Assembly (NCBI GenBank): GCA_038049695.1
Contig: CP142452.1
Coordinates: 106,897,001 to 106,961,000, forward strand
Direction: 5' to 3'
Source of the DNA: Cinnamomum chago
Taxonomy: Eukaryota > Streptophyta > Magnoliopsida > Laurales > Lauraceae
DNA: 64,000 bases
Part shown: one piece after another, positions 1-64,000 of the stretch
How positions within the stretch are numbered: the first letter of the stretch is position 1
How the letters are laid out: every line of letters begins with the position of its first letter
Notes under the pieces: model-generated
Told to the model about the DNA's origin: nothing
The model's database searches: none
The model's input: only the letters and a program-made list of their open reading frames with translations
Made by a program: the position numbers and the translations under genes

Positions 1-400
1 TGCTACCACCTGGGGGCCACAAGGGTTTTACCCAGCTTTTCTCTGGGTCCGGATGGATTAGTCCAGTCCAAAGAATTCGGAACTCCTGTTAGAAAAAAAA
101 AAAAAAGAAGAAGAAGAAAAAACTGATCTCAAATTCTAATTGATATTCAATTCAATGTCCATTGGAGAAGATTACATCTCCTTACATAGATAAGAAATCA
201 CTATTATATCCTAGCCTATTAACCAAAGCTAAGAAAACACTCCACATAGCATAGGACGGTTCGGTATAGGGCGGTGCTGATTTCTTCCTTTAGAAGCCAG
301 TTTGATCAGCTGGAAATGTGGACTTCCAGTTTGAAAGATCAGCTGGAATGGGCTTGGACCTTTGGGTTTAAACTTGAGAGGGGGCCCAATAGTCTGGCCT
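1..400. repeat. Dispersed repeat ending inside a kinase intron
   Basis: The first ~90 bases are similar, in reverse complement, to 33060-33150. Shared blocks lie around 'ggtggtagca', 'agagaaaag' and 'gactaatcc'. An A-rich tract follows at 92-121. From about 405 the sequence becomes colinear with the intron before the kinase exon of copy B (54960-55067). The block is therefore probably a mobile element that replaced or interrupted the upstream kinase exons of copy A. Its left end is outside the window, so its class cannot be set. Confidence 0.35.
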
Positions 401-532
401 GAATTAGGGACCCATGACTTGAACAACAATGTGTTTTGTTTGATGTAAGACTGATGAATGCATAAGAACAATCCATCAGTGTCAGTCATTGGGAGAGTTT
501 CACATACTATAAGGCTTGCAAATGCATTGCAG

Positions 533-1958
533 GTTCAGCTCTTGACGAGAGTTCATCATAGAAACTTGGTCCCTTTTATTGGCTATTGTCAAGAAGGCGA
601 CGGCACAGCGCTCATATACGAGTACATGGCTCAAGGAAACTTAGGAAGCCATCTATTAGGTATCAGCTTCTTATCCTCTCTCCTGCTTCTAGTGAAGTTA
701 ATATATGTAATGAATGATACTGTGGAAATATTACAGGCACAAACGGCTGTACAAAAGCTCTGAATTGGGACCAGCGACTACGGATAGCGTTGGATATTGC
801 ACAAGGTTAACATGACTCTGTTTTTTTTTTTTCTCGTTATTTCAAGTTATCTTTTGTACTATTGGGTTCGACGGTCGGTTTGAGTTTTTTTATGTAGGAT
901 TGGAGTATTTGCATACTGGTTGCAAACCATCCATAATTCACAGAGATATGAAGACGACAAACATCCTATTGAATGAAAGATTTGAGGCCTAGATAGGGGA
1001 CTTTGGGTTGTCCAAGGTTTTCTTTAATGATGAGCAAACTCACATTTCAACATTAGTCAGGGGAACCCCTGGGTACCTGGATCCAGAGTACGTTCTCAGT
1101 CACTTGCAAATGAATTTGCTTTCATTTGCCTTTCAAGAGAAACTTTGTTGATCTCTTTTTAGGCCAAGAGTTTGTGCGTGGTAGGCCAATCATATTTCAT
1201 ACCATTCATCTCAAAGGACTAACCATAGACAGAACGTGACCCCCAAAGATATAAAAAATTATTTTGAGGGATTAGATGAATGTAAACTATTTTGTCCTCT
1301 TTTTGAGGGATTAGATGACACCAGGGGAAGATATTTTCGGTTACGGTCAGTGGGAACCATGGGATGAACAGCATGTATTGTTAAACACTGGGTCTGCCGT
1401 GATGTTGAGGATTCTATAATTCCTCCTGGTTTAGAGGACCTTGTTGCTTAGTCATCATTATCAAGACCTCTTCCATGTATAATTTATTCACAATTAAGTA
1501 GCTTATGTAAGAATGTTTTTCTTTGTAGGTACTTCCATTCCAACAACTTGACTCAGAAAAGCGACGTCTATGGCTTTGGAGTTGTCCTGTTAGAGATGAT
1601 CACAGGCCAGCCCCCTATTAACCGAAGTAGTACAAATTATGAGAAGATGAACCTAGTCGATTGGGCGAGGCCTATAATTGCAACAAGAGACATACAAGCA
1701 GTTCTGGACCCAAGGTTGGAAGGTGACTATGATGCTTATTCCCTTTCAAAAGTAGCAAAAATTGCGCTGGCGTGCATGTCACCAAGATCCATAGAGCGGC
1801 CGACCATGACCAACATTGTAGCTGAGTTAAAGGACTGTCTAGGAACTGAGACAGCTGTTGAAATAAGCTGCAGCCCGGAGATCGAAATAAGCTGCAGCAC
1901 GGAGATCGGACAAGTGGGAACGATGTCCAGCTATTCTTCCGTACTTTTTCCAAGGTAG
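533..1958 (+). pseudogene. LRR receptor-like kinase copy A, kinase exons only (pseudogene)
   Basis: Four exons encode the C-terminal two thirds of a plant receptor kinase domain: 533-659, 737-805, 898-1087 and 1529-1958. All are bounded by GT/AG and keep the phases of the intact equivalents in copy B (55068-56465). Visible motifs are HRD in '[13 protein letters not shown]', DFG in 'GDFGLSK', the GYLDPE activation-segment end and 'QKSDVYGFGVVLLEM'. The third exon has an in-frame TAG at 990-992 where copy B has AAG (lysine) just before the DFG motif. It is also one codon shorter than its paralogue. The ATP-binding exon, LRRs, transmembrane segment and ectodomain are absent upstream. Family knowledge: malectin-like LRR-RLKs are plasma-membrane Ser/Thr kinases. 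This copy is almost certainly dead. Confidence 0.9.
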
Positions 1959-3539
1959 TGGGACTTGGCATCACATGCAGTTCCAGTTCCAGGTGAAGAA
2001 ATGATTTTTAAATGCTCCTTTAGATGGCTTTGATTCCTTAAAACATTTTTAAAGTTAAATAGTCATATCTCATACCATAAGAATGATATATATATATATA
2101 TATATATTGTGATACTGTGTGGTGACTTGTCACATTTGGTTGTTTATGAATGCCTCAAGTAGTTTCTGAACAATGACGACTTGTTCTTTAGATTTGGGGT
2201 ATTACCAGTGTATTTGCATTTGCTTAATTGATAGTGTGACGCTCTCAAAATCCAAATCAATACCAGTACCAAGCACAAACATTTATGGCACATTAAAGAA
2301 ATCACCACAGATTTAGCCACGATTGAAAATCTTTTAAGTGGTATTTCCTCATTTTTTAAAAAATCAACACTTTGTATCGATTTCCACCGCTGGAGCAAAG
2401 GAGGAGCAGATTCAAACATGTTTTCGATTGTCAAATTCAAAACCCTAGAACGAAGAGGTATTCAAAGAATTCCGATTTCAATTTATAAAAGGGGAAACGA
2501 AAATCAGAGTCAAAATACTTAAAAACAAAGATGAGTGCAAGGCAATTCCAGCTCTGGATGCAACTGAAAATGCCTCGTGATGTAGCAGGCCCACCTAAAC
2601 TGCTAAATATAAATACCCTGCTCAAGCATGGACCATCACTAATCATTCAGATAAGGGAGATTGTCCCTCATCATATAAGAAATGCTTGAAATGTTTTATA
2701 AAGTTCTAATCAAAGTTTATTAAACACGATCAGTCATATGATACTGATGGGCCCTAAGCATATTACAGTAATTTTTTTTTTCATTCCTATATAGGAAAAA
2801 GGCATTTACCTTGAGTGATTCAGATATTAAATCGGTGGACCTGTTGTGGATTAACGATGGATCTTTTATAATATTTTTTTCAAATATATATTACACGATC
2901 ACTCTTATCATGAGCAGTTCAGATGATGTCATATTCACTTCACTTGGACAACCCTTGCCATTCTGTTAATCGCAGTACTAATGGACTTTTAACCGGAAAA
3001 GGAAAAGGGACAAAAAGTAAAAACAACAATGGTACAACATTTAACGGGAAAAAACCAATTGACTGGAAGTTGATGGCCTAATATCATTATATACATTGGC
3101 TAATATCATTATAATATGAAGAGCAATAATGTTCTATGATTGGGACTTTTTGCAAATGAACCTACAAGATTAATGGCCTGTAGCACTAAGAAAGGTCAGA
3201 GTTTCTCTTATCTTAATATTTTATGGGAATATTGAGCTGAGCGGCTCATTAAAAAAAGTGCAACAATGCTGAGATGTATCCCATGTTACTGCCCTTAATG
3301 CACCCTTCCATTTTTTTCCCCAATAGCCTCATTCAAATGATTTCTAGCTCACAAAGTTAATTACCAACTGAAATGCAACAAAACTGAAATATGACTCGGG
3401 TGAGTTGAGTCAAGGAGTAAAAAAAGACCCAAATAAGCCAAGTGCATGCCCTCGAATCTAGGTACTAGGTAGAGGAATTTGTGGTTTTACCTATAAGAGG
3501 CCTAGGGCAGAAAAGGCGTTTACTATCATTTCTTGAACC
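1959..3539. other. Duplicated 3' flank of receptor-kinase copy A
   Basis: No gene is seen. The stretch is colinear with 56466-58550 downstream of copy B, with shared blocks around 2100-2330, 2390-2560, 2700-2880 and 3040-3190. An (AT)n run lies at about 2088-2107. At about 2790-2810 it keeps the unoccupied version of the site that holds a MITE at 57329-57627. Part of 3040-3170 recurs a third time at about 30615-30745. Confidence 0.6.
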
Positions 3540-4112
3540 ATTTCAGGGGTAAGAGATGATGAAGAAGCAGGCTAAGCAGGCATCATTGTGTTGGCAGCAG
3601 GACTCAATGTAGAAGAAGACACATCCAGGATTGCCAAATTGACCTTCTGAGATGTAGCCTGATTACGGTGCCGGCATTCAGGAAGAACATTATACTTTGG
3701 TCATATCTCTTGTTTGAAGTTTATCTCGTGCAACATATGCCGCAGTTATTGGACCACCTGTGGTAGCCTACTGAAGAGCAGCTTGGGTTGCGAGACGCTG
3801 TTATTTACGAAGAAGTTCACTTAGGCACGTTTCAATTGAAGCGGAAGGCACCCGACTCATCAGATTAGACCGAACTTGTTCAAGTTCAAATCGTAATTTC
3901 ATTAAAAACTGATGCCTTCAACTAGTGGAATGAATGTCTTGAACTACATTGATGGAAGCACCTGGCATACTAGAGTAAATAATCTCAATATAATTAGTCC
4001 ATAAACAAACAAAATAAGAATAATACTTCTGAATGGACATCGTCCCATAAACAAACCGAGAAAGTTCACATTTCAAGTAAAATCTGCGAGTTCACTTATC
4101 TTGTTGATAAAT

Positions 4113-4402
4113 CTATTTCAAGTAGCCCCACATTCCTTTGGCGGTTTTATAAGGTCTGAGATTGAGAATGTATTGTCGATCAACCGACCTTTGAACCCAA
4201 GTCATGATATGAGCATCTTTGACTTCCCATTTGGCCACTACTTTAGTATCAGACCCATCCACGTCATTGTTGGGTTTGGGATCAGACCCATCCGCGTAAC
4301 CCCATAATTCTTTACCTTTCTTGTAAATTTGAAATTGGAAAGCCCTTGATGTGTAATTAGTCCCATTAAATTTGACAAGGGAGATTTCACTTTTTTCCAT
4401 GA
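4113..4402 (-). pseudogene. Copia gag fragment (UBN2-type)
   Basis: An open minus-strand frame starts MEKSEISLVKFNGTNY at 4402. It runs about 95 codons through 'WEVKDAHIMTW' and 'LNLRPYKTAKGMW', the standard N-terminal block of plant copia gag. The frame is then lost, although gag-like peptides continue in other frames. Gag would form the element's particle, but this fragment lacks the zinc knuckle and all pol domains, so it is non-functional. Confidence 0.7.
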
Positions 4403-4662
4403 TAGCACAGTGTATAGATGAATCTATAAAGGAGATGTTGAATGCAAAATCAACTAAGTCAAGAAGAATAAATAGCATAACCGATATTTTTTCTTCACAC
4501 AAATACAATTCGAAGCTTTATGCTTGATAAATCCAGAGAGTGTGTGAATTACTCCAAGACAGAACACTAGATCTTGCTGTTGATCATGAATATCCAGATT
4601 TGATAATGAGATGGAGCCAGATTGCAGAAATATGCAAAAATGGCCCAAAAAATGGTCAGACG

Positions 4663-5147
4663 CAGGCCCGGCCCTGGACAGGGGCTGTAAGTGCCCTTGC
4701 CCCGGGTCCATTTTCCGGGGGGCCCAAAATCCAGAGTGAGGTTTTGTTGACTTGGCATTTGGCAGTCCTTTCTAACTCCAGGACCTGTTTATTACTTGTT
4801 TGGATTAGTGACTTCAATGGGCATGGAATTAGGTTTTTTTCTTTTCCCTGGATCTGAGATTCGAACTCAGACGCCCATCTTCAGCCCTTCACCGGTTCTT
4901 CTCATCTGTTAGTGGGGCCCACCAATGATTTTTTATTCCCCATATATGATGCTTAAATTCTGGTCTGAGTTCTCTTTCTTCTTTTTTTTTTTTTTTTTTC
5001 CAAATAGTTATTATACTTGGGCATCATCAACCCATTGCTAATTTTCCACATCAGTGGGGCCCACCAATGATATTATCATATATGATCGCTGAAGAGGCCG
5101 AACTTTTACTCTTGCCCTGGGCCCTGAAAAATTTAGAACCGGCCCTG
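4663..5147. mobile_element. hAT-type MITE with 8-bp target duplication
   Basis: A 485-bp GC-rich-ended element begins CAGGCCCGGCCCTG and ends with ACCGGCCCTG. It is flanked by a perfect 8-bp direct repeat GTCAGACG (4655-4662 and 5148-5155). The 8-bp duplication and CAGGSCCGG-like ends are hAT hallmarks. No coding capacity is seen. The paralogous region at about 60285-60305 lacks it, which confirms insertion after the local duplication. Confidence 0.85.
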
Positions 5148-5861
5148 GTCAGACGGCCTTGAAAATGTGGCCAAGATTGCCACGTGGGACCCACTTTCTG
5201 ATCTCAATCTAGATCAGTGTTCTTGATGAGATGAAGACTCAAAATATCTTCCTTCTAGATCAGAAATTTTTGAAAAAACAGATTATAACCACAGTTTTGT
5301 TTGGTTTTGATGAAAACTATTGAAAACAAATGGTGGAATGCATAAAATGATCAGAAAGCCTACCATTGATCCAGCACAAACTCTGCAAAAAATCTCAAAA
5401 AAACTGAGGAAAACCAGGCGACCAGATTTGGGCACAAATAGTTGATGATGAGTTGATGATCCCAAGTGGGCCGCGGTTGATCACAGCATATCCTATACCG
5501 AGAGACCAGGATAGTCTAGCGAAGAGAGAAGATGAAAATTTCAGGAATCCACAAACCATGTCTTCTAATGATAAAAAACAGAGAAGAGAACTTGCTTTTG
5601 AATCTAACAGAGATCTTGCCAAGCACTGATACCATAACAGTGACAAAACTTAGAATGGGAGAATGAAAACTTTGGAAAATTGGATGATCATGTCGATCAC
5701 TCATTGCTTCGTATGTGGAAAGAATATAAAGAATATATATTACAGTCTTTTATACATGGAAAGGGAATACAAATAGATTGGTCAACTAATCCCACGTGAT
5801 GTATGTAAATGGGGCTTTGGGCCTATTGTACACGGGCCTTGTGGGCCAGCTGGTGCTAACA

Positions 5862-7388
5862 GTGATGACTGTTCACAAAGTAATGTGATCTTGGCCTTAC
5901 TTTTATAAAAAAAAAAAACTGAAGGGTTGTAGTCATCAGAACTTGGATCAAAGGAATTAAATGTTGCATTTGGAGCAAAGTTTATGCAATCAAAAGATTG
6001 AAAGGCCCTTGCTATTGCATTTAGACCCTGGAATCATTTAATTTGGGACCCGAAATCATGCTGCTACCACAACAGTGTTAGCACAGTTACAAGGACCGGA
6101 TTGATGTGAGACTGGCCAGAGAAAGATCAGCTATTTCACCCATTATTATGCTAGAGGAAAGATCTCTCCGAAATAGAAAATTGTGGTTTTATTAATGCAA
6201 AATCAGATCTCTCCGAAATAGAAAATTGTGGTTTTATTAATGCAAAATCAGATCTCTCCGAAATAGAAAATTGTGGTTTTATTAATGCTAAATCATACTA
6301 GGACTGGATGAAAGTTATATAAGACGATGTTCAGACTATCATCTTCAGTGAATAGTGATACTAAAATCATAATTAGCTAATGCTAAGTACATCCTCGGGA
6401 TACCAGACATTGCAACAAAGCCTTCTTCTAATTTTCTTTCGAGAGAGGTACTTCTTATTATGGAGTAGGCTCCACTCGAGAGGAGTATTGAAAAGTATTT
6501 GTATCACCTTCACTAATTCCATTTAGGGCTTAAGAATGGTTAGGTAAATAAACCGGGACTATTTGGATGTATAAGAATATGTCAGATTCTTATGTTTTTA
6601 AGAAAGTTGTCTTTAAGAGCTTAAAAAATCCAACAATGGAAGTCTCCAAAACTCATCAAAGTACCCAGGTGGCTGGGAGAGTTTAAAATACCAAAATTGG
6701 AAAATGGTGGTACAATTCAATTCCAAAGGGACGGGTCGGATATGGGATGCGCTGTCATTCTTGAAACCAAAGTCAACCGTCGTTACCCAATACCCAAACC
6801 GACCCACTTACCACCCCTTCGGCCCCACCTATTATCAATTCAAACCCACTCAATTCAAACCCGGCAGGGAACCGGGCCGAGCCTGGCGGGCCTGTCGTGT
6901 TTTTTTTTTTTCTTTTTTTTTTTATTTATAAAAAGCTATGCAGAGCATGTGTAGTATGTCCACACAAAACAACAAAAGATGGAAAAAAAAATTTATAAGT
7001 AAAGCAACCATATTAGCTGTACAAAAAAAGGTGGCCTAAATCCTAAATCCTAATTTGGACTGAGACTTGAGAGGAGATTAATCTCTCTCATAGAATGATA
7101 AAAATGCAATGACATGAGCCCATGTGCATCTAATGGGTTCAGAATCTCCTCAATATAGGGCACTAGTGTTCATTTGATTTATTTTTTTTTTGTTCGTTTG
7201 TTTTGGAATTGAAGAGATGTTTCAACCCTGTTGGATGTGGTTTGGTTTGGAATATATTTATTATGGCTAGGGCTGTATATATATGGGTTGGCTGTGACCT
7301 AATATCTAATTGGATACATTCCAAAGAGACACATGTGAGTCCAAGATGAGATTCATGGTCTGAGGCACAGGTGAAGAGACCAAACTAT
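5862..7388. other. Gene-free spacer with duplicated blocks
   Basis: No gene is seen. The block at 5940-6030 matches about 31010-31070. The block at 6605-6850 matches 14160-14640 ('aatccaacaat', 'agtctccaaa', 'gagtttaaaatacc'). A short GC-rich GGGCC block at 6865-6900 resembles hAT termini. Confidence 0.5.
6161..6295. repeat. 45-bp tandem repeat, three copies
   Basis: Units begin gatctctccgaaatagaaaa at 6161, 6206 and 6251 and are almost identical. The last diverges near its end (gctaaatca for gcaaaatca). No open frame or motif suggests a function. Confidence 0.9.
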
Positions 7389-7593
7389 CACTACACCAAA
7401 AATCGGAAATTGGAACGGAAAAGCGTTCATAATCCTTCCGTTCCTAATCCGTTAAAGTGTTCCAATTTCCGTTCCAATTTGGTATCAACCGTTCCTAATC
7501 CAAATTGGAATGGAAATTGGAACACTTTAACGGATTAGGAACGGAAGGATTAGGAACGCTTTTCCGTTCCAATTTCCGATTTTTGGTGTAGTG
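7389..7593. mobile_element. CACTA-type hairpin MITE, full-length copy
   Basis: A 205-bp element starts CACTACACCAAAAATCGG and ends with the inverse, CCGATTTTTGGTGTAGTG. It is flanked by TAT on both sides (7386-7388, 7594-7596). The two arms are near-perfect inverted repeats around a short centre near 7480-7505, so a transcript would fold into a long hairpin. CACTA ends with 3-bp target duplications fit En/Spm-type transposons. A second copy of 190 bp sits in a receptor-kinase exon at 50879-51068. Confidence 0.85.
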
Positions 7594-9555
7594 TATACTT
7601 AGAGCTGATTATGTTTTAATAGGATAATATAATCATAATAAAAGTAAAAGTAACATTATATATATTTTTTGGATTACTATGATAAGTTTATAACTATTGA
7701 CCGGGCCAGAGAAGAATATTAGAAAATGATGTAGTTTGGGTCAATAAATTTAAGTTTGGTTTCAATTAGACCTAAGTTCCCAACCTATTTCCAAGCTTAC
7801 TTGGCCAAACAAAGTCATCTAGTGATGTTTGGTAGATGCCAAAATAAAAAATACACAGAAGAAGTTTGTGTTCTATTTGGACCCAATTTTCATAGTGATT
7901 TTGTCACAATAGACCCACCTGTTATATAATTATTGATATCCTATGTATTTTTTATTTTTTTTGTAAATAAAACTTTGATTAAAATAAAAAGAATGGGAGT
8001 GTTAGGGTATTTATAGACTTTGTAAAATTGAAAATTACACAAAAGACCCCTTATATGACTATTTTGTGGCTGTTGGGGGGTTAAAAGTTTTTTTTAATAA
8101 GAAAAAAGAATAATATTTTAATAATAAAAAAATAGTTGTTTTTTGGCCGTCCAGGCGGGCCACAAGAGGCAGCCCACGTGTTAGGCGGGCCCGTGTCAAA
8201 TGGGCCAATGGGCCCAGGCTCCTCGGCCCGGCCGTGCCGTTGACCGGGTCGGGCCGCGGGTTGTTGACTGGTTCGGCCCGGCCTGGCCCATTTGACATCT
8301 CTAGCTGTGACTCTATTTTTCACTTTTCCAACGTGTGGACTGTGGAGTCTCCCAGTGAATCCTTCTCAACAACCTAGGACTTGTGAGATCAAGCCCATAC
8401 CACATATGAAGAAATGGACCGCTAAATCAGCGCATAACTTATCTAGGGGATCACCTGATTTGTTATCCTGATGGGGTCCGCCCTATGAATGGCCTGGATC
8501 TCATGCACTTTTTTTATTTTATTCCCTCTACATTTTTATCTACGTTGGTTGCTAAGGGTCGTTTGCCAACACTCGATTACACATGTAAATAATATGCTAT
8601 CATCATTTTTTGTCTCTGCTAAATGAGGTGCAAAAATAGTGTGGATAAAGTCATTTCTACAGCAAAGTTTTTATAATTATGCTTAACTCGTTGGCATCTC
8701 CTACCAGTAAAAAGGTGTCAATACGTTTAAAAATGCTTCACTCAATGATTGCAATTGGTCGTAGTACCAGATACTTTCAGTCACCTTTTTTTTCCCACTC
8801 CTATGCCCGTAGCTATATTTATAATCCAACCCATTCAATTTGTTTATATAATTCTAATGACTTTTAAGCTGAGTATCTTGATTCTTCATAATTTTTGAGT
8901 TATTTGTGACAACATCTAAGATATTTCAGCCTACAAATCTCATTTTCTTTGCTTTTATAGGCTCCCAATTTATGATTTGAACCGTTCATTATAATTATAT
9001 TAATGAAAAGCATTATGAAGTTTAGTTTTATATATCAAATCTTTGTGGAATCTGAAAAATTGAAAAATAAAGTCCAAAACGTTTGAACACATCTAAACCA
9101 GTTGGATGTCATTATTTACTCAGGTAAAAATGGTAATTTTGACAAATATGGGAACGTGATTCATATGTACAACATTTACATTTATAACATTTATGCATGT
9201 AAAACCTAATTTTCATTTATCATTGATAAGCAGACCCCAATATAATTGGGACAAGCTTTGACGACGATATCAGATGATGATATCTATTTGGTAGAAGGCA
9301 AAAGACCCCTTATGGGCCATGACTGTGACGCCCCCAAAAGAAACAGAAGCCATGTCATCCTCCGTTTCGTATGGGATGAACAGCCCTTGAATTCGAACGA
9401 CTGAAACATGTTGGCTTTGGCAAGTTTAGGTAGTACCAATTTCTTTAAAAAAGTTCAATAAACGCATTACTGATTGGTTGAATATGGGTATCTTATTGCT
9501 TCCGTTCAATACAAGGGCTGGCCTGACTTTCTCAACATAAAAATAAAAATAAAAA
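7594..9555. other. AT-rich spacer with a GC-rich hAT-like terminus
   Basis: No gene is seen. A strongly GC-rich patch at 8143-8312 (repeated GGCCCG and GGCCGG) ends GGCCCATTTGACATCTCTA. The reverse of that end, TAGAGATGTCAAATGGGCC, is typical of one end of plant hAT elements. I could not place a matching left end or target duplication. Small ORFs here follow the GC patch and are not convincing. Confidence 0.4.
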
Positions 9556-10000
9556 TGGTTGACCTTGGGACACAAATACATTGAATGTATATTGGCACGT
9601 TTGTCAATCATGACATTCGTACTAAGTGGGAGATTGTTAGAAAAACTGTATGGCCCGACTACCATTGGACCCACGCCAGATCGAGCCCGGCGGTGTGCCG
9701 CGGATGAACTCCCAACAAGTCTTATCTGGTTGAGTCATATAAGGATCAGACTCTTAGTGATAGAGTTTGGATCAAGTTCAGACTTTCGGTTTGGCAGATA
9801 TCTCATGCTAGGTAGGAGATGTGTGATTCTAGAAGGAGTAGAGTCCATATTGAGATGTAACCCCTATGGATTGCTCTATATAAGGGAGATGGGAACCCTT
9901 GATTGATCATCCAGAAGGTCTGAGAGCATTTGCAGCGAGTTCGCATGTCTACCTCACACCAGAACGCACAAGGTTCTTGGCGAGTTCGGTTCCGGCACCC
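9556..10000 (+). mobile_element. Copia 3' end and LTR fragment
   Basis: A purine-rich AAGTGGGAGAT (9624-9634) is followed by TGTTAGAAAA at 9635, the usual polypurine-tract/3'-LTR junction of plant copia elements. The LTR-like stretch contains a TATA-like TATATAAGG (9878-9886) and GC-rich ATCGAGCCCGGCGG. Upstream codons resemble a decayed pol end. The right boundary is uncertain and no 5' partner is seen. Confidence 0.45.
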
Positions 10001-10614
10001 ATTTAGGATAAGCAAGTTCTTTCAGACTTGATTGAGAAAATTATAAGTTTATTGGTACATGGATATATATCTTTTAGTATCTCGGGTGATGACCCAGAAT
10101 CTTTCCTAATTCCTAGATGTGTCACTCTGATAGATGATGATCTGGGCAGTCGAATAACACATCAATCTAGATCCGCTACTCAGCTAGTTACTCAATTAAC
10201 AAAGCTCAATCCCACAGAACAATTCCAGCCATTGATGTAAGGTCTCATATTGGATGACTAAAAGAACAGATAGGAACTTAATTTTGGTTGATGTCTTTCT
10301 AGGTGACTCCCCAGTCCCCTTTTCATCTTTCTTGGTGGGTCCACATTTGATGTATAAGGTCTTTTGTAGGATCAATCTCACTTAAGTCTTACATGCATGG
10401 TCATAGTTAACCCAATATAAGGTTCGGATATTCTTCCTGACTAATTTATATCAATCCACCCATCGTCCAAGTAGAATTCAACTAGATCACCGAGAAAGTT
10501 CGTGGACTTTTCTTCTTTAGACCATACGTGAGACCTTTTGATACATCTTCGCGGTATTTTATAACACTTTTGACTTTATCATCAAATTTCAAAGAAATCG
10601 CCCACAGCTCCTAA

Positions 10615-10870
10615 GGTTGTTAGGTCAGTTTGGGAAACTTTACTAATAGAGTTAAGTAAAGTAAAGTTGATTTTAAAGAAAGTATAAAATATAAGTGAGT
10701 TATGATGATGTTTATTATGAATTTTTTTTACTTTTTTATGGGAAAGTTGAGTGTTTTTTTTTTTTTTTTTTATAAAGGTGGTTGCTTTTTTACTTTTTTG
10801 TAAAAAGATAGAAAGGATTTTGAATTAAAGTGCTTTTGATATATCTTATCTGAAAAATAAATGCTTTACA
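10615..10870. mobile_element. MITE-like AT-rich repeat (family member 1)
   Basis: The sequence from 'tttactaatagagttaagtaaag' to 'aaagtgcttttgat' is the reverse of the units at 32610-32925 and 57329-57627. They share the aagtaaagt, ataagtgagttatgatg and aaagtgctttt blocks. The third member has clear ends and a target duplication; the ends here are blurred. Confidence 0.5.
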
Positions 10871-11702
10871 TGACTTTTACTATGTTATTAAAGTGTCAAA
10901 TTAGCACAAATCTAGAGTGCATGAGAGTTTTCTGTTAACAAAAGCAAGAAGCATGTGAAGGAAATTCTAAACCAATATGCAGCATGTGTAGATATATACC
11001 GTGTGCATGGGCTAGAACAAAACTATGATAATTGAGATCTGAAAAGAGCTAGAAGTTGTGCAACTAACAAAGAGATGCGATGATAATTGGCCCTTCTCTC
11101 AGTTTAATTGAGGCACTCAAATCAAACGGTGACCATCTCCAGCATAAAACTACTGAAGCTTGGGCCAAGGACACTTGTGGGATTGTACCCAACTTGGTCG
11201 AATATAGAAACGTTTCGTATTTGTTGGATATATGTGATAAAGAGATATCTATGGAAAAGTAGTGCACTGGCTTTATTAATACAGCGAGGTATTGGTAGGA
11301 TTGGTTAGAAGAGAAAATTTGATAAGATATTATAGTTAATCGGTCACTAGTTTGAATTCTAGGAGAAAAGGGTTGATGGTATATGTGTTGTAGCTAATAG
11401 ACTATTGAGCTGCATTTTTATTTTATTTTCTTTTTTCTCTGTCTTTTTTTTTTTTTTGTCATTTTGGCAAGTCTGTGTTCCATCTGTCTTATTATTATTA
11501 TTATTATTTTCTAACTTAGGTATGTTTGTATGTAGCATCCACGATCCACGGAAAATCAGATCTACAAACTTTCATGTTTATGTAAATAAAATAAAAAAGT
11601 TTTTCTAACCTCCTCATAGAAAATGTGGAAATTGAGTTTACTTTCATCTTATCTTCCTCATAAATAAGCATTTGCATCAAACAATTCACTCTAGGGAAAG
11701 TA
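10871..11702. other. Spacer duplicated at the right end of the window
   Basis: No gene is seen. From about 11390 the sequence is colinear with 63055-63340. Shared blocks include 'gtatgtttgtatgtagcatc' and 'cacggaaaatcagatctac'. A (TTA)n run occurs at about 11487-11510. This colinearity makes 63330-63345 the empty site for the solo LTR that follows. Confidence 0.5.
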
Positions 11703-14046
11703 TGTCACGACCCGGACCCGAGATCAGAGTCATTAGGGTTAACCCCCGGGTCGCGATGATAATCATACTTACTCCCGTAAACCCCGTTTAACCGAAGTTA
11801 CAACGAAGTCTACAAGGGATCTTGCATACGTACCTGTCAATGTACAGTTGCAGAAAATACATAATAATATACATTGACAACCATATAACAAAATGAATCA
11901 GACTATTTACTCTGAATCGTAAAGTTCAGTATACATCGTTTCATTGTTCCTATCATCAACCACTGCATATTTAAAATACAATGCAGGGGATCTCATTTAC
12001 ATACCTACAATACCAAAATGAACATTTAAACAGTTTACAAAAAGTTTCCAAAAGATTCTATGTTCTCCACTCTCAAATCATGTCCACTCGGCTAAACCTC
12101 CTGGAGGTAGCGAATGGGCCTCCTCCGCTGTCGGGACGGTCTCGGAGGGACCGGCACGGGCAACTGGGCCTGTAACATCATCAGTAATACCATGAACACG
12201 ACGGTTCAACAAGGTATACACATATCTATGACATATTTACAATTTCTAGCAATTCATTGTATAACAGTGCTAGACAATTTATAATAAACATAAGTAACAA
12301 TGACAATAATATGGCAACTACACTAGCATTGGTTTCAACTCCATTTTATTCATTAATCTTCCAAAGGAAGAAATTCATATTCATTTATTCATTAGGTTCA
12401 ACCTTTATTAATGACTTTTCAGTGTATAACTTTTCAGTCAATGACCTTTCGGTCCAACAAGGTGGGATCTCCCAGTGTCTTGATCAGAGATCACTGGTGT
12501 CACCACGGGCTCTGGAACACCCCATTCTCATCTACTGCAGTAGGAATAATCATTTCATTCATTTCTCATTTCATTCAATTAAATTCCATAATGAGTTCGG
12601 AAACCACTAGGTAGTGCCAGACTTGCTAACGGTTCCTATTAATCTCAGTCTAGTGTTCAATCCTTCGTTTAACCAACCATTGAGTGTAACTTTGGTTATC
12701 ATTGCAAGTATTACTTTTGATGACATTACTTATATGATTATGCATTAGGATAACCATAGTTAACACTTATGGAGGTATAACACTACTATTAGTCATACTT
12801 GACTCATCTTAACTATACGGGGAGTATTTATGATCTCACAAGCGATCTTAATTCTCGTAAAAATCCAAAACTCACTGGACTCGAATCGAGTCCGCCAATC
12901 GCTCGGACCTAACGGTCCTCGTGATTGGTCAAAATTTTCCTCACTATGAATAAATTGGTCAATTTCGGCTACCTCGGCGGCTACCTGGCGGTTAGCCGCG
13001 ACTGTGCAGGCGGCTAGCCGAATTGTACTGGCGGCTAGCCGAACCAAGTTCAGTTAGCTCACGGTCAGCTTTCTAGAAGCTGATTTTTCTAACAGAGATT
13101 CCTGACAAATTTCGGTCACCTCGCGGTCACCCCGCGGCTAGCCGAAATTCCAATTTCGGCTAACCGGAATTTGGCGGTTAGCTTTCCAGAAGCTCACCAA
13201 ATTCGGGTTTCTGGCGGTTAGCTCGCGGTTAGCCTCGCGGCTAGCTGAAATTCGTCCAGAAACTCAGTTTCGAGCTTCTGAAGCTCTAAGCAAAAATCAC
13301 CTCTTTGAACTCCTTGAGTTCATACAAGTTCTATAAAAGCTTAAAATCACTAGAAATGCATATACTTGCCTTAAATGAATCTTTAATAGAGAAAAACCCT
13401 TCTTATAGCTTTTAGCTTGGATTGAGATGAAATCCTTCCCTTCAAGCTTTAATCTCAAGAAACTCTAAGAATATGATGAAGAAGACAAAGGAGATGGACT
13501 CCTCTTTACTTCATACACTTCCAATCCACCCTTGATAATGAAGAAGATGAAGAAATTGAAGAAGGAAGAAGAAACGAATGACACAGGAAGTTGCCTAGGG
13601 TTGAATCAAATGAATGAAGTCTGTTGGTTTATATAAGTTGCACTTTTGTATTTTACCCCCCATTCATTCTTTCATTTACATTTTGAGTCAATTCAATGTC
13701 CATTTGATCCAATATTCGTCAAATCCATTCAAGCCTTTTATGAAAGTTATCGTACTCGTCGAGATACACATGCAGGTATCAAAAGTTTCCGTATTCGACA
13801 AAATACGTATAAATCCGTATTTATACAAAAATCCTTTGTTTGCTTGTTTAAGCTCCATTTCGATTCAATTCCTTTCCTAATCATTGCACAAGCTTAGTTA
13901 CTATTTCATTAAGCCTAATTTACTCATTTAGGCTAATCCGATTCCATTTGGTGGTAAATCACCATTAGTTCATTCAAATCGGCTTAATTAGTCTCAAGTG
14001 TAATTAATTAGAGTTAATCGGGATTAACTCCGGACGGGGCCTAACA
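11703..14046. mobile_element. Solo LTR, 2.34 kb, TGT...ACA
   Basis: The element starts TGTCACGACCCGGACCC and ends CGGGGCCTAACA. It is flanked by AAGTA (11698-11702) and AAGTG (14047-14051), a 5-bp target duplication with one change. A second copy with the same ends lies at 51199-53476. There is no primer-binding site, polypurine tract or pol frame, so it is a solo LTR left by recombination. Length and ends fit Ty3/gypsy-type LTRs (inference). The sequence at 63325-63350 is the same locus without the insertion. Internally, 12950-13260 is packed with GGCGGTTAGC/GGCTAGCCG palindromic motifs that the second copy lacks. Confidence 0.85.
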
Positions 14047-16083
14047 AAGTGTCCCACTTTTCCACCACAAACACAATGTCGAATAACAAATGCTTCAAAA
14101 CCAATGCCCCTTCAAAATTAGCTTGATCAAGGAAAAAAAACTAATAATAATAATAATAATAAGAGCTTTAAGAATCCAACAATAAAAGTCTCCAAATTTC
14201 CACTAAGTACCGAAGTGGGAGAGCTTAAAATACCAAATATAAGCATAGAACAATGTATAATTCAACCAGAAAATAGATCCAAAAGAATTGAATTCATATG
14301 GAAAAGGGCGGATCAAGTACATCCATGTAGGGGCGGTTAGACCCATTAGACCTCGGTCCGCTTCTAAAATCATAATGAAAATTTTAATACTTCGAAAACT
14401 CATAAAAATTATGTGTCCGCCCCCAAAACCTAATTGAAAATCTTGGATTTGCTCCTAAAATCCAATTGCATGTTTGGGTCTATAACTCTCAACTGAAAAT
14501 TCTGGGTCCACTGGTATGGAGAATTAATGCCAAGGGGATGGGTTGGATACGGTGCAGGCTGTCAACTGTAGAAACCCACGTCAATTTTACCAAAAACCCA
14601 AGCCGCCAATTTAGCACCCCCACTTGATCAACTCAAACCCACTCATGTAGACATTTCCAATCATCCCTTTAAGTGACGCTTGTCCCAATTTGATTGCTTT
14701 TCAACCATCATCTACCATTGGATTGAATCAAAATCAAAATCAAAATAACACATCATTACCATTAAAGCCTTAAAATTAAGATTTTAGATGATAAGCATGG
14801 TTTTTTTTTTTTTTTTACCCAACCCTTAGTGTGGACATGAATCTAGGTGTTCCCGACACAATTGTTGTGTACTTTAAAAGGAAAGTTTGAGTTATCTATA
14901 ATGCCACATAAAATTGATAATCAATTTATTTTGTCTCTTACTATGCTTGAATTATTAAGTTGTAGATTTAGTTGGTCTCTTTAATATCAAATCATTGGAG
15001 TTTTATTCTAGAAATACAATCTATGTTAGGAGATATTTTAGAAACATCATCTAATTTTAGAGATATATCATATGAAATATAAAAAAAAATTATATCTGCT
15101 TTTACTGAATAAGGGACAAGAACTCATGGACCCATGTCTATTTTGATTTTTAAGTTCTAAACAAATTGTGATGGTAGAAATCTGCGCAGAGTCTGATGGC
15201 CCTAGCACAAATAGTCTAAAAAAAGCCATATTGATTATTTGTGCCACCATATGATTCAATGTAATAATATGCCTAATTAAAATGATTTTATTCTAGCCAT
15301 TGAAATTGTCACCATAAATCAATTAAGTTAAAAATGAGCAATGGAATATATTTTTCATGCGCCCTCATCCTGCATCCGTTTTTGAAATATTGACAGACTT
15401 CACGAGGTCCAAAAAGATGCAAATTGAATATTTATATATATATATATATATATTTTGTCATTTTAATATGATTCCTCTAGGTGACCATCAGCTAAAAGCA
15501 TTAAATACAATACACTATGATATAGTACAGTCAAAATGAAATTACCCATACCCCTGCTTGCAGTTTTACTGAATAAATTAAAGAGATAAATATGAGCCGT
15601 GTTCACATTTCAGACATATTTTGAGCCGTAGATTGGAGGCTGACACAGGAGACTTCAGCTGACACGAGACTTCTCCTATTTCACATAAATATGAGGATAC
15701 TATTTTGCCATATCAAATCATGTAAATTGTGTATAATCTTTTCCTTTTTCTTTTCACTTTTAATTGGGAGATACTATTTTGCCATATCAAATCATGTCAA
15801 TTGTGTATAATTTTTTGCTTTTCTTTTCTCATTTCAAGGAGGGTGGATAGGGTGAAATAGTATTCCTGTGTATCTGACATGAGGGGATCCAGATTCGTTT
15901 CTCCTGGAGTACTAGGTGCAGAGACGATTAACTCATAATATAAGGGAAATTTGTCATTTACACACAATTTTAATGTATGAACCATTTTCCAGTGAGAGGC
16001 AGAATTAATGTCTTATGGCACTTGTATGGCTAAAATCCCTTTCTTATGCTCGGAAAGTTTTTTTTTTTTTTTTTCCGTAAAAG
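14047..16083. other. Spacer with duplicated blocks
   Basis: No gene is seen. 14047-14110 continues the sequence colinear with 63340-63430. 14160-14640 matches 6605-6850. 15480-15620 matches 31265-31400 ('gaccatcagc', 'aaagcattaaatacaat', 'gataaatatgagccgt'). 15700-15740 is repeated at 15770-15810 ('atactattttgccatatcaa'). A (TA)n run lies at 15433-15453. Confidence 0.5.
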
Positions 16084-16240
16084 TACAAGTAGCTAGTCGA
16101 TCCAGGTTGCAAGGTGACTGCAGCCCTAATTCTATTTGGAAAGCAGAAGAAATAGGAATGGCATGCACTCCACCATGATCCATGCAGAGGCCAACCATGA
16201 GCCATGTGGCGATGGAATTGGAGTTTTTGGAAACTAGTCT
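16084..16240 (+). pseudogene. Receptor-kinase copy D, C-terminal kinase remnant
   Basis: The + strand reads 'SRLQGDCSPNSIWKAEE' then 'GMACTPP', a stop and 'SMQRPTMSHVAMELE'. This aligns with the last kinase exon of copies A and B ('DPRLEGDYD...LSKVA', 'ALACMSPRSIERPTM', 'VAELK'). An in-frame TGA lies between. It is too diverged to be a fresh copy of A or B ('IWKAEE' against 'LSKVAE'), so it represents an older paralogue. No other exon was found nearby; the transposon at 16384 begins just downstream. Confidence 0.7.
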
Positions 16241-16383
16241 AGGTGAGCGTGCAAGTAGAGATGGGCTCACTTCACTCCTCTTGTACCGCGATAGTAATAC
16301 CGAGCCACCATTTACTACGTGAAAGTACTTTATGTTGACTCAAGGGGTTGATTTTCTCTTTCCTCCTTTGAACATTTTTTTTT

Positions 16384-16520
16384 GAGGAATTTACCAAATA
16401 AATCCCTGTAGGTCCCTATACCACTCATGGGGTCCCAAAAAAATAGTATTATTGGATTAGGTCCTCAAGGGCTGTATTTGTATTTTTTTTAGTATTTTGG
16501 CTCTATGGCCGATATCGGCC
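16384..16520 (+). repeat. MULE left terminal inverted repeat
   Basis: About 137 bp match the reverse complement of 26788-26924 with a modest number of differences. Shared blocks include ACCAAATAAATCCCTG, TAGGTCCCTATACCACTC and GGATTAGGTCCTCAAGG. The repeat ends inside with the 14-bp palindrome GGCCGATATCGGCC (16507-16520). A second palindrome follows at 16551-16564, 44 bp further in. Confidence 0.9.
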
Positions 16521-16939
16521 ATTGTATTTTTTTTTGTAATTTGGCTATATGGCCGATATCGGCCATTGACAGTTACCCCACTCACGCGCGCTGTGGCCCC
16601 TTTTTCATTTCGTTCGACCCTCACTCCCCCCATTCCCTTTCGTTTCTCTCTGTCAACAGTCTCCCCCCTTTCCAGTGGTCCCAAGCAGGTGGTCCCAAGC
16701 ACTTTGGCGCCAAATTTTCGAAGGTGGCTGGCATGGAGGTACGTTTCTTCCTCATTTCAACCATTTTTCTTTGTGCCTTGGATTTTGAATGAAGACGGGT
16801 TGTTCTAGGGTTTGGTTTGATGGCTGTTATTCTCTACTTCTTCTCCTCATCTTCCCATCTTCTTCTCATCTTCATTACCCATTGTGCAGACGTGATTTCT
16901 AGATTTCCAACTTTCAATTTGACATATTGAATTGTATAT

Positions 16940-17560
16940 GGCCGATATCGGCTATATTTTATAAATCTCCCCCAACTGAGGCAGTTTATGAATAGCATCT
17001 TCCCTTTTGATGCGCGTGACCTGTAGAATAATGGAGTTGCCATGGAATCTATTGTGACGCACAAATCGATTATTAAAGACCATTTCTGAGTTCCAGAAAG
17101 ATATAAGCATCAAGTAAAATGATTAAAAGCTTACAATTATGAACAAATATGAAGTAAGAGTCACAATCAGTTTGAATGCTTTAAGCACTATAATTGTTAT
17201 TGTTCCATAAGGTCTGGAGCAGTGTAACATACCTTCTAAAGGATGTTCTCATTGGTGATGTTACATTGGTGATTATACCATTAGGTCTGGAGCAGGAATG
17301 AGAACATCCTCTGTTGATGTTTACCTCTGGTAAACAAACTTCTAAAGGATGTTCTCATTCTTGGTGTCAGCTGTGACGGTTGTTATGCTAGTAAGCTTAG
17401 TATTGAATAATATCATGAGTAATTCATTCTACTGATTGATACACAACAAAAAACCATGATGTTAACTGGCAAATGGCCACTCCTAAAAACGGTTCTAAAT
17501 TTGATTTGTCAAAAGTAAGCCCACCTATATAAGGAATTCTACTGATTGGTAAGTAGGCTA
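16940..17560 (+). promoter_or_regulatory. Upstream region of the PMD-Ulp1 gene
   Basis: This region has a further GGCCGATATCGGC palindrome (16940-16952). It also has a set of direct and inverted repeats at 17205-17365, where 'aaggatgttctcatt' is repeated and also present as 'aatgagaacatcct', alternating with 'aggtctggagcag'. A TATA-like CTATATAAGG (17525-17534) lies about 35 bp before the chosen ATG at 17567. Promoter function is inferred. An alternative start is the two-codon exon ATGGAG|GTACGT at 16733-16738, which could also splice in phase. Confidence 0.4.
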
Positions 17561-17566
17561 CTCGAG

Positions 17567-20500
17567 ATGTCAAAGGGCCAGACTAGGCCGGGGGGCCATG
17601 GTTGTCCAATCCCTACTCTCAATATATGTAGGTGTCGGGCTCAAGGTGGCCCAAAGCACTTGGAGGTCCTGCACAATTTAGGCAAGTATTTACTATGCAA
17701 GAGAAAGTATTTGATAGTATTGGTGAACCTTATTTTTGAACTCACCAATTTAGACTTTGATAGATAGCATTGCATTAGATTCTTATAAAGCTAAATTCTG
17801 AACAAACGAGTGAATCATATATATTATAAAAAGACAAAAACGTCTCTTAATTTGTTCTACAGCATGCTATTGAGACTATGTAGCTCGCTATTTTTAGGTT
17901 GTGGCCCATCCAAGAGAAGGCCGAGAAGGCTAGGCAGGGTGGTAAAGGCTTGCAAAAATCTAGTGCGAATCCGACCTTGGGATCATACGAAAAAGAAATA
18001 GCGAGCTACGTATGTAAGACTCATCAGTCATCTCCCTCTCTCTTTCTCTCTCTTCCTGGCTTGTAAATAGAAGACAAAGCGATGTATGAGCTTTTTTTAA
18101 ATGATAATTGGTCGCGGAAACTACTGTATTCCACAGGTTTATGTGATACAATTTTTGTGACTGTCTTCCACTTTTGTTTGGTTGTTTATTTTAGTGTTCT
18201 TTTACTTATTCTGTCTTAGTATAAGGATTTATGACTTCATCAATGTACATGATCAGTGTCCTATTTAGAGTATCACATGGTAGAGGGTGGAATCTTGAAT
18301 AGAGTTTGATATTCTTTTGTAGGAAGGTGAAGGACAAGCCCCCAAGTCTCCGAATGTTCTACTATACAACCAATGCCTTCATGTGTCGGAGGGAATTCGG
18401 CAAGGAGAGGTATATTGTATTACACGATATCAATTACACATTTCAAAGTATCGATGCAAATTGTAATTTGATATATTCGTTTTGTACTTGCTAACCACAT
18501 TTGGTAATTGTTACGTTGCTAGGATTTTGGGCGGCTTAGATGCATACCAACCAATCCGGACCGAAACATATGGCAGCTAACAAAACAACAAAAGGCATAC
18601 GTGAGGCAGACGGGCCTCCATTACTTAGCAGAAATCGATCGCATGGTCATTGATCACGCGCTAATAACCGGTCTAGTCGAAAGGTGGCGCCCGGAGACAA
18701 ATACTTTCCACTTTCCGTCGGGTGAAGCAACTGTCACCCTGGAAGATGTTGCATACATCTACGGCCTACCCGTAGATGGCCCACCTGTGGCCGGACGAAC
18801 TTTCCCGGGGAAGTTCGTCGCGTCGGTGTGCGAGGAGGTTCTTGGCATCCGACCGGATAAGCGTGACTACCATGGTATAACAGTGAAGTTCAAGTGGCTT
18901 GAAGACAATTTTGCAACTGCCGAACTTGAGAAAAAAAAGAAACATAAAAAATACAAGGATTACGAGATCCGGGCAACGCGAGCCTATCTCTTCTTTCTAG
19001 TGTCCGGTCAGATCGTTTCGCAGACTACTGGTGCCCGTGGACCGGCCTACATACTAGAGCTGTTCAAAGAATTTAAACCGTATGCATGGGCACCGGCTTG
19101 TCTCGCGAATCTATATAGGATGTTGACCAATGCCTCTCGATGGGGTCCGGAGAAGTTAGTTGCTGTGGAAGAGGGGAAAAATAAGCAAGGTGAGCTTGAA
19201 GGGCACCTGTGCAGGACGCCAACCGGGCCTCTACAGCTATTACAGGTCTTTATTCTCATAGTGACTGTTAGTTTGAATTTTTTATTTAATTCGAACTAAC
19301 TCTTTATTGTGATGTAATCTGGTGCAGATATGGGCTTATACAAGGATGTCAATCGGAAGGTGTCCTAAGCCAAAAGAATCGTGGAAGGGGGACATACAAT
19401 TCCCACTGTGCAAGACATGGATGAAGAGGTTGCCTGAAAATCCACCACTCACCTCAGTCAAGGAGGTGAGAGGACAGTTAAACAATTTGAAAGTTGACGA
19501 GGTAAAACAAGAAATTGACTCGCTCCTTAGTTCGGTGTTCGATTATATGCATTCTATTTTGCTGAGATACTGGACTAACTGTTTCGTTGCTGATGTGTAT
19601 TGCAGTTCATATGGCAACCATATGAAGGTTTTAGATCAAAGTTTTTTTCAAAAGTATCTAAAGTAGATCGCACTCTCCTACATTCGTCCACTGTTTTGAT
19701 ATGGTATTGGATTGTCGAGCGCCACAACACTTGGCGTGTTATGAAACAATTCGGGCTCAAACAAATAGTCCCACCGCCTTTTACAATGCCCATCTTAAGA
19801 CGAGAAAGGACATTCAGGTCTGTTGTCGATTATGCGGCAACGATGGATAAGGATGTCGTGTCGACGTGGGGAGCAAGAGCCACTCTTGGACTTCAAGGTG
19901 AGGCTTGTGCTGCAGCTGCGCAGTCCGAAGAGTACATGGAATGGTATACGAAGAATACGTTGATGTTTATTGGTAGAGGAGAGGCAACGGAGCAGCCTGC
20001 GTCCGATGTCCCTGCATCTGATGTCCCCACGGCTGAGGTGCTTGCAGAGGAGACCCGCACTGAGGATGAGCCCACCATCCCACAGAAGCATGTATATCAA
20101 TTACACCCTATAAACACTAGTTCCTTGATTTCTTTTTTCAAACTGTCGCTAATTCAATTACTTCTTTGATCAACAGGCTCAAGACATTGTCGCACGCATC
20201 GAACGGAGCCTCGAACGTTCTGCACGTAGGAAAACGCCAATCGACAAGCTATCCATGTCAATTTCGAAGAAGCTAGCTAAGTTTAAGTCGGGTTTTGGGA
20301 CGAATTGGGAGAACTTCTCATTCGATGGATGCAGCAGCTCGGCGTCTGATAATGACGCCACGGAGAAGAAAATGTTGATCACAGTTAAGCATACCAAGAG
20401 GCCTGCGCAAAAAAGCCCGGCTAAAAAGACTAAATCTGCTAAAAGAAAATCCACAGTCGAGGAACCGAACCTCGTGAGCATAAATGCAGAGGGATCAGGT

Positions 20501-21720
20501 AGCAGCAGGGAACAACCCACGACTGAGCCAGCACTCCGGGAAATTGTTCAGACCCCACCAGTCAGCAGGAATTTGTTCGCATCCCCATTAACGGTCTCCA
20601 GTGAATCTGCTATGGTGGTTGCAGCGCCATTGGCCACCCTTGAGTCATTGGTATGGAGGATGAAACGGTTGCCCCGAATGCGCAAGATACCGTTGAAGTT
20701 TGAAGACTACACGCATGATATCGTTCGGAGCAACTATGTGCTGTCTGAACCCGACAAATTCTTCCTCAAAGGTTTTCTAGAATACTACGATGACAGGTAT
20801 GTTGGTTTAGTGTTGATCATGTTAATTTGTTTGATTGAAGTGCTTACGTGTGTTTGGACATATTCACTGTTACAGGAAAGATGAGCTTGGTGATGTCTGC
20901 ACATTGATCAAGGCAGATGATTTGAAGAGTGTCCTTGATGAGGGAACTTGGATGGACACTAACATCATTTATTATTACTTTGAGATATTGAGAATTGGGT
21001 GTGATTCATGCTTCATTGCCGACCCGAGTGTCTGTGTAAGTACAACCTAAACAATGGTTGGGTAAATCCTTTATTATATGTATATTGGAACATTGTACCC
21101 ACATTGATCAATTCAATGTATGCAGAGTTGGTGGCGCGATAGTGGTGACACAGCCGTCGAGGCAGTTTTTGGGAAGTACGGGCACAGGGTTTTGGACGCG
21201 AGGGAAGCGCGAACGCTGATATTCATTGTCTATCAGAGGTCACATTTCACTTTATTGGTCGGACTGGTTGATGAGAAGAGATGGGAGTTTTACAATAGCA
21301 TGGAGGGCGATCGGCGATCATTTAAACATGCGCTGAAGTTTGTAAGTTTTTCTTCCTTCATGCCAAGAGTCAGTTTATCTCGAACGCGTATTTCAAATTC
21401 TTCTGTCCATTGCTGACATTTAGACCCGATGTTTTATGTAGATGGGATGGTTGGCCGAATGGTATAGCCATTTTGGGTGGAGCGACCCATTTCTATGGCC
21501 ACTAGTTGAAAAGACGGACATCCCTCGACAGAACAATACGAGTGATTGTGGAGTATTTGCAATGGCCTTTGCCACTCACTGTGTCCACCGGCTTCCCATC
21601 GCCTTTAAGCAATCAGACATGCGTTACTTTCGAAGTAAAATAGTCGTGGAAATCTTCAAGCGGAGTTGGCAATTGAATGCTAATAGACTGGGCTTGACCC
21701 ACTTGGCATCACTCCCATGA
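17567..21720 (+). CDS. Transposon-borne plant mobile domain-Ulp1 cysteine protease fusion
   Basis: Ten exons were deduced from GT/AG sites and phase: 17567-17631, 17898-18009, 18323-18409, 18523-19245, 19328-19501, 19606-20091, 20177-20796, 20876-21035, 21126-21341 and 21442-21720. They give 973 codons. Residues ~65-460 form a plant mobile domain ('GLHYLAEIDR', 'LVERWRPETNTFHFPSGEAT', 'LEDVAYIYGLPVDG', 'LLQIWAYTRMSIGR'). Residues ~500-640 are low-complexity acidic repeats ('ASDVPASDVPTAEV'), then a Lys-rich putative nuclear localisation segment (~620-641). Residues ~690-973 are a C48/Ulp1 peptidase with His849, Asn866, Gln911 and Cys917 in 'RQNNTSDCG'. Ulp1 enzymes cleave SUMO from proteins; the usual acidic triad residue is Asn here. 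The first two exons are the least certain. No lesion is seen. Confidence 0.8.
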
Positions 21721-22104
21721 AGAATACGATCAGCCGGGAACTTTGAAAGTGGATTAGCCTGCATGTTATCAAATGTGAATCACTTCATAACTCAGATTGT
21801 ATAGAAAGAATGGTGGTTGTGGTGTTCATGATGATTTGTATAGAATTTGACATTCAAATTGTTCTAAATGGGTTGTATTTAGACAGGCTGTGTAGAATTT
21901 TCATTTGTATAGAATTTCATGGTTGTCTGTGTTTCTTGATGTCGCATAGTTGAAAACAGGCTGACTACAGCCTGTGTTTCTTGATGTTCAAAATGTTCTA
22001 AATTTTCTTGATGTTTCTTGATGTTCAAGATTTGTACAGGCTTCTCTGTGTTTCTTGATGTTCTAAATGACTACAGGCTTCTCTGTGTTTCTTGATGTTT
22101 CTTC

Positions 22105-22930
22105 CAAACTCAGCTTCCCTTAACTGAGGCTATAAAAAAAAGGACATGTACAGAATGGCCGATATCGGTCACAATATAGACCGATATCGGCCAAAATAAC
22201 AGTCTCAGGCACCCTTAACTGAGACTATGAAAAAACAGGACTGCACAGAATAGCCGATATCGGTCGAAATTATGACCGATATCGGTCATTCGCTGCAGGT
22301 CCTGTTTTTTCATACTCTCAGTTAAGGGTGCCTGAGACTGTTATTTTGGCCGATATCGGTCGTTATTATGACCGATATCGGTCATTCTCTGCAGTCCTGT
22401 TTTTTCATACTCTCAGTTAAGGGTGCCTGAGACTGATATTTTGGCCGATATCGGTCGATATTATGACCGATATCGGTCATTCTCTGCAGGTCCTGTTTTT
22501 TCATAGTCTCAGTTAAGGGTGCCTGAGACTGATATTTTGGCCGATATCGGTCGAAATTATAACCGATATCGGTCATTCTCTGCAGGTCCTGTTTTTTCAT
22601 ACTCTCAGTTAATGGTGGCTGAGACTGATATTCTGGCCGATATCGGTCGATATTATGACCGATATCGGTCATTCTCTGCAGGTCCTGTTTTTTCATACTC
22701 TCAGTTAAGGGTGCCTGAGACTGTTATTTTGGCCGATATCGGTCGTTATTATGACCGATATCGGTCATTCTCTGCAGGTCCTGTTTTTTCATACTCTCAG
22801 TTAATGGTGACTGAGACTGATATTCTGACCGATATCGGTCGATAGTATGACCGATATCGGCCGTAAATTCATACTCAGGATCATTTAACTGAGTAAAAAA
22901 CAGGTGATGTAGAGTAGAATGGCCGATATG
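22105..22930. repeat. 96-bp palindrome-bearing tandem array with orientation flip
   Basis: Units of 96 bp (one of 95), marked by 'ggtgcctgagactg' or variants, recur at 22326, 22421, 22517, 22613, 22709 and 22805. The leftmost part (about 22105-22255) carries the same unit in reverse ('cagtctcaggcacccttaac'), so the array turns around near 22265. Sixteen CCGATATCGG palindromes occur, in pairs whose starts are 22 bp apart where measured (for example 22159/22181 and 22254/22276). The array lies between the converging 3' ends of the two MULE genes. The unit length, a multiple of three, keeps frames open on both strands, but these do not look like genes. Confidence 0.95.
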
Positions 22931-23354
22931 CTCTCCTTCAATGCATACTTGGTTTCCATAGAAAGATTTGATTTTTTTATATTTATTTTATTAAAACTGT
23001 GGTTGTTACCTGAAAGATTTATGTAGGTGAGATTTGTGCTGAGGTAATTATCTTCCTGTGATCCAAGATGTCCATTCATTATGTTCACTCGAAGAGGTTC
23101 AACAAGCAGCTACAGATTCGATGTTCACATAAAGCGTGCACAATTAAAAAAGGATCACATATCATTTATGAAATACAGTAATACAGGACTCCCAAAATAC
23201 ACAATTACAGTCCACATTTGCATATACATAAAAACTCCCTTGATTAATACATCCTAAGGACACCTATCTGTATACATCATTAAGGGTCTTCTTAAAAAAA
23301 CTGCAACCAGAATACATGCCAAAATGAAAATACATTCTATGCTGTTCTAATTCG

Positions 23355-25906
23355 TCAACTGAGCACGGGAGGATTGCGACAACTTCCACGGTTGTGGCCT
23401 CTCCCCTTGCAATTTGAGCACGTTACTGCCCTTCGAACACGACCAATATCTTCAGTCCGAATCCTGTTCTTTTTCGGGCGTCCGGGCTGTTTACTGGAGA
23501 TTGGTGGAATAACTCTCAATTCGGCTGTGTGCTCCCATTGCTTGCTGTCACGGGTAGCATGAATCACTTCACTGTACGTTGTACGATACGTGCTCGCAAA
23601 ATACCAATGCTCACAGAATTCGTATGGATCGTAGTTTCTCATTTTCATTGCAGCCAATGCATGGCAACACGGGATACCCAATATCTCCCATTTCCGACAT
23701 GTGCAGGATTTCCGTTCGAGATCAACAACGTCAACATACTCCGCAGACTGAACCTGGAATTCTACAATGCCAGCCACACGAACATGCAATCGGCGAGCTT
23801 CATCCATTTCTTGACTGAGAACTTTCTCCGCATGCGGTGTAAGACGAGTTGTTATGCTTTCAGACTGAAGATGCCGCTTTTGATAGAAGTCCATTAACTT
23901 TGCTCGTATCTCCTCAACTTGTTTCGTAATGGGCAGGACTCGCGTGTCTTTTAGGAGACTATTAGTGCACTCGGCTGCATTGCAAGTTAGCATGTCGTAC
24001 CGACGGCCTTCTATGTATGCATTTGCCCACCGTTGCCGCCCAATTGCATCAATGTAATTGAAAGCCTCCTGGCTAACTGCACGGATATCTGTCATATAAG
24101 CCTCGTACTCGCATGGTCTGTATGACGTTGCTGCACGCCAAAATTTCATCACGATTGCCCCGTCACTGAAAGCAGCTTTGATGTTCTCAGCAATGTGACG
24201 GCAGCAGTAACAGTGCATTGCATGCGGTATGGTGTTCTTCAACGCTGGAATGAGACCCTTCTGCCGGTCTGAAACAATAGTAAGGTTAGTTGGCTCTCCT
24301 AGAGATATGGACAAGTTCGCAAGGAACCACTCCCAGCTATCGCGCCGCTCGGCTTCGGCAAAGGCAAAGGCGATGGGAAGTAGCTTATGGTTGGCATCAT
24401 GCGTCACGGCAACAAGCAACACACCTGGATACTTGCCTCGGAGGTGTGAACCGTCTACAGCAATCACTGGTCTCAACGAAGACGTGTAAGATCTTATGCA
24501 CGGTCCGAACGCCCAAAAAAATCTTCTGAAACGGTCATCCGAAGTGGTATCTATGTTTGTCACAGTGCCAGGGTTAGTCAACTCAAGTTCCTTACAATAA
24601 CGGGGTAGCAGCTGGAAGGATTCTTCATATGATCCTCGCACAGTACAAAGTGCCATCTCCTTTGCTATATAAGCCTTTCTGTAACTAATTATTGAACCAA
24701 ACTCCATCTGATAGTCATTCATGATCTCCTTCGGTTTCAAATTCACATTCTGCCTGACCCGTTCCATGATGAACTCTCTAATAAGCGCCGAGGTTGCCTG
24801 TTGATGTGCCATGCCCATCAGTGGCTTTGAGCATCGATGGTTAGGATTGTACGTCCTAACTTTAAATTGTGGTCCTGATTCGACAATCGAAGCATGAATA
24901 CGCCATGGACAATCCTGATCTTTGCATCGTGCAGTCACTTTGGTCATGTTGGTCTTCAAATGTTTAAGAGTGAAGTTACCGTATATTGCAAACTTCGCCA
25001 ACGTATTCCGGAACATCTGTCGATCAGGAAAAACACGGCCAATCCACATCTCTCGTGCGGAGTTGTTGCCAAATTCCATTTCCATGTCATCAGGCTCCAT
25101 TTTATCATCAAATTCAACTTTTGGAATTTCATTAGACCGTAGAACGGTATTGGTTTGATTGACTTCATCCCTGCAACATTCGGCCTTGAAGATTGGTTTT
25201 GAATGAAGCTGTCCGTTAGAGGGATGTCGGTTAAGATGGATATCATCAGCACGCATCATCCCAAGGTCGATATGACCATCTAACGCCTCATTGCATACAT
25301 CATCATCATCCCGCACAGATGGATATTGCATGTCTGTGTCATCGCGGAGATCAGCGGTGGGTTGTTCTTGAGGACTTGTTGATAACTTCACTTGTTCCCT
25401 CTTCAAACTGGCTGACGACCTCCTTGGCATTTTTGGACTCTTAAATCCTACTGCGGTCCTTCGTAACCTACAATGAATCGGGGCATAAATAAGCAAGTGC
25501 TAATATAAATAATTAATTTCGCATTTAAAATTTAGTGAGACAATTAGTAGGCATACCTGTCCTCTCCCCCTATACTTTCATTGTTGTTCGGACTATTAGA
25601 GACGTACAAGTATATCCCATTCGTTTCATTTCCAGATGCTTTGAACATAAGACGAACATCATTATCATCGTCAATGCTTGCCATTGAAAATGCCCGTCCG
25701 TTGTGATGAAGGTATTGCATGCTTAAATTCTGGATGGCTGTATCCCAATTGGATGATACCATTGCTTCGTTAGCCAGGCATTGATAAGAGATGTCTGACG
25801 ATAAATATTTCATTTTTTGTTTTCCTCCACTGTACACCGGACGGCTGATGTCAAATTGAAAGTCACCGTCATAGTGGAATATGAACAACACCTCTCTGTC
25901 TGACAT
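23355..25906 (-). CDS. MuDR/MULE transposase
   Basis: Two exons on the minus strand, 25906-25557 and 25467-23355, joined in phase across GTATGC and TTGTAG, give 820 codons. Residues 1-~110 are a PB1-like N-terminal domain ('EVLFIFHYDGDFQFD', 'VYSGGK'). Residues ~255-335 are the MuDR DNA-binding zinc region ('MWIGRVFPDRQMFRNTLA', 'CKDQDCPWRIHAS', 'NPNHRC'). The DDE catalytic domain shows Asp455 in 'VDGSHLRGKYPG', Asp517 in 'VSDRQKG', the CYCCRHI metal-like motif and Glu616 in 'NAAECTNSLL'. A SWIM zinc finger (Cys705, Cys707, ~Cys717, His719) and a C-terminal CCHC knuckle (Cys800, Cys803, His808, Cys813) follow. All hallmarks are intact. It would cut and join the element's terminal repeats in the nucleus. 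Confidence 0.93.
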
Positions 25907-26787
25907 GCTATAATTAAAACACAGGAAAATTATGAAGATATCAGTAAAATGTAGGCAGATTTAGGATGACAATTACAACAGATCGGTATTAGACCCATTT
26001 CATTTGTCCCTAGCTGCTATTCAAAAAATATTTAGACCGTATTCCACCTATTCTCCTATTGTTCATCAATCAGCAAGACAACCAACTCCAACTGGATGAG
26101 ATACTGGCGTTGAAGTATCCATGTTTGCAAGATCAATATAGAACAATATACAAACATACAAACTAGACAATAACATTTATGGATTTACTGATGCACACTA
26201 AACATCAATAAAATGGAATGCACGACCCACCATAGCTCCAGCTGCTGGATTGAACAGAACCCTACTACACAGAATGTTTCAAAATGACGCTCTCTCAAAC
26301 AGTTCTAGGGTATTCATGATGAGTGTGGATTTTCGACAGTTCTAGGGTGTTAACAAGAATGAAATAAAGGAGAATGAGTACTCGATTGATGAAAGTGGGT
26401 TTTTTACAAACCCTTCAAACAGAAAGTTCTTCTATAAGCATTAAAGAAAGCCTGGTTTAGAGATCGGGTACTCTAATGATGACAGAAGATTTTACAGAGA
26501 TCTAGGGTTAACAAGAATGCATTAATGGAGATAAATCAATGTTACGATGTCACATTAGAGAAGACAGTGCATTAAGATGTGTGTTTAATGTACAAACCTA
26601 CCTCTTAATGAAGTCCAACAACCGATTCACAGAAGTTTTTTTACATGGTTTCTGAAAGGGAAAAAATCGCCATACAACAGTCGAGGAGAGGAATAGGGAT
26701 GTCGCATAAATGAGAGTTGTGAGCAAAACACAATCGGGACGAGAGAAATAGGGATGTCGCATAACGGCCGATATCGGCCAATATGAC
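25907..26787 (-). promoter_or_regulatory. Upstream region of the transposase gene
   Basis: About 880 bp separate the transposase ATG from the right terminal repeat and hold no convincing coding frame. A donor-like GTAGGT on the minus strand near 26600 could mark a 5'-UTR intron. 'cagttctagggt'-like elements recur at about 26300, 26340 and 26495. Two GGCCGATATCGGCC palindromes at its outer end may bind transposase or contribute to promoter control (inference). Confidence 0.35.
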
Positions 26788-26924
26788 GGCCGATATCGGC
26801 CATAGAGCCAAAATACAAAAAAAAATATAAATACAGACCTTGAGGACCTAATCCGATAATACGGTTTTCTTGAGACCCCATGAGTGGTATAGGGACCTAC
26901 AGGGATTTATTTGGTAAATTCCCC
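26788..26924 (-). repeat. MULE right terminal inverted repeat
   Basis: Inverse partner of 16384-16520. Its inner edge is the palindrome GGCCGATATCGGCC at 26788-26801. Another copy lies at 26766-26779, exactly 22 bp further in. Outer bases read CAGGGATTTATTTGGT then AAATTCCCC, followed by ten T residues. Confidence 0.9.
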
Positions 26925-28200
26925 TTTTTTTTTTAATACGTTAGTTGTTTGAGATACTAGGGAGAGTTGATTAGAGATATTAAGGGTAGTTTATATATTT
27001 GGATTTTGAATTTTGAATTTTTATATTTTCTTGAATTTATTGCGAAGGTTGGGTTAAAAACTCTATGGTGAAAGTTCATATATTATTAATTATAATGGTT
27101 TTTTAATTAAATAGTCAATCTTAAGGTGTGACCATTTCTTACTGGGGCAAAATTTGACCAAAACTCAGGAGGAGCCAGTTGCTAGAGTTGATGGACTCTA
27201 CAAAATGAATAGTGATGACAATTAAACAAAGATGATCGTGCAAAATATCAAGAGAATACAAGGTTTTTTAATGACTTATAGTAGTAACAATCCTATGATC
27301 GCTCACTCCACCCAAGCCCTACTTCCCTCACCAAAAGGAAATTGGTTTCAATTTTTTTTTCCTAAATATGATCCTTAGCAAGGTTTTTAGTTATAAGAGA
27401 TTCTAAGGAGGGAGAGTTGGTCAAGAGATTAGGAATATATTTGTACATTAAAAGGATTTTCAAAAGAACGATCAGACTCTACTTTCCTTTCTTGTAAAGT
27501 TAAAAACAACTTTAGTTAACTTTCTGTGATAAAATAAGCCACATAAAATAATTAAAAGGCATACCGACCAAAAGGGGAATTACGGCCACTTTCACAAGTG
27601 CACGAACGTACCCTAAATATGTTCTAGAGAACCCTTGCATCTGTCAAAGTTGGAAAACTTGTGACTCAGACTCTACTTGTCCAATGCAAAAAGAATTTGA
27701 CTCGGATAGAGTCCATAAGTAGACTCGAGAAAGTCATGTTTTAAAAAAAAATTAAAAATACTTTAAAAAAATCTATTGCTTATAAAATATAAATATATAT
27801 TTATTTAGATGCATTCAAGATAATCAATTCAAATTAATAAATTTATATATTCAAGAAAAGTATTACAATAAGGAAAAAAAAATCATTGCAAATTATATAA
27901 TTTGGTAGTCCAAATATCAAATGTAAAAGATTAAACAGAAGTATCAAATTATATTTCAGTAATCATTTTTAAATTATTGACTCCAATCCTCATGCATAAC
28001 TATTTATATATAATTTAATTATTTAAAATTAAATTGCCTATTCAGTAGTTTTAACTGTGAATAATTTATTAAAATGAGATCACTTGACCAAGTCTCACTT
28101 TTTTAACTCCGTCTTGGAGGAGAGTCCAGCTCTCCAAGAGTTTTGCAATCATGACATATCTGGAATTAGTAGTTTAGTTAATGTCAAGATTATCTCTTTA
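26925..28200. other. AT-rich gene-free spacer
   Basis: No gene, RNA or clear element boundary is seen. Blocks at 27450-27640 recur at about 32370-32540 ('accgaccaaaa', 'ttagttaacttt', 'cataaaa.aattaaa'), as part of the cluster's spacer duplication. Confidence 0.45.
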
Positions 28201-28930
28201 GAAGATATTTATTAAATGATATGATGTGGAAATCCTCTCAGCTTGGCCGTTCAAATAGTCCCATAATTATTTGGGCTACGATCCCTAAGTCCGACACAGA
28301 AAAAGTCTTTAGTTTTGTGTTCCACACGAAATAAAATCACCTAAAAAATAAAATACAAGGGAAAACTACGTGGTCCAGACTCGCGCTGTCTATGCTGAGT
28401 CCATGGGGCCAACCTATTAAATAAGTCGATGAACAATGTCACTTGGCCTATGACCCGGCCGGTAGTGGTTGAACCATCTCAATCTCAATAAATGGTAAGA
28501 TGGAGCCTTTGTTTCTGACATTTTATTCCAGTGGTCCTTTCTCTCTCTATAAAATATATATATATATATATAAACTACAACTCGAGCTTAATTTGCATGG
28601 TCTAGTTTAATGGCTATGTCTAGCAGGCCAAAATAAAATGTGGCCACATGCGATTAGTACTTTTATTAATACCAATGATATCTCTTGAATGGATAAATAC
28701 TAGATGATGAGAAGAAATTTTACCAAAAAAAAAAAGACGATGTGGAAATCCTCTGGCCGTTCAAATGAGTCCCATGACTGGGGGAAGTCACGCGGGACAC
28801 AATCCCTAAGTCCAATGCAGAAAAGTCTTCAGTTTCTTCTGTCTTTGGGTGATGACTTCAAGACTCAAGTCAATCTTCTTGTCCATATCCCAGACTCAGA
28901 GCATCTATGCATCGAACAGGAGTCCAAGGG
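28200..28930. repeat. Twice-repeated relic of the receptor-kinase 5' flank
   Basis: 28240-28660 and 28735-28930 both resemble 33235-33610, the sequence just upstream of receptor-kinase copy B. Shared blocks include 'gagcttaatttgcatggtct', 'tggtaagatggagcct' and 'cttgtccatatcccag'. No signal-peptide exon follows either copy. They are orphaned promoters or upstream regions of lost genes. Confidence 0.6.
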
Positions 28931-31842
28931 GGCCCACGTATTAACGAGTTCTACATGCAATGCAGATTGTTGTGATGCCATCCCCATCCCCATCCCAATT
29001 CCCAATCCGAAAAACCTATTCAACGTTTCTTTCTACAGTATCTACAGTATGCTGAGAGAACCGAGGGCTTATTTGCACCATCACCATGTCATCACCGCAA
29101 CATCGCCTTTGTATTCCTATCCTTATTAGGTCATCAGGTCATTCCACACTCTCTCCTCCTACCTACACACGTCAGGTCATTACATGTCCCCACTTTCCCT
29201 TATTCCATACGTTCCCAGGCAACCGAGGCTACCTAATTTCCTCATCCCCTTCTTCTCATCGGTGCACGTTCTACAGAACATCTCCAACAACAAAATCCCA
29301 AGAGCTTCTCACTTGGGTTAATGAGGTGGCTAAAATCGTGGGTTCCACTAATCAGGACCCAGATCAGACCCCACCATCAAGTTCGCCCAAGCCCCTTATT
29401 CAAGATCTATGTTCCCAATTTGAAATCAATGGCCCACATGGGCCCCACAGTAAAAAAAAAAGAAGGAATTTCCCCCTTTCTTATTCAAAACCGCCAGCTC
29501 CTTTTTTTGGTCGTTGGATGGTGGACGAAACAGGGCCCACCTCACATGGGTCTGCCAGTCCTATGATCACCCCGCCATGTTCCGCCCGATGGACTGACCA
29601 GATTTGTGATTCGATCGTCCCATGGGTCCCACCTTACATACACTCTCCCACGGTTCAATTCTAGACCTGATATTCCCTGGTTTCAATTGCAGTTCAAAGA
29701 ATTAATCCCAACAGAAAAATGTTGAAAATAGCGGTGAAATGTACTCTTATCTTTATGCAGTTTTTTTCTCTAATGAATATATTCGATCCAAATTTTATTT
29801 TTAGTTTATTTATCATTATCATCTTGATAGCTGCATTTGCTAAAATATGTATCTGCTCTTCTATGCCTAGTCAGCAGCTGTAACATTCTCCTTTATCTTG
29901 AAAGCTCTTGTCCTAGACTTCGGTGGTTTATTTTATACTCCATATTAGAGAACCTCCTTTCTTGTTGGTTATTGCTTGATATAGTCGTAATTTATTTCAT
30001 ACTCTCATATCGTTTTTTTTATATTAAATAAAATAAATAGATGTTACAATTAAACACCCCCCAGTCTTGGCATTGATCTATATTACTATAGAAGAAACGA
30101 TGTAATAATACTTACCTTCTCCTTGGTGAGTCGAAGTGAGGTTCCATCCACCCTTGCCTTGCGATCTAGCTATTCCGTTTTTAGTTTCTAGCGTGCTCCA
30201 GTCTTTTGCTTCTGTTTATGGTTTCTGCCATGCTCCAGTCTTCCCTTTTTGGTTTCCATTTCTCCCTAGTTTCCGTTTCGATATTTGGAGTTGTAGATAG
30301 GAGTTTAGATTTGAAGTGGGAATTTTTTTTTTTTTTTAGGAAGTTATGTTATTCAGTTATTTTAAAGTGAGGAGATTGGAGAGAGAGGAGATTTAGGAGA
30401 CTCGAGAGAGAGGGGAGTGGAGGGTGGATGGAGATTTTGACAGCTATTTTGAAGTATTCTCTAATTTTAGTATTTTTAGTTTGGAGGACTATGGTTAACC
30501 AAAGGCAAACCACATTCCAATAGAGATATAGATTTCTAATGAATAAGAACACTACCATTTCAGGGAAAAAAAAAAAAAGAAGGAAAAAGAGACAAAAAAG
30601 AAAAAACAATAATGGGCAATATTTAACGGGAAAAAAGTACCAATGGACTGGAAGTTGATGGCCTAATATCTATCATTATATACATGGCTAGTATCATTAT
30701 AGTATGAAGAGCAATAATTTTCATTCATTGGGATTTTTTGCAAATGAACCTAAAAAAAGTTCAACAATGCTGAGTTCATTCCCATTATATATATCCGTTA
30801 CCCTACCAATTTTTTATTTTTTATTTTCCCTATAGCCTTATTTAAATGATTTCTAGCTTACCAAGTTAGCAACTGAAATGCGATAAAACTGAAATATGAC
30901 TCGGCGAGTCGAGTCCATGAGTAAAAAAATAAGCAATGTGATTTTGGCCCTATTTAAAATTAAAAAAAAAAAGAAAAAAAAAAAAACCAAACGATTGTAG
31001 TCATCTGGATTTCGAGCAACGGAATTAAATGTTGCATTTGGAGCAAGATAGAAGGCCCTTGCTATTGCTTTTGTACTTTACCATTAATATTTGTATATTT
31101 ATTTTAATAGTTTCACCTCCCAACTTGAGCACGACGGAGCACGGCACGAATAATTCAGTGCCTTGGGCCCAATTGGGCCTCAGCCCAGTTGCCCTTTTAC
31201 AGGCCAGCACGGCACGGCACGGCCCAGGCATGGCACGGCCGCGGCACGAGTTATCATGCCCCCGTCTAGATGACCATCAGCCGAAAGCATTAAATACAAT
31301 AATACACTATTATATTGTATAGTCAAAATGAAATACCCCTGCATTTTCTTTAATGAAATATGGAGATAAATATGAGCCGTATTCACATTTCACATACGCG
31401 TGAAGCCGACCAGTATCCTTTTGAACGGTAGGTTGGACTTTGGAGGCTGAGATAGGAGACTTAAGACTGATGATCAAGGTCTTCGTCGATTAAGACTTGA
31501 CTCACATATTCCTGTAAATGGCACATGCGATTACCATGATCCTAAGTATGTTTTCATGAACATTATTATGTTAGAAATGTCTCACACTTCACATCACCCA
31601 AATAAAGGGTTTGACGTTTCCAACCAAAAAAATAAATCAATAAAGGCTTTGACAGGGCTTCATATGCGTATTTGACCTTCCACCAATCAAAATTAGGCTT
31701 TTTGGTTGGAACATGATATCTTACATTGTATCAGATCTGATTTGGTCTGCACGTGAGGAGAGTAATGGATTTGACAGGACTTCATATACCTATTTGAGAA
31801 ATTAATATTATAGAAAAATACTAATTTAAGGATCAACGTATA
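28931..31842. other. Gene-free spacer
   Basis: An open frame of 192 codons (29086-29664) is rich in Ser, Pro and Thr and matches no family I know. I treat it as chance. 30600-30930 repeats 3020-3410, and 31010-31420 repeats parts of 5940-6030 and 15480-15620. A GC-rich 'gcacggcacgg' block at 31130-31250 breaks the paralogy and looks like the end of a hAT-type element, but I could not fix its limits. Confidence 0.4.
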
Positions 31843-32022
31843 AGAACTGCCTCTTACCCTAATGGTAAGAGATGTGAGTTCTTATCTGCCTGTCCTACGT
31901 TCGAACTTGGGCACCTTCTCCCACTCAAGTGTCGTGCTACCTTGCCTGAGGGTTGCTTCTCTCACCAAAGGGCTTGGGTCCTAGCCCCATAAGCTGGTTA
32001 TAAAAAATAAGGGCAAAAAAAG
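31843..32022 (+). mobile_element. tRNA-derived SINE with 13-bp target duplication
   Basis: A 180-bp element has a box-A-like 'ccctaatggtaagag' and a box-B-like 'cgttcgaacttgg', spaced as in a tRNA promoter, and ends in an A-rich tail. It is flanked by GGATCAACGTATA (31830-31842) and GGATCAACATATA (32023-32035), 12 of 13 identical. This is the signature of LINE-mediated insertion of an RNA polymerase III SINE. Confidence 0.85.
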
Positions 32023-32609
32023 GGATCAACATATACAATGGATGTACTCATAAAATAAATCAATATACTCATATTATCATAGATTAAATAGCAGAAACAT
32101 TAATCGAATGTAAATTGCATATATACATGATTCCATGACCAATATAAGATTTGCAAGAATTCCTTCACACAACGGCTTTGCTTTATTTGGGGAATTATGA
32201 CACTTCTGTTTTTTACTACCGGATATCAATGGAAAACTGATGAGGGGAGGAGTTGCAGTAAGCCTATAACCCCTAAAATGTTGTTGTATAAGGGTTTTTC
32301 TATAATAAATTCCTTTGCATCATAGAATTTCTCTCCTATAGCTTGTTTGTGTCCGTACAAGGATTTCTAGAAGAACACTCAAAACTCTGCTTTTCTTTCT
32401 TACACCAGAAAATAAAGATCTTTAGTTAATTTTTGGTGATGAAAAAAGCTACATAAAACAATTAAAGGGTGTACCGACCAAAACAGGGATTTCCCCTCCC
32501 ACAGTTGCACAAGCGCACCCAAAATAATTTTTGGAAAACACTTGCATGTGTATATGAAATTAGTAGTTTTTTTAATACCAATGATATCTCTTGAAAAGAT
32601 ATATATTAA

Positions 32610-32925
32610 ATGATGTGGCAACTCTACTAATAGAGTCAAGTAAAGTGAAGTCCCTATTTTAAAAAAAAAAAAAAAGTCACATCAAAAGCACTTTAATTTA
32701 AATTTCCCGCCATATTTTTCAAAAAAGAAAGTAAAAAAAAAAACAACAACATTCTTTCTCCACTAAATGACAAAAAAACCTCACTTTTCTCTATAAAAAG
32801 TAAAAATGATTCCATAACAAACAACTAAAAATAAAATACAATCACAACCCACTTATATTTTATCATTTCTTCAAAATAATTTTTAGTTCACTCAACTCCA
32901 TTAGTAAAGACCCCAAACAGCCCTG
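32610..32925. mobile_element. MITE-like AT-rich repeat (family member 2)
   Basis: Same orientation and content as 57329-57627 ('aagtaaagtgaagt', 'caaaagcacttt', 'cacttatattttat', 'actaaaaataaaatac'). It ends 'ccccaaacagccc', the worn counterpart of CCAAACGGGCCC. The left terminal repeat looks lost. Confidence 0.6.
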
Positions 32926-33059
32926 ACTGGGCTTAGTCACGTGGGCCACAATGCCTAAGTCCAAAATAGAATATATAAAGATAAAATATGAGGGAGCACT
33001 ACTTGGTGCGCAAGCATTCGATGTTTGTGTGAGGACTTCTTTTTCCATTTTTTGCTAAC

Positions 33060-33792
33060 GGAAGGTTCTCACCTATTTGGGTTAGACTAATCCCTCCGGG
33101 CCTAGAGAAAAGGCGGGTAAAATCCCCGTGACCCCTCAGGTGGTAGCATTAGTGGATTCAACATTCAATTCCTGAAGAGGGCGGAATTGAAGATCAATAA
33201 CAGGATCTCTAGTTTCAGAAGAAAGATGAACTATGGTCTTGACCACTTGGCTAACCCCTCGGGTTACGTCTGTGTGATGACTTCAACTCGACCTTCTTGT
33301 CCATATCCCAGCGAGAGTCGCACTGTCTATGCTTCGTACTGGAGTCCATGGGGCCGGCCAACCTATTAACCAACGCGTTCTACAAGTCGCTTGACCTATG
33401 ACCTGACCAACTGTAGTAGTACCATCTCAAAAATGGTAAGATGGAGCCTCTGTTTCCTACATTGTATTGCTGTGGTACGCTGTCTCTATATATAAAGATA
33501 TGGAAAAAAAAAAAAAAAAAGAAAAAAAACCCTAAAACTCGAGCTTAATTTGCATGGTCTAGTTTAATGGCTATGTTCAGCAGGCCAAAACAAAATGGGG
33601 CCACATCAACATGTGATCTGTAATATTCTCTTTCCATCATCCAACCCTCCATCAAGTTGCTAAAAGCAGGTTGACTCGGCCCTTTCTCAGTCTAGCCACG
33701 CGTGTATTTATATTTACATGCTTCGCAGGCAGGAGGCAGAAGAGCATAGTGCTTAAGTATCATTTCAGACTTCTTTTGAGAGAGAGAGAGAT
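33060..33792 (+). promoter_or_regulatory. 5' flank of receptor-kinase copy B
   Basis: 33060-33150 carries the dispersed repeat also seen, inverted, at the window start. 33235-33610 is the copy-B version of the block repeated at 28200-28930. A TATA-like 'tatttatatttaca' lies at about 33706-33719, and a (GA)n tract (33778-33791) directly precedes the ATG at 33793. Transcription is not demonstrated. Confidence 0.45.
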
Positions 33793-33862
33793 ATGGCCTT
33801 TGCATGGTTTTCCATTCTCCTGAGTTCATTGGCTCTTGCACTATCTGTTCAAGGCCAGTCAG
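33793..33862 (+). other. Copy B exon 1: signal peptide
   Basis: The 70-base exon encodes MAFAWFSILLSSLALALSV and a short tail, a typical hydrophobic secretory signal. It ends CAG|GTATGC and leaves one base to complete a glycine codon with exon 2, as usual in this family. Confidence 0.85.
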
Positions 33863-34154
33863 GTATGCAATCTCCCGGCAACTCCCATCTTATTTATATT
33901 AAATTTTGCCCGCAATAACCTTTCCATTTTAGTCTGGATCTCTTAAAAGCGTGAATTTTCTTTTCTCACCCAATACAAGACTAGAGATACGTTTTAACCA
34001 ATTTTGATTTTGAATGAGTGAGCTATACTTTAGTTTCTCAGCTATCTTGTGAGTCCCAAGTCCCTGCCTCCGATCTGAATTCAGCATCCTCTTTGAATTT
34101 TTGGACAGTTTCATCCAACTATTCTCCTTGCACCCTTAACTAGGAGGCGTAGCA

Positions 34155-34570
34155 TGTTAATCACGGGCTTTAAATGGCGACTCTCCGCTAGCCTGTATCG
34201 AAAATTTCTAACTCTTGACTCTAGGCTTATAAATCAAACCCTGTCTTAACTTAATAGAAGGCGTTTTAAAATCATGTGGCCTCGGATCACATAGGAACTC
34301 TAAAGTTAAGCGTGCTCGGGTAAAAGCAGTGGCGGGCAATTTATTACTGTTTTTGGTCGGGGCGATGACACTTGGTATCAAAGCTGAATACGGCTCTATT
34401 TTCCCCCGGGGGGGGGGGGGGGGGGGGCGCTTAAAACTTGGTCGGGGAGGTACCCTTAATCATGAGACATAGAGTGTCAATCACGGGCTTTAAACGGTGA
34501 GTCTGGTTTGCCCGCATCGGAAATATCCAAGTCCTGGGCGGGACAATTTCATACTAAGTTAGGCGGCAAA
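34155..34570 (+). mobile_element. Cassandra-like TRIM remnant with 5S rRNA-like LTR
   Basis: A 216-bp left LTR (34155-34370) begins TGTTAATCACGGGC and ends GATGACA. It contains a 5S rRNA-like block at 34284-34333 ('ggaactctaaagttaagcgt'). After one base comes TTGGTATCAAAGC, a near-match to the initiator-Met primer site. A short interior (34371-34474) precedes a second LTR start, TGTCAATCACGGGC, at 34475, which decays by about 34570. Cassandra TRIMs are known for 5S-containing LTRs and this primer site. It is not a working 5S gene. Confidence 0.7.
34403..34427. repeat. C5-G20 homopolymer run
   Basis: Five C are followed by about 20 G in the interior of the Cassandra-like element. It could form G-quadruplex structures, and it is also a place where the assembled length is unreliable. 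Confidence 0.85.
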
Positions 34571-35965
34571 AATTATATTATATCGTAATTATTTTTTTAC
34601 TCGGACAAAGGGGTTGGGACTTGGAACCCATGAAAACACCCACACACGTGGCAAACCTTGAAGAGTTGGGTAAGAGTCAGGGTTCCCTTGTTCTCATGAA
34701 GATGATAATACTAACATAGTTGCAGCAACTTAAGTTGCTTTCCTTCATCTGAAAAGAATGAAAGCCCGTTAGCATCAAGAAGAAACTTAAGTTGGGCAAT
34801 TTTCTCATACGGAAATCCATATGGAAGTCATGCAGAATTTTGGCTTGCGTCTTTAAATCAAGAAGGTGTCCTGTAGTGGGTATGAAAATCCCACGCTGCC
34901 TTTTTTTTTTTTTTTTTGCGAAAAGAGTTATTGTATTAAAGACGAATACGAGGGGGGGTTACAACTAAGAAAAGAGACGGAGGAGGCAGCGCCTCAGTTA
35001 CATGAGATGTAAACAAAAAAGAAAATAGGGCCGGAACAAAAGTCCTTCGAGCATTCTGAGTTCTACTAGCCTTTATATAAACTCCCTGCAAGTGAAATTT
35101 ATGTTAATTTACTCGAACCTGGTCTCTAGGAATTGACGCAGGTTGCCTCTGCCATGGCAAGCCTGTTACATTATAGATAGCTGATCATATGTTGTACTAC
35201 ATGTAGAGACCTTCTAGATGGCGGATTGAAAAGGTCTCATTAGACATAAGGGCCATGTGAGAAATTCGCCGTATCAGAATATCCTAAACTTTGACATCTT
35301 TTTTGAAATTCAATCCTAAATCACTATGGAGTAGAAGTCAGTTGATTGTGAAATTTGGCGTCGTGCCAAATCTTGAGGAGATGTGTGTATGATGACGGTA
35401 TACTAATCAAAAGTGGGGCCAAATAACTCCGGAAATTTCTCTAGGTACCAACAAAAGAGAGCAACGAAAATTGACATGGGAAGTAAATGAAATCTATGAA
35501 AACTCACTGCACCGAACTATGTAAGAAAATTAAGCTTGAAAAATGATTCTTGTTGTCATGGAAATGCCTTGCCAAAAACGAACCTATTGCCTGGGTCAAA
35601 GCCTCTTGCAAGGTGGGGTTTGTTTTATTTTATTTTTGATAAAAGCCAAGATGTATTAAATTTTCTTAGCTAATCATTACTTTCAGCTACACAGATATTT
35701 TTGTTCAACAGAGAGCCGTCCCTTTTAAGATTCGAATTTACGACCAATTAACTCTTTTAACATATTAAATTTACTTAGCTAAGCATTTATAGTAAATTTC
35801 TGAGGATTTAGAGCAATGAAAATCCTTATTTTTCTAGGATTTTCAAGACCTACCTCCCCCTATAGGATTTGAAAATCTATACAAATCTTGAGTGATGAAT
35901 AGTCGTTCCAAGGGAATTTAGAAATCCTCACACGTTTGGATTCCTCACCAATTCGTCACCTCGTA
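34571..35965. other. Rest of intron 1 left of the copia element
   Basis: No coding sequence is seen. A T16 run at 34903-34918 followed by 'gcgaaaagagttattgta' and a G7 run could be the 3' end of a minus-strand LINE, but without ORF support I only note it. Confidence 0.35.
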
Positions 35966-35970
35966 CTATT

Positions 35971-36174
35971 TATTAGCATAACTGAAGATAATGATCAACT
36001 AAGAGCAACTGTAGCTAAGGATGACAAATATACCCAGAATTGTTTGAAAATTAAATAATACTTATCCTTATCTTGTATACAACTGATGTAATCTGTAACC
36101 TCTCCTTTATATAAAATACAATAGAACCCTGTCTAAGATATATGAAAAAGAGAGAGAGAGAACTTCTTCCAACA
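35971..36174 (+). repeat. Copia 5' LTR
   Basis: 204 bp with TATA-like 'tttatataaaat' and a (GA)n run near its end. It differs from the 3' LTR by a few substitutions and small indels, so the insertion is fairly recent. The terminal dinucleotides are TA..CA. Confidence 0.92.
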
Positions 36175-36187
36175 TGGTATCAGAGCC
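36175..36187 (+). promoter_or_regulatory. Copia primer-binding site
   Basis: TGGTATCAGAGCC directly follows the 5' LTR and is complementary to the 3' end of plant initiator methionine tRNA, the standard primer for copia reverse transcription. Confidence 0.93.
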
Positions 36188-36203
36188 TTCAAGACTGACG
36201 TCG

Positions 36204-36585
36204 TCTCTATTAATCTCTCTTTCTTAGTTGCCATCTGTGCCACTTGCCCACTTACTGTGACACATTCATCACTGCTGTGACACGTTCATCATTGTTGTTC
36301 CTATTGCTGTTATGGCTTTCTCCACTGGTGTTGCTTCTCCTTCATTTATTATTTCCAATATTTCAAATCTTGTATCCATCAAACTGTGATCGCTTCTCTA
36401 TTAATCTCTCTTTCTTAGTTGCCATCTGTGCCACTTGCCCACTTACTGTGACACATTCATCACTGCTGTGACATGTTCATCATTGTTGTTCCTATTGCTG
36501 TTATGGCTTTCTCCACTGGTGTTGCTTCTCCTTCATTTATTATTTCCAATATTAAAAATCTTGTATCCATCAAACTGGATCGCAA
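36204..36585 (+). repeat. 191-bp tandem duplication in the copia leader and gag start
   Basis: 36204-36394 is repeated at 36395-36585. It includes the presumptive gag start context 'gttatggctttctccactgg' twice (ATG near 36312 and at 36503). In the first copy the frame meets TGA about 26 codons in; the second leads into the long gag frame. Confidence 0.9.
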
Positions 36586-38116
36586 TAATTTTCTGCTATG
36601 GCGATCACAGTTCGAGCCACTTCTTCTGAGTCATGATCTGATGGGATTTATTGATGGCTCAAACCCGTGTCCAGAAAAATTTCTACTGGATAAAGATAAC
36701 AAACTCTCTACAACAGTCAATCCTGCCTTTGTTGAGTGGAATAGGCAGGACCAAAATCTTCTCAGCTGCCTACGTGCAACACTTTCTGAGCATGTGCTCT
36801 CTCAGGTTGTTGGGTTGCGCACTTCGCAGGCAGTATGGACAGCCATAGAGCAACGTTTTGCTTCTCTCTCTCGTGCTCACACTATTGAACTGAAGCGACA
36901 ACTACAAACTCTGCAGAAAGGTAATCTGTCTATTACAGATTGTATGCTTAAACATAAGACTATTGTTGATGAATTATCAGCCGTTGAACATTGTATTGAT
37001 GAATCTGACCAAGTGTCCCATATTCTGGATGGTCTTCCTGAGGAGTACGATCCAGTTGTCATGAATGTAGCCGCTGCCAATCAAACTGACCCAGTATCAA
37101 TTGCCTATGTTCATGGTCTTCTCTTAAATATGGAGATGCGTCTTCTTCGTCATCGCTCCTCGGCAACATCTGATCAAACGACCGCCGCTCTCTTCACTTC
37201 TAACAATGGGCAGCAGTCTAATATTGGACGTAGGTCTCATGGAGGACGTAACTCCAATTGAGGAAGAGGGCGTGGGACTCATGGAGGACGTAGCTATAAC
37301 CACTCACAAGCTCCAAATAAAAACTTTACTGCTGCTGGCTCTTCTCGAGGACCGCCTCGCGTCTCTTGTCAAATTTGTAATCGTATTGGTCATTCTGCAT
37401 TAGACTGCCATCATAGCATGGACTATGCATATCAAGGGCGTAATCCACCTCAAAAGCTAGCTGCCATGGTCGCCTCCAACTCACATCCAGTTGATCAAAT
37501 TTGGTACACAGATACAGGCGCCACAGATCACATTACGTCGGACATTGGCAATCTCTCCCTCCGTTCTGACTATCACGGGCCTGACAAAGTATCTGTAGGA
37601 AATGGTGCAGGTTTGCCTATCTCTCATATTGGCTCTAGTTTACTGCACACCCCTAATAAAACATTTCATCTTACCAACATGCTTCATGTTCCTCATATGT
37701 CCACCAATCTTATATCAGTGCATCGCTTTGCCAATGATAACAATTGCGTGTTTGTGTTTGACTCTTCTGGTTTTTGTGTAAAGGACAAAACTACGGGGAA
37801 GATGCTTTTCCACGGGCAGAGTGAGAACGGTCTATATCCATTCCCCATTAGCAAATCTCCAAACCTTCAGACTTCTAATAATGGCCCTACCGCTTACATT
37901 GGTGCAAGGACCTCAGCAGACATTTGGCATTCGCGGCTCGGACATCCATCGTCACTTGTGCTGCAACATCTGATTTCTTTTTCTAAGTTACCAATTGTTG
38001 GCTCTTCTAAACTATCTTCCCTCTGTACCGAGTGTCAATTGGGAAAAAAGCAAGAAGTTACCTTTCTTTACTTCTTCCTCCATTTCATCTCATCCTTTGG
38101 AACTAATACATTGTGA
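36503..38116 (+). pseudogene. Copia gag-protease-integrase N-part, broken
   Basis: The frame starts at 36503 and encodes UBN2-type gag ('LDRNNFLLWRSQFEPLL'). A premature TGA lies at 37259-37261. The same frame continues to a CCHC knuckle ('CQICNRIGHSALDC'), the retropepsin motif 'WYTDTGATDHI' and the pre-integrase zinc region ('IWHSRLGHP'). At about 38040-38060, around an A6 run, the reading passes to another frame and this one ends at 38116. The proteins would build the particle and process it, but the stops prevent a complete polyprotein. Confidence 0.9.
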
Positions 38117-38636
38117 TCTTTGGGGGGCATCTCCTGCATTACCAATAAGTGGATATAGTTTTTATGTTGCTTTTATTGATGATTGCACTAAGTATGTATG
38201 GTTGTATCCACTTTCTGCTAAATCTCAAACATTTAGTGTTTTTCACAAATTTAAGAATTATGTTGAAAATCAGCTTTCTCATAAAATCAAAGCCCTCCAA
38301 ACTGATGGAGGTGGTGAGTTCATGAGTAAGCAATTCCAACATTATTTATCCACAAATGGTATTTTTCATCGTATCTCCTGTCTGCACACACCTGAACAAA
38401 ATGGGGCCGTTGAAAGAAAACATCGACATATTGTCGAAATGGGCCTCACTCTTCTGGCTCAAGCACATATGCCTCTAAGTTATTGGGTTGAAGCATTTTC
38501 CACTGCTGTATTCCTAATTAATCGTTTACCCACTAAAATTCTCAATAATCGCTCTCCATGGGAGTGCTTATTCAATCGCCAACCCAATTATAATTTTTTA
38601 CGTCGCTTTGGTTGCCTTTGTTTTCCTTGGCTCTGA
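38050..38636 (+). pseudogene. Copia integrase core, broken
   Basis: This frame contains the DDE integrase landmarks 'HCDLWG', 'QTDGGGEF' and 'PEQNGAVERKHRH', then 'RLPTKILNNRSPWE'. It ends at TGA 38634-38636, just after the conserved 'FGCLCFPWL' region, where related elements read on. The interruption is a nonsense change because the same frame resumes directly (38637 onward). Confidence 0.88.
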
Positions 38637-41006
38637 CCATACAATAAACATAAACTAGAGTTCAGGTCTCGGCCTTGTTTATTTATTGGTTATAGTCTCA
38701 ATCATTTGGGCTATCGGTGTTTGGATTTGGACACTGGTCGTGTTTTTTTGTCTCGTCATGTTATATTCAATGAACATGTTCTTCCTTTGAAAAATACATG
38801 GTCCGAAACGCTCTCATTTGCCCAAGTGAGCACTAACCCAATGTTTTTACTTTGCCAACAACCGGTGAAGTCTACTACCTCACCAATTTCTCAAGCCACA
38901 GAGACAGTTTTGAATGTTGTCCCACATTCTCAAACATGTGTGACAGATTCTGTTGTACTTCCTGCCCAAGCAGTGGGCTCCAATGTTGCTGCCCAGTTGC
39001 CACCATGTGCTACCACAACTACACATCAGCAGATTCCTACTCCACCAACAAAGCAACAAATGACATCTAATCCATTGGTTCCACTACAATCTACTGCAGA
39101 ACAATTACCTCTGCACACATCCACAGCAACGGTTGCAGCACCCCATGTGGCACCAGTCATAGATGCGCCAGGGACTTCTATGTCTCCCATGAATGTTCTT
39201 CCAGGTGAACTTGTTCCAGCTACTGCTACAAATGTCGTTCCCCAGCAAACTGCTTCTGTCTCTGGTTCAGTCATTGTGCACCCAATGGTAACTCGTTCAA
39301 AGGATGGTACTCGAAAACCAAAGATTTGGTTTAGTACAAGAAACCCATTACCCACTGCTCTTCATGCTCTTACCAACCAAATAGAACCCACATGCTATAG
39401 TATGGCATCCAAATGTCCTAAATGGCGAGCAGCGATGGCCTTAGAATTTGATGCTCTTCAACATAATGGTACTTGGACACTTGTACCCATTCAGCCAAAC
39501 ATGAACATAGTGGGTTGTAAGTGGGTCTATAAATTGAAATATAAAGCTGATGGGACAATTGAAAGGTATAAGGCACGGTTAGTTGCAAAGGGTTTTCACG
39601 AGCAAGCTGGCATTGATTATACTGAGACTTTTAGTCCTGTTGCCAAACCCACCACCATTCGCATTGTCTTGTCTCTTGCCGTGCAATCTAATTGGCCCAT
39701 ACGTCAACTTGACGTAAACAATGCATTCCTCCATGGTGGGCTTCAAGAAGAAGTCTACATGCAGCAACCCCAGGGGTTTGTCGATTCTCAGCATCCGGAT
39801 TATGTGTGTCGTTTACACAAATCCTTATATGGCCTAAAACAGGCCCCACGGGCTTGGTTTGAAAGGTTCACCACTCACATAACATCTATTGGTTTTCATG
39901 CATCTGTGGCTGATCCATCGCTCTTTGTATGGTGTCATAACTCCACTATCATTGTTCTTCTTATATATGTGGATGATAACATCATTACGGGAAATCACCC
40001 ATCTTCAATATGTACTTTAATTCATCAGTTGGCTTCAGTCTTTGCAATGAAAGATCTCGGCACACTACACTATTTTTTGGGCCTTGAGGCTCACAGGTCA
40101 AGTGCTAGGTTATTCCTTTCTCAAACCAAATATGCTGTTGACTTGTTAAAGAAATACAAGATGGATGGTGCCAAACCATACTCCTCCCCGGTTATCAGTG
40201 GAACAAAGTTGAGTATCTTTGATGGGGACCCTCTTTCTGATCCAGAAGAATATCGCAGTGTAGTTGGTGCTCTTCAGTACTTAACATGGACTCGACCAGA
40301 TATTACTTTTGCAGTAAATCAAGTATGTCAATTCATGCACTCTCCTACAACTGCCCATTGGACGGCGGTCAAACGGATCCTACGATATATAAAGGGGACG
40401 ACTACTTATGGGCTGCAGTTTACCAAGTCACCGCTATCCATAACCTGCTTCTCCGATGCGGATTGGGCCGGCCATCCAGATGATAGACGATCCACCTCAG
40501 GTCAATGTCTGTTTCTTGGAAGCAATCTCACTTCCTGGAGTGCCAAGAAACAACCCACAATTGCTAAATCCAGCACCGAGTCTGAATATAGATCTTTGGC
40601 TCAATCGGCAGCTAAGATATCATGGATACTCTCTGTTCTCAAGGACCTCTATGTCCCTATCACCTACCCTCCAATTATTTGGTGTGATAACATTGGCGCC
40701 ATTTCTTTGGCGTCCAACCCGGTTTTTCATGCTCGCACCAAACGCATCGAAGTGGATTATCATTACATTAGAGAAAAAGTTCTCCACAAAGAAATCATCG
40801 TGCGGTCTATCTCTACTCTCGACCAGTTGGCCGATATATTCACAAAAGGTTTAACATCAGCTCGTTTTTCAATGCTTCGAGACAAGCTCATGGTTCGGCC
40901 AAGAACCATTAACTTGCGGGGGGATATTAGCATAAATGAAGATAAGGATCAACTAAGAGCAACTGTAGATGACAGATATACCCGGAATTGTTTGAAAATT
41001 AAATAA
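38637..41006 (+). pseudogene. Copia reverse transcriptase-RNase H part
   Basis: Open from 38637 to 41006. RT motifs: 'GCKWVYKLK', 'YKARLVAKGF', 'QLDVNNAFLHG', 'YGLKQAPRAWFERF' and the catalytic YVDD (39965-39976). RNase H motifs: 'SDADWAGHPDDRRSTSG', 'STESEYRSL' and 'RTKRIEVDYHYIREKV', then 'LADIFTKGL'. The frame runs past the polypurine tract into the 3' LTR. This domain block has no lesion, but it lacks its own start because copia makes one polyprotein. Confidence 0.92.
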
Positions 41007-41124
41007 TACTTATCATTATCTTGTATATAGCTGATGTAATCTGTAACCTCTCCTTTATATATAACGCAATAGAACCCTCTCTAAGATATATGAAAAAGAG
41101 AGAGAGAGAGAACTTCTTCCAACA
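40925..41124 (+). repeat. Copia 3' LTR
   Basis: 200 bp beginning TATTAGCATAA right after a G-rich polypurine tract and ending AACA, followed by the CTATT duplication. It supplies the last codons and stop of the pol frame. Confidence 0.92.
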
Positions 41125-41769
41125 CTATTGACTACTCCCTCCTAATTTGGCCCCACTTTGTCGATCACCCTGCAAAATCTCATTTGGACATGCTGAGGAG
41201 AGCCGGTAATTATGTGGCAAGGACCACCAGGACCCACCTAAAGGATGATTAAGCACATTACTAAGCAGGAATCCCGGTGATTAGTTTTGACCCACCAGCT
41301 ATATTTGTGGAGAAGGCACATACGCCTAAGAACCAAGAGATCTAAAGCTGTGGATTGTTTCATATTTACATAGTGATCAACTTGAAACGCTTTACCTCCA
41401 TAAACTTCAAACTGCGATCCAATAATGTAGATAACCTTGTAATCCTTGTAATGCTTGATGTTTGCTAGGTCATCAAAATTTAAGCTAAATAGTAGAAAAG
41501 CAGAACTTACGTAGAACCCAAGCAGTTGAGATTCTGCGCCCATGCATGATAATGGTGATAATATTGAGCCTATCTATCTTTTATAAACTTTTTTATTGTA
41601 AAAACATGGTTTAATCTATTGGAGTTAAATATTTTAGATGCAATGATGGTTATCCCTAAGGCTGATTTTTTTTCCCCTTTGCCTATTATATTATGATTGT
41701 ATGATGAAAGCAGCTTGAATTTATAAATGATGGGCCCATTATATAAAATCTGTATTTATCTTCCCACAG

Positions 41770-42337
41770 GTTTCATCAGCATTGATTGCGGCAGACCTGA
41801 TGCCTCCAGCTATCTCGATCGCGACACAAACATTACTTACACTCTAGATGCTACATTTATTCAAACTGGCGTAAACAAAGACGTTGCAAGAAATCTGACG
41901 GATAATCTTATCCCGATCTACGAAAATCTTAGAAGCTTTCCAATTGGAGGCCGCAACTGTTACGACTTGCGTGATGTCAAGAAGGGCAACAAGTATCTCA
42001 TCAGAGCCTATTTCATGTACGGAAACTATGACGGTAGAAATAGCACACCAGAATTCGGCCTCTACATTGGTGTCAACCTCTGGAGGAACATCTCTTTCTC
42101 CAATGCATTCTATACAGAGATTATCATAGCAACGACAACAAACTATCTATCCATTTGCCTTGTGGATGCGGGTTCTGGAACACCTTTCATATAAGCACTC
42201 GAGCTACGACCACTGAACAATTCCATGTATGGTGCTGTGAATGAGAGCTAGTCTCTACGGAGCACGGGGACCTGGTCCCCAATAGATCTTGGGGTATGCT
42301 TCCATAAAGATAACGATATTGATAATGCTTATATCAG
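41770..42337 (+). pseudogene. Copy B exon 2: first malectin-like half with two stops
   Basis: It begins 'FISIDCGRPDASSYLDRDTN', the hallmark start of the malectin-like domain. It continues through 'NCYDL', 'YLIRAYFMYGNYDGRN' and 'ICLVDAGSGTPFI'. TAA at 42192-42194 follows, where the family has 'ISALELRPL', which resumes immediately in frame. TAG at 42249-42251 comes next. The exon closes 'NAYIR' across a consensus GTATGC donor. Both stops look like single-base changes. Confidence 0.9.
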
Positions 42338-45004
42338 GTATGCCCAAAATCTCTCTATATTGTAGTGGAGCGACTTGGCTCCTCCAGTGTCAATCCTCTA
42401 TATTAGCCCTTACCAAGCGAAAGTTGGAACTGACATTTCCTTGATTCAAAAGTATTTTTCAAAATTATCTTTATAAAATTTTATTTATTATGAAAAATAC
42501 CTTAAACAAGAACTTCCCAGTTTCATCCTTTATCCTTATAAGTTTAAACGCATAACACTTTTTGACAAATTTTTTCCCTCTGCCTCTCTCAATCTAATAT
42601 AAAATATCCAAGTCTAGAGGTAGTCTTTATAGGATTCTTTTAACTTGGCCCTATTAAGTCCATCAATGAATCTGACTCAGATTTAAATCACTTGAAATCA
42701 TAGTTTTCTTTATTATCACTAATCCAAATTTTAATTACTCGACTTGAAGATATTGAGACCCACCATTCAAATTGACACACTTTATTTGTTAATATACATA
42801 ATTGTGATAGTTAAAAAAGCGAGAAGGGAAACATTTTCAAAAAGAAGAAAAAAAGGGATCGTGCCATCCAATTTTCAAAAGAGAATATTTGTTTTTTTTA
42901 TAAGAAAAAAGGAGAATATTTAAATGTCATGTTGAATACAAATATATTCTCTTTGGTCTAATCAATACACATCCTTGTTGGGCCACTTCAACTTCCCATG
43001 GCCTTTAACATCAATGCAATTCTGAAAATTCATAGCATGAAAGGTAACCTGAGTAAAACAATTTTTGCCTCAATAAATGTTCTTCAAAACAGAGGCAATG
43101 ATGATTACACCTGCTATGATCAAGTTATTTTTCACTTTTCATGACATTGTCTAGAGCTTTAGCTTAGAAAAAGGCTACAACAGACTCACAAGACCTTTGA
43201 TATCAACCCAAGAAATTTGGAAAATATTGTAGACAAAATCTTCATTTCTTGTCACTGCTGCCCATTTGATGCAGGATCCATCAAATTATATTTTGGATTT
43301 CTTGTTCTTTTCTAATATTGTAGATTCTTCCAACTCATATTGTAAAAATTCATTTGACAATAAATTATTAAACAAAAGAATATACAAAATCATAATGTAT
43401 ATCGGCTATAAGCCTATAACTGTGTAAACAAGCAGGACATGGAAATAGAATTTGAATATAACAATTTTGACGGTAGAATTTACCTTCTTCATTGTATCTC
43501 ATTTATGAAAAAAACATGCAATAATAATTATTAAATAGAAAAAAACTCACCGCTATTGTATGCAAAAAAATTTAAATTTTTTACTAACAAAAGTCTGTTG
43601 AAAAAAACTCCTTGTTGGGCGCTTAAATCGTAATAAACACTTGGAATATTTTATCCTACAATAAAAAAAGTGAAAAGCAACAATATTTAAAAATAGAATT
43701 TATTGATTATAAATGAGAAAAAGGAAATTTTACTAATCAGTAAAAGTTCTATCGATTAGCTGTTCATTTGCGCATCTTGAAATGGCATGGATTTGTCCAA
43801 CAATTCAGTATCATGAGATTGTATAGAACATCTATATAAAAAAATATAATAAACAATCATAATACGTATGCAAATTTACAAAAATGAAAGATTCTGTGGG
43901 AAAAAAAAATGAAAACTCATTAAACAACTCTTGTTGTTGAGCCCCATCAATCCTCAGTTGTTCGCTAACATTATATGCATTTGTTGTCCCTATTGACAAA
44001 AGGAAAATGGCATCTATAAAAAATTAATAGTTAATTTTATAAAACCAAATTCATGATTCGATTAAAATGCATTAAATCTCATACTTGCACACATGGGCTA
44101 TTTACTTAGGACATTTGTAAGTGCTGTGGCCACATTTTTACAACGACTACATCTCTTATTCTTCTTTTGGTTAGTCTCTAACTCGCATTTGTATCTATTA
44201 GATGGTTACCCTTTAGTTTTAGTACCTTTGGGATTATAAGAAGTCCTTCCTTTTAACTGATCTATCTATGTAAACATTAGAATTCAAATTAATGCATGCA
44301 ACATTTTCCTCTATACGTTTTGCATCCATCTTTAAGTACATCGGGCCAGAAAATATTTGTCAGTCCATCCATTCCTTAGTACTGGTCTAGAAAATATTTT
44401 TCAATTAACTTCCATTATCAGTTGCTTGGAATATAAGAAACGAGTCTTGCACTTACATTTTCGTGAAATAATTGTATATATATGGGAATCGTATAATACA
44501 TGCCCGTGACTCCATTGTGGGCACCACATAGAGTTAACTTGGACTGACATCTTCTAAAATTTCAATTCAATAAGAGTGAGACCCAGGGTAGACCTACATG
44601 TAAGCACACAGGCACGGTGGTTCGAAAAATTTCTTAATTAACACTTTAATCTTTTTTACTTTTGTATTTAACATTTTAACTTGACCATTGCACACACCAC
44701 CTAAATTAAAATCCTGGATCTACCTTTTGGTGAGACCCACAAACTAATTGAACACATGATGGAAATGTGATTAATGTCACATAAGTAACGATGTCACGTT
44801 AGTGCCGAGTCTAATTTTTTAGTCATGTGATAATGGGACATGGGTCCCACCCCTATTGAACTTAATTTTCCTAAATTTTCAGGATATGTCCATGTGAATC
44901 ATCTTGAGCGGTAGACTGTTTCCATGTGGGGCCCACATAGGGGGGATCCAGACTCCTCTGTTTGCAACTCTTGTGGCAATCAATCAATAATGTTCTTTGT
45001 ACAG
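42338..45004. other. Intron 2 of copy B
   Basis: About 2.7 kb of AT-rich sequence bounded by GTATGC and TACAG. I see no coding frame, element boundary or RNA. 'gtggggcccacatag'-type blocks (about 44925-44940) are common in spacers of this window. Confidence 0.5.
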
Positions 45005-45480
45005 GTATCCTACGGAACCTTTGGATCTCATTTGGACTCTTGAAGCTAACGATGTTTGGATTCCCTTTAACACCTCGAAAAAAGTGACAAATAAGAACGG
45101 GGCTTTGGAACCATCCTCATCGGTCATGATGACAGCAGTGCGTCCAGCCTACAACAGCAATACAGTGCAATATAATTGGGCGGCATCCGATTCCTCCGTG
45201 CAACATCACGTTTATCTGCACTTTGCTGAACTTGAGATACTTGGCCCTGAAGCGGTGAGAGAATTCACTGTATGCTGCGGTGGCTCATGCTATGGTGAGC
45301 CTGTTCGCCCAGAGTACCTTGTTACAACCACCATCCAGACCCCCAAACCATTGAGTGGCCAAGAAATATACTCATGTTTAATTAAGCAGACACCAAATTC
45401 CAACCTTCCTCCAATCCTCAATGCCATAGAGATTTTCACTATCTCGCAGCTCACTGAGAGACCAACAAGAGAACAGGATG
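45005..45480 (+). other. Copy B exon 3: second malectin-like half
   Basis: Open throughout. It starts 'RYPTEPLDLIW' and contains 'VYLHFAELEIL' and 'LPPILNAIEIF', standard for this exon. It ends 'REQD' plus one base of a Val/Gly codon before GTATGT. No lesion is seen. Confidence 0.88.
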
Positions 45481-45559
45481 GTATGTATCTGTATCTTCTA
45501 CAGCGCTTGCATGTTTGAGTATGGAAAAGAGGAAACTTAAATAGATTAGGACAAAACTA

Positions 45560-45750
45560 CAATGCAGTCGTATGAGAACAAGCAAACAGGGAATCCCTGT
45601 TTGGACCAAACAGAGAGGGATACATCAGGGGGCGGGTGTGCGGCCGGAGGAAAGAGAAATTTGATCAAACACCCGCCCCCACACCAGCCCCCCTACATGT
45701 CAACCCCTGTTTGGTCCAAACAGGGAATCCGTTTCGAGTCGTATGGTGCA
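45560..45750. repeat. GC-rich foldback sequence in intron 3
   Basis: 'acagggaatccctgtttgg' (near 45586-45604) and the palindrome CCTGTTTGGTCCAAACAGGG (45706-45725) can pair with each other. The interior also has opposed 'gggggcgggtgtg' and 'cacccgcccccacac' arms. It looks like a small foldback element, but I found no clean target duplication. Confidence 0.5.
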
Positions 45751-46035
45751 GCGACCTTCTTAAATGCTTGGTGGGGCCCATCTTTTCAACATTCAAGCCA
45801 TTTATCAGCACTACTAACACCCATTATATTCTATTTACCAAAATAAAAACAAAAAAAAAAAAATACACCCATTGTATTCATTATATCCAAATCTTAAGTT
45901 AGTTTCAATGGGCTAATGTTTGATTGCTCACACATGACGTGGGACTCCGTCCATTCCTATCCCAAACAAGAGGAAAAATAAAAAGGTAAGTTCCTCGCAT
46001 GTCATCCTGCATATTTGAGTAATAATTTATACGCT

Positions 46036-46118
46036 CATCATTATATATGATGTTAGGGTGAATAAACAGCTTCGGTTTTAGAAAAGACGCACCCCAGCCT
46101 ACATATGGGAAAGGCGCT
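46036..46118 (+). repeat. 83-bp direct repeat flanking the Helitron-like DNA (copy 1)
   Basis: Starts 'tcattatatatgatgttagg' and ends 'aaggcgct'. It recurs at 47967-48048, immediately right of the second CTAGT. Shared core: 'tttagaaaagacgcacccca'. Confidence 0.75.
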
Positions 46119-46369
46119 GAACTACTGCATTTATATTTCTGATCGGTTCATGTCACACATTACTTTGGCTTATTAAGAAAAGTTTTTCTTTATTCATTTC
46201 TCCATTGTTTTTTTTCCTAAATCGGTACTCTTGGGACAACCCCAGACATTTTTTGAAATAATATATTTATGTATTTATTTTATTTATCAATAATATTCTA
46301 AAGAAAATATTAAATTAAAAATTATTTTTATTTTTTAGGCCTTGGCTTAGCACGGCCTGTGTTACTAGT

Positions 46370-47967
46370 TATATATATTAAAGCAATATAAAACGAGGAT
46401 GTAGAGGGCGCCACATCAACAGGTAAGAGCTCTCCTTTTAGAGAAACACATAAGAAAAAAAAATGCATGCTTTGAGGAACGATCCCTCCTTAATACATGA
46501 GAATACTTGTACCTGAATTTTAAATTTCCCAAACTTTCTCTGTAAGGCCTATAAAAGCTCTTTGATTTCCTAAAATCTCTTCTTCATGCTACGAAATATT
46601 ATCATCCAAATAGAGAGCAAAAACAGAATTTGCGATTTAGATATATAGATGGTCTTATAGTGATCCCATCCATCCATATAAAAAACACAAGGCAATTTGG
46701 ACCATCCCAATTGCTACATGGGTGTGCCTAATTATGCACGTGGGTCATTAATGCATGCACCCATCTTGATTTTATCTTCTATTGGTTGTTAATGTACAAG
46801 ATATCATCCATCCGATTCATTCCACTTTTGATGATGTGGCCCATGATCTTGATGGTCCTCATCATGTGTTAGGTAGAAAATAAATAGGAATACTTTGAAC
46901 TTGCTCACTAATTGAAAAATAAATACATGAGACCGGCCTTTAATAATTGTTGTCGATGAGGCCACCTTTAAACACAACATGATGCACCTTAATGAATTAG
47001 GATAAGAGGTCCACTTTTAAATATTACATCATATGACCCCATTAATGCTCCTTGGAACACCACATCAACAAGGGCTTATTGTCCAAATGTCCAATTGGAC
47101 ACTCCTTTAGAAATTTGGATATGGGGCCTACCTTGAGATGTTACATCATCTGACCCCACTAAAGATCCTCGAAATGCTACATCAGTAAGGTCCAACAGTC
47201 CAATTGGACACACCTTGAAGAAATTAGGATATGAGGCCCATTGTTAGATGTTACATCATGTGACCCCACCAAGTTATTTTTTCTTTTTTGTTAAAGTTAT
47301 ATATATATATATATAACATATACAAATTACTTATATATTTCTGTAAAAGCAATTCCTTTTCAATAATATCTCATAAAAGAATCACATATTTCATTGTATT
47401 TTTTTAGCCCTGGCACCATACCTCTCCATTTAATTATGTAAGCTTACGTTTGTGGGGCCCACCCTTGGTCCATCCAAATGGGCAGAACACACGATCCTCA
47501 TAAATTGCACATGTCTGGATTTATTGGACCGTTGGATTCACTGTGTACCAATCTGAATGGACTGTTAAACACCCCATGTATGTCCCCAAGTGAGCTCCAT
47601 CACACACTTGAGCTTACTTCATCTTAAGCTTTAGCTTAAGAGAGTTGTCCCCATATATATACACACATTCATACTTGTGTAATTGTCAATGTCTTTCAAT
47701 TCAAGGGGTCGTCATGTTATATAAGTTGGGAGGTGCTTTTGTGAGAGACACTCTCACCTTATTATGAGAGATAAAGGTGTGGGCCCTCACATATAAGTTT
47801 ACTTTATTTTATATTTATTTTCATTACATGTTAAAAGATTCTAATATTCAAAGATAATAAATTTATTTATTTTAGATTTTTTTTATCTTAATAATATTTT
47901 AAAATAATTCTTAAATTTTGATGTATTTTTATTTTTGGGTGGGCTTAGCAGGGCGTTTATTGCTAGT
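46370..47967 (+). mobile_element. Non-autonomous Helitron-like element
   Basis: Two similar 3' ends occur: '...ggcttagcacggcctgtgtta CTAGT' (ending 46369) and '...gggcttagcagggcgtttattg CTAGT' (ending 47967). Each has a short GC hairpin arm before CTAGT, as at Helitron 3' termini. The sequence between, starting 'tatatattaaagcaatat', would be the second element; the first abuts it on the left. No Rep/helicase is present. The 5' end lacks a clear TC, so the class is tentative. Confidence 0.5.
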
Positions 47968-48048
47968 CATTATATAGGATGTTAAGGGCGAATAAACACC
48001 TTGGGTTTTAGAAAAGACGCACCCCAGCCTGCATATAGGAAAGGCGCT
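47967..48048 (+). repeat. 83-bp direct repeat flanking the Helitron-like DNA (copy 2)
   Basis: Second copy of 46036-46118 at about 90% identity by eye. It begins exactly at the CTAGT boundary. Confidence 0.75.
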
Positions 48049-48405
48049 CCACCATACTGTGGAGCTGCATTTACCATTTCGAGGCCATTGGGCACACGCT
48101 TATCCTCTGCATGTATTAAATAGTTTGAAATTAAGAAGATATGATAGGCTGATCCCTATCCAGCCGTGAGAGCTCTATCCTAATGGTAAAATACATGTTC
48201 CTCATCGATATTGTTTTTCAAATGCCAGCTTTTGAAATTTTCCCTTTTCAATTGGTAATTCACTGGTGGCGCGGTGCTGAGCATCTCTTTCCCACATAAA
48301 CAACTAGGGGTTAATTTTGATGGCAGCGCTAATAATAAATTTAACTTATCCATTATCCGTGCCTAAATAATTAATATTTCTTTTTAATTAATTTGTGCAA
48401 ATCAG

Positions 48406-50527
48406 TGGAAGCAATGTTTGACATCAGAGCGACTTACAAAGTGGAGGGAAACTGGATGGGTGATCCCTGTGTTCCCAAAATTTACTCGTGGAATGGCTTG
48501 ACATGCAAATACACAGATGCCCCTACAATCGTATCCTTGTGAGTTCTCCCTGCATGGAAATAGCTAATGCAAAGACAATGCTTGTTAATAATAATGTTCA
48601 TCTTCCTTGATGCAAAAGTCACATCTTTGCTCTACAGGAACCTTTCTTCTACTAGACTGAAGGGAGAAATAGCTGCTTCTCTTGTAAATCGCACATCCAT
48701 CCAGTCCTTGTAAGTTTTCTGGTAAATCTGTTTATTTAAGCATCCGCCATCCATTTGGGGACCTCAGATGGAGTAGGATCATGAACGATCAAATCAGTGC
48801 TCGAAATCTCAATACATTTTTTCTGCTGGGAGTGCTTATTCAACTTCATTTATTGTGTCCCCACATCCTCTCTTCTTACCAAGGCTGACAAATGGGTCGG
48901 GTAGGGCCAGAGGTAAAGCTCACCTTTTGGACCTCCAACCCGTGACTGACCCGCATCTAAAACGGGTTGCAAACCTACAACTTGTACCCATTAAGTCTCG
49001 GGTCAAGCTAACCTGTCTAGCCCGCATTAGACCCGACCTAACCAGTGTACTTTTAATGACAAGGTAAAATTTAATCATGGTATGTGCTGAGACTCGAACC
49101 TGCCACTACACCACATAGCATTTTTTTGTTAGTAGTTATCAGCAAAAGATTAAAATTAGTTGAATAGGAAGGAGAACCTAGCCCACTTTAGAATATTGAC
49201 CTAGAGTTGGGATTTTAGCTACGAGGTATTTATAAAAGTAACTATATTTTTAGAATATTGACCCCTATAAATATTGTTGTTATTATTTTCATAGTTATAC
49301 TTTGTACTTTAAGCATAGGTGATCAAACTTTTGAAATAACTATTTTACATAATTTCATATATAGTCATTAATTTTCTATGATAACCATTTCACAATAAAA
49401 CTAAACCCAAATGAATATATAATATATGGAATTGATCAACAAAAATAATAAGATTTATAATTCATAAGAAAATGACAATATTATTGAAAAAAAGGCAAAC
49501 CCGTGACAACAGTGTGGACCTAAAGAGGAGGCGAGAAACTTTTCATGTAATTGATATGCTACCATGCACACTTACTAAGGAAGAAAGGGTGGAGTTTGAT
49601 TTTTTTTTTTTTTTGTATGACTTTAGCTTTTATAAATCATTAGTCTTCAATTTTCATGTGCTTGTGTTTTTTTTTTTTTTCAATTATTTGGTATTAGGTA
49701 TTGAATTTTTATAGACTTCTTTTTTTTTTTCCTTCTCTCAGACTATAACCTTTTGCATTTAATTTTAATGAAATAGATCATAATTTTTTTTAAAAATTTT
49801 AATATTATAATATATTGGCACGGGCATATTTTTCTAGTTTGTATCTGATGGCCACTAGGCCCTTCGACTATAATGGATCCAGGTTTTATTTTGTGCAAGT
49901 CCAATATTCTCTCACTTTCTTAAAAAGAGCACAGATTGCGTATATATTTTGGGCCAATTGACCCCATAAGATATAAGGAGGGTTTCATTGATTAGCCATC
50001 TAGCAAGATCAGACCAATTAGGACGTTCTTAGCCATCCAAATCTGAAGCCCTCAGATGGAGTTCTAGTAGATAAAGAAAGGGTTCCTGTAATAATAATAC
50101 TTCATTTGATATGGATTTGGATCCGATCCCATAAATGACCTAGCAGTCAAGCCTTTTCTACATGGCTAATCCACAAACACTCTTTTTCTTTGATGAGGGG
50201 CTCACAGATACGACTCATGTAATTTTATGGGAAGCGCTGGACTACTAATCATATAGTGACCAATCTTGCAACTCTTTCCTTTCAGGGATTTGTCATGGAA
50301 TAACTTGACTGGGCCGGTACCTAATTTTCTAGGAGACTTGCCATTTCTGTCATCGTTGTAAGTTGAAGAGCACTTGATGATGATTTTTAAATTTTAAGCA
50401 CCTGTATTCAATAGTATCTGTAGTTTGAAGCCTGCAAACATTTCAGGAATTTAAGTGGCAACCAACTCAGTGGATCTGTCCCTTCCAATTTGCTAGAAAA
50501 ATCCAAGAAAGGATCACTCAAGTTGAG
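48406..50527 (+). other. Copy B exons 4-7: hinge and leucine-rich repeats
   Basis: Exon 4 (48406-48538) encodes 'WMGDPCVPKIYSWNGLTC', the conserved W..GDPC..W.GL.C hinge. Exons 5 (48638-48709) and 6 (50286-50357) are exactly 72 bases, one LRR each. Exon 7 (50447-50527) is a capping repeat. All join after the second base of a Leu codon, as expected for LRR exons. No stop is seen. The 1.58-kb intron 5 holds a GC-rich patch (48890-49040) and a Helitron-like 3' end near 49838. Confidence 0.85.
49800..49838 (+). mobile_element. Helitron-like 3' terminus in intron 5
   Basis: An AT-rich stretch leads into 'ggcacgggcatatttttCTAGT' (CTAGT at 49834-49838), resembling the two CTAGT ends at 46369 and 47967. 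The 5' end was not found. Confidence 0.35.
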
Positions 50528-50768
50528 GTATGACCTCACCACAAACAACCGAGGACTTCAATTTCAACCAAGCTTTATTTCAATTTGTGACTATCACAAT
50601 GAGAAGCATGGTTTCGAAAAACCATTGATGCAATGAGAACAGTGACACAAGTTCAAAGACTAAATTATAGACAAATGCCAAAATGAAACTTTGCTTGCCT
50701 GCTACTTGATTTTATTTCCTGCTCAAATTGAGGTATGATTGCTAAGATGTTTGATCTTTTAATGACAG

Positions 50769-51116
50769 TGTCGATAACAACCCAGATCTTTGTGTCTTTG
50801 ATTCATGCGGCAGAGATTCTAACAAACAAAAGATTATTATTCTCATTGTGGCACCAGTTGCTTCTATAGTGATCTTATCACTACACCAAAAATCGGAAAT
50901 TGGAACGGAAAAGCGTTCCTAATCCGTTAAAGTGTTCCAATTTCCGTTCCAATTTGGTACCAACCGTTCCTAATCCAAATTGGAACGGAAATTGGAACAC
51001 TTTAACGGATTAGGAACGGAAGGATTATGAACGCTTTTCCGTTCCAATTTTCGATTTTTTGTGTAGTGTATTGATCTTGTTGATAATCTTACAGAGATTC
51101 AAATGGAGAAAACAAG
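50769..51116 (+). pseudogene. Copy B exon 8: transmembrane exon split by a MITE
   Basis: The left part reads 'VDNNPDLCVFDSCG', then 'KQKIIILIVAPVASIVIL'. The right part, after the insertion, continues the hydrophobic stretch ('ILLIILQ') and the basic stop-transfer 'RFKWRKQ'. The 190-bp MITE at 50879-51068 plus its TAT duplication adds 193 bases, which is not a multiple of three. It also brings stop codons. Confidence 0.9.
50879..51068. mobile_element. CACTA-type hairpin MITE inside an exon
   Basis: A 190-bp element begins CACTACACCAAAAATCGG and ends with the inverted form, with TAT on both sides (50876-50878, 51069-51071). It is the same family as 7389-7593 and lacks 15 bp in the left arm. 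It lies in the transmembrane exon of receptor-kinase copy B. Neither splice sites nor an open frame obviously rescue the exon. Confidence 0.88.
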
Positions 51117-51198
51117 GTAAGCATTCCATTGCATGAAGACCTTCTAACCTTTCTACAGATAAATACCAGCTGTGCATGCAACTAAGCACAAGAGGCTG

Positions 51199-53476
51199 TG
51201 TCACGACCCGGACCCGAGATCAGAGTCATTAGGGTTAACCCCCGGGTCGCGATGCTCATACTTACTCCCGCAAATCCCAAATTAACTGAAGTTAAAACGA
51301 AGTCCACAAGGGATCTTGCATGTACCTGTCAATGTACAGTTGTGCGGAATATGCAAAATATACATTGACAATTATTTAAACAAAATGAATCAAACTCTTT
51401 ACTTTAAAATGTAAAGGTCACTTTACATCGTTTCATTTCTCCTACTATCAACCACTGCATATTCAAAATACAATGCAGGGGACATTACTTACAATACCAA
51501 AATGAATGTATAAAACAATCTATAACAAGTTTCCAAAAGATTCAAATGTATTCGCTCTCAAATCACGTCCATTCGATTAGACCTCCTGGAGGTATCGAAT
51601 GGGCCTTCTCCGCTGGCGGGACGGTCTCGGAGGGACCGGCACGGGCAACTGACCCTGTAACATCATCAGTAATACCATGAACACGACAGTTCAACAAAGT
51701 ATACATACATTTATAGTATGTTTGACAATTCCTGACAATTCATCGATTTTCCAGTTCTAGACAATCAATATACAATCCTTGTGCAATTACAAACACAAGT
51801 AATAATGACAATAACATTGGCAACTACACTAGTATTGGTTCCAACTCCATTCAGTTCTTCCAAAAGGAAGCATTTCATACTCATTCATTCATTATGTTCA
51901 ATATTTATTAATGGCTTATCAATATATGACTTTTCAGTCAATGACGTTTCGGTCCAATAAGGTAAGATCTCTCAATGTCTTGATCAGAGATCACTGGTGT
52001 CTCACGGAGCTCCGGAACGCTCCCAATTCCATCTACTACAGTAGAATTATTCAATTCATTGTTACTTTTCGTAACTGTGCATTTCTTAATTCATTCTGTT
52101 CAATTCAATAACAAGTTGAGGAAACCACTATGTAGTGCCAGACCCGTTAACAATTCATATTAATCTCATTCTAATTCTAAACCAATCTTCTAACCAACCA
52201 TTGAGTATAATTTTGGTTATCAATGCAAGTATTACTATAGATGACATTACTTAGTTGATTATGCATTAAGATAACCCTAATTAACACTTAGGGAGGTTTA
52301 AATGTGGTTAACATTAATCTCTAAGCTTAAACTTTTAATCCCGGAAAATCGGACGTTAATCTACCCTGTTCCAGCATTTTTTCAGTGGGCCAGGTTGACC
52401 TGGGCCTTGCCAGGTCGACCTGCAGTTGTAACCTAAAAAAAAGGATGAACAGTAATTTTGGTCTGGTTCCAGAGGAACCCGACCCAGTGTGCCCGGTCGA
52501 CCGGGCCCAGATGGCCGGTCGACCGGCCACACTGCAGAAACAGAACAGACGTTCTGTACCTGCAGTGCAGGGAAGACTTTCATCCCTTTCTTTTTATTCT
52601 TTCTTTCTTGTATCTGATGAACCTAATAGACAATTAATTGATGGAATAACAAAAGCAATTCAAGATTAATAAGCCACCTAATTTAACCATACTTATCTTA
52701 ATTTCTTACATTTTATACATAACCTAATTATGATCTCAAAATCCATGAACCACCCTAACAGCTGATTCATCATTTCTTTCCATCAAAATCCATGAAAACA
52801 CTTTAACAAGTATAAACACATGTATAAACTTGCCTTGTTTGAAGTGTATTCTTTGGTTAACTTGGCTTTGAGAGGGAATTCCTCAAATGGAAGCTTGATT
52901 TCCAACAAGATGGTGAAGAAGAGGAAGATGATGGATGCTCCTTCACTCTAATCACCTCACTTCACTCTCAAGGAAGAAGAAACGGAAGGAAGAAAATAGA
53001 AAAGCATGAAAACAAGAGTTGCCTAGGGTTTGAATCAAGAGGAATGAGATGAACGAAGGCATTTAGGTTATATAAGCTTAATTTTTGCATTAAGCCCCCC
53101 TTAATCTCTCTTAATTACAATTCAAATCACTTAAAGGTCCATTTACTCCGATATTCATCGAATAACTTCAAGCCTTTTATGAAAATCATCGTACTCGTCG
53201 AGATACGCATGCGGGTATCAAGAGTTTCCGTGTTCGACAAAATACGCAAAGATCCATATTTATACACAAGTCCTTAGTTTGGCTTGTTTGAACTCAATTT
53301 CTATTCAATTCCTTTTTCTAATCTTAGTTACTATTCCATTAAGCCTAACTCATTCATTTAGGCTAATTCAAGTTCATTTGGTGATACATCACCATTAGTC
53401 TACTCAAATATGCTTAATTCGTCTTAAACTTGATTAATCAGAGTTAATCGAGATTAACTCGGGACGGAGCCTAACA
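51199..53476. mobile_element. Solo LTR, 2.28 kb, second copy
   Basis: TGTCACGACCCGGACCC to CGGAGCCTAACA, flanked by perfect 5-bp GGCTG repeats (51194-51198, 53477-53481). Colinear with 11703-14046 except for the central block. Here 52385-52520 is rich in GGTCGACC/GTCGACCGG motifs instead of GGCTAGCC motifs. It lies in intron 8 of receptor-kinase copy B, with no internal retrotransposon sequence. Confidence 0.9.
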
Positions 53477-53481
53477 GGCTG

Positions 53482-54549
53482 TTTTGTTGGTGAATCAAGG
53501 TCTTCAATCAGGGAGCAAAATCATGGACAGAACCCACCTTAATTGGCCTATCCTAGGCGTAAATGAACTGGGAGGAACTATGTCAATGGTCTACATTCAA
53601 AAGACAACCCATGTAGTTTTCTTAATATCCACTATCCATGGCCTAAATGTTGCTGCTATGGATTCAGCGAATGTACAGGCTGTAGACAATCATACAGGTC
53701 CCAATGCATTGGCTGCAGATTTGATTTAAAGTACATGGCTTCATCCAAATATCCCTCTCTCCTCCCTTTCTTCAACCCAAACCATCCGAGTTGCTATAAT
53801 TAGACATGCCACTCGCATGAGGAAGCTCTAAGACATCTTAATATTCTCATCTTCAGAGTTAAAAAAAAAATGTGAGCTCGCCACCCTTAACCATGGCCAT
53901 TGAAAATTCAATTCATGCCAATATGCTGCCTGATTGACAACTCGAAGTTCAGATCTATGCTGTCATGCCATCTGATTGACTCTCATCGCACCATACATTG
54001 TCAAAATCCTGATCCAGCCCATCTATCCTTATATTTCCTTTCATGTCATTTTATATACACCCCTGGCACTTTTGCTTCTCTCTTATTTTATTTTTTTAAT
54101 GAATCACAAATTATGGCATATGCTTTTTGTTAGCTTTGTGATCATATTTTATTGGCGATTGTCTAATTCCTTGTTGTAAATTGAAACTGAGCCTCTTACC
54201 AGATTATTTTCTTTTATTATTATTATTACCAGTGCTTGAGGTGTAAAATAAATCGAGAACTCCACTTCACAAATGTTTTTTAATTCATTTAAGTGAATTA
54301 GGCGACTCTGTACCAATTGGTAAAAAGTGTACTCTTCCGATAAAGAAATCACAAGCTAGAGTATTTCCCTTGGGCCTTAATCCCGCATGAGGCAGATCCT
54401 ACACTTGCCGTCTGGTGAGTGGTGGTAACTACATAGAGCCATCTGTAGTGAGACCCATGGGCTAAAGTAATTGATTGTTTAATAAAATGTCGAGTTCATG
54501 TGTTAAGAACAGGACGTTCATCTTACATTTTGTGAACATTTTTATGCAG
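53482..54549. other. Right part of intron 8
   Basis: No gene is seen. 53900-54540 is colinear with 61075-62008 upstream of copy C ('cttttgcttctctcttattt', 'taattcattt.agt.aattaggcg'). This establishes copy C as a duplicate of this part of copy B. Confidence 0.6.
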
Positions 54550-56465
54550 ATCCTGTTGTCAAGGCCAACAAAACGGAAGGTTTGTTTTGCTCTGAGAATC
54601 GACTGTTCACATATGCTGAAGTCATTACATTGACCAACAATTTGGAGAGGGTCATTGGCAAAGGAGGGTTTGGGACCGTTTACTATGGCCAGATGCTTAA
54701 TGGCACTCATTCCACTCAAGTAGCAGTGAAGATGCTCTCTCGACAGCCAGTGAAGTTATCTCACAAGTGTCAAGGCTCTAATGAATTTCAGAACGAGGTT
54801 AGACTGTAGACTAGACCATTGCTATATATACAAATGATGCGATCATTGCACACTTGGGGCCTTTGTTTAATCTTGATAGCCTCTGTTTAATCTTGGCTAT
54901 CAACTATAAGGCTGAGATGAGAAATTCCTAACATGAAATGTCCATGGATGATGGACCCACAACTTGAATAACAATCAATCTTGTTCGATCTAAGATGGAA
55001 TAATCCATCAGTGTTCGTCGCTTGTGAGAGAGTTTGACATGCTATATGGCTGGCAAATGTATTGCAGGTGCAGCTCTTGATAAGAGTTCATCATAGAAAC
55101 TTGGTCTCTTTGATTGGCTATTGTCAAGAAGGTGACAGCACGGCCCTCATCTACGAGTACATGGCCCAAGGAGACTTAGGAAGCCATCTTCTAGGTACCC
55201 ACACCCTTCTGCTCCTTACCCTGACTCCTGCTACTAATGAAGTTAATATATGTAATAATGATCATGATGGAATATTACAGGCACAAGAACAAATTCAAAA
55301 CCTCTAAATTGGGGCCAGCGACTACAGATAGCGTTGGATGTTGCACAAGGTTAGTGCGACTTTTTTTTGTTCCCAGTTTTTAATTGAGCTTTCTTTCATG
55401 CTAATCTATTTGATGGTTGGTTTGGGTTTTGTATGTAGGATTGGAGTATTTGCATACTGGTTGCCAACCTTCCATAATTCACAGAGATGTGAAGACGGCC
55501 AACATCCTATTGAATGAAAGATTTGAGGCCAAGATAGGGGACTTTGGGTTGTCCAAGGTTTTCTTTAACGATGATGAACAAACTCACATTTCAACATTAG
55601 TCAAGGGAACCCGTGGGTACCTTGATCCAGAGTACGTTCTCACTCACTTGCAAATGAATTTGCTTTCGTTTGCCTTTCAAAAGAAACTTTGTTGATCTCT
55701 TTTTAGGCCATGAGTTTGTGCATGGTAGGCCAATCATATTTCATACCATTCATCTCAAAGGACTAACCACAGACAGAACATGACCCCCAAAAACATAAAA
55801 ATCTATTTTGGGGGATTAGATGAATGTAAACTATTTTGTCCTGTTTTTGAGGGATTAGATGACACCACATGAAGATATTTTCGGTTACGGTCAGTGGGAC
55901 CCATGGGATGAACAACATGCATTGTTAAACACTGGGTCTGCCGTGATGTTGAGGACTTTATAATTCCTCCTGTTTTAGAAGATCATCAATTTCAAGGCCT
56001 CTTCCATGTATAATTTGTTCACAATTAAGTAGCTTATGTAAGAATGTTTTTCTCTGTAGGTACTTACATTCAAACCACTTGACTCAGAAAAGCGACGTCT
56101 ATGGCTTTGGAGTTGTCCTGTTAGAGATGATCACAGGCCAGCCCCCAATTATCCGAAGTAAAACAAATCATGAGAAGAAGAACCTAGTCGATTGGGCAAG
56201 GCCTACAATGGCAACAAGAGACATACAAGCTGTTCTGGACCCAAGGTTGGAAGGTGACTGTGATGCTAATTCCCTTTCGAAAGTAGCAGAAATTGCGCTA
56301 GCGTGCACGTCACCAAGATCCATAGAGTGGCCGACCATGACCGACATTGTTGCTGAGTTAAAGGGCTGTCTAGGAACTGAGACGGCTGTTGAAATAAGGC
56401 GCAGCCCGGAGATCGAACAAGTGGGAGTGATGTCCAGCGTTTCTTCCGTACTTTTTCCAAGGTAG
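54550..56465 (+). other. Copy B exons 9-13: complete kinase domain
   Basis: Five exons, all open. Exon 9 has the glycine loop 'GKGGFGTVYYGQ' and the catalytic Lys in 'VAVKML'. Exons 10-11 have '[12 protein letters not shown]' and '[14 protein letters not shown]'. Exon 12 has HRD in '[13 protein letters not shown]' and DFG in 'GDFGLSKVF', ending 'GYLDPE'. Exon 13 has 'QKSDVYGFGVVLLEM', 'DPRLEGD' and 'RSIEWPTM'. The last donor is best read as CCAGA|GTACGT, which keeps phase. The stop is at 56463-56465. If transcribed from an internal start it could give a soluble kinase, but nothing shows that it is. Confidence 0.88.
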
Positions 56466-57328
56466 TGGGACTTGGCATCACATGCAGTTCCAGTTCCAGG
56501 TGAAGAAATGAATTTCAAATGCTCCATTTTTAAAGTTAAATAGTCATATCTCATACCCATAAGAATAATATATATATATTGTGATACTGTGTGGTGACTT
56601 GTCACATTTGGTTGTTTATGAATACCCGAAGTAGTTTCTGAACAATGATGACTTGTTCTTTAGATTTGTGGTATTATCAGTGTATTTGCATTTGCTTAAT
56701 TGATAGTGTGACATTCTCAAAACCCAAATCAATTCCAGTACCAGGCACAAAGATTTATCACATAAATGAAGAGAATTTTAACTTTAATAGATCAGAAAGA
56801 CACTTTAAAGAAATCACCGTGGATTCAGCCACGAATGGGAATTTTTTAAGTGGGATTTCTTCATTTTAAACAAACTCTAACACTTCATATCTATAACTGT
56901 TGTTGTTACCACTGATTGAATGGTTCAGATAGAGAAATGCTGCTCAAAGACTCAATTTCAACCGTTGGAGCAGATTCAAACATGTTTTCGACTGTCAAAT
57001 TCAAAACCCTAGAACGAAGAGGGATTTTAAGAATTCAGGTGGCAATTTATAATAGGGGAAATGAAAATAAGATGAAAATCGTAGTATAAAATACCTAAAA
57101 ACAAAGATCGAGAGCGAAGCAATTCCAGCCCTAGATGCAGTTCCTTTCCACTTGGCTCCTTCTCAAACCAATCATGTTTCGCTTGTTCCTCTGTCGGTGC
57201 ATACTCGACAGTAGAAAATGCTTGAATTTTTTAACCTAATATTCTAATCAAAGTGTATGAAACATGATCAGTCATATGATATTGATGGACCCAAAACATA
57301 TTACAGTAAATTTCTTTCATACCGATAA
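56466..57328. other. 3' flank of copy B
   Basis: Probably includes the 3' UTR. It is colinear with 1959-2800 behind copy A ('ttggtgacttgtcacatttggt'-type blocks, (TA)n at 56570-56580). No gene is seen. Confidence 0.55.
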
Positions 57329-57627
57329 GGGGCCGTTTGGTAATTTTATTAATACAGTAAAGTGAAGTCAAGCTAAGTTAAATATCCCATCAAAATCACT
57401 TTTTACCAAAACTCCCTCCATCATTTTCAAAAAAAGTCAAAAAGCAACTACATTTACTCACTAAAAGACAAAAAAAAATCTATTTCTCCATACAAAAAGT
57501 CAAAAATATTATATTCCAAACAACTAAAAACAAAATACCATCATAACTCACTTATATTTTATTCATTCTTTTCATTTCACTCCACTTCACTCCACTTTAT
57601 TTTAAAAATAAATTACCAAACGGGCCC
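57329..57627. mobile_element. Tourist-like MITE (family member 3)
   Basis: A 299-bp element with terminal inverted repeats GGGGCCGTTTGGTAATTT / AAATTACCAAACGGGCCC. It is flanked by TAA on both sides (57326-57328, 57628-57630), as in PIF/Harbinger-derived MITEs. The paralogous site near 2795-2805 is empty. Related copies lie at about 10615 and 32610. Confidence 0.85.
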
Positions 57628-60067
57628 TAAAGGAAAGAGGCATTTACCATGAGTAATTTAGATTTGAAATTAGTCGTCCAGTTGTAGATTAAAGACAGAT
57701 CTTGAAGGATTTTATTCAAATATATTACGCATGATCAATCTTATCATCGGCCCAAAACAAATTAGTGTGAGATTTCTTATTTTGGATATCTCACTCTAAG
57801 TGGGATGCATTTATTTTAAACGGTTCACGTTCCATGTTCAACATTCTGCCTTCAGAATAAGCCATAGAGGCAGAAAAATGATCTCATATTCACTTGGACA
57901 ACCCTAGCTATTTTGTTAATTGTTGTACTGATGGACTTTTAATTAGGAACGGAAAAATGAAAAAAAAAAAAAAAGCGAAAACAACAACATTCAACATTTA
58001 ACGGTAAAAAACCTACTGACTGGAAGTTGAGGGCCTAATATCTTTATATATATCGCTAGTATCGTTATAATATAAAGAGCAATAATTTTCTACTAGCATG
58101 AAGCCCCCTGTGAATTAATATCCCATTCTTATAACTTTATTTATAAAAAACTAATTAAAAAAATTCAAATCAACATAAGAACTATGAAAACCAAACCTAT
58201 CATTGTTTAATCCACGTCAGCATACACAAAATAATTGAATACTAAATTAAAATTTTAGAGTTGGAAGGCATCTCTTTGAATTGGGTTACATCCACACAAA
58301 TGGGCTCAAAAGATATTTTATTGAAAATGCACATATTTAGCCCAAGAGACACCTTTTATTGAAAATGTACATATTAAGTGTTTTTGAAAAGACACATCCA
58401 CAAATAGCTCCCAATAAGTTGATGTGGCTTTTCCTAAAGGCTAGAATTGAGGGGTTTTTTTTTTTTTTTTTTTTTACAACCAACATTCAACTTTAAAAAG
58501 AAAGAATCATTGGGTTTTTTCACAAATGAACCTACAACATTAACGGTCTGTAGCACCGCATGGAGTTGTAAGCAAATTTAAGTACTTTTCAAACTAGGTT
58601 GACTTGTTCTTTAGATTTGTGGCATTAACACTTTATTTGTTTGGTAACACTGGCAACATATATTTGCATATGATACAATTATTAAAAGTTTAAAAAAGAT
58701 CTGTCATCTTTCCAACTGAAGAAACCAAATAGTTCTATCGTAAACTCAAAACTCCAAAAGATTTTATTAATAATAAACCCAATTAAAGAATAGCAGATAA
58801 CACTCTGCTGTCTGCACGTCTCAAAACTGTTAGACTTAGGTAATGTTTGGATCGTTTTAAGTTTGGGTCTTAATGTCTTTTGTCTTAAGCGCTAAAACAA
58901 AATAACTAAAAAAATTTGTTTGGTACGCAATAACAACATATCTTAAGTGCTAAGACGACTTGTTATTTAAGACGAGATTTATCTTAATTCTAGGAGTTCG
59001 AAATCCAGCTCTTGGAATTAAGACCTCAACATCTTAAGCGGTAAGATAATTCACGACTTTAAAATAATTTTAAAATTCCCATAATAACCCTCCCAATATC
59101 AACGATTCGAGCCCTAATCTCTCTATCTTTTTCGTTGCACCTCCTCATGACAATTTGGTTAACCAACATACTTTTGGATGAGATGGGAAGTTATAGAAAT
59201 ATGATTGCAGATCTATTATCCTTACGGTACAGTAGCATTTTTTATTTTTTTATTTTAATTCATTTACATTTTCATTTTCAATTTCTTTTAAGTTGCTTTT
59301 TTGAAAAAAAATTGTTTCTAACTATTGGATTCGAATATATTTCTAAAAATATGTAGCAGTTATGTCTAGAACTGCCCCCTTATGCTCTTGTGATGGGGAT
59401 CAAATAAAGAGATTCAGGGCAAATGCTGTAAAAAATTGTGAGAAATGGTTTTACAAATATCCAAATTTTGAGGTAAATTTCATACTAATTTTTTAATGAT
59501 TAATATTAATTCTAAACTACCTATTTTTCATTTTAGTAGAACCATAAAAGGAGCATTTAAATGGGACAATGAGACCAATGAGTAAAAGCTTTTGTTTATA
59601 TGCTCCAAAATTTTCAAGGGAATCACTGCCAAGTGCAAATAGTTCTAGATGTGGTCTCAAAAGTGTTTTTGTGGCTTTGCTTGTTTTTTTTTATCATTTT
59701 GGTGGTCGTTATAGTGATGTGTCTTTAGTCCTTTTATAAGCAATCTATTATTAAAGTTTATGTAATAATGTTGGTGATTATGACATGGAACATGCATTGT
59801 GATAGTTAAAACAAATATATATTTTTTTAAGTTTAAAAAAACGAGTATAGAGTGTACTGGGCATTGTCCGAGTTTAAAAAGAAATATATTTGGAGTGTCA
59901 CATATGTTTTTCAAGCTTAAAACAATTTTTTTTAAAATGACAGAAATTACCCTTAACTTAAGACATGGATAAAATGCATTACCAAACAATCTTATTCAAT
60001 TTAGATCTCATAGCGTTCGGGTGCTGCCAAACGATCTTATTACAGAATAACTAATTAGATCTTTCAG
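57628..60067. other. Spacer with an unclassified insertion
   Basis: 57640-58100 and 58500-58555 follow 2810-3190. Between about 58850 and 60040 lies sequence with no counterpart. Its ends both carry 'gtttgg.tcgtttt' / 'ccaaacgatcttatt'-like inverse motifs. It holds a short peptide 'CSCDGDQIKRFRANAVKNCEKWF' in scraps of frame (about 59365-59475). This may be a decayed DNA transposon. I could not set ends or family. Confidence 0.35.
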
Positions 60068-61016
60068 GTAAATTTGAAATTGGAAAGCCCATGATGTGTA
60101 ATAATTAGTCCCATTAAATTTAACAAGGGAGATTTTACTTTTTTCCACGACAGCACAGTGTATAAATGAATCTATATATATGAATTACTTCAAGACAGAA
60201 CACTAGATCTTGTTGATGATCATGAATATCCAGATTTGAAATTAAGATGGAGCCAGATTGCAGAAATATGCAAAAAATGGCCCAAAACTGCCCAGATGGC
60301 CTAGAGAATGTGGCTAAGATTGCCACGTGGGACCCACTTTCTGATCCCAATCTAGATCAGTATTCTTGATGAGATGAAGACTCAAAATATCTTCCTTCTA
60401 GATCAGAAATTTCTGAAAAACATACTGTATCCACAGTTTTGTATGGTTTTGATGAAAACTATTCAAAACAAATGGAGCAATGCATAAATGATCAGAAGGC
60501 CTGCCATTGATCCAGTTCAAACTCTGAAAAAATCTCCAAAAAACTGAGGAAAACCAGGCGACCAGAGTTGGGCAAATAGCTGATGATGAGTTGATGTTCC
60601 CAAGTGGGCCGCGTTGATCACAGCATTCCATACCGAGTGACATAGATATTCTAGCGATGAGAATATGAAAATTTCTGGAATCCACGTACCTGTTATCTTC
60701 TGATGATCAAAAACAGAGAAGAGAACTTGCTTTTGAATCTAACAGAGATCTTGCCAAGCTCTGATACCATAATAGTTACAGAACTTAGAATGGGAGAATG
60801 AAAACTTCGGAAAATTGGATGATCAGGTCGATCACTCCTTGCTTCATTTATAAAGTCTACTAGCCTTAACCAAGGCAATTAAAATCTCAGTATGTGGAAA
60901 GAATATAAAGAATATATGTTACAATTTTTTATATATGGAAAGGGAATATAAATAGACTGGTCAACTAATGCCACGTGATGTATGTGAATGGGGCCTTGTG
61001 GTCCAGCGGGTGCTAA
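60068..61016 (-). mobile_element. Copia remnant, duplicate of 3540-5861
   Basis: Minus strand: LTR starts TGTTAGCACC near 61016, primer site TGGTATCAGAGC near 60769, leader, then only the first ~30 codons of gag before 60068. It keeps the uninterrupted leader where the other copy has a hAT MITE. Confidence 0.7.
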
Positions 61017-62008
61017 CTATTCAGTATTCACAAACTAATGTGATCTTGGCCTTTTATATAAAAACTGAAGGGTTTTAGATTCGATCTATGCCGTCATGCC
61101 ATCGAATTTACTCCCATCTCAACAAACATTGTCAAAATCCCCAATCCAGCCCATATATTCCTATAGTTCTTTCCATTTCATTTCATTTCATTTACGCCCC
61201 TACACTTTTGCTTCTCTCTTATTTTGCAATTTCTATGAATCACTAATTATGGCATAATTTCTGTTAGCTTTACCCGTTCTTATGGTGTTAAATAAATGAG
61301 CACTCTATTTGACAAATTTTTTTAATTCATTTGAGTAAATTAGGCGTCTCTTCCAAATAAAAATCCACAAGTTAAGAGTATTTCTCATGGCACTTTAAAC
61401 CCACATGGGGGCAGAGGGTGCACTTACTGTATGGTGCGCGGCGATAACTACTTAGAGCCATATGTGTTTAAAAAAAAAAAAAAAAAAGGGGGAGTTGACA
61501 TTTTTATGCCCCTTAAACACTCTATCCCCAATTCCATGACTAAAATTCTATAAATGTCATTAGCGTCGTTTGACTCTGATATACTTTTTTTTTTCTTTTT
61601 TTTCTTTTTTTGCCCTGGAACCAATGATACCATGGGAGTTTAAAAACCCATGACATCATGGGATCCAAATGTCGAAAGTTGAAAAGCTATCCGGATCCCA
61701 TGAAATGATGGGTTTATAAAAACTCATGATATAATCGGATCCAAGGCAAAAAAGTAAAAAAAAAAAGAAAAAAAGAAAAAAACAGAAAGTGTACCGTAGA
61801 CAAATGACTTGACTTTGTTGACATTTAGGGAGGGCATTGAAATATCAAATATCCAAAAAACTAATAAAAAAGAACCTTACTTAGAAGAGCCATCTATAGT
61901 TAGGCCCGTGGACTACAGTAATTGATTGTTAGAACTGATTGCCGAGTTGGCGTGCTAAGAAGTAAGAACGGGAAGTTCATCTAAAATTTCATGAACATTT
62001 TTGTGCAG
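61017..62008. other. Duplicated intron sequence leading to copy C
   Basis: No gene is seen. 61075-62008 is colinear with 53900-54549. 61475-61800 has simple A- and T-rich repeats and an inverted pair around 'cccatga.atgatggg' (61620-61740). Confidence 0.5.
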
Positions 62009-62991
62009 ATCCAGTTGTGGAACCCAACTGTAAGTGCAAAAAATATAACTCACAAGATTAGGAGGAGCCTTAAAGGGCTTATCCAAACGACTGGAGAGTT
62101 ATCTGCTTCAGGGACCTGAAAGGGAAGAAAGAGCAGTCAAAGGACCATGGCCGTGGGCAGCGCAGGGCTCTCCGATGCTTCAGTTAGTGCAGGGACTAAG
62201 ATCAGAGAAGAAGAGAGGCAGAATAATGACTAGGAATTTGCATGCAGGTGTGCGTATCTCGTTTTTGGGTGGTATTCCCCTTATAAGAGAAAAGTCTTAG
62301 ATGACTGTTAGTGGGCCTAATGATTTGACAGCTCATTAGCCTATAGAGTAATTAATGGGGATCCATCATAGCCCACATTGCATTAAATGAGGGTCCGATC
62401 AGCCCATACTGCATTAAATGCCAGTCACATTGGGCTTGATCTCGCCTTGACTTGTTGGCGGCTAAGGTCCCATCGGATCCTTTCTTGAGCCCTGTCCTAA
62501 TATGGCTGCAGCCACTGGATGTGGCTTTGTCAGAGATTTAATGAGGGTGGACGGCTAGGATGGTGTATTTGTCCCATCAGCGCGTGCCTGCATCCTGCCA
62601 CGTGTCCTTAGATGAGACGTGGCTGTCAGTGCTTGTCTCGGTTAGCAGCCCGTCACCTCGGCCGCAGCCGAGATGCGTGACTCGACGAGGCACGTGGCCG
62701 AGATCGTGGCGATCAGTATTAGTCTTGGCAAGTGTACCAACGTTTGTGCCGAGACGTGCATAGCCGAGATGGAGCACAGGAGCTGACGTTATTATTGGCC
62801 TTAGCGTAAGTTGCACATTAAGAATTGCCCCCATACACCAACAATGCGGGAGATTTGTTTTCCTTTGAGAAACGACCGTTTGCCATGGCCAGATGCCGGG
62901 GGCACTCAAGTTGCAGTGAAGATGCTTTCTCTACAATCGGTCAAAGTTGGTCTCTCACCTGCGTCAAGGCTCTGATGAATTTCAGAATGAG
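62009..62991 (+). pseudogene. Receptor-kinase copy C, one kinase exon, split and deleted
   Basis: The first 20 bases of the exon (62009-62028, 'DPVVEPN') are separated from the rest (62843-62991) by a solo LTR. The right part keeps 'GDLFSFEKRPF', then '..ARCRGHSSCS' out of frame, while the sequence matches exon 9 of copy B at 'actcaagt.gcagtgaagatgct' and 'ctgatgaatttcaga'. About 73 bases containing the glycine-rich ATP loop are missing between 'cgaccgttt' and 'atggccagatg'. The exon ends at a conserved GTTAGA donor. No further kinase exon follows, so it is dead. Confidence 0.85.
62029..62837. mobile_element. Solo LTR, 809 bp
   Basis: Begins TGTAAGTGCAAAAAATA and ends TTGCCCCCATACA, flanked by CCAAC (62024-62028, 62838-62842). 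It is unrelated to the 2.3-kb LTRs. The GC-rich centre (62560-62760) repeats 'gccgaga' motifs. It interrupts exon 9 of copy C. No internal retroelement sequence is seen. Confidence 0.88.
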
Positions 62992-64000
62992 GTTAGACCA
63001 TATACTATTGCTATGTGTGAGTTAGAGGTCTGATGAGTTGCACGCTTGCTTGACTGTTGTAGCTGATAGATTATTGAGCTACATTTTTATTTTTTGTCAT
63101 TTAAGCAAGTCTGCTTACCATCTGCGATTTTATGTTTTTTTTTTTTTTTTTTTTCTACAATTAGGTATGTTTGTATGTAGCATCCACGATCCACGGAAAA
63201 TCAGATCTACAAACTTTCATGTTTATGTAAATACAAAGTAAAAGGTTTTCTCCTCATAGGAAATGTGGAAATTGGGTTTATTTTTGTTTTTTACCTTCAA
63301 ATAAACATTTGCATCAAACAATTTGCCCTAGGGAAAGTGTCCCAGTTTTCCACCACAAACATATCTTTGAAGAACATATGCTTCAAAACCAAAGCCCTTT
63401 CAAAATTAGCTTGATTAAGGAAAAAATTAGGGGATTTTCTATAAAAAAAATAATTTATATGGCCAGTGCACCAAACTTGGAACTTTAGCCAAAGTTGCAC
63501 TAAACATGGAATCCATATAAAAAAATCAACTCTTTTTACCCTTTTTTTTATCATTTTTATCTTTGTGGTCACACTCGATCTTTATTTTATGTGTTGAGGG
63601 TCGACGGCAACCCTTGCTATAACAAGTGAGAGTCGCCGTCAACCCTAAAGAGGAATAAACTCCTCATCTTCTTTTTTTTTTTCCTCTCTTCCCCAAATTC
63701 AATTCAATAGTGGAAAAGTCCATACCTGCTCACTCCGTGTTCATCTCATTTTCTCATGAGTCATCAGAATTCTAATCTCCTTGCCATTTCCAGATTTTCT
63801 AGTAAAAGTAGGGAATTCCAATAAATCCAATGCAATGCAAACCAACGTGTATAGTATTCTCGCGGGATAGGTACGGCAAGATCTAGCTTGACTTTTAATC
63901 AAATTTACGTCCACCAAACAAATGTAAACACCGACTTCTAAAGAAGGGAGAGGCTCCCCCAAGCTGCAGCTTGGGGGAGAAATAAGCTGAACCGTGCCAA
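62992..64000. other. Spacer colinear with 11390-14110
   Basis: No gene is seen. 63055-63430 matches 11390-11700 joined to 14047-14110. At 63325-63350 it shows the unoccupied target of the first solo LTR. The remainder to the window end has short frames only. Confidence 0.55.

What the first reader, a model, noticed from the sequence alone, without database searches (positions are those of the whole stretch)
16507..26801. Palindrome CCGATATCGG in pairs 22 bp apart at both ends and in the centre of the MULE
I count 21 copies: 16 in the central array, 3 near the left end and 2 near the right end. Starts in pairs are 22 bp apart in the array (22159/22181, 22254/22276) and at the right end (26768/26790), and 44 bp apart at the left end (16509/16553). 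That is about two helical turns, so a dimer or tetramer could bind on one DNA face. I found none outside the element. A transposase or PMD-Ulp1 recognition site is the natural hypothesis.
Basis: partly seen in the sequence, partly recalled or inferred. Interest (0 to 1): 0.85.

Follow-up and report, generated by a model that had tools for sequence, protein, structure and literature searches.

The report
Family-specific palindrome arrays in PMD-carrying MULEs
A young plant jumping gene carries 21 identical copies of a 10-letter mirror-symmetric DNA word in fixed pairs, and several related jumping genes that carry the same kind of extra protein have different words of their own in similar places, which looks like a private address label that such a protein could use to keep its own element switched on.

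Summary
In detail: 21 CCGATATCGG in the window, all in one 10.5-kb TIR Mutator-like element (16384-26924), where shuffles give 0. Genome-wide there are 565 pairs at 22 bp against 1 for the reversed control. In 30 siblings, 210 of 214 adjacent distances up to 35 bp are 22. The 10-mer varies 40-50-fold less than its flanks, or 11-15-fold among distinct sequences.

The main new result: the motif is one of a series. Of 9 other PMD loci fetched (host-type excluded), 8 carry repeat arrays with other words: GGTTCGAACC, GGGATATCCC, TGTTCGG-N10-CCGAACA and variants, GATATCCTA/TAGGATATC. Six exceed the control tiles on a palindrome score; L042 and L048 do not and rest on 33-bp tandem arrays. In five elements the array lies between the convergent 3' ends of the PMD and transposase genes. 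Two distant transposase lineages share this layout.

Best reading: target arrays for an element-encoded, family-specific DNA-binding factor, most likely the PMD(-Ulp1) protein, working like VANC anti-silencing of VANDALs. Binding and anti-silencing are inferred, not shown. New variant of a known kind: PMD in place of VANC's DUF1985.

The parts
16384..26924 (.). whole TIR Mutator-like element (family A)
   Evidence: TIR pair I2; ends and 9-bp TSD fixed with siblings C1:20.55 Mb and C1:36.68 Mb
16384..16528 (+). left terminal inverted repeat, contains site 16509 (126 bp from end)
26780..26924 (-). right terminal inverted repeat, contains site 26790-26799 (126 bp from end)
16509..16562 (.). left subterminal pair of CCGATATCGG, 44 bp apart
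   Evidence: same layout (126, 170) in siblings L035 and L036
16942..16951 (.). single CCGATATCGG in the left leader region
   Evidence: sibling L036 has it at the same place, L035 14 bp nearer the end
18523..20166 (+). PMD (plant mobile domain, PF10536) coding exons; intron borders not determined
   Evidence: E 7.2e-43, 4.2e-4 (under the family's cut-off) and 6.8e-13 on three ORFs
20153..20881 (+). linker ORF between PMD and Ulp1 (no family hit)
21108..21717 (+). Ulp1 (Peptidase_C48) exons
   Evidence: PF02902 E 2.1e-9 on 21442-21717; 21108-21413 has no Pfam hit and is assigned by tblastn hits beside Ulp1 in L041 and L042
22109..22893 (.). central array: 8 palindrome pairs (22159-22860), 22 bp within pairs, about 96 bp per unit, between the 3' ends of two convergent genes
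23358..25499 (-). MULE transposase main ORF, 714 aa (DBD_Tnp_Mut, MULE, SWIM)
   Evidence: 62 genomic copies scored, 94-100% identical, 35 of 62 without stop codons
25547..25960 (-). ORF upstream of the transposase ORF, probably its first exon
   Evidence: ORF, no Pfam hit; 46% identical counterpart upstream of the C8 transposase
26768..26799 (.). right subterminal pair, 22 bp apart
   Evidence: 5 of 30 sibling loci keep only one exact site here, and 3 of 30 have a gap over one 22-bp unit

Best explanation
The palindromes are the private target sites of a DNA-binding factor encoded by the element itself, most likely the PMD(-Ulp1) protein. It would bind each 10-bp palindrome as a dimer and each 22-bp pair as a two-fold symmetric dimer of dimers on one face of the helix. 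A dense central array plus a pair at each end would recruit enough protein to keep the element's noncoding DNA free of silencing marks, so that transposase is expressed, while no other sequence is touched. This is how VANC proteins act on VANDAL elements. Shown here: anatomy, family specificity, fixed spacing, constraint on the motif, and a different palindrome with a different spacing in several other PMD-bearing MULEs, in one case at the homologous end position. Inferred: that PMD is the binder, the tetramer, and the anti-silencing effect.
For: Specificity: 565 pairs against 1. Constraint: 0.006 variant per site in the 10-mer against 0.26-0.31 in flanks over 217-220 pairs, 0.023 against 0.26-0.35 over 56 distinct ones, given an exact partner and at most 4 mismatches. 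Motif switching: GGTTCGAACC pairs 21 bp apart 1021 against 0; TGTTCGG-N10-CCGAACA 1463 against 2; single GGGATATCCC 1721 against 246. Homologous place: in the C8 element the end pair (first copy degenerate) starts 126 bp from the end, as here, but with its own word and 33-bp spacing. Layout: array between convergent PMD and transposase genes in the window, C8, L038, L046 and L048. PMD as common factor: families A and D have transposases only 23-27% identical with different DNA-binding domains, yet both have PMD (33-36%) and arrays; a PMD gene without a transposase hit (L047) has no array. Between A and C the transposase DNA-binding domain stays 77% identical while the later PMD exon falls to 44% and the linker to 34%. 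Helix phase: six spacings that I chose (22, 74, 21, 53, 33, 52) share a phase, simulated p = 0.0025. Print: Ikeda et al. 2017 speculated that MULE-captured PMD serves TE anti-silencing (PMC5418596, passages).
Against: No binding, methylation or expression data. The 149 residues before the transposase's DNA-binding domain are only 22% identical between A and C, and the first PMD exon (60%) is about as conserved as the whole transposase (62%), so the transposase could also carry the changing specificity. Motif differences track overall divergence of both genes. Host PMD proteins MAIN and MAIL1 promote silencing, the opposite sign. The window PMD exon shows no DUF1985 similarity and no PDB relative. 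On my palindrome score L042 and L048 reach only 3, the same as the highest of six control tiles. Many of the 50 GGGATATCCC places listed are isolated. One PMD locus (L040) has no array. No MULE-without-PMD control could be run. The sites in the TIRs are also where a transposase would bind.
Confidence: 0.55

Rival explanations
1. The palindromes are transposase binding sites. The TIR and subterminal copies are the cut-and-paste recognition sites, and the central array is a decoy or enhancer that titrates transposase or helps synapsis.
For: Sites lie inside both TIRs at the same distance, 126 bp, from each end. The transposase N-terminal region is highly variable between families with different motifs (22%). 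Motif class follows transposase divergence as much as PMD divergence.
Against: Most copies (16 of 21) are in the middle of the element, where cut-and-paste is not known to need them. Array copy number varies among siblings. The DBD_Tnp_Mut domain is 77% identical between two families with different motifs. Elements with a quite different transposase (FAR1 hit in L038) have the same layout.
Confidence: 0.22
2. The array is a regulatory block between convergent genes (insulator, shared terminator or promoter element) bound by a host transcription factor, and the end copies are promoter elements.
For: In the window, C8, L038, L046 and L048 the array sits between convergent 3' ends, and in the window the end pairs lie upstream of both genes.
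Against: Host factors do not explain why families have other palindromes with other spacings, hundreds to over a thousand times per genome, or why the word at the homologous end position differs together with the array.
Confidence: 0.1
3. The array works as RNA or single-stranded DNA: hairpins, or tandem and inverted repeats that feed small RNA production, the palindrome being a by-product of repeat expansion.
For: The array is rich in direct and inverted repeats and lies where two convergent transcripts could overlap. [quoted passage not shown]
Against: If folding mattered, flank positions should co-vary. At position 1 next to the 10-mer in family A they are complementary in 28% of 499 sites against 51% expected by independence; the other five positions lie near or below expectation except position 4 (61% against 49%). 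Constraint falls off within a few bases of the palindrome. Families B and C show an excess at position 1 on few sites: 71% against 56% of 24, and 76% against 48% of 21, the latter nearly vanishing among distinct sites (50% against 46% of 10).
Confidence: 0.08
4. Selfish or neutral satellite expansion with gene conversion; the word is conserved because the copies are young.
For: Siblings are young (94-100% identical transposases) and the arrays expand and contract.
Against: In the same copies flanks vary by 26-31% and the 10-mer by under 1% (2.3% among distinct sequences). For family B, 1021 of 1902 pairs within 2 mismatches are exact, by a truncated Poisson estimate about 3% change per site, against 31% in the 11-bp spacer of 50 listed exact pairs. 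The end copies are not part of any array.
Confidence: 0.04

Closest known systems
VANDAL elements and VANC anti-silencing proteins of Arabidopsis (Hosaka et al. 2017, PMC5735166, abstract and results section read; Sasaki et al. 2023, PMC10398659, abstract and passages)
   Same: Mutator-like transposase plus a faster-diverging accessory protein; short family-specific motifs dense in noncoding DNA as tandem repeats; repeats gained and lost between close copies; related families have different motifs.
   Different: Here the accessory protein has a plant mobile domain, not DUF1985/DUF287; motifs are palindromic (the paper's motifs YAGTATTAY and AGTTGTCC are not); the element keeps long TIRs whereas VANDAL TIRs are described as degenerated.
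[quoted passage not shown] 2022, which is not held)
   Same: Ulp1 joined to a MULE accessory protein; the review says they recognise motifs in noncoding regions of their own kind and cause hypomethylation.
   Different: KIU proteins are VANC-type; here PMD replaces the VANC part, and PMD elements without detected Ulp1 have arrays too. Recalled, from no call: the 2022 abstract names helical periodicity of motifs as a determinant, which would match the phasing seen here.
Host PMD proteins MAIN and MAIL1 (Ikeda et al. 2017, PMC5418596, passages and section 11; Nicolau et al. 2020, PMC7156037, passages)
   Same: Same domain. 25 of 26 genes down in all main, mail1 and pp7l backgrounds carry a short 'DOWN' promoter motif (the motif was not enriched in the pp7l-2 list alone), so a link between PMD and a DNA motif has been proposed before. 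Ikeda et al. speculated that MULE-captured PMD serves anti-silencing.
   Different: They are silencing and expression factors of the host; a PMD gene of this genome without a transposase hit (L047, taken as host-type) has no array.
Transposase binding sites in TIRs of Mutator elements (start of the abstract of PMC3310237, search listing)
   Same: Sites inside both TIRs at equal distance from the ends.
   Different: Three quarters of the sites are central, in an array of variable length, not at the ends.

Membership tests
Mutator-like element (MULE) | MULE transposase domain | tested here: met
   PF10551 E 3.7e-18, DBD_Tnp_Mut and SWIM on the 714-aa ORF
Mutator-like element (MULE) | long TIRs and 9-bp target-site duplication | tested here: met
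   TIR 92% complementary over 143 bp; 9-bp TSDs in two siblings, runs of T in the window
VANDAL/VANC anti-silencing system | family-specific short motif, dense, as tandem repeats in noncoding DNA | tested here: met
   different motifs in related elements
VANDAL/VANC anti-silencing system | encodes a VANC protein with DUF1985 | tested here: not met
   No DUF1985 in the 8 window ORFs scanned (E up to 0.01) or in the PMD exon (E up to 10); the genome search for PF09331 found none, but its controls did not ring either. PMD exons of three D elements show similarity under the cut-off to the same part of DUF1985, E 0.0018, 0.032 and 0.11
VANDAL/VANC anti-silencing system | non-TIR or degenerate ends | tested here: not met
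   long TIRs
VANDAL/VANC anti-silencing system | accessory protein binds the motif and causes hypomethylation and activation of its own family | not testable with these tools
   needs DAP-seq or EMSA and bisulfite sequencing
Transposase binding site of Mutator TIRs | present in both TIRs at equivalent positions | tested here: met
   126 bp from each end
Transposase binding site of Mutator TIRs | confined to the ends | tested here: not met
   16 of 21 sites are central
PMD-carrying MULE described before (Ikeda et al. 2017) | PMD gene inside a MULE | tested here: met
   PF10536 in the element. The paper describes PMD as fusion with the transposase in several grasses and Amborella; here it is a separate convergent gene

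The most novel reading that the evidence does not exclude
The plant mobile domain is a second class of transposon-encoded, sequence-specific anti-silencing DNA reader beside VANC/DUF1985, perhaps its remote homologue. PMD-MULE families diversify by switching palindrome and helical spacing together, at the ends and in the central array, giving many orthogonal address systems in one plant genome. Host silencing factors such as MAIN and MAIL1 would then be the host side of the same domain's history.
Probability: 0.4. Interest if true: 0.87.

Novelty: new variant of a known kind. Interest (0 to 1): 0.74.

Why it matters
PMD is called a domain of unknown function (PMC8616336, passage), and its use by MULEs for anti-silencing was a speculation (PMC5418596, passage). 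The arrays give exact, short, testable target sequences: about five palindrome classes with defined spacing, each tied to a PMD gene, so binding and epigenome effects can be tested directly. If right, anti-silencing by motif arrays is not special to VANDALs and uses at least two protein domains, and PMD proteins become candidates for sequence-specific epigenome tools. In the listings of my searches of the held library I saw no paper on such arrays in PMD-MULEs (several listings were capped; preprints and most subscription journals are not held).

Tried and rejected
Hairpin or RNA structure: tested by flank co-variation and not supported in family A; families B and C have few sites and show some excess, so not excluded there. 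Conservation at the right end as evidence of constraint: not useful, because sibling tiles there differ by only 0.1-2.7%; the array flanks were used instead. Unit-by-unit variability with a fixed period: motif against rest 0.13/0.17 for A and 0.14/0.17 for C, where units drift by a base or contain indels; 0.04/0.08 for B, 0.02/0.11 for L043, 0.05/0.28 for L048, 0.02/0.30 for L046. The motif was read from the same units, so this is partly circular, and I do not lean on it. Structure of the PMD exon: single-sequence AlphaFold model with mean pLDDT 36; not used for a fold search. PDB by sequence: no match. DUF1985 genome search: nothing, with silent controls, so uninformative. TIR of the other families: only C8 showed a clear relative of this element's end, 23 of 28 letters; the far end of the C8 element was not found in the stretch fetched. 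I took L046 and L048 for retroelement-type PMD controls when I chose them; both proved to be PMD-MULEs with repeat arrays, so they became further cases and no retroelement control remains. Helical phase: twelve spacings seen in siblings were listed; 101 and 134 (8 cases each) are out of phase and 209 (9) and 55 (8) only roughly in phase, so phasing is good within pairs and main units, not for every unit junction.

Counts with their bases: sibling loci analysed 30 (the window's own copy, L005, included) of 62 scored transposase copies; 62 were scored of 4189 first-look candidates. PMD loci fetched: 10 (of 133 listed match stretches), chosen by me to differ in score and frame, plus the window. 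Palindrome score (most frequent word of half-site 5-7 with gap 0-12): window 21, C8 21, L041 19, L037 5, L038 5, L043 5, L046 5, L042 3, L048 3, L040 1, L047 1; six window tiles of 8 kb outside the element have best scores of 2 or 3. So six of the nine loci exceed the controls and L042, L048 and L040 do not; the arrays of L042 and L048 rest on Tandem Repeats Finder (33-bp units) and, for L048, on kinship with L046. L043 is a relative of L038, L041 of L037 and L046 of L048, so the independent motif classes are fewer than the loci. Host-type for L047 is my label: one open 597-aa ORF and no tblastn hit to the transposases or Ulp1 exons used as queries.

Full report
Observation. CCGATATCGG occurs 21 times in the window and only inside one element; shuffles give none, and there is no one-mismatch copy. 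Sixteen copies form eight pairs in the central array, three lie near the left end and two near the right end. The distances of 22 and 44 bp are as stated.

The element. It is a Mutator-like transposon of 10,541 bp (16384-26924), with TIRs of about 143 bp that are 92% complementary. Two siblings show 9-bp target-site duplications, and here both flanks are runs of T. On the plus strand are exons of a plant mobile domain (PF10536) followed by exons for an Ulp1 peptidase (PF02902). On the minus strand is a 714-aa transposase ORF with DBD_Tnp_Mut, MULE and SWIM domains. The two genes converge, and the array lies between their 3' ends. That PMD and Ulp1 form one protein is inferred from strand and order; no transcript was available. 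The family is young: 62 transposase copies scored, 94-100% identical, 35 of 62 without a stop.

Is the motif specific and constrained? Genome-wide there are 1904 copies against 437 of the reversed word, and 565 pairs at exactly 22 bp against 1. The 50 pairs listed, all on contig C1, fall in six clusters; five of these (41 pairs) contain a family transposase. The sixth, at C1:95.41 Mb, has an array like the window's but no listed transposase. Of the 50 single copies listed, 3 are isolated. In 30 sibling loci there are 495 exact sites. Of 214 adjacent distances up to 35 bp, 210 are 22; there are also 32 (twice), 35 and 21. Next to an exact partner the 10-mer varies by 0.006 per site and its flanks by 0.26-0.31; among 56 distinct sequences the figures are 0.023 against 0.26-0.35. 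That comparison requires at most four mismatches in the second site, so it somewhat understates variation there. In 135 of 210 pairs the dinucleotides around the two sites form a perfect two-fold symmetric frame, GG-site-TC and GA-site-CC, as expected if the pair is one unit bound by a symmetric complex.

The end sites. The first palindrome starts 126 bp from the left end and, read inward from the right, 126 bp from that end. Siblings L035 and L036 have the same left-end pair.

Other elements, other words. PMD genes of this genome were listed by HMM (133 match stretches, 117 candidates scored). I fetched ten of these loci. L039, completed with L044 and L045 (C8:28.05 Mb), is a relative of the window element: transposase 62% identical, 64% by local alignment. 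Its array between the convergent genes contains 20 GGGATATCCC, mostly 33 and 52 bp apart. One further exact copy lies near its end, with a degenerate copy (one letter off) 33 bp before it. This end pair starts 126 bp from the end, exactly where the window element has its own word; the end itself is placed by a 28-letter match of 23, and the element's other end was not found. L037 and L041 carry GGTTCGAACC pairs 21 bp apart in 74-bp units. L038 and L043 carry TGTTCGG-N10-CCGAACA in 33-bp units. L046 and L048, 92% identical in PMD, carry the variants GTTCGGC and CTCGGC in 33-bp units. L042 carries GATATCCTA/TAGGATATC in about three 33-bp units. Genome-wide the words searched are abundant: 1021 pairs of the second kind against 0, 1463 of the third against 2, and 1721 single GGGATATCCC against 246, many of whose listed places are isolated. 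L040 has no array, and no Ulp1 or transposase in the 4.9 kb fetched. L047, a PMD gene in one open frame without a transposase hit, has none. On a simple palindrome score six of the nine loci other than L047 exceed the six control tiles of the window (highest 3); L042 and L048 only equal the highest, so these two rest on their tandem arrays.

Place of the arrays. In the window, C8, L038, L046 and L048 the array lies between the converging PMD and transposase genes. In L041 and L042 it lies downstream of Ulp1. In L043 it lies downstream of PMD, and no transposase was found there. In L037 it follows the last PMD-gene ORF that I could identify. L038, L043 and L046 have second arrays elsewhere.

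Which protein? Families A-C and family D have quite different transposases (about 21-28% identical for A or C against D; DBD_Tnp_Mut in A, a FAR1 hit in L038) but share PMD (33-37% identical; B against D 35-39%), and A, C and D share the convergent layout with arrays. No Ulp1 was found by tblastn in the stretches held of L038, L043, L046 and L048, so PMD is the common partner of the arrays. Between A and C the transposase DNA-binding domain is 77% identical, while the later PMD exon, the linker and the Ulp1 exon fall to 44, 34 and 56%; the first PMD exon is 60%. This resembles VANC, which is more variable than the transposase VANA (PMC5735166). Against this, the transposase region before the DNA-binding domain is only 22% identical, and the motif follows overall divergence of both genes.

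Helical phase. Within-pair and between-pair distances of families A, B and C (22, 74, 21, 53, 33, 52; chosen by me) share a phase near 10.5 bp (maximum R 0.93 over periods 10.2-10.8; simulated p = 0.0025). Some junctions in siblings (101, 134) do not fit.

Constraint in family B. Allowing up to two mismatches raises the pair count from 1021 to 1902 (control 8), about 3% change per site by a truncated Poisson estimate, while the 11-bp spacer of the 50 listed exact pairs differs from its consensus at 31% of places.

Mechanism. I therefore read the arrays as landing sites that let an element-encoded protein find its own family only. The known system of this kind is VANC. VANC21 binds YAGTATTAY, arrayed at high density in noncoding regions of VANDAL21, and expression of VANC removes methylation from its own family (PMC5735166, results read). 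A review states that VANC genes with a Ulp1 domain do the same for their own kind (PMC13317346, passages). For PMD, Ikeda et al. [quoted passage not shown] Nicolau et al. 2020 found a short promoter motif in 25 of 26 genes commonly down in the main, mail1 and pp7l backgrounds (PMC7156037, passages). Three D-type PMD exons give weak matches under the cut-off to the same part of DUF1985, the VANC domain (E 0.0018, 0.032, 0.11); the A, B, C and L047 PMD exons give none. That is a lead to common origin, not a result.

What is shown and what is not. Shown: anatomy, abundance, family specificity, constraint, spacing, another motif at the homologous end position of a related element, and co-occurrence with PMD. 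Not shown: binding, the identity of the binder, tetramer formation, effect on methylation or transcription. A MULE-without-PMD control could not be run because the search machine did not answer.

Verdict. A real, strongly non-random and probably functional feature. It works like the VANC target arrays but is not a member of the VANC system by its defining protein domain and ends. New variant of a known kind.

Noticed in passing
C1:95409606-95418066 (pairs listed): An array whose eight listed pair spacers match the window's in order with one letter changed, reverse-oriented, but with 7.8 kb instead of about 3.9 kb to the end pair and no listed transposase there: probably the closest sibling, interrupted.
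   Followed up: partly
[quoted passage not shown]
   Followed up: partly
L038 5949-6773 (-), L046 3445-4380 (-), L048 3273-4163 (+): Weak DUF1985 matches inside the PMD exon at the same profile positions (E 0.0018, 0.11, 0.032): possible remote kinship of PMD and the VANC domain.
   Followed up: partly
window 26764-26785: 3 of 30 sibling loci have a gap over exactly one 22-bp unit, leaving a single palindrome at the right end.
   Followed up: no
window 16384-26924: CpG observed/expected is 0.81 in the element against 0.56 in the rest of the window: young, or kept free of methylation.
   Followed up: no
L041 1-916 and other GGTTCGAACC arrays: The word GGTTCGAACC resembles the tRNA B-box core (recalled, from no call); possible TFIIIC binding at these arrays was not tested.
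   Followed up: no
L040: A PMD locus without array, Ulp1 or transposase in the 4.9 kb fetched: a decayed element or a host gene.
   Followed up: partly
L037 6178-7251 (+): A Transposase_32 (PF20167) ORF between the PMD gene and a transposase fragment in a GGTTCGAACC-type locus.
   Followed up: no
window 36204-36583: Two 191-bp tandem copies, 97% matching, outside the element.
   Followed up: no
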